Shown here: piece by piece, positions 1 through 20,332 of the stretch | How the letters are laid out: every line of letters starts with the position of its first letter | Numbering within the stretch: position 1 is the first letter of the stretch | IMG/VR virus record: IMGVR_UViG_3300046810_000348 | Location: 1 to 20,332 of that record | DNA length: 20,332 nt | Direction: 5' to 3' (one strand) | DNA from: a virus | The notes under the pieces: model-generated | Database searches by the model: none | What the model saw: the letters and a program-made list of their open reading frames with translations, nothing else | Told to the model about the DNA's origin: nothing | Translations under genes and position numbers: made by a program

Positions 1-418
1 CGACGACGTCCGTGCCGCCGACCTTGATCGCCACCGTGCCACTCGGCAGGGTGATGGTGTAAGACTTGGCCTGCCAGTCGTAGACCAGCGAGCCGCCATC
101 ATCAAAACGCCAGACCTCGACATGGTCGCGATTATCTGGCGGCGGCCCGGCATTTCCATACAAGCCCGGGACAAACGTGCCTTGTGACACGTCACCGCTG
201 GGACTGATCAAACTGCCCTGCTCGCCCAAAGACGGTGCCCGCCAGTGCCTGGCCTTGCCGGCGGCGATGCTGTGCCACCGCACCCAGGCGCTGACCCATT
301 CACTGCCATCCGACACGCGACATACCGGCGGCGAAGCGGACAGATCCACCGCGACCACGTAGCAAGCCTTTACCGCACCCGCGATCATGCGGTCATGCTG
401 GGCGCTCGCGTAACTCAC
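1..418 (-). CDS. Phage baseplate assembly protein V (gpV), 3' part beyond the window
   Basis: This gene encodes the baseplate spike-type protein of contractile-tailed phages, which sits at the tail tip and is thought to puncture the host envelope. The visible 139 residues begin [20 protein letters not shown] and contain [20 protein letters not shown] and a later stretch [13 protein letters not shown]. This is the beta-rich pattern I associate with the P2 gpV/Mu gp45 family, with the repetitive spike region still to come. I chose the GTG start at 418 because GGAGG lies 7 bases upstream and the start overlaps the preceding stop codon (GTGA). The next in-frame ATG is at 388. It is the last visible gene of the late operon, and the rest of the baseplate (gpW/gp25 and gpJ types) would be expected off the left edge. 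The family assignment is fairly safe; the C-terminus cannot be seen. Confidence 0.85.
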
Positions 419-927
419 GGCAGATCCTCCGGCCTGAATTGCCCGTCACCCGGATCGACTTCAAACACCAACGACCCCGGCGGCTCGTCCGGCCACGGCC
501 ATTCCTCTAGGCCGAGATAAACTTGCTGAGTCCACTCCACCAGCCACACCGTGTATCCATCCAGGTGCGGCTGGGTCCAGTCCTGCAGCGATTGCACAAA
601 CTCGGCAGGCTCAACTGCTAGCCCCCATGTTTGCCCACGCAGCAGCACCGCCAGCTGAGTCGCTAACTGCACGGCCTGTTGATGATGGTGCGGCTTGATT
701 GGGTCGACGATGATGCGGGCCTCGAACTTGAAGATGAGCGAGGTTTCGCCGGTACCGATATCGGTACCCGGCTCGATCTCGGCCACCTCCAAGAACACCG
801 CTGGCAGCAACACGCGATCCTTAATGTCTGGCCAGGCTGTGACGGCCTGCACGCCAGGCAAGTGGGTACGCAAATGCTGTTCTACCGCCCGATAAAGCTG
901 GTCCAAGCTGAAGGGTTCGTCAGACAT
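415..927 (-). CDS. Putative tail completion / head-tail connector protein
   Basis: This is a 170-residue protein beginning [20 protein letters not shown] do not recognise it with certainty. The pattern of short amphipathic N-terminal helix, [16 protein letters not shown], then [11 protein letters not shown] and [11 protein letters not shown] resembles the small tail-completion proteins found between gpZ and gpV in Pseudomonas and P2/Mu-like tails. It has no membrane segment or catalytic motif. The ATG at 927 has GAGG 7 bases upstream and overlaps the end of the gpZ-like gene by 8 bases; a longer reading from 999 would lie inside gpZ and lacks such support. It ends in a GTGA overlap with the gpV gene. 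Its position suggests a role in tail or connector assembly, which is inference. Confidence 0.7.
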
Positions 928-1585
928 TACCGATCCTCTTGAGGTATTTCTGCAGCTCAAAGTTGAGTTCCTGTTTGAGGATCTCCAGCAGACGCTCATC
1001 CGCCTTTTTGACCCAGCTGTCGAAGTGCGGCCGGGCTTGCTCCAGCGATACCTTGGCCTTGGCCAGCGGGAAACGACTGCCGTTTTCGGCGACCCAACCC
1101 GAACTCGGCCCGCGACCAGGTGACACCGTGCTGTCGGGGTAGTCGTCCGCGTTGAAATGCTTGCTGGCTGTGCGGATCCAGATGTCGGGCTTGTTGCCGT
1201 AGACCTTCTTGAGGAAAGCCCCTTGGTAACGCCGCCCCGCTACTGACACGCCGCTGCCGCTTTGTCGCGCCCGGCCGATCCGGCTGGACTCGATGGCGTT
1301 CAAACCGAACCACAGTTTGCCGCTCGCAGCCCCGCCGGAAACTGGATAGCTGCGCAACCGCTGACGCACCGCCGCAACAGCAATGCGCTCCGACCGGCTG
1401 ACCGCTCGGGCAATGTGCGTGCGCAACCAACCCAATGTCTTGTTGATCGCGCGCCGATGCGCCGCAGCGGCCGCTTTCGGTACCACCTTGGCAAAGTCCT
1501 GGAACGCCTGAAAGTCAGCGGCCGAGGATTGGATGGAGATCATCCCGCCCCCGGCCGAGGGTTTGAAATAGCTGCCGACACTCAT
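920..1585 (-). CDS. Minor tail protein Z-like (gpZ family)
   Basis: This 221-residue protein fits the prophage minor tail protein Z family, whose lambda member (about 192 residues) acts at the tail-to-head connection. Supporting features are AAAAHRRAINKTLGWLRTHI near residues 36-55, a basic segment RIAVAAVRQRLRSYPVSGG, and the later WIRTASKHFNADDYPDSTVS region. The C-terminus is charged and helical (DERLLEILKQELNFELQKYL). The ATG at 1585 overlaps the stop of the FII-like gene (ATGA) and has GAGG 8 bases upstream, so the start is secure. Stop and next start overlap by 8 bases, which suggests translational coupling with the next tail gene. No truncation is apparent. Confidence 0.75.
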   Translation of the reverse strand: MSVGSYFKPSAGGGMISIQSSAADFQAFQDFAKVVPKAAAAAHRRAINKTLGWLRTHIARAVSRSERIAVAAVRQRLRSYPVSGGAASGKLWFGLNAIESSRIGRARQSGSGVSVAGRRYQGAFLKKVYGNKPDIWIRTASKHFNADDYPDSTVSPGRGPSSGWVAENGSRFPLAKAKVSLEQARPHFDSWVKKADERLLEILKQELNFELQKYLKRIGNV

Positions 1586-1902
1586 GGGCGCAACCTCAGA
1601 ATGAGGGCGACTAGGCCGTCGCCGCTCGGTTCGAGCTGAATCAGGTCGTATTCACCGCCGCCGTCCAAGGCGGGCAAATCAACGCTGACCAGCATGCCCT
1701 GCTGCAGACCTTGCGAATCGCTGACACGGATCTCGAAGCGCGGCTCGCGCAACCCGGTGTTGAGCTTGCCGAACTTGGGTTGCAGCCAGGGTGCGGCGAA
1801 CATGCCGAACACTGGCTCTTCGCGGCCCTCGATCCGTGCGGTGTCACCCAGTGTCTCGAAAACGATGTCGTCAACATCAGTCATCAGCTCGCGAATGCCC
1901 AT
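1582..1902 (-). CDS. Head-tail joining protein, lambda gpFII-like
   Basis: This 106-residue protein starts MGIRELMTDVDDIVFETLGD. Lambda FII (117 residues) completes the portal vertex so that the tail can attach. The layout here is the same: a short N-terminal helix, then a beta-rich body (DTARIEGREEPVFGMF, PRFEIRVSDSQGLQQGMLVS, GDGLVALILRLRP). The ATG at 1902 lies 2 bases after the capsid stop and has GGAG about 9 bases upstream. A longer frame to 1944 would run back into the capsid gene and was not used. Its position directly after the major capsid gene is the one expected for FII-type proteins. The family call is moderate, because small joining proteins diverge strongly. Confidence 0.65.
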   Translation of the reverse strand: MGIRELMTDVDDIVFETLGDTARIEGREEPVFGMFAAPWLQPKFGKLNTGLREPRFEIRVSDSQGLQQGMLVSVDLPALDGGGEYDLIQLEPSGDGLVALILRLRP

Positions 1903-1904
1903 GA

Positions 1905-2900
1905 CTACATCTCCAGCAGGATCTGCGCCAGTGGCCGGGTGCACATGTGCAGCGGGTTGGACTGCGCTTCGCCGGCCATACCCTTGTTGAACGGCAATGG
2001 TTCGATCTTGCTGTAGTACGGCACGCCTTCGGTATTGACCGTTTCCATGTAGTCGGCGGGGGCGAACACCGAGATGTACAGGTCCGGAACGCCTTCGGGA
2101 ATCAGCAGTGCTTTGTCGTCGTGCACAAAAGTGATGCCGGCGATCTTGCCGCGGTAACGCTCCCAGGTGATGCCCCCGTAATCGAAGCTTTCACGTGCGT
2201 CACCGCGCAGCGATGCCGCCTGCTGGGTGTTCAGGTAAGTCGCCTTCACTTCTTTAAGCTTCAACATTGCGTTCCAGAAATTCTTGCCACAGAACGCTCG
2301 CGAACCACTGCGGGTAACGCTTCCCAGAGCGTCTTCCTGCAAATCCAGGGCATCACCACACTTGATACGGAAGTCCTCGTCCGAGCCTCCAAAGCCCATC
2401 GACAAGGTCTTCCGTTTCACGCCAAAACGCTCATAAATATCAAGCAACACGGTCTTGCCGTCAGCGTCATAGATCTTGCCGTTCAACGCACCAAGGCGCT
2501 GAAACTCGTGAGTGACGTCCAACTGACGGCGTGCCTTGGCCAGGCGCTTGTTTACCACGTCCTGCACCGACTGAAGCTCGGAGCGCGTACCGAAAGCCCG
2601 AATGCCCTGAATCTCGTCAGCCTTGATGGTGAAGCGTTCCGGCAGGTGCACGGTGTTGAACGGGATCAGGTTGCGCTTGCTGCCCGACACAACGAGGCCG
2701 GACGTTCCACGCTCGCCGGCCGGTACCAGGGCAAGGGTATCGCCGTCTTTTTCGATCTGCACCGTCAGGGTGGTGATGCCCTCTTCCTGAAACAGTCCGA
2801 GGCTACCGATGCGCCCAGGTACGTATTCCTGTTCGTTGATGGCGGCGGTCAACGAGGACACCGAAAACGCCTCGTCGTTGAAGATTTGAATGTCAGCCAT
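1905..2900 (-). CDS. Major capsid protein, lambda gpE family
   Basis: This gene encodes the main head shell protein, 331 residues (lambda gpE has 341). It begins MADIQIFNDEAFSVSSLTAA and contains the family-like sections IGSLGLFQEEGITTLTVQIE, FNTVHLPERFTIKADEIQGI and GITWERYRGKIAG, and ends near PLHMCTRPLAQILLEM. These match the Phage_cap_E pattern as I know it, including the late segment in which a uracil-rich-free, Cys-containing LHMCTRP precedes the C-terminus. The ATG at 2900 has GGAG 8 bases upstream. A frame reaching 2921 exists but would start inside the T-tract of the terminator at 2920-2940, so 2900 is preferred. The gene follows the decoration gene after a 63-base gap holding that hairpin. 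Confidence 0.9.
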   Translation of the reverse strand: MADIQIFNDEAFSVSSLTAAINEQEYVPGRIGSLGLFQEEGITTLTVQIEKDGDTLALVPAGERGTSGLVVSGSKRNLIPFNTVHLPERFTIKADEIQGIRAFGTRSELQSVQDVVNKRLAKARRQLDVTHEFQRLGALNGKIYDADGKTVLLDIYERFGVKRKTLSMGFGGSDEDFRIKCGDALDLQEDALGSVTRSGSRAFCGKNFWNAMLKLKEVKATYLNTQQAASLRGDARESFDYGGITWERYRGKIAGITFVHDDKALLIPEGVPDLYISVFAPADYMETVNTEGVPYYSKIEPLPFNKGMAGEAQSNPLHMCTRPLAQILLEM

Positions 2901-2919
2901 GAAGCAGTCTCCAGAAAAC

Positions 2920-2940
2920 AAAAAACCCGCACAGGGCGGG
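2920..2940 (-). terminator. Intrinsic terminator-like hairpin between decoration and capsid genes
   Basis: On the minus strand the sequence reads CCCGC, a five-base loop, GCGGG, then six T. This is a compact intrinsic terminator shape in the middle of the head operon, between the gpD-like and gpE-like genes. Late transcription modified by an antiterminator would read through it. The stem is short, so its strength is uncertain. Confidence 0.55.
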
Positions 2941-2949
2941 CTGAAAATA

Positions 2950-2967
2950 CTAAGGTGACCGCCTTAG
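2950..2967 (-). other. Inverted repeat overlapping the decoration-gene stop codon
   Basis: CTAAGG and CCTTAG form a perfect 6-base inverted repeat around a 6-base loop, and the stop codon of the gpD-like gene lies inside one arm. It sits 10 bases from the terminator-like hairpin at 2920-2940. It could be an mRNA end-stabilising hairpin, or it could be chance. Confidence 0.3.
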
Positions 2968-3308
2968 CGAACGATCACGTTATGCGCGGCCAGCGCTTTC
3001 TCGGCGGCCAGATCCAGACCGGTCAAATGCGCTTCGCTGACCTCGGCCAGACGAACCACGGCGCGACCGCGACGGACAATGTCGGACGTGCTCAGCGGGC
3101 CGAAGAGAATCGCTTGCGCGTTCTCGCTGCCGTCTTCGGCGGTCGGGTTGTACGGAGCGAATTCGCCGGTGCTGGTGACCAGGCCGAGGATCTGGCCAGG
3201 TTCCAGCGCGGGGCCGGCGGCGACGTTGATCGCTTCGCGGGAAATGGTGCCGGCACCCTCGGACAGGAGGAATTCGCCGGCGTGCATCGGTTCACGTTGA
3301 ATGTTCAT
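2964..3308 (-). CDS. Head decoration protein, lambda gpD family
   Basis: This is a 114-residue capsid-stabilising protein; lambda gpD has 110. It trimerises on the expanded head shell in the known family. Visible family features are PMHAGEFLLSEGAGTISREA at residues 7-26, GQILGLVTSTGEFAPYNP in the middle, and NAQAILFGPLSTSDIV followed by the ending AHNVIVR. The start at 3308 overlaps the protease stop (ATGA) and has GGAG 7 bases upstream. It lies between the protease/scaffold gene and the capsid gene, the same order as lambda C-(Nu3)-D-E. Nothing is unusual about its length. Confidence 0.88.
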   Translation of the reverse strand: MNIQREPMHAGEFLLSEGAGTISREAINVAAGPALEPGQILGLVTSTGEFAPYNPTAEDGSENAQAILFGPLSTSDIVRRGRAVVRLAEVSEAHLTGLDLAAEKALAAHNVIVR

Positions 3309-4480
3309 GCATTAGCTCCAGTAAGAGTGGATCGTTTGCCCGTTTGCGCCGCTTGGCGTGCGGACCAGATAGAGGGTTGGTCGATTTGCTTGGCCTGCAC
3401 CTTCGGCGGCGGGTCATCGGCCAGCGGCAAACTGTTGTCGATTTCAAAACCCTTGCCGCTACCGACCAGTTTGTCAAAGAGCCGGGCACGAACTGCCGGT
3501 GCATCCAAGCCTGCCGATACGTACTCGGCACTGAACTCCGGTAAACGCGCAGCGACACACAAGTCGTTGATGGCTTTGGCCTGGGTCAGCGCCGCCTGCA
3601 CTACCGCTTCGCTTTCCAGCCTGGTGACAGCGAGCAGCGGCTCAATCAGGTTGCTGATGCCCGCCGCCGTGCAACGCTGGCTGATCAGCACCGCCAGTTG
3701 CGCGGCATTGGACGCCGGCGCCGGTGGATCATCCGCAATCGGCGGTACCGGTTCCGGTGTTGGCTCAGGTTCCGGCTCCGGTTCTGTGGGTTCATCGAGT
3801 TGGGCCAGCAGCTCAGCTGGGGCATGCTGAAAACGCTGCAACACGGCGCCCTGTCCCAGGCACGCTTTGACCTTGACGCCATCGCCGACCTCGTCGGCCA
3901 GTCCCAGCGCCACCGCCTCATTCGCCGTCAGCCAGGTCTCGGCGGCAACCAAGCGCCGCAGTTCGGTTTCGTCGATGTCCGGCGCCTTGGCCTTGTACGC
4001 CGCGATGATGGCTTCCATGGTCTGGTCCAACACATCGGCGACCTTGCGAAAGCTCTCGGCGTCGCCGGCGGCGTAGGTCCACGGGTTGTGAATCATGAGC
4101 ATGGCGTTGGACGCGATGACCACCCTGTGCGCACCACATACGGCAACGCTGGCCGCGCTGGCGGCCAACGCATCGACCCGACCAGTGCAGCGCTCGCCCA
4201 GTCGCGACAGCGCGTTGTGCATCGCCAGACCGTCGAACAGATCTCCGCCCACACTGTTGAAGGCGGCGACCACCGGCGACACGCCGTCGTCCATCGCCCG
4301 TAGATCCTGAACAAACTGATTGGCGGTGATGCCCCAAGTACCGATCTCGCCGTAGACGAAAACTTCAATGGTGCGTTGTTCGGATTCGCCATTGGCCTGC
4401 ATGGCGTACCAGCTCTTGTCCGAGACTTGCACGCGCTCGCCGGCCTTGTTGTAAATGCGCGGACGCGCCTGATTGCTCAT
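3305..4480 (-). CDS. ClpP-like head maturation protease with scaffold-like C-terminal region
   Basis: This 391-residue protein plays the role of lambda gpC: it cleaves head proteins during prohead assembly. The N-terminal 200 residues are ClpP-like: AFNSVGGDLFDGLAMHNAL (73-91), RVDALAASAASVA with the probable nucleophile Ser108, MLMIHNPW with His131, and ETWLTANEAVALGLADEV (181-198). In ClpP the acidic residue is Asp; here the aligned residue appears to be Glu181. A Pro/Glu-rich linker (230-250, EPEPEPEPTPEP) leads to a helical domain at 256-391 that probably serves as scaffold, as in lambda where Nu3 is the nested 3' part of C. I see no in-frame ATG after codon 155, so a separately translated scaffold would need GTG or TTG. 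Start 4480 overlaps the portal stop and has AAGGAG 5 bases upstream. Confidence 0.88.
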   Translation of the reverse strand: MSNQARPRIYNKAGERVQVSDKSWYAMQANGESEQRTIEVFVYGEIGTWGITANQFVQDLRAMDDGVSPVVAAFNSVGGDLFDGLAMHNALSRLGERCTGRVDALAASAASVAVCGAHRVVIASNAMLMIHNPWTYAAGDAESFRKVADVLDQTMEAIIAAYKAKAPDIDETELRRLVAAETWLTANEAVALGLADEVGDGVKVKACLGQGAVLQRFQHAPAELLAQLDEPTEPEPEPEPTPEPVPPIADDPPAPASNAAQLAVLISQRCTAAGISNLIEPLLAVTRLESEAVVQAALTQAKAINDLCVAARLPEFSAEYVSAGLDAPAVRARLFDKLVGSGKGFEIDNSLPLADDPPPKVQAKQIDQPSIWSARQAAQTGKRSTLTGANA

Positions 4481-5955
4481 GGTTGCTCCTTGTCTTCGAG
4501 CGGTTCGATGACATCAAGGGTGTTGTAGTTAAGACCCAGGCCAACGGCTCGGGCGAGGTCGGCGGCGTTTTCTGCATCGACTGTTTCGGCGTCGTAACCG
4601 GTACGTAGCACCATCTCGCTGCGCGAGGCGAACCCGGCTTTGACTTCCATCGTCCGCGCCTGCACGTCCTGTACTGGCTGGATGTAGGCCCATCCCTGCG
4701 GTACCCAGCGGGTGCGCAGATATTCGCGTCGACGCTGGGCGTAATCCTCCAGCACCAACGCACCAGACAGCACCGCCATGTCCATCCACGCTGCACGCAC
4801 AGGACGACACAGCTGATGCACGTAAACGCTGAACTGCAGTTGCTCCAGACGCCGGCGAAACTCGTTGAGCACCACGCGCAATGCGCGGTCGTTGATCTCA
4901 CGCATATCGCCGGTGAGGATCTCGTACGGCGTACCGGTACCGGCCGCAGCGGCCATCAATTGCTGTCGCATGAAGTCCGGGTAGTTGTTGCCGGCGTCGG
5001 GCGGTTTGGAGAATTCCACTTCCTCGCCTGGTCCAAGTTCCTGCATGGTGCCGGGTTCAAGCGCGACCATCGGCGTGAAGCCATCCCGATCCGTGACCAG
5101 GGGAGCACCCGTAACCGGGTCGCGCGGCATGGGACCCGATTCCGGTGGGGGTCGAGTGATGAAGCCGGCGAACAGGTTGGCCACTTCCTGGCGAAACAGC
5201 ACCGCGTCGTCATAGTTGTCCAGGCTGCGCAAGCGCTTGAGCACCGGCGACAAGCGCGGCACACCACGCAACTGGCCGGGTTCCAGCGGTTCGAAGATAT
5301 GCAGCACCTGCGTGGCAGGCACGCGCACCAGTTGGTTGTAACCGGCGTTTAGCGATAAAGGATCACCCGGGTGCGAGCGATACATCCAATACGCCACGCG
5401 CTTGCCGATCGGGTTGAACTCGATGCCGGCGCGGATCACGTTTCCGTCGCGGGTGGTCTCAAACTTGTCGTGCGGCACGAACTCGGGTGCGAGCAACTGC
5501 AGTTGCAGCGGCACCGCATGACCATCATCCAAGCTGCGAGGTCGCAAACGAATGAAGCATTCGCCGGAGGTTTCCACCGTACGTGCAGCGAGCGCTTGCT
5601 GGCCGTAAAAATCGGTCAAGTCATCGGCGTCCGATTCATCGACCCAGTCCTCCCACAGTTCCTGCAGTTGTTTGCGCAGGGCATCGTCGTCCGTCTTCGG
5701 CCGTGGATTGATGCCGGTGCCGATCAGGTTGCTGACACGCTTGTCGATGACGTTGAAGGCATACGGGTCGTTGCGCACTGCGGCTCGAGAACGAGAACGC
5801 AGATTGCGTAGCGCCGGAGTGTTGATGGTGTTCAGGCCACTGTCGGGTGCATCCCAGCCGGCGGATCGTCGGCCTTCCCCGGCGCCTTCGTAACTGGCCT
5901 TGATGTTCGACGGTAGCAAGAATCCGTTGCGGGTCAGCGTCGGATAACGGGCCAT
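4477..5955 (-). CDS. Portal protein, lambda gpB family
   Basis: The product is 492 residues, close to lambda gpB (533). It forms the ring at the DNA-entry vertex. Recognisable parts are NTINTPALRNLRSRSRAAVR (42-61), NPYAF-type NDPYAFNVIDKRVSNLIGTG, RTVETSGECFIRLRPR, then EFVPHDKFE, GIEFNPIGKRVAYWMYRSHP and VLHIFEPLEPGQLRGVP, and the late LTGDMREINDRALRVVLNEF. These match the lambda-type portal pattern. The start ATG at 5955 shares one base with the gpW stop (TAATG), and the end overlaps the protease start (ATGA), so three genes are tightly coupled. The C-terminus is charged (EPLEDKEQP). Confidence 0.92.
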   Translation of the reverse strand: MARYPTLTRNGFLLPSNIKASYEGAGEGRRSAGWDAPDSGLNTINTPALRNLRSRSRAAVRNDPYAFNVIDKRVSNLIGTGINPRPKTDDDALRKQLQELWEDWVDESDADDLTDFYGQQALAARTVETSGECFIRLRPRSLDDGHAVPLQLQLLAPEFVPHDKFETTRDGNVIRAGIEFNPIGKRVAYWMYRSHPGDPLSLNAGYNQLVRVPATQVLHIFEPLEPGQLRGVPRLSPVLKRLRSLDNYDDAVLFRQEVANLFAGFITRPPPESGPMPRDPVTGAPLVTDRDGFTPMVALEPGTMQELGPGEEVEFSKPPDAGNNYPDFMRQQLMAAAAGTGTPYEILTGDMREINDRALRVVLNEFRRRLEQLQFSVYVHQLCRPVRAAWMDMAVLSGALVLEDYAQRRREYLRTRWVPQGWAYIQPVQDVQARTMEVKAGFASRSEMVLRTGYDAETVDAENAADLARAVGLGLNYNTLDVIEPLEDKEQP

Positions 5956-6161
5956 TACAGTCCCTTGCCTCCGTGATAAAGCCGAACTACACGTGACCGT
6001 GGGCCGGCGGCATTGAGCAGCGAGGTGCGAATTTCTTCACGGGCCTGCAGCAGCTCGTTGATGGTGCGGTACTCGACGGTCCGATCGCCGAAGCGCACGG
6101 TTTTTTCACCGCGCGCGATGGCCTTCTCGATCACGTCGAGGTGCTGTTGAGTAAAGGACAT
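5955..6161 (-). CDS. Head-tail connector, gpW-like
   Basis: This is a 68-residue protein, MSFTQQHLDVIEKAIARGEK, with FGDRTVEYRTINELLQAREE following. The size (lambda gpW has 68) and this alternation of helix, short beta hairpin (VRFGDRTVEY) and helix fit the gpW family, which stabilises packaged DNA and prepares the portal for gpFII. It lies between large terminase and portal, the usual place. Only one base separates it from the terminase stop, and its own stop overlaps the portal start, so it is coupled on both sides. Confidence 0.85.
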   Translation of the reverse strand: MSFTQQHLDVIEKAIARGEKTVRFGDRTVEYRTINELLQAREEIRTSLLNAAGPRSRVVRLYHGGKGL

Positions 6162-6162
6162 A

Positions 6163-8208
6163 TCAGCGTCTCTTCAGATAACCGCTTGTAGAGCTGCGGC
6201 GTTGAGATGGTGAAGCTGCAGGTCGCGCGGGTGCGACAGGAGCAGCTGGTATAGGTGAGGTCATTTGCGCTTGTCTCACGGCCGCCGGAGGTGGCGATGG
6301 CTCGGCGGCTGGTGCTTGATCAACACGCTCGGCCTGCAGAGGCTTGGCCGGTGCATCATCAAACAACCCGGATTGCGCCAGAGCCTGCCGCACCCGATCC
6401 CAGTCATGTTCCTGGTACCGGTTGATGCCCAGGTAGTGCGCCATGGCCAGGCAATACACCATCAGGTCAAGAGCCTCGTTGCGCTCGGCCTTGCCCTTCA
6501 CCCACTCGATGCGTTTGTGGCCGCGGATGTAGCGAGCGACCTTGCGCTCGGCAACGCACTGGGCGAAGAACTCGTCCGGCAAGTCGTTGGCAAAATGCAC
6601 AGAACCCGGTCCGTCCGGGAACGGGTAACGGTTGTAGATCCAGTCCTTGGCCGTGTCGGTGCCCACGAACCACAGCTCGGCGCCGTGGCGTTCGGTCTGG
6701 CCTTTCCAGGTCACGTCAACCATCGACGGGCGCTGCGCAATCACCGGGCGGCCAGGCTTGCTCGCACCCTTGATGGCGAATATGTTGCGCCAGCGACGCA
6801 CGCGGCAGAACTGGTAAACCTCATCGGTGTGGTGCCCGCCGGAGTCGACACCAGTGGCCAGGATCGCCAGACCGACGCCACAAGGATGCCGGTAACGCGC
6901 CTTGAGTTTCTCGTCGAGCACCGCCCAGGTACGCTCATCTGCAGGGTCGCCCCAAATGATCTGGTGATCGACTACCCACCGCTCCATGCCGATACCGAAG
7001 CCCATCACCATCAGTTCTAGGCGGTTGGCCTGAACGTCGACGGCACCGGTCAACATCATCACGCCGGCCGGCATTGCGCCAAGGCTGTAAGCTTCCAGTC
7101 GCGCCCGAGCGATCAAAACTTCGGCTTTGGTCTGTTCGAGTGCACTGTCCCAAACCTTGGCCAGACGGGTGTTATAGAACACCTGCATGAGGCTGGTATC
7201 GCCTTGGGCTTGGGCCTTTTTCGCGTCTTCAAATTCTATGGCGAGCGATGTCCAGTCCATCCAGCCCATCGGCGAGTACAGGGCGCTGAGATGAAAACCC
7301 ACAGTCTTGCCGTCGCCGGTACCGTGCGCGCGCCACTCACCGCGGGCGAGCATATCGCCCTTATGGTGTTCTTCGATTAGCACATCACAGTCCAGGCCGG
7401 ACGCCGCACATTTGTAATGCACAACGCTAAAATCGGCCGAATACAGCAGGTTTTCCCACTCAAGCACCTGCATGTGCCCACAATGCGGGCACGGCACGTA
7501 GTAGTGGCGCTGATCGCTGGACTCGAACAGATCGGCGATCCGCGAGGCGCCCTTGATCGTCGGCGAGCTGGAAAAATAGATCTTGGCGTTACGACCGAAG
7601 TTGGTTGCACGCGTCTCGGCCAATCGGATGGGATCACCTTCCTGACCAACATCGTTTTCCCAGCGGTCCACCTCGTCGCCGTAGATGTAGCGCGCCGACA
7701 ACTCGGAAAGGTTAGCCGCAGAGCCCGCGGTGGTGACATACAGCGAGCCACCCTCGAATTCCTTGGTGTCCATCGTGTTGCGGGCGTCGCGCGAACGAGT
7801 GGCCGCAACGCGCTCGCGCAACACAGGGGTGGCCTTGATGGTCTTGCTGATCCGCCCCGACACTCGCTTGGACAGGCCGAGGCTGGGCAACAACGCCAAA
7901 ATGTTCGATGGCGCCATGTGAATCAGTCCGCCCATCCAGTTGAGCGCGATCTGGGTTTTCATCAACTGCGAAGCCACCATCGTGACTACACGTCTGCATG
8001 GGTGAGCCGGCGACAGACATCGCATTGGCTCACGGGCATAAGGTGTTCGTGAGGTACGGTATTGGCCGGGCTCAGGTGCGCCGGTGTCCCGCGGAATCCG
8101 CATGTACTCATCGGCCCACTCATCAATCCAGAGATCGGGATCGGGACGCAGCCCACGGAAGTAGTTCTCACGGTACACCTGTGCACCGTCAGAAAATTCC
8201 GTGTGCAT
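6163..8208 (-). CDS. Terminase large subunit, GpA family
   Basis: This 681-residue DNA packaging motor has an N-terminal ATPase and a C-terminal nuclease. Visible motifs are the conserved entry region DLWIDEWADEYMRIPRDTGA (26-43), a deviant Walker A VASQLMKT (78-85) with Met where Gly is usual, Walker B YIYGDEVD (174-181), the coupling-like SSSPTIKG (213-220), a probable zinc site with C240, C243, C267 and C274, and nuclease-type acidic residues in TGAVDVQANRLELM (Asp391) and ATGVDSGGHHTDEVY. The tail from about 615 is Pro/Ala-rich. The start at 8208 lacks a good ribosome binding site but lies 4 bases after the small-terminase stop, and the conserved N-terminus requires a start upstream of codon 36. 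Coupled translation is likely. Confidence 0.92.
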   Translation of the reverse strand: MHTEFSDGAQVYRENYFRGLRPDPDLWIDEWADEYMRIPRDTGAPEPGQYRTSRTPYAREPMRCLSPAHPCRRVVTMVASQLMKTQIALNWMGGLIHMAPSNILALLPSLGLSKRVSGRISKTIKATPVLRERVAATRSRDARNTMDTKEFEGGSLYVTTAGSAANLSELSARYIYGDEVDRWENDVGQEGDPIRLAETRATNFGRNAKIYFSSSPTIKGASRIADLFESSDQRHYYVPCPHCGHMQVLEWENLLYSADFSVVHYKCAASGLDCDVLIEEHHKGDMLARGEWRAHGTGDGKTVGFHLSALYSPMGWMDWTSLAIEFEDAKKAQAQGDTSLMQVFYNTRLAKVWDSALEQTKAEVLIARARLEAYSLGAMPAGVMMLTGAVDVQANRLELMVMGFGIGMERWVVDHQIIWGDPADERTWAVLDEKLKARYRHPCGVGLAILATGVDSGGHHTDEVYQFCRVRRWRNIFAIKGASKPGRPVIAQRPSMVDVTWKGQTERHGAELWFVGTDTAKDWIYNRYPFPDGPGSVHFANDLPDEFFAQCVAERKVARYIRGHKRIEWVKGKAERNEALDLMVYCLAMAHYLGINRYQEHDWDRVRQALAQSGLFDDAPAKPLQAERVDQAPAAEPSPPPAAVRQAQMTSPIPAAPVAPARPAASPSQRRSSTSGYLKRR

Positions 8209-8212
8209 AGGT

Positions 8213-8803
8213 TCAGTTCACTGTTAAGGCGTGATCAAGGTCGGCTGAAGAGAGGCGCTCGGCTTCCTCCAGCGTTCGTCGGATTGTCGCGGTGAGGTGT
8301 TTTTCGATTTGCCAAGGATCGGTCATGGCCGCCAAGTCGTAGGACAGCTGAGGCAGCGGACCAAACAACTGATCCCGTAGCAATCGACCGGCGTCGTAGG
8401 CACCGGTCTCGACTGCCTCCCTCGACACCAACGAACCTTGAGCCTTACCCAGTTCGATCTCGGCCAGTTTGGCCATATTGTGCTCGCGCAGTGCGCGGGA
8501 CTTCTGATAGTCAGGATGCTTGCCGTCGACCGGGATCAGCTGCGGCGGCGCAGCCGTGGAAATCGGTTCGGTCAGCGGGGACAGTTGGCTGTAAACGTCA
8601 CGCTGAATCCGGTCTTGTTGGTGACGGTCAGCGACAGCGGCCTTACTAGGGTCGCTGGTTTTATCGAGCAGCGCCTCAGTGGCCTCCAGGTCGATCTTGC
8701 CATTTGCGGTGAGCACCAGCCGATCCTGGTTGGCCAATTTTGAAACATAGGATTTGGCCCAACCGCGTCGGGCCGCAAACTCCGTTTTGCTGATGATTGT
8801 CAT
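8213..8803 (-). CDS. Terminase small subunit, Nu1-like DNA-binding protein
   Basis: This 196-residue protein recognises the phage packaging site and recruits the large subunit. The N-terminus SKTEFAARRGWAKSYVSKLA (5-24) followed by a beta-wing (RLVLTANGKIDLEATEALLD) is a winged-helix fold as in lambda Nu1. The middle (SRALREHNMAKLAEIELGKA) is a probable helical oligomerisation segment, and the C-terminal half, including QLFGPLPQLSYDLAAMTDP, likely contacts the large subunit. ATG 8803 has GGAG 8 bases upstream. Directly upstream is a run of GGTGAAC repeats that may be its binding sites. Confidence 0.8.
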   Translation of the reverse strand: MTIISKTEFAARRGWAKSYVSKLANQDRLVLTANGKIDLEATEALLDKTSDPSKAAVADRHQQDRIQRDVYSQLSPLTEPISTAAPPQLIPVDGKHPDYQKSRALREHNMAKLAEIELGKAQGSLVSREAVETGAYDAGRLLRDQLFGPLPQLSYDLAAMTDPWQIEKHLTATIRRTLEEAERLSSADLDHALTVN

Positions 8804-8958
8804 GGTTAATTCTCCAGTTCACCCCACGAGTTCACCTGTTCACCTCAGTTCACTAAGCTGGTGAACCGTCCGCTAACACAGTCCCGCGGGTTTCCGACCC
8901 CGTACCCTTCAGATACCCCTAGGGTCCCCGGCGGTTTTCGGCACCCCAGATCGGTGCA
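8804..8958. other. Intergenic region between holin and small terminase; candidate cos/packaging site
   Basis: These 155 bases hold no gene. They contain the GGTGAAC/GTTCACC cluster next to the terminase gene, a C-rich stretch with the palindrome CCCTAGGG near 8918, and a GCACC/GGTGC inverted repeat at 8941-8957 just after the holin stop. In lambda the cos site and its terminase-binding R sites lie immediately upstream of the small terminase gene. The same function here is inferred from position. Confidence 0.35.
8817..8866 (-). repeat. GGTGAAC repeat cluster upstream of small terminase
   Basis: On the minus strand GGTGAAC occurs at 8817-8823, 8830-8836 and 8838-8844, with a one-mismatch copy AGTGAAC at 8848-8854. 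An inverted copy is on the plus strand at 8860-8866. Five copies of a 7-mer in 50 bases is far above chance. It ends 14 bases before the small terminase start. Confidence 0.65.
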
Positions 8959-9303
8959 TCACCCCTGCTCGCCCCCGACTGGCGGGACTTCGCAGACGCC
9001 CAGCCGCTTGGCGGCCCAGCGTTCGTACAACCCGATGGCCACATCAGCACCGGCCATTGCCGTCAGGCAACCCAAGGCGCCCGCCGTCCAGATCGAGATG
9101 CTGGCCGCAATCATCAGCATCATCGCCGACACCCCGCAGACAATGCAGGCACCAGACCGAAGCGCGAGGCGGCGCAGCAATGCCCAGCCTCTCGCTCCAT
9201 CCTTGTCGGCCCGCCACATTTCTCCCGATACGCCACCGACCAGAGCCAGGACGATCACTAACCAAATCGGCATCTCTGCCAGTGCTTGTTGCTCGCTTGT
9301 CAT
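8959..9303 (-). CDS. Putative phage holin
   Basis: This is a 114-residue small membrane protein with three hydrophobic segments at about residues 12-27 (PIWLVIVLALVGGVSG), 51-69 (GACIVCGVSAMMLMIAASI) and 72-93 (WTAGALGCLTAMAGADVAI). Charged loops RADKDGAR and ALLRRLALR lie between them. Size, topology and position before the packaging genes fit a class I holin, which permeabilises the inner membrane at lysis. The ATG at 9303 is preferred over the in-frame TTG at 9309 because AGGGG lies 6 bases upstream of the ATG. No endolysin or spanin gene is next to it, so those may lie after the tail genes, off the left edge. Other small three-segment membrane proteins cannot be excluded. Confidence 0.7.
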   Translation of the reverse strand: MTSEQQALAEMPIWLVIVLALVGGVSGEMWRADKDGARGWALLRRLALRSGACIVCGVSAMMLMIAASISIWTAGALGCLTAMAGADVAIGLYERWAAKRLGVCEVPPVGGEQG

Positions 9304-9320
9304 CGCCAACCCCTAAACGC

Positions 9321-9345
9321 AAAAACCCGGCGCAATGGCCGGGTT
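9321..9345 (-). terminator. Intrinsic terminator upstream of holin (tR'-like)
   Basis: On the minus strand AACCCGGC and GCCGGGTT form a perfect 8-base stem with a 6-base loop, and the T-rich TTTTT run continues from the second arm. It lies between the putative late promoter and the holin gene. It would stop unmodified late transcripts as lambda tR' does, until Q-type antitermination allows read-through. Confidence 0.75.
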
Positions 9346-9398
9346 TGGTGGTGTGGTGCCTGCCGCTCTCTGCGGTCGCACCTATCGAAGATGACTAC

Positions 9399-9427
9399 TT
9401 TTTACAGGTCGATTCCGGTGGCAGCAA
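9399..9427 (-). promoter_or_regulatory. Candidate late promoter (PR'-like)
   Basis: On the minus strand TTGCTG (9422-9427) and TAAAAA (9399-9404) are separated by exactly 17 bases. Transcription would begin near 9392 and meet the terminator at 9345-9321 after about 50-70 bases, before the holin. A Q-like gene lies upstream. The -10 match is only fair, so this rests largely on arrangement. Confidence 0.4.
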
Positions 9428-9446
9428 CCCCGGTTTAATGCCACCC

Positions 9447-9496
9447 AGTGAATAAGTGGTGAATGTGGGGTGAACGTCTAGCGAATGTAGGCGAAT
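9447..9496 (+). repeat. Five-copy iteron array with about 11-base period
   Basis: Copies of the form RGYGAAY begin at 9447 (AGTGAAT), 9458 (GGTGAAT), 9469 (GGTGAAC), 9480 (AGCGAAT) and 9490 (GGCGAAT). The steps are 11, 11, 11 and 10 bases, about one helical turn. Such in-phase direct repeats are typical of binding arrays for an initiator or activator. The core also resembles the GGTGAAC cluster at 8817-8866. Confidence 0.6.
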
Positions 9497-9528
9497 AACT
9501 TACCCCGGCATTCTGTTGTTTTGGCGGC

Positions 9529-9786
9529 GTCCCATACGTCCCACCTTTCAAAATCGAAGTGGGACGCCTGAGAGCGCCTAAATTAGGGGCTTGGCCCCAC
9601 CGTCCTATCTATTTCTCTCCTATCTCGTGTAAAGGAAGAAATCTAAGAACACGCTTGCGCGTGAAGCGCGCGCACATTGTGCCTGCTACGCATATACGGG
9701 CGGGTGACGTTGCAAGGTGGGACGGTGGGACAGCCCTGTAAAGACAAGGCCCGCCCCTGTCCCACTACGTCAAAACATAGTGGGAC
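9529..9786. repeat. Dispersed GTGGGAC / GTCCCAC boxes
   Basis: The 7-mer GTGGGAC is present at 9559-9565, 9717-9723, 9725-9731 and 9780-9786. Its complement GTCCCAC is at 9539-9545 and 9759-9765, and a near copy GTCCCAT is at 9529-9535. The boxes at 9538-9545 and 9559-9566 form an 8-base inverted pair. I noticed no copies elsewhere in the window. The cluster lies just downstream of Q and the primase-helicase, and could be initiator sites. Confidence 0.55.
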
Positions 9787-9796
9787 AAGGCGGGCC
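9748..9796. other. Large 18-base-pair imperfect hairpin
   Basis: GGCCCGCC (9748-9755) pairs with GGCGGGCC (9789-9796), and TGTCCCACTA (9758-9767) pairs with TAGTGGGACA (9778-9787). The only interruption is a small internal bulge (CC against A), and the loop is 10 bases. It starts 35 bases after the Q stop. On the minus strand no good T-tract follows, so it is either a weak terminator of the early operon or part of an origin structure. Confidence 0.55.
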
Positions 9797-9830
9797 GGTA
9801 GGACAACAACTGCCGGAGTTGAGCCTGGGG

Positions 9831-10190
9831 TCAAGCAGCCACCCCCATCAACATGCCCCAGATAACCAGATGGGCGTCATGCATACGCTGGTAGTAGGTG
9901 TTACGGCCACAGCCGCAATGGGCGTAACGCAAGCGCATATCCACATCGAGCGTGCAGTAATGCTCCCGCACAATCTTCACCAGCTCGGGGGCCAAGTGCT
10001 TTGTCACGATCAGCTCGATGTCGAGAGAACTCTCCAGCGGTGCACGAAAGGCACGCCTTCCACGGATCAGCTGGCCATTGCTCTCCATCATCATGGCAAC
10101 CATGTTCCCCCCAGCAAGCCCCCCTTTCGAATGTTCGGAATGCAGCTCCTGAGCCCACAGTTTCAGCAACGAATCAATCTCCTTAATCAT
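9831..10190 (-). CDS. Putative Q-like late antiterminator
   Basis: This 119-residue protein ends with a sigma-region-4-like helix-turn-helix, LRYAHCGCGRNTYYQRMHDA (about 86-105), preceded by IVTKHLAPELVKIVREHY. This is the C-terminal layout I know from phage antitermination protein Q families in Pseudomonas and enteric phages. Q loads onto RNA polymerase at the late promoter and lets it pass terminators. The gene is the last of the early operon, overlapping the helicase stop by 8 bases, and lies upstream of the candidate late promoter and terminator at 9321-9427, as Q does in lambda. A different small HTH regulator (ArpU/RinA type) is the main alternative. Confidence 0.65.
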   Translation of the reverse strand: MIKEIDSLLKLWAQELHSEHSKGGLAGGNMVAMMMESNGQLIRGRRAFRAPLESSLDIELIVTKHLAPELVKIVREHYCTLDVDMRLRYAHCGCGRNTYYQRMHDAHLVIWGMLMGVAA

Positions 10191-11235
10191 CGAAGCAAGG
10201 CTCCTCGAAAGCAGATTGTTCCAAAGCAGACGCGTTGCCCCAGCCCTCAGGTTTCTTGTAACCCCACAAACGAATTCGACTCTTGGTCATTGCTCCGAGC
10301 CGGTAGCGACTCCAGCCCAGCCGATGCAGTATTGCCCCGACCCGCATCTGCTCCGGCTTGCCCCAATGTCCCGGATCAAGCTTGAGCGCTTGCGTCAAAA
10401 TCTCACTGCCGGTCGTAGTCTCTCCAATCTGCGATTCCTCCAGCCAGGTCAAGATCGGCGTCTCCCATTCGTCCACCACGAAACGCTCGTCCTGCTCCTC
10501 AGCGAACAATGTCGCCTCATCTCGCGTCACCCACCAGAGGTCACCCGCGTCGTAACAAAAAACAGCCTCGGCCCATAGCTGGTCGCGAATGGAGCGCAGC
10601 AGCTCTAGGTCCACCTTGGTACAGGATACCGGCCAATACCGCCGGTTACCGGTTGCGTCCTTCAAGTACTCCTCCTGGTTGGTGGTGCCAACAAAAACGC
10701 ACTGACGCGGCACGTCCATGGTGCGACGGCCGTAACTCTCGCGGTAGGTATCGGTGGACGCCGAGAAAAACTGCTTGGCCTTTGTACTTTCCGCTTTGTT
10801 GAAGCTGTCCAGCTCGCCAAGTTCGACGATACATTTTCCGCGGATCGCCTGAAAACCGTCTTTGTCGCCCAGCGCGAACGGTGTGTCCATGAACCATTCA
10901 CCGCCGAGAATGCTCATCGCCGTCGATTTACCAGCACCCTGCGCACCTTCGAGGATCATCACCGAGTCAGCCTTGCAGCCCGGCTTCATCACCCGTGCTA
11001 CAGCCGAAATGATCCAGCGCTTGCCTACCTTGGACGAATAAGCAGAAGCCCTAACGCCCATGACGTCCGTCAACCAGCTTTCCAGACGCGGCACACGATC
11101 CCATTCAAGTTTTTTAAGGTACTGCCGCACCGGGTGAAACTCGTGGTCATGCGCCACAACACTCACCGCCTCGATGACATGGGACGCCTTGACCCGCAGG
11201 TTGTAATGCTGCGCGAGCCATTTCATTACCCGCAT
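10183..11235 (-). CDS. VapE/VirE-type ATPase-helicase, C-terminal part of a split primase-helicase
   Basis: The downstream piece has 350 codons from the ATG at 11235. It contains EFHPVRQYLKKLEWDRVPRL, Walker A EGAQGAGKST (96-105), a Walker B-like CIVELGELDSF (135-145), and FVGTTNQEEYLKDATGNRRY with a sensor Asn and arginine-finger-like residues. This is the virulence-associated E superfamily-3 type helicase used to unwind phage origins. The frame is the same as the upstream Toprim gene (11251-12402), from which it is separated by one TGA codon and five sense codons. The ATG at 11235 has no convincing ribosome binding site. In intact relatives, as I know them, the two halves are one protein. 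Whether this half is made, by restart or read-through, is unknown. The end overlaps the Q gene. Confidence 0.8.
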   Translation of the reverse strand: MRVMKWLAQHYNLRVKASHVIEAVSVVAHDHEFHPVRQYLKKLEWDRVPRLESWLTDVMGVRASAYSSKVGKRWIISAVARVMKPGCKADSVMILEGAQGAGKSTAMSILGGEWFMDTPFALGDKDGFQAIRGKCIVELGELDSFNKAESTKAKQFFSASTDTYRESYGRRTMDVPRQCVFVGTTNQEEYLKDATGNRRYWPVSCTKVDLELLRSIRDQLWAEAVFCYDAGDLWWVTRDEATLFAEEQDERFVVDEWETPILTWLEESQIGETTTGSEILTQALKLDPGHWGKPEQMRVGAILHRLGWSRYRLGAMTKSRIRLWGYKKPEGWGNASALEQSAFEEPCFDD

Positions 11236-11250
11236 ATCATCAATGTCAGC

Positions 11251-11253
11251 TCA
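11251..11253 (-). other. In-frame TGA interrupting the primase-helicase reading frame
   Basis: The frame reads Gly-Gly-Gly-Thr-Gly-Asp-TGA-Ala-Asp-Ile-Asp-Asp-Met-Arg. In the VirE family this junction usually has an acidic residue or Gly followed by Trp and then acidic residues. TGG to TGA is one base (C to T on the plus strand at 11251-11253, cca to tca). Positions 12402 to 10183 then form a single 740-codon frame. It is either a real nonsense mutation, read-through, or a sequencing error. Confidence 0.75.
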
Positions 11254-12402
11254 GTCGCCCGTGCCCCCGCCATAAGGCGCTGCACGGAGCTTTACGATCT
11301 TCGAACTAAACGCGCTGAAACTGATGACTCCGGCCCAGCGAGGATCATTGGCGAGGATCAATTCAACGTTTTGCATGTGTGCGATCAATGCGCCACTGTC
11401 ACTACGGGCCAAGAGATCTTTCCAACCGCCTGCGGCCGGCGGTTTGACCACCGCCAACACTTGACGTCGCACCGCCTCCAGCCCCTCTGCGACGTGCAAA
11501 TCGTTGAAGTCGGTCCATTTATCACCGCGCTCACCGGAAAAGATTGGTGCAACCACCTGGCCACCGACGATCAGTGCCGCGTTATTGGCCTTTTCTTCAC
11601 CAGGGTTCCACGCATCACCGTTCGGCTTGGCAGTTTTCCAGTCATCATCACGGCAAACGATCAACGGACAGCCCGCGAACCGCTCACGCATGGCCTTACA
11701 GACCGCAAGCAAGTTACCCGCATCGAATGCTACAGCCACGGTAAGCGAGGTCGCCATGTGCAGGCTGGCGCCAGTTGCGTAGCCTTCACACACCAGCACG
11801 GGATCACCCGGATCGGGGTTCGGTCCTAGGAGGTGGAAAGCTCCCTCTTTCGACATCCCGTAAGGCCAATACGTCTTGTCCCGGCCAGTGTCTTCCAGTT
11901 TGTTCGGGTAAATCACCTGAAGCCCGACAATGTCGTCCTGTGCATTGCTCATGGGGACCAAGACTGCTCCGGAACGCGGCGCGTATCGCACCCGGATACC
12001 GACGATTTGCTTGCGGTCCAGGTATTCGCTACGGCCTTTCTCCGGCATACGCTGGAACAAGCCATCCGCTCGCTTCGCCGCCCGGCGCGCCGCATTGGCC
12101 GCAACCTCAGCAGCACGACGCTTACCCTCTTCCTGCCGAGCGCGCATGACTTCGCGTTCTTCGGGTGACATCCGACCGGCTTTGACCTTGATCTTCTGCG
12201 TCTCACCCGAACGCCAATCGCCGAACGAACCGAAAATCAGCTTCTCGCCTTTCTCGGTGCAGTGTTCATGGGCGACGTACCAGCCGTTTTTCTCGGTGCC
12301 CTTATCCTGCGCCGTCTTGCACCGGGTGAGCTTGCCGAACACCAGCGGTTGCGCTGGTACAAGACCGTAATCCGCGAACTGCGCCAAAACTTCATCGAGC
12401 AT
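11251..12402 (-). CDS. Toprim-domain primase, N-terminal part of a split primase-helicase
   Basis: This 383-residue piece synthesises primers for phage replication if active. The Toprim region includes VLVCEGYATGASLHMA (202-217) with Glu206, LIVCRDDDWK (247-256) with Asp252-254, NPGEEKANNAA (266-276) and WTDFNDLHVAEG (296-307). The first 90 residues include a GDWRSGETQ motif and are followed by a charged Arg/Ala-rich helix (80-112). The last residues NVELILANDPRWAGVISFSA (345-364) already belong to the VirE domain, which is completed after the TGA at 11251-11253, so this piece stops inside a domain. Start 12402 has GGGAG 6 bases upstream and overlaps the DksA-like gene by 11 bases. Confidence 0.85.
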   Translation of the reverse strand: MLDEVLAQFADYGLVPAQPLVFGKLTRCKTAQDKGTEKNGWYVAHEHCTEKGEKLIFGSFGDWRSGETQKIKVKAGRMSPEEREVMRARQEEGKRRAAEVAANAARRAAKRADGLFQRMPEKGRSEYLDRKQIVGIRVRYAPRSGAVLVPMSNAQDDIVGLQVIYPNKLEDTGRDKTYWPYGMSKEGAFHLLGPNPDPGDPVLVCEGYATGASLHMATSLTVAVAFDAGNLLAVCKAMRERFAGCPLIVCRDDDWKTAKPNGDAWNPGEEKANNAALIVGGQVVAPIFSGERGDKWTDFNDLHVAEGLEAVRRQVLAVVKPPAAGGWKDLLARSDSGALIAHMQNVELILANDPRWAGVISFSAFSSKIVKLRAAPYGGGTGD

Positions 12403-12622
12403 GACGAGCTCCCTTCAATTCCGCGAGTGAAAGACAGTCCACACAATGCGTGCAGCCTGGTTGCGCCACACGACGTGCCTCTGGAATCGCCTCTTCGCAC
12501 TCTTCACAGAATAGGTAAGAGTGCGCCGCCAATGCAGGTTTGGCGGCGATGCGACGTGCTGCGAGCGCTTGGTCGATACGCTCTTGGACGAGATCATTAG
12601 CAAAGTCTGCGATGTCAGCCAC
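12392..12622 (-). CDS. DksA/TraR-family C4 zinc-finger protein
   Basis: This is a 76-residue protein starting (GTG) MADIADFANDLVQERIDQAL. Cys39-X2-Cys42 and Cys57-X2-Cys60 form the zinc finger in YLFCEECEEAIPEARRVAQP followed by GCTHCVDC. This is the short TraR type, which binds the RNA polymerase secondary channel and mimics DksA with ppGpp in known members. The GTG at 12622 has GAGG 8 bases upstream and overlaps the CII-like stop by 8 bases. A frame extending to 12895 runs through the CII gene in another frame and is not coding there. Its place in the replication operon is usual for Pseudomonas prophages. Whether it changes host transcription is not known. Confidence 0.85.
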   Translation of the reverse strand: MADIADFANDLVQERIDQALAARRIAAKPALAAHSYLFCEECEEAIPEARRVAQPGCTHCVDCLSLAELKGARHAR

Positions 12623-13133
12623 GGTCAGCACCTCGCGTGGTCTGATTGACGTAGGTGGCGCGGCTGAACAACCCGAGCAGCCCTTGAATACCCCGGAACA
12701 CCTGCAGACGAATCGCGGCGAGTTCCTGATCGGTGACGACGCCGTCGCCGATGCTTTTGGCCCAGGTCTCGGCGAGATCCGCGACCTGCCGAAAGTACTC
12801 GGCGATGCCGGCCGTGAGGGTTTCAGGCATGTCGTAGGTGTAGGTGTCGGCCAACTCCTGCCAGACCGTATCGCCGACCAGTGCATGCACCGCATCGAGA
12901 ATGCGGCGATCCTTGGTGAGTTCGAGGATCTCGCCGAACTCCTGAATGTTGATGGAGTGGCTCGGGTGGGTCGGCGACAGCTTGTGCTGCAGCGTGGTCG
13001 GGTTGCGACCGGTCGTGGCGGCGATGGCCGCTGCGCCGCCTGGGTATTCGCGAGCGGCGTGGTAAAGCGCTAAATCGAGCGGCAGGACTTCCCGCTGGGC
13101 CCGATCTACGGAACTCAGAGCGATTCGGCTCAT
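12615..13133 (-). CDS. Phage regulatory protein CII-like (Phage_CP76 family)
   Basis: This 172-residue protein starts MSRIALSSVDRAQREVLPLD. The N-terminal part has ALYHAAREYPGGAAAIAATT followed by GRNPTTLQHKLSPTHPSHSI, a helix-turn-helix region that matches the CII-type regulators of Pseudomonas and P2-related phages. The C-terminal half is helical (GIAEYFRQVADLAETWAKSI). ATG 13133 has AAGGA 8 bases upstream. A frame to 13166 has no such site. It is the first well-supported gene after Cro and overlaps the DksA-like gene by 8 bases. By analogy it promotes the lysogenic choice; its target promoter is not identified here. Confidence 0.75.
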   Translation of the reverse strand: MSRIALSSVDRAQREVLPLDLALYHAAREYPGGAAAIAATTGRNPTTLQHKLSPTHPSHSINIQEFGEILELTKDRRILDAVHALVGDTVWQELADTYTYDMPETLTAGIAEYFRQVADLAETWAKSIGDGVVTDQELAAIRLQVFRGIQGLLGLFSRATYVNQTTRGADRG

Positions 13134-13137
13134 GGCA

Positions 13138-13386
13138 TTAATCCTTGAATGTTGCCAGTGCCGCACGACAGGGAGTGGTGGTACATTTGTCGTGTGGCGT
13201 GTAAGTGCCCAAACGCCGGCGAGGTTTCATAGACCAACACCGGCACCGTGCTGGGGCCAACAATCCGTTGTTCACCCCTAGCGCAACAGCTGCCAGCTCT
13301 GTGGTGGAAAAGGCAGCAACACCAAAGCTTCCGAGCCTTGGAAAACGCGAGAGGAGTGGGCGGTTTGAATTTGGTTTGCCTGCCAA
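13138..13386 (-). CDS. Doubtful small protein between cro and cII, possibly Ash-like
   Basis: This open frame of 82 codons runs from TTG 13386 to a TAA five bases before the CII start. It includes LGSFGVAAFSTTELAAVALG and later RCRCWSMKPRRRLGTYTPHD. Similar-looking proteins sit at this place in Pseudomonas prophages and are reminiscent of the P4 Ash family, as far as I recall. The TTG has AGGGG too close to serve as a normal ribosome binding site, and the frame is closed by a TAG two codons upstream, so the true start is unclear. The CII ribosome binding site lies in its last codons, which fits coupling. It may be non-coding; the opposite strand shows strong RNA structure here. Confidence 0.35.
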   Translation of the reverse strand: MAGKPNSNRPLLSRFPRLGSFGVAAFSTTELAAVALGVNNGLLAPARCRCWSMKPRRRLGTYTPHDKCTTTPCRAALATFKD

Positions 13387-13398
13387 CCCCTAACGCGG

Positions 13399-13428
13399 CC
13401 CGACAGCGCTGTGGTGGTGCCTGTCGGG
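13399..13428 (+). other. Inverted repeat upstream of a plus-strand terminator
   Basis: CCCGACAG (13399-13406) and CTGTCGGG (13421-13428) form a perfect 8-base stem with a 14-base loop. It lies 8 bases before the terminator hairpin at 13437-13460. The two together look like the 3' end of a structured transcript on the plus strand, or like an antitermination (nut-like) site read from the minus strand. Confidence 0.45.
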
Positions 13429-13436
13429 AGGAACTG

Positions 13437-13460
13437 GGCGACCTTTGGGTCGCCTTTTTT
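13437..13460 (+). terminator. Plus-strand intrinsic terminator between cro and cII
   Basis: GGCGACC (13437-13443), loop TTTG, GGTCGCC (13448-13454), then six T. This is a textbook intrinsic terminator, but it points in the plus direction, against the early operon, and no plus-strand gene is upstream of it. It also converges on the cro 3' end at 13461, one base away. Confidence 0.7.
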
Positions 13461-13694
13461 CTAACTACAAACTCCCTTCGCGTTGTCCTCGGTAATATCA
13501 AAATGCTCGAGAACCTCGACTAGGGAAACGCAACCTTCACTCTCTCGAGCTAGAGACATGATCAAACCGACGCTAGGATTTTTGCTCGCGTATCTCACGT
13601 GAATTCTGAGATAGCTCAAAGCAATGCCACAGCGGTCTGCATACGCCTGCAATTCATCTTTGTTGAGCCCTTTAATGTAATTTCGAAGATTCAT
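13461..13694 (-). CDS. Cro-like repressor
   Basis: This 77-residue protein, MNLRNYIKGLNKDELQAYAD, has a helix-turn-helix in LNKDELQAYADRCGIALSYL and following YASKNPSVGLIMSLARESEG (residues about 10-50). It is YdaS/Cro-like in layout. It is divergent from cI, as Cro should be, and is the first gene from the candidate PR promoter at 13715-13743. ATG 13694 has GAGG 9 bases upstream, and the leader would be very short. It probably binds the TAACCTTTAAGGTTA operators and favours lytic growth. Confidence 0.75.
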   Translation of the reverse strand: MNLRNYIKGLNKDELQAYADRCGIALSYLRIHVRYASKNPSVGLIMSLARESEGCVSLVEVLEHFDITEDNAKGVCS

Positions 13695-13714
13695 GCTTGG
13701 ACACCTCTTCGACG

Positions 13715-13743
13715 AATTTAACCTTAAAGGTTATTTTTTGCAA
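13715..13743 (-). promoter_or_regulatory. PR promoter for cro and the early operon
   Basis: On the minus strand TTGCAA (13738-13743) and TAAATT (13715-13720) are separated by 17 bases. The operator at 13719-13733 fills the spacer and touches the -10 box, so repressor binding would exclude RNA polymerase. The same layout is found at PL (16406-16434). Confidence 0.75.
13719..13733. promoter_or_regulatory. Repressor operator O1
   Basis: TAACCTTAAAGGTTA is a perfect 15-base odd-centre palindrome inside the PR promoter. Its centre is 40 bases, about four helical turns, from that of the second copy at 13759-13773. It is the probable binding site of the CI and Cro-like proteins. Confidence 0.8.
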
Positions 13744-13758
13744 TACCGAAATGGACAT

Positions 13759-13773
13759 TCACCTTAAAGGTTA
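13759..13773. promoter_or_regulatory. Repressor operator O2
   Basis: TCACCTTAAAGGTTA differs from O1 at one position. It lies 19 bases before the chosen cI start and probably serves cI autoregulation. I could not find a convincing -35/-10 pair for cI nearby, as is common for activator-dependent maintenance promoters. Confidence 0.75.
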
Positions 13774-13792
13774 TCAACGACACAATCAGCTG

Positions 13793-14440
13793 ATGAACAT
13801 TTCCGATATGCGATTACAAAATTTCCGAAGGGTCATCGCCGAACGCAAGCTACGACTAACCGATGTAGCCGACCTTTTGGGCAAGGCCCCTGCACAAGTG
13901 AGTGCTTTCGGGGGGAAAAACCCAACAAAAGGCATAGGGAATCAAATCGCGCGGGAAATTGAACAAGCTCTAGGCCTGCATTCTGGCTACCTAGATATGC
14001 CATACGGCCTTGGTGAGTTTAATAATGCAACCGTTATATCTCATACCGGTAGGAAGCTTCCTGTGATGGGATCGATTGCCGCTGGCGTTTGGTGCGAGCC
14101 GGACCAGCTATTTGACCCGAGAGACGCGGAAGAATGGATTGATGCGCCAGGACCAGTTGGGCCAAAAGCGTTTATCCTTCGAGTCGAGGGAATGAGCATG
14201 GAACCGAGATTTATAGAGGGGGACAAGATCGTTATTGACCCTGCTCTCGAGGCATTGCCAGGACATTTTGTAGCTGCAAAGAGGGCAAGGGATCAAGCAA
14301 CAACTTTAAAGCAGCTAAGACAAGAAGATGGTGAGTTATACCTATTTGCACTCAATCCCGATTGGCCAAATCGAATCATTAGAATGAACGAAGAGTGGAG
14401 CATTTGTGGCCGGGCCAGATGGAAAATTTCTGATTTATAA
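13793..14440 (+). CDS. CI-type repressor with LexA-like (S24) self-cleaving domain
   Basis: This 215-residue repressor maintains lysogeny and is inactivated by RecA-stimulated self-cleavage. The N-terminal helix-turn-helix is in RRVIAERKLRLTDVADLLGK (12-31) with APAQVSAFGG. The peptidase domain has GSIAAGVW with the probable cleavage bond Ala97-Gly98, GMSMEPRF with nucleophile Ser135, and TTLKQL with Lys173. I chose ATG 13793 because it follows O2 and begins just before the HTH. The frame is open back to 13697, but this would place the operators inside the gene. There is no Shine-Dalgarno, so the mRNA may be leaderless, as is lambda cI. The gene is divergent from cro and convergent with the NACHT gene. 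Confidence 0.85.
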   Translation: MNISDMRLQNFRRVIAERKLRLTDVADLLGKAPAQVSAFGGKNPTKGIGNQIAREIEQALGLHSGYLDMPYGLGEFNNATVISHTGRKLPVMGSIAAGVWCEPDQLFDPRDAEEWIDAPGPVGPKAFILRVEGMSMEPRFIEGDKIVIDPALEALPGHFVAAKRARDQATTLKQLRQEDGELYLFALNPDWPNRIIRMNEEWSICGRARWKISDL

Positions 14441-14445
14441 TCCTC

Positions 14446-14473
14446 CGGCTTGTAGTAGCCTTACTACAAGCCG
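14446..14473. other. Perfect 12-base-pair hairpin between cI and the NACHT gene
   Basis: CGGCTTGTAGTA (14446-14457) and TACTACAAGCCG (14462-14473) form a perfect stem with a 4-base loop. It begins 5 bases after the cI stop and 13 bases beyond the end of the convergent NACHT gene. No T-tract follows on either strand, so it may be a bidirectional terminator of weak type or an RNA 3'-end stabiliser. Confidence 0.6.
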
Positions 14474-14486
14474 CTCAGCATAAAAT

Positions 14487-16277
14487 TTAGATAAAGAACA
14501 AACCGCTTACATCTTCTCCCTTTTCAGATTGCCTTTTTTTCATTTTCTGAAGCTCTTCAAATGCAACTAAATATTCGCTACCAATAAAACTCGACAAATA
14601 GGAGTTTGAAAAAACATTCAAATCTTTCGCATCCAACTTTTCGATCTCCTCACACTCTAGGCTACCACCATGTAAATCTAAAAGCTTGGCAAGTTCGGCA
14701 TCCACACCATCATTATAGTTTAGCGTCCTTCCATAGACTCGATTCACAAGCTCAAACAGATAAGATTTATTATTCATACCCCTCAGCATAAAAGCGACGT
14801 CACGCCCATATTCAGAATCGAATGTCGTGATCCCCTTATACAAATAAGAGACTTGTTGCAGTCGCTCCATATCAGTTTGCGCATTAGGTGTCACAACTTT
14901 AAAAACAGCTTCCAAAGCAGGAATAAAGAAATCCTGCTCAATCATATCCTGATTAATATCAAATATCATTGGAATAACATCATCACCATCATTAGCAAAA
15001 GCAACCTTCTCTATCAACTCGAATTTTCGCTCACCAGTAAACCCAACTAAAAATAACGCTGTGAAATACTCTTGGAATGAACGATGAGTAAATGTCACCT
15101 CTAGCCCATCACGCTGCATGATACAAACACTATGCAGAAGATCATTCAGAAAATCTTCACTAGATACTGAAATACCGCTTAGCTTTACTGCTTTGTTTAT
15201 AAATACACTGACATTTTCACTACTGAAAGAATAGTCACCCTCAACATAACTCAATGCACAAAAAGCTGAAAGAATCTTTTTGAAATCATCTATCGGCAGA
15301 CCCGTATATGATTTCCTTCTAAACAAGCTCTTTAAGGAGTCATGCTTATTAAATAAAGTGAGAAAAGCTTGCTCATAGAACAAATGTATTTTGTTTGGAA
15401 TCTCAGCAAATTGCTCATACGTCAAAAGCATCATTGTTAAAAGCAATGGATTTTCCGCAAAGCTTTGGTGCCGTTCATACAACGAAACATCAAGCTCACT
15501 TAAAAACTTCTCTTTGACATCAGAATCATACTTCAGCTTTCCAATTAATTTTTTGGCTTTCTCAATATCTAACGGCTGCATTTCGTATTGGTAAAAATCT
15601 TCCCACGACTCAAAACGAGTATCAAACCTACTAGATACAAGCATCATAATGTTCAGATACTTACCGGAGAGCTTTAACAATTGCCTTTCGAACAACTCCC
15701 TTTTATCCAACGCAACTTCATCAAAGCCATCAAATATAATTAAAACTTTCCCGAGCCTTAAGGAACCCTCCAGCTGCTCCATAGAAAAGCCCGGCTCAAA
15801 ATCTGCGAGCATCTTAAAAATGTAATCTAGGATATCAAGATCATCTAAAACATTGAGATGACGAAGTTCAATAAATACTGGAAAAATCCCTCTGGGCTTC
15901 TCAACCAAATCTAAAAAAACACTTCTACAAAATGTTGACTTACCAGAACCTGCACTACCAACTACAACAAAACGCTTTTTGCTTTCGATGAAATTTATAA
16001 CTTCACCTTCAGACAGAGCCACTCCCCTACTGCTAAGCAAGTCGGTTCTGACGTAAAAATCTCTTAAATTTACAGGCTCCCCTCTGTACAAGAGCGTTTT
16101 CGTTTTCGAGTATTTATCGTAATGACGATAAATGTATTTTGAAAAACAAAGCTCAAACTCAACTTTAAACTTATCAAATAAATTTTTAGACAAACTCTTG
16201 GCACTCATAAAAATAGGAGCACCAAACTGTTTTATAAGTTCAGGAACAATTTTGTTTAGATCAATATCTGTGGACAT
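14487..16277 (-). CDS. NACHT-domain STAND NTPase, NLR-like, likely anti-phage defence protein
   Basis: This 596-residue protein has no homologous neighbour in the phage core. Residues 1-100 form a mixed helical N-terminus ending FYVRTDLLSSRGVALSEGE, which is typical of the segment before NACHT. Walker A is GSAGSGKS (107-114), Walker B LIIFDGFDE (179-187), a sensor-like motif LVSSRFDTR (213-221), the NACHT-associated NPLLLTMMLL (276-285), and winged-helix FTHRSFQEYF (396-405). The last 190 residues are helical, without LRR, TPR or WD repeats, and I see no nuclease or membrane effector. Bacterial NACHT proteins of this short kind are known phage-defence genes. ATG 16277 has AAGGAG 5 bases upstream; a frame to 16394 is not needed. 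Base composition is far more A+T-rich than neighbours, which points to separate acquisition. It lies between PL and PR. Confidence 0.88.
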   Translation of the reverse strand: MSTDIDLNKIVPELIKQFGAPIFMSAKSLSKNLFDKFKVEFELCFSKYIYRHYDKYSKTKTLLYRGEPVNLRDFYVRTDLLSSRGVALSEGEVINFIESKKRFVVVGSAGSGKSTFCRSVFLDLVEKPRGIFPVFIELRHLNVLDDLDILDYIFKMLADFEPGFSMEQLEGSLRLGKVLIIFDGFDEVALDKRELFERQLLKLSGKYLNIMMLVSSRFDTRFESWEDFYQYEMQPLDIEKAKKLIGKLKYDSDVKEKFLSELDVSLYERHQSFAENPLLLTMMLLTYEQFAEIPNKIHLFYEQAFLTLFNKHDSLKSLFRRKSYTGLPIDDFKKILSAFCALSYVEGDYSFSSENVSVFINKAVKLSGISVSSEDFLNDLLHSVCIMQRDGLEVTFTHRSFQEYFTALFLVGFTGERKFELIEKVAFANDGDDVIPMIFDINQDMIEQDFFIPALEAVFKVVTPNAQTDMERLQQVSYLYKGITTFDSEYGRDVAFMLRGMNNKSYLFELVNRVYGRTLNYNDGVDAELAKLLDLHGGSLECEEIEKLDAKDLNVFSNSYLSSFIGSEYLVAFEELQKMKKRQSEKGEDVSGLFFI

Positions 16278-16405
16278 TCCAACTCCTTGTAATAAATGAG
16301 GACAGACGTAGATTCTGCCATTATTTTGCCACTCTGGGCTATTGGCTCGATTACTCCCCATGAGATTGGCAGGACCTAGAGCTACATCGAGCAAAAAATT
16401 CGAGC

Positions 16406-16434
16406 TTGCATTTGTTAACCTTTATGGTTAATTT
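16406..16434 (+). promoter_or_regulatory. PL promoter for the integrase-side operon
   Basis: TTGCAT (16406-16411) and TAATTT (16429-16434) are separated by 17 bases. The operator-like palindrome lies at the same spacer position as in PR. Transcription would start near 16441 and the first gene begins at 16467. Confidence 0.7.
16416..16430. promoter_or_regulatory. Repressor operator at PL
   Basis: TAACCTTTATGGTTA differs at one position from O1 read in the same promoter orientation (TAACCTTTAAGGTTA). It sits in the PL spacer. It may also affect the divergent NACHT gene, whose start is 139 bases away, though no promoter for that gene was recognised. Confidence 0.75.
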
Positions 16435-16466
16435 TTTCTTCTCCTTCACCACAGAGCGAGAAAAAA

Positions 16467-16646
16467 ATGCGTACCACTTCAAGCCTGCACATCCATCCAG
16501 CATGCGTCAGCAATCGCAAACTAATCGAACAGCTGCAGCTCGCCACGGACTGTCTGGTCGTCATTCATAACAGCAAACCCAAGCTTGTTGCCAAGTCCTG
16601 CCAGCCCTCTCCTATCGATCCGAACGGTGGAGGGCACGCTGCATGA
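16467..16646 (+). CDS. Small hypothetical phage protein (59 residues)
   Basis: This is the first gene of the PL operon, MRTTSSLHIHPACVSNRKLI, continuing EQLQLATDCLVVIHNSKPKL. It has no recognised family, signal or membrane segment; Cys residues are at about 13, 29 and 45. The ATG is 26 bases after the expected transcription start, with only a weak GAGCGAG upstream. Its stop overlaps the next start (ATGA), which supports it as a real coupled gene. In lambda this first PL position carries N, but nothing in the sequence indicates an antiterminator. Confidence 0.6.
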   Translation: MRTTSSLHIHPACVSNRKLIEQLQLATDCLVVIHNSKPKLVAKSCQPSPIDPNGGGHAA

Positions 16647-17233
16647 TCAAGTACAAGATCGACAACCGCACCCTGCAGTTGCTCAACGCCCAGGTTAACC
16701 TGACCGAGACCTTCAACCACGTCCTGCGCACAGCACCGAAGCGTGAATGCCTGGCGTTTCGCCTCAAGGCTGAACGCGGCACAGTGGAAAGCACTTTTGT
16801 CGTGGAGCTGGGCAGCGAACGCCACACGCTGACCCTGCCAAACGAGAAGAAAATGCACCTCAAACTCGCCGACTTCATCGAAGAGATTGCTAACGGTCCG
16901 TTCGACGCGAGCAACTCCAGTGACCTGGTGAATCGCCCGCATGCCGATCGTCAATACGGCCATTTTCTTGTCCAGGACAAGCAGCGTGTGTTCGAACTGG
17001 TAAACACCGGCGGCGTGCTTAGCCTCGACATGGGTTTCGAGATTCCCCTGCATGTGGCGCTGCATCGCACCCATTCACGCCGGGGCGTCACCGCCATCTT
17101 GAGCATCGGCAACAAGAGCCCGCATACGCGCTGCTTCACCCTGTACGACCCCGATGCCGAGATCTACGCAAAGCTCATTGAGTCCATCAACCACCTTGCT
17201 GCAGCGGCCACTCCTGCTGCGCATGCTGCTTGA
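16643..17233 (+). CDS. Hypothetical phage protein (196 residues)
   Basis: The protein begins MIKYKIDNRTLQLLNAQVNL. I do not recognise a family. It has alternating beta-like segments (STFVVELGSERHTLTLPNEK; QYGHFLVQDKQRVFELVNTG; RGVTAILSIGNKSPHTRCFT) and ends with an Ala-rich tail. There is no membrane segment or nucleotide-binding motif. Its length, base composition and strong ribosome binding site (GGAGG 9 bases upstream) leave little doubt it is translated. It is coupled to the 59-residue gene before it by an ATGA overlap, and 9 bases separate it from the KilAC-like gene. Confidence 0.75.
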   Translation: MIKYKIDNRTLQLLNAQVNLTETFNHVLRTAPKRECLAFRLKAERGTVESTFVVELGSERHTLTLPNEKKMHLKLADFIEEIANGPFDASNSSDLVNRPHADRQYGHFLVQDKQRVFELVNTGGVLSLDMGFEIPLHVALHRTHSRRGVTAILSIGNKSPHTRCFTLYDPDAEIYAKLIESINHLAAAATPAAHAA

Positions 17234-17242
17234 GGACCGTTT

Positions 17243-17524
17243 ATGGAACGCACCCTCGCCCAAGCAGCCGCTCAACTCGGCCTCTCTCGCCCCAAACTGA
17301 TCGCTCTCATGCGGGAAAAGGGTTTGCTCAAGGGAAACCTGCCGGCGAACCCGAAGCGAGACAAAGCGTACCTGCGGGTCAAGGACAGCCCCTGGTATGA
17401 CGAGAAACACGGAATGCAGTACAGCCAGTCGACTCGGGTGAAGCAGGCCGGTATCCGTTGGCTGGCCGAGCAGTTGGACATCGATTTTCCTGCCATCCCG
17501 GCAGATCGCCGTGACGTGGCCTAG
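17243..17524 (+). CDS. KilAC-domain antirepressor-like protein
   Basis: This 93-residue protein corresponds to the C-terminal KilAC DNA-binding domain of phage antirepressors such as P22 Ant, but stands alone. The pattern is LAQAAAQLGLSRPKLIALMR (5-24), EKGLLKGNLPANP, then a strand-rich YLRVKDSPWYDEKHGMQYSQ and STRVKQAGIRWLAEQL. There is no N-terminal Bro/AntA domain. ATG 17243 has GAGG 7 bases upstream. Its last codons overlap the next small gene. It may interfere with CI or act as a regulator; that is inferred from the family. Confidence 0.8.
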   Translation: MERTLAQAAAQLGLSRPKLIALMREKGLLKGNLPANPKRDKAYLRVKDSPWYDEKHGMQYSQSTRVKQAGIRWLAEQLDIDFPAIPADRRDVA

Positions 17525-17690
17525 GGAGTACGCCCGACAGATCATCGCCATGCGGACACGAGAGGAGCGCAATGCCGCGCTCCTTGAGGTGCCCGAGCAT
17601 CTGCGGGAGCTGACGAAACGGCACTGCCTGAACGCCTGGAACCATCCGGCAAGAAAACAACGCAAGGAGGCCACACAAAGCCATGAGTAA
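17511..17690 (+). CDS. Small hypothetical phage protein (59 residues)
   Basis: From GTG 17511 the frame reads MTWPREYARQIIAMRTREER then NAALLEVPEHLRELTKRHCL and ends EATQSHE. The charged helical pattern with VPEHLRELTKRH is familiar from small conserved phage proteins near recombination or regulator genes, without known function. GTG has no clear ribosome binding site but would couple by overlapping the KilAC stop by 14 bases; ATG 17550 is the alternative start. Its 3' end overlaps the PrtN-like start by 8 bases and carries that gene's AAGGAGG site. Confidence 0.65.
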   Translation: MTWPREYARQIIAMRTREERNAALLEVPEHLRELTKRHCLNAWNHPARKQRKEATQSHE

Positions 17691-18000
17691 CGCAGCCCAA
17701 GCCCCATTAAGGCTACGCCCAGCCCCTGAGTCCACCACCATCGAGCTGCTTTACCGCACGTTCGGTGACGTGCTGATTCCACTGGACACAGTCCGCGAAA
17801 AATACTTCCGCAATCTCAACGAGCAAAAGTTCGTGTCGGAAATCAACAGCGGTCGGATCCAGCTGCCGATCACCACGCTGGACTCAAGTCGGAAAGCGCC
17901 CAAGTACGCCCACATTCGACACGTTGCATCGCTCATCGATATTCGCGCCTACCAGGCCGACGAAGAAATGCAGAGTCAGCAAGACGAGCCAACCGAGTAA
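17683..18000 (+). CDS. PrtN-like pyocin activator family protein
   Basis: This 105-residue protein matches the pyocin activator PrtN family in layout: IELLYRTFGDVLIPLDTVRE (20-39), KYFRNLNEQKFVSEINSGRI (40-59) and QLPITTLDSSRKAPKYAHIR (60-79), ending in an acidic tail. PrtN activates R/F-pyocin genes in P. aeruginosa under SOS control; family members are common in Pseudomonas prophages as small DNA-binding regulators. ATG 17683 has AAGGAGG about 11 bases upstream. Its position in the PL operon means it is made after CI is inactivated. A target is not evident in the window. Confidence 0.8.
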   Translation: MSNAAQAPLRLRPAPESTTIELLYRTFGDVLIPLDTVREKYFRNLNEQKFVSEINSGRIQLPITTLDSSRKAPKYAHIRHVASLIDIRAYQADEEMQSQQDEPTE

Positions 18001-18055
18001 GCCTTATCCCAAGGACTGCCACTACCAGTCCGCAATTGAACCAGGAGCAAACCAA

Positions 18056-18487
18056 ATGACCGCAATTCAAATCTCCGCACTCATAGCAATCATCCTCATG
18101 ACCGCCGGCATTTACTGGCTCGCCTACCGGAACGGATTCAACAATGGCCTAACTGAGGGCCATACAGAAGGCTACAGCGAAGGCATAGCCGTTCAGAGCG
18201 CTGACAAATCTGAAGAAATCCGAAACCTCACGCTATCGCTCAAGCAGGTCCAAAACAAACACGAGAAACTCTACGACCTTTACAAGCGCGCCGTTGAGGC
18301 CTCGCAACTTGGAGAACCTGCACACATCACCCTGCTGGAGATTGCAGAACAGTTGCGTATCGCAGCCGACACTTTCGCCACCTTCCGAACGGGAAAAAAA
18401 CTCGAGCGCGAAACCAGAGCCTTGCGCGACCAAGCGCTGGCCATGGCAGACCTACTGCGGGTTGCAAATGAGGGAGAGGCCGCATGA
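18056..18487 (+). CDS. Single-pass membrane protein with coiled-coil-like tail
   Basis: This 143-residue protein starts MTAIQISALIAIILMTAGIY, with one hydrophobic segment at about residues 4-24 and a short positive stretch after it (YRN). Next comes a Gly/Glu repeat, NGLTEGHTEGYSEGIA, and then a charged helical region (SEEIRNLTLSLKQVQNKHEK onward) likely to form a coiled coil in the cytoplasm. I do not recognise the family. ATG 18056 has AGGAG 8 bases upstream, and a frame open to 17924 is not used because it overlaps the PrtN-like gene. The end overlaps the next start (ATGA). Confidence 0.75.
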   Translation: MTAIQISALIAIILMTAGIYWLAYRNGFNNGLTEGHTEGYSEGIAVQSADKSEEIRNLTLSLKQVQNKHEKLYDLYKRAVEASQLGEPAHITLLEIAEQLRIAADTFATFRTGKKLERETRALRDQALAMADLLRVANEGEAA

Positions 18488-19125
18488 ACGTCACACTCTC
18501 CTACTTCGGACCGACTCATTATCGGATCTCAGAGCAAGGCGGCGCGCAACCTCACGTACGCGCTCGATTATCGACCGCGTTGCTCTGCGACAGCACGCGC
18601 GTCGACACTCAAGGAATAAAAAGTCTCTGCTGCGCAGCAGCAGGCATTAGTGCTTTTCCTCAAGCCGCTACCGAGGCACTTCCCCCCCAAGTAAGGCTGC
18701 GCCGGGCAGCGACACCCAATGCAACGCTGACCGCTCAGCAACGACCGCCCGCGCAGCTTGCCGAGGGGTATACGGCCGTTGATGACGATGCAGACTCAAC
18801 GCTGCCGACCTACCACTTGGACAAGATTCCAGAAGACAAGATGGCCGAGTTGGTTGGTACTACCCGCCGAGCGTTGCAAGGCAAGCGCGCCAGAGGCGTT
18901 ATCCCAAAAGGTGTTTGGAACACCATCGACAGCCGCATTTACTACAGCATCAGGAGATACGAGGCATGGCTAGAAAGCCAATGGGATTGCCCACCGGAGT
19001 TGAATTTGCTGGACAGTCCGTCCGCATTCGCTTCACCTGGAACGGGCAACGCCGTTGCGAAACCCTCCCCTATCCCCAAACGCCGAAGGGGATTAAGGCT
19101 GCCGCCGACTTACGCGCTAACGTAA
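18484..19125 (+). CDS. Putative excisionase (Xis) with unusual N-terminal extension
   Basis: The 213-residue frame has an Xis-like HTH at about 115-165: DKMAELVGTTRRALQGKRAR, then [28 protein letters not shown]. Xis bends attachment-site DNA and directs the integrase to excise. Excisionases are usually 70-110 residues, so the first 100 residues (MNVTLSYFGPTHYRISEQGG, low resemblance to anything) are odd. ATG 18484 overlaps the previous stop (ATGA) and is the best start in sight; no internal start with a good ribosome binding site is obvious. The 3' end overlaps the integrase by 160 bases in another frame, including a basic tail [13 protein letters not shown]. Confidence 0.6.
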   Translation: MNVTLSYFGPTHYRISEQGGAQPHVRARLSTALLCDSTRVDTQGIKSLCCAAAGISAFPQAATEALPPQVRLRRAATPNATLTAQQRPPAQLAEGYTAVDDDADSTLPTYHLDKIPEDKMAELVGTTRRALQGKRARGVIPKGVWNTIDSRIYYSIRRYEAWLESQWDCPPELNLLDSPSAFASPGTGNAVAKPSPIPKRRRGLRLPPTYALT

Positions 19126-20174
19126 CCAGCCTGATTAAGCATGGCGTGATGGATGATCAGCGCTATGCCGAGCTGTTCCCCAACTCCACTTACGCCACCT
19201 ACTCAGCGACTCCCCGTTTCGGGGAGTACGCCCAGGAGTGGCTCAACAGTCGCGAGATCGTGGCCGGGACACGAAAGAACTACCTCGGCTCGCTCAATCT
19301 GTACTGGATGCCGTATCTGGCAATGTTCCCCATGGACAGCATCACGTCAGTGATGCTGCGCAAAGTGGTAGCGAACACTGAATGGCCAACCCCCGGTGTG
19401 AAGCGCGCCGCGATCCAGCGCTTGACCACTGTGTTTGGCACCGCAGTGAAAGACGGTCTGATCAACCGTAACCCAGTGGAGTCCATCGAGCTGCCGGTGA
19501 AGACCAAGAAACCCATCGATCCGTTCACGGTGGCAGAGGCCAACCAGATCATCGATCACATATATAAGACGCTGACCCACTCGATGCGGATCTATGCAGC
19601 CTACTTCGAATTCGCCTTCTACACCGGCATGCGCCCCAGCGAGATCGCGGCGCTGCGCTGGGAAGAGGTCGACAAGGAGAAGCGACTGGTCAACGTGTGT
19701 CGGATCGTCGCGGATTACAAAATCGAGGAGCGAACCAAAACCCGCAACGAACGCCAGGTCATGCTCAACAGTCGCGCACTGCACGCCATCGAGCAGGCCG
19801 AGCTGGTGGCGAAGCAACGTGCCTTGCACAGCCGTCGTAAACGCACCGAATCGCCCTATGTGTTCCCGCCAACCAAGAACTTCGAGTTCATCCAGCAATC
19901 GAGCGTGACCGATAAACACTTTCAGGCTGCACTGACCGAATTGGGTATTCGCGCCCGTCGGCAATACAACTGCCGACACACATACGCTACCATGTGTCTC
20001 ATGGCGGGTATGAACCCTGCGTTTATTGCCACTCAGCTCGGTCATAGCGTTCAGATGTTGCTATCGACCTACGCCCGATGGATAAACTCCAGCACTGACT
20101 GGAGTGAGCTCGGGAAGCTCGAAAACAGCTTGATTGGTACAAAATTGGTACAGGCAGAAACAGTACCCCTCTGA
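18966..20174 (+). CDS. Tyrosine-family phage integrase with arm-binding domain
   Basis: This 402-residue recombinase integrates and excises the prophage. An N-terminal arm-type DNA-binding domain ([20 protein letters not shown] onward to about 75, DUF3596-like) is followed by a core-binding domain (about 84-180) and a catalytic domain. Active-site residues are Arg223 in [13 protein letters not shown], Lys258 in [10 protein letters not shown], Arg337 in YNCRHTYA (Tyr stands where His is common), His360 in TQLGHS, and nucleophile Tyr369 in STYARW. ATG 18966 has AGGAG 9 bases upstream; a frame open to 18915 lies in the Xis gene. It is the last prophage gene and ends 7 bases before a possible folE start. 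Confidence 0.92.
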
Positions 20175-20181
20175 AACCCTT

Positions 20182-20332
20182 ATGGAATCAGCCCCTGTGA
20201 CACTGGAACAGAACTACACCGCGATTCTCGGCCAATTGGGCGAGGACGTGTCCCGCGAGGGCCTGCTCGACACGCCAAAGCGTGCCGCCAAAGCCATGCA
20301 GTACCTCTGCCGCGGTTATGAACAGACGCTCG
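20182..20332 (+). CDS. folE: GTP cyclohydrolase I (FolE), 5' part; host gene at prophage border
   Basis: The visible 50 residues include [20 protein letters not shown] and [20 protein letters not shown], the N-terminal region of GTP cyclohydrolase I, which converts GTP to dihydroneopterin triphosphate at the start of folate synthesis. This very closely resembles the Pseudomonas form and is the main evidence for the host. Two starts are possible: ATG 20182, giving an N-terminus [11 protein letters not shown], or GTG 20197, giving VTLEQN, closer to the usual short N-terminus in Pseudomonas. Neither has a good ribosome binding site, perhaps because integration changed the upstream DNA. The gene continues off the window. 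Confidence 0.9.

Follow-up and report, generated by a model that had tools for sequence, protein, structure and literature searches.

Which protein reads the row of short repeats that stands in front of a candidate late promoter in this viral DNA? We analyzed the whole 20,332-nt stretch (hereafter, the window), in which five copies of the heptamer RGYGAAY (AGTGAAT at 9447, GGTGAAT at 9458, GGTGAAC at 9469, AGCGAAT at 9480, and GGCGAAT at 9490) follow one another at intervals of 11, 11, 11, and 10 nt. A first-pass annotation, made from the letters alone, had listed these copies, and a search of the window confirmed every position. On the minus strand, the cores read ATTCGCC, ATTCGCT, GTTCACC, ATTCACC, and ATTCACT. 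The run of five is the longest same-strand series of RGYGAAY at 10- to 12-nt spacing in the whole window; nowhere else in it do three or more copies stand in phase. First-order Markov simulation of the window, repeated 500 times, gave a longest run of a single copy (478 simulations) or two copies (22 simulations).

A phased array as part of a conserved late promoter

On the minus strand, the end of the array is followed after 19 nt by TTGCTG-17-TAAAAA-GTAG (positions 9427 to 9395; Table 1). The late promoter that the first-pass annotation had proposed 20 bases from the array is borne out at this measured distance, and the whole block is conserved. If transcription starts near position 9392, the array extends from approximately -104 to -55 relative to the start. 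A generic sigma-70 scan made no call at the late promoter because TAAAAA departs from the consensus. The terminator hairpin (9-bp stem with 6 GC pairs, and a T-run; RNA fold z of -2.6) begins approximately 50 nt past the promoter, a feature that marks Q- and AlpA-like units. Downstream, the order is terminator, holin-like gene, TerS, and TerL. Upstream of the array, and in the same direction, are a primase-helicase in two parts, Toprim and VapE, and a phrog_4300 gene for a protein of 119 aa.

Table 1. Coordinates of the features discussed, as positions in the window
Feature	Position	Strand	Basis or remark
Five-copy array, 10- to 11-bp period	9447..9496	-	Proposed operator of a phage PrtN-family activator
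-35 hexamer TTGCTG	9422..9427	-	Conserved in nearly all relatives
17-nt spacer CCACCGGAATCGACCTG	9405..9421	-	Proposed recognition element of the PA0613-family (Q/AlpA-like) protein
-10 hexamer TAAAAA, then conserved GTAG	9399..9404	-	Kept in nearly all relatives
Intrinsic terminator	9321..9346	-	Between late promoter and holin-like gene
Holin-like gene (phrog_3897)	8959..9303	-	Opens late operon; homologues annotated holin
PA0613-family protein (phrog_4300), 119 aa	9831..10190	-	C-terminal HTH; NCBIfam NF051483 PA0613_fam, E 7e-52
GTGGGAC repeats	9559, 9717, 9725, 9780; reverse 9538, 9759	both	Motif count
S24-peptidase repressor gene	13697-14440		Domain match
PrtN-family protein (PF11112 PyocinActivator), 105 aa	17683..18000	+	Predicted winged helix; E 1e-28

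We compared the window with approximately 165 related loci from viral contigs and phage records and with 75 loci of named Pseudomonas genomes. The unit of promoter and terminator is kept in nearly all relatives, and an array with an 11-bp period occurs at the equivalent place, at a fixed distance from the promoter, in almost every relative read. Averaged over 100 distinct arrays, identity was 0.41 at a lag of 11 and 0.36 at a lag of 22, compared with approximately 0.25 at most other lags. The helical phasing claimed for the window holds in its relatives as well. The first-pass annotation had held that its reading would fall if neither spacing nor motif were conserved; we found the spacing conserved, and the motif kept within each of several array types but exchanged between them. 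The core is ATTCRCC in type A, to which the window belongs, GAGTCCGGG in type B (carried by phages U5, LPPA36, and Haddon, among others), ATTCACCGAG-like in type C, and RTTGYACC in type D. The array is thus a real, helically phased, conserved element of the late promoter.

Covariation of the array with a distant PrtN-family gene

Among nearly identical P. aeruginosa phages compared by array type (19 type B and 18 type C loci), most genes from CII to TerL are up to 100% identical across the two types. CII, the DksA-like protein, primase, helicase, the PA0613-family protein, holin, TerS, and TerL were each tested as partners of the array, and none discriminates B from C. A k-mer association scan covering 6 kb on each side gave a signal at the array itself and at a gene at about -5.8 kb, which is annotated as an excisionase in U5 and which we identified as a member of PF11112 (PrtN). 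The protein that tracks the array is therefore a PrtN homologue, located 7.5 kb away in the window and outside the candidates of the first-pass annotation. That annotation had suggested that either an initiator or an activator might bind, and had named the primase-helicase, Q, and the terminase small subunit; the activator option stood, while none of the three named proteins tracks the array.

The PrtN allele agreed with the array type in 81 of 81 typed contigs (34 of type A, 14 of B, 18 of C, and 15 of D). The pair of types A and D alone is weak evidence (2 switches), because these groups are older lineages in which all genes partly track the type. Across 2.2 kb around prtN in 27 type B and C contigs, all 43 perfectly discriminating columns fell inside one prtN stretch of approximately 145 nt, which is the predicted DNA-binding (winged-helix) core of the protein; the flanking genes had no discriminating column at all. 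We also built a tree from the 2.7-kb stretch of primase-helicase and PA0613-family genes located between the array and prtN. The array type switches at least 5 to 6 times on this tree, and in independent switch pairs PrtN followed the array in five of five cases, compared with none of five for the PA0613-family allele. A sign test on these pairs gives a p value of just 0.06 because five pairs exist in all; the column map around prtN is stronger evidence than the five-pair count conveys.

A second sample comprised 68 loci of named Pseudomonas genomes that had not been used in finding the rule. One PrtN position was Arg at 41 loci with an ATTC-core array (and Gln at one more such locus), whereas it was V, A, G, or L at 17 loci with an RTTG-core array. 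Crossing was absent among the loci that the rule could class, several divergent arrays falling outside its classes. PrtN was not found near some loci, either at contig ends or, for example, in L338. Membership in PF11112 is by itself no proof of an activator, because proteins of this family also carry excisionase annotations, some of them beside integrases. Many relatives encode a second, shorter PF11112 paralogue (L174-L178, L192, L195, L215, and L216); this copy, probably an excisionase, does not track the array. The window PrtN-family protein was modeled with AlphaFold2 at a pLDDT of 81, and a fold search with the model returned generic winged helices and no significant match.

In line with these patterns, we consider it very probable that the phage PrtN-family protein uses the array as its operator and, by binding there, would activate the late promoter. 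In the pyocin loci, PrtN is the activator of a homologous unit (PMC8609362), and it shares 49% identity with the window protein over 87 residues.

The promoter spacer and competing explanations of the array

The PA0613-family protein encoded next to the array follows a different part of the promoter. In all 37 P. aeruginosa phage loci, the -35/spacer allele agrees with the HTH allele of this protein (CGCGRT or CGCGKR), an association that rests on 3 independent switches, and each of the four possible pairings of HTH allele and array type (B or C) is represented. Because the PA0613-family HTH follows the spacer and not the array, each half of the promoter follows its own protein. The window spacer also shares GGAATCG, at equal position, with the pyocin promoter behind the PA0613 gene. 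We propose that the PA0613-family protein is a Q/AlpA-like late antiterminator, as suggested by its association with the spacer and by the terminator that follows. Its AlphaFold2 model is poor (pLDDT of 59) and contains a sigma-4-like HTH. The match of this model to the solved AlpA complex was not significant, a fold search gave only sigma-4-like HTHs, and a sequence search against the PDB gave no match.

We considered whether this neighboring protein could itself bind the array, given that its gene is adjacent, that it carries an HTH, and that the repeats stand at a late promoter. The occurrence of type B and type C arrays with both HTH alleles, and the tracking of the spacer rather than the array by those alleles, make this extremely unlikely. 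A coupling of array and PA0613-family protein, first suggested by U5, was ruled out by L031, L042, L070, L085, L086, and L131; in the first five of these, a type D array is accompanied by a window-like PA0613-family protein (approximately 90% identical). The first-pass annotation had also raised a replication origin and pointed to a likeness to the type I iterons of satellite phage P4, which would make the array a set of iterons bound by the phage primase-helicase, much as P4 alpha binds type I iterons. The array does lie in a 500-bp non-coding stretch near the primase-helicase genes, and one of its copies is GGTGAAC. However, the core is exchanged at constant primase-helicase (the helicase proteins of types B and C are up to 100% identical), the array type is independent of the primase-helicase on that protein's own tree, and L338 retains the array although its VapE gene is almost gone. 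An origin reading breaks down on these two counts: array types are swapped with no change of helicase, and L338, almost stripped of its helicase gene, still has the array. Unlike P4 iterons, moreover, the array is fixed to the late promoter, and the window protein is of the Toprim and VapE kind, with no match to a P4-alpha model in Pfam or NCBIfam. Pyocin loci, which are without replication genes, still retain the promoter, the terminator, the PA0613-family gene, and P-boxes. The comparison with P4 is thus unsupported, and we regard an origin function of the array as very unlikely.

The same intergenic stretch contains a better lead. The 334 nt that separate the PA0613-family gene from the array in the window include 6 copies of GTGGGAC, a count to be compared with a maximum of 3, reached once, in 20,000 simulations. 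In type A to D relatives, it occurs 2 to 5 times per 300 nt in this stretch versus 0.06 to 0.23 times per kb elsewhere, and it is absent from the pyocin loci. The GTGGGAC repeats (9538-9786) are therefore the better candidate for a replication origin or helicase-loading site. In the window, the primase-helicase frame is broken by one in-frame stop at approximately 11251, giving two open reading frames; the gene is one long open frame in 84 of the 86 type A loci examined.

Two further explanations concern the terminase and the direction of control. The array could be a second copy of the repeats at 8817-8866, bound by TerS in cos or pac recognition, since GTTCACC occurs in both places. The core does recur at 8817-8866, as the first-pass annotation had reported, but there it is found in mixed orientation at spacings of 13, 8, 10, and 12, and the cluster is a separate element. 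The TerS-proximal repeats vary with TerS type (GTGAAC, GTTAAC, GTTGAC, or TTGAAA) whatever the array type, which leaves TerS binding at the array with an almost negligible probability; the shared GTTCACC is a coincidence. The 8817-8866 cluster is plausibly a cosB-like TerS recognition site near cos. An explanation that retains the PrtN-family protein as the binder is that it keeps the late promoter of the prophage silent, or that it acts as an excisionase-type architectural protein. Some PF11112 genes adjoin integrases and are annotated as excisionases, and the array is far upstream of the -35 hexamer. Nevertheless, the array is found at the late promoter instead of an attachment site, the PF11112 copies that resemble excisionases are a separate, shorter paralogue in those phages, and pyocin PrtN is an activator. 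We consider silencing or an architectural role unlikely, and we infer activation rather than repression.

A proposed two-protein late promoter and its relation to pyocin control

How might the two proteins act together? Under the preferred reading, with the array as operator of the PrtN-family protein, several copies of that protein would line up on one face of the DNA, approximately 55 to 105 bp upstream of the late start, and would recruit or stimulate RNA polymerase at a weak late promoter. The PA0613-family protein, encoded just upstream, would recognize the -35/-10 spacer and allow the polymerase to read through the terminator, as with Q and AlpA. Readthrough would then reach the holin-like, terminase, and structural genes.

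Pyocin regulation offers the closest parallels for the activator half. Pyocin P-boxes are usually four repeats of 10 to 11 nt, located upstream of target genes (PMC4905994), and the phage units share with them a PF11112 protein and tandem 10- to 11-nt repeats upstream of the target promoter. R-pyocin loci have the identical order of PA0613-family gene, promoter, terminator, and holin, and the target is likewise a lysis and particle operon. The differences lie in the details. The window core is ATTCRCC, and relatives carry other phage-specific types; the window array has no match to ATTGnn(n)GTnn(n), the consensus published for P-boxes. The window has five copies, and its array stops 19 nt before the -35 hexamer, whereas pyocin repeats run up to it. 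The phage units belong to temperate phages and have several co-swapped specificities. With the same design and another core, we therefore term the array P-box-like rather than a P-box. Pyocin prtN is under the cleavable LexA-like repressor PrtR, and the window holds an S24-peptidase repressor gene. A record named "Pseudomonas phage sp." (OQ658366.1; our locus L007) has an R-pyocin-like layout, with a PrtN homologue (there annotated excisionase) that has the 49% identity given above, a PA0613-family gene, a similarly built promoter with P-boxes, a terminator, and a holin. Deeper in the pyocin cluster, at 4360 of L168, a second P-box and promoter with the spacer GGGAATCGGCCGG resembles the one that precedes the holin.

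For the antiterminator half, the comparison is with AlpA (alpBCDE), Q21, and lambda Q. In P. aeruginosa, the Q-like antiterminator AlpA recognizes GGGACG, located between -35 and -10 (PMC9371919), after which the polymerase passes a terminator located just downstream (PMC7969949, PMC9371919). Common to these systems and the window are a late or lysis promoter with an intrinsic terminator directly after it and a small HTH protein paired in specificity, as we propose for the window, with the DNA between -35 and -10. In contrast, the PA0613 family has no detectable sequence similarity to solved antiterminators, and the window unit has, as we propose, an additional upstream activator array.

Extended to widespread temperate phages of Pseudomonas, these pairings could amount to a late promoter with two keys, a PrtN-family activator with its array and a PA0613-family antiterminator with its spacer, which recombine separately and block cross-activation; we hold the case for this general scheme to be evenly balanced. 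If it is true, the key specificities would recombine separately, the array and a distant protein core would be exchanged as matched halves, and co-resident prophages and pyocins would be kept from cross-activating one another's lysis genes. The uncharacterized pyocin gene PA0613 would also gain a function; its family is present in databases by name only, and we propose for it the role of late antiterminator. The proposed pairs of protein and element connect a large group of Pseudomonas phages with pyocin regulation (PrtN, P-boxes, and PA0613). We found no description of phage PrtN activators of this kind in the open literature, most subscription journals lying outside the search. The natural swap of a short protein segment and a 50-bp operator located kilobases apart makes the DNA code of the PrtN family directly testable.

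Two other genes of the window were noted. A small open reading frame at 17243-17524, just upstream of prtN, encodes a KilAC/ANT antirepressor domain. Beside the repressor gene, positions 14487-16394 may be a prophage-borne defense gene; the product, of 635 aa, has an NTPase domain of the NACHT type.
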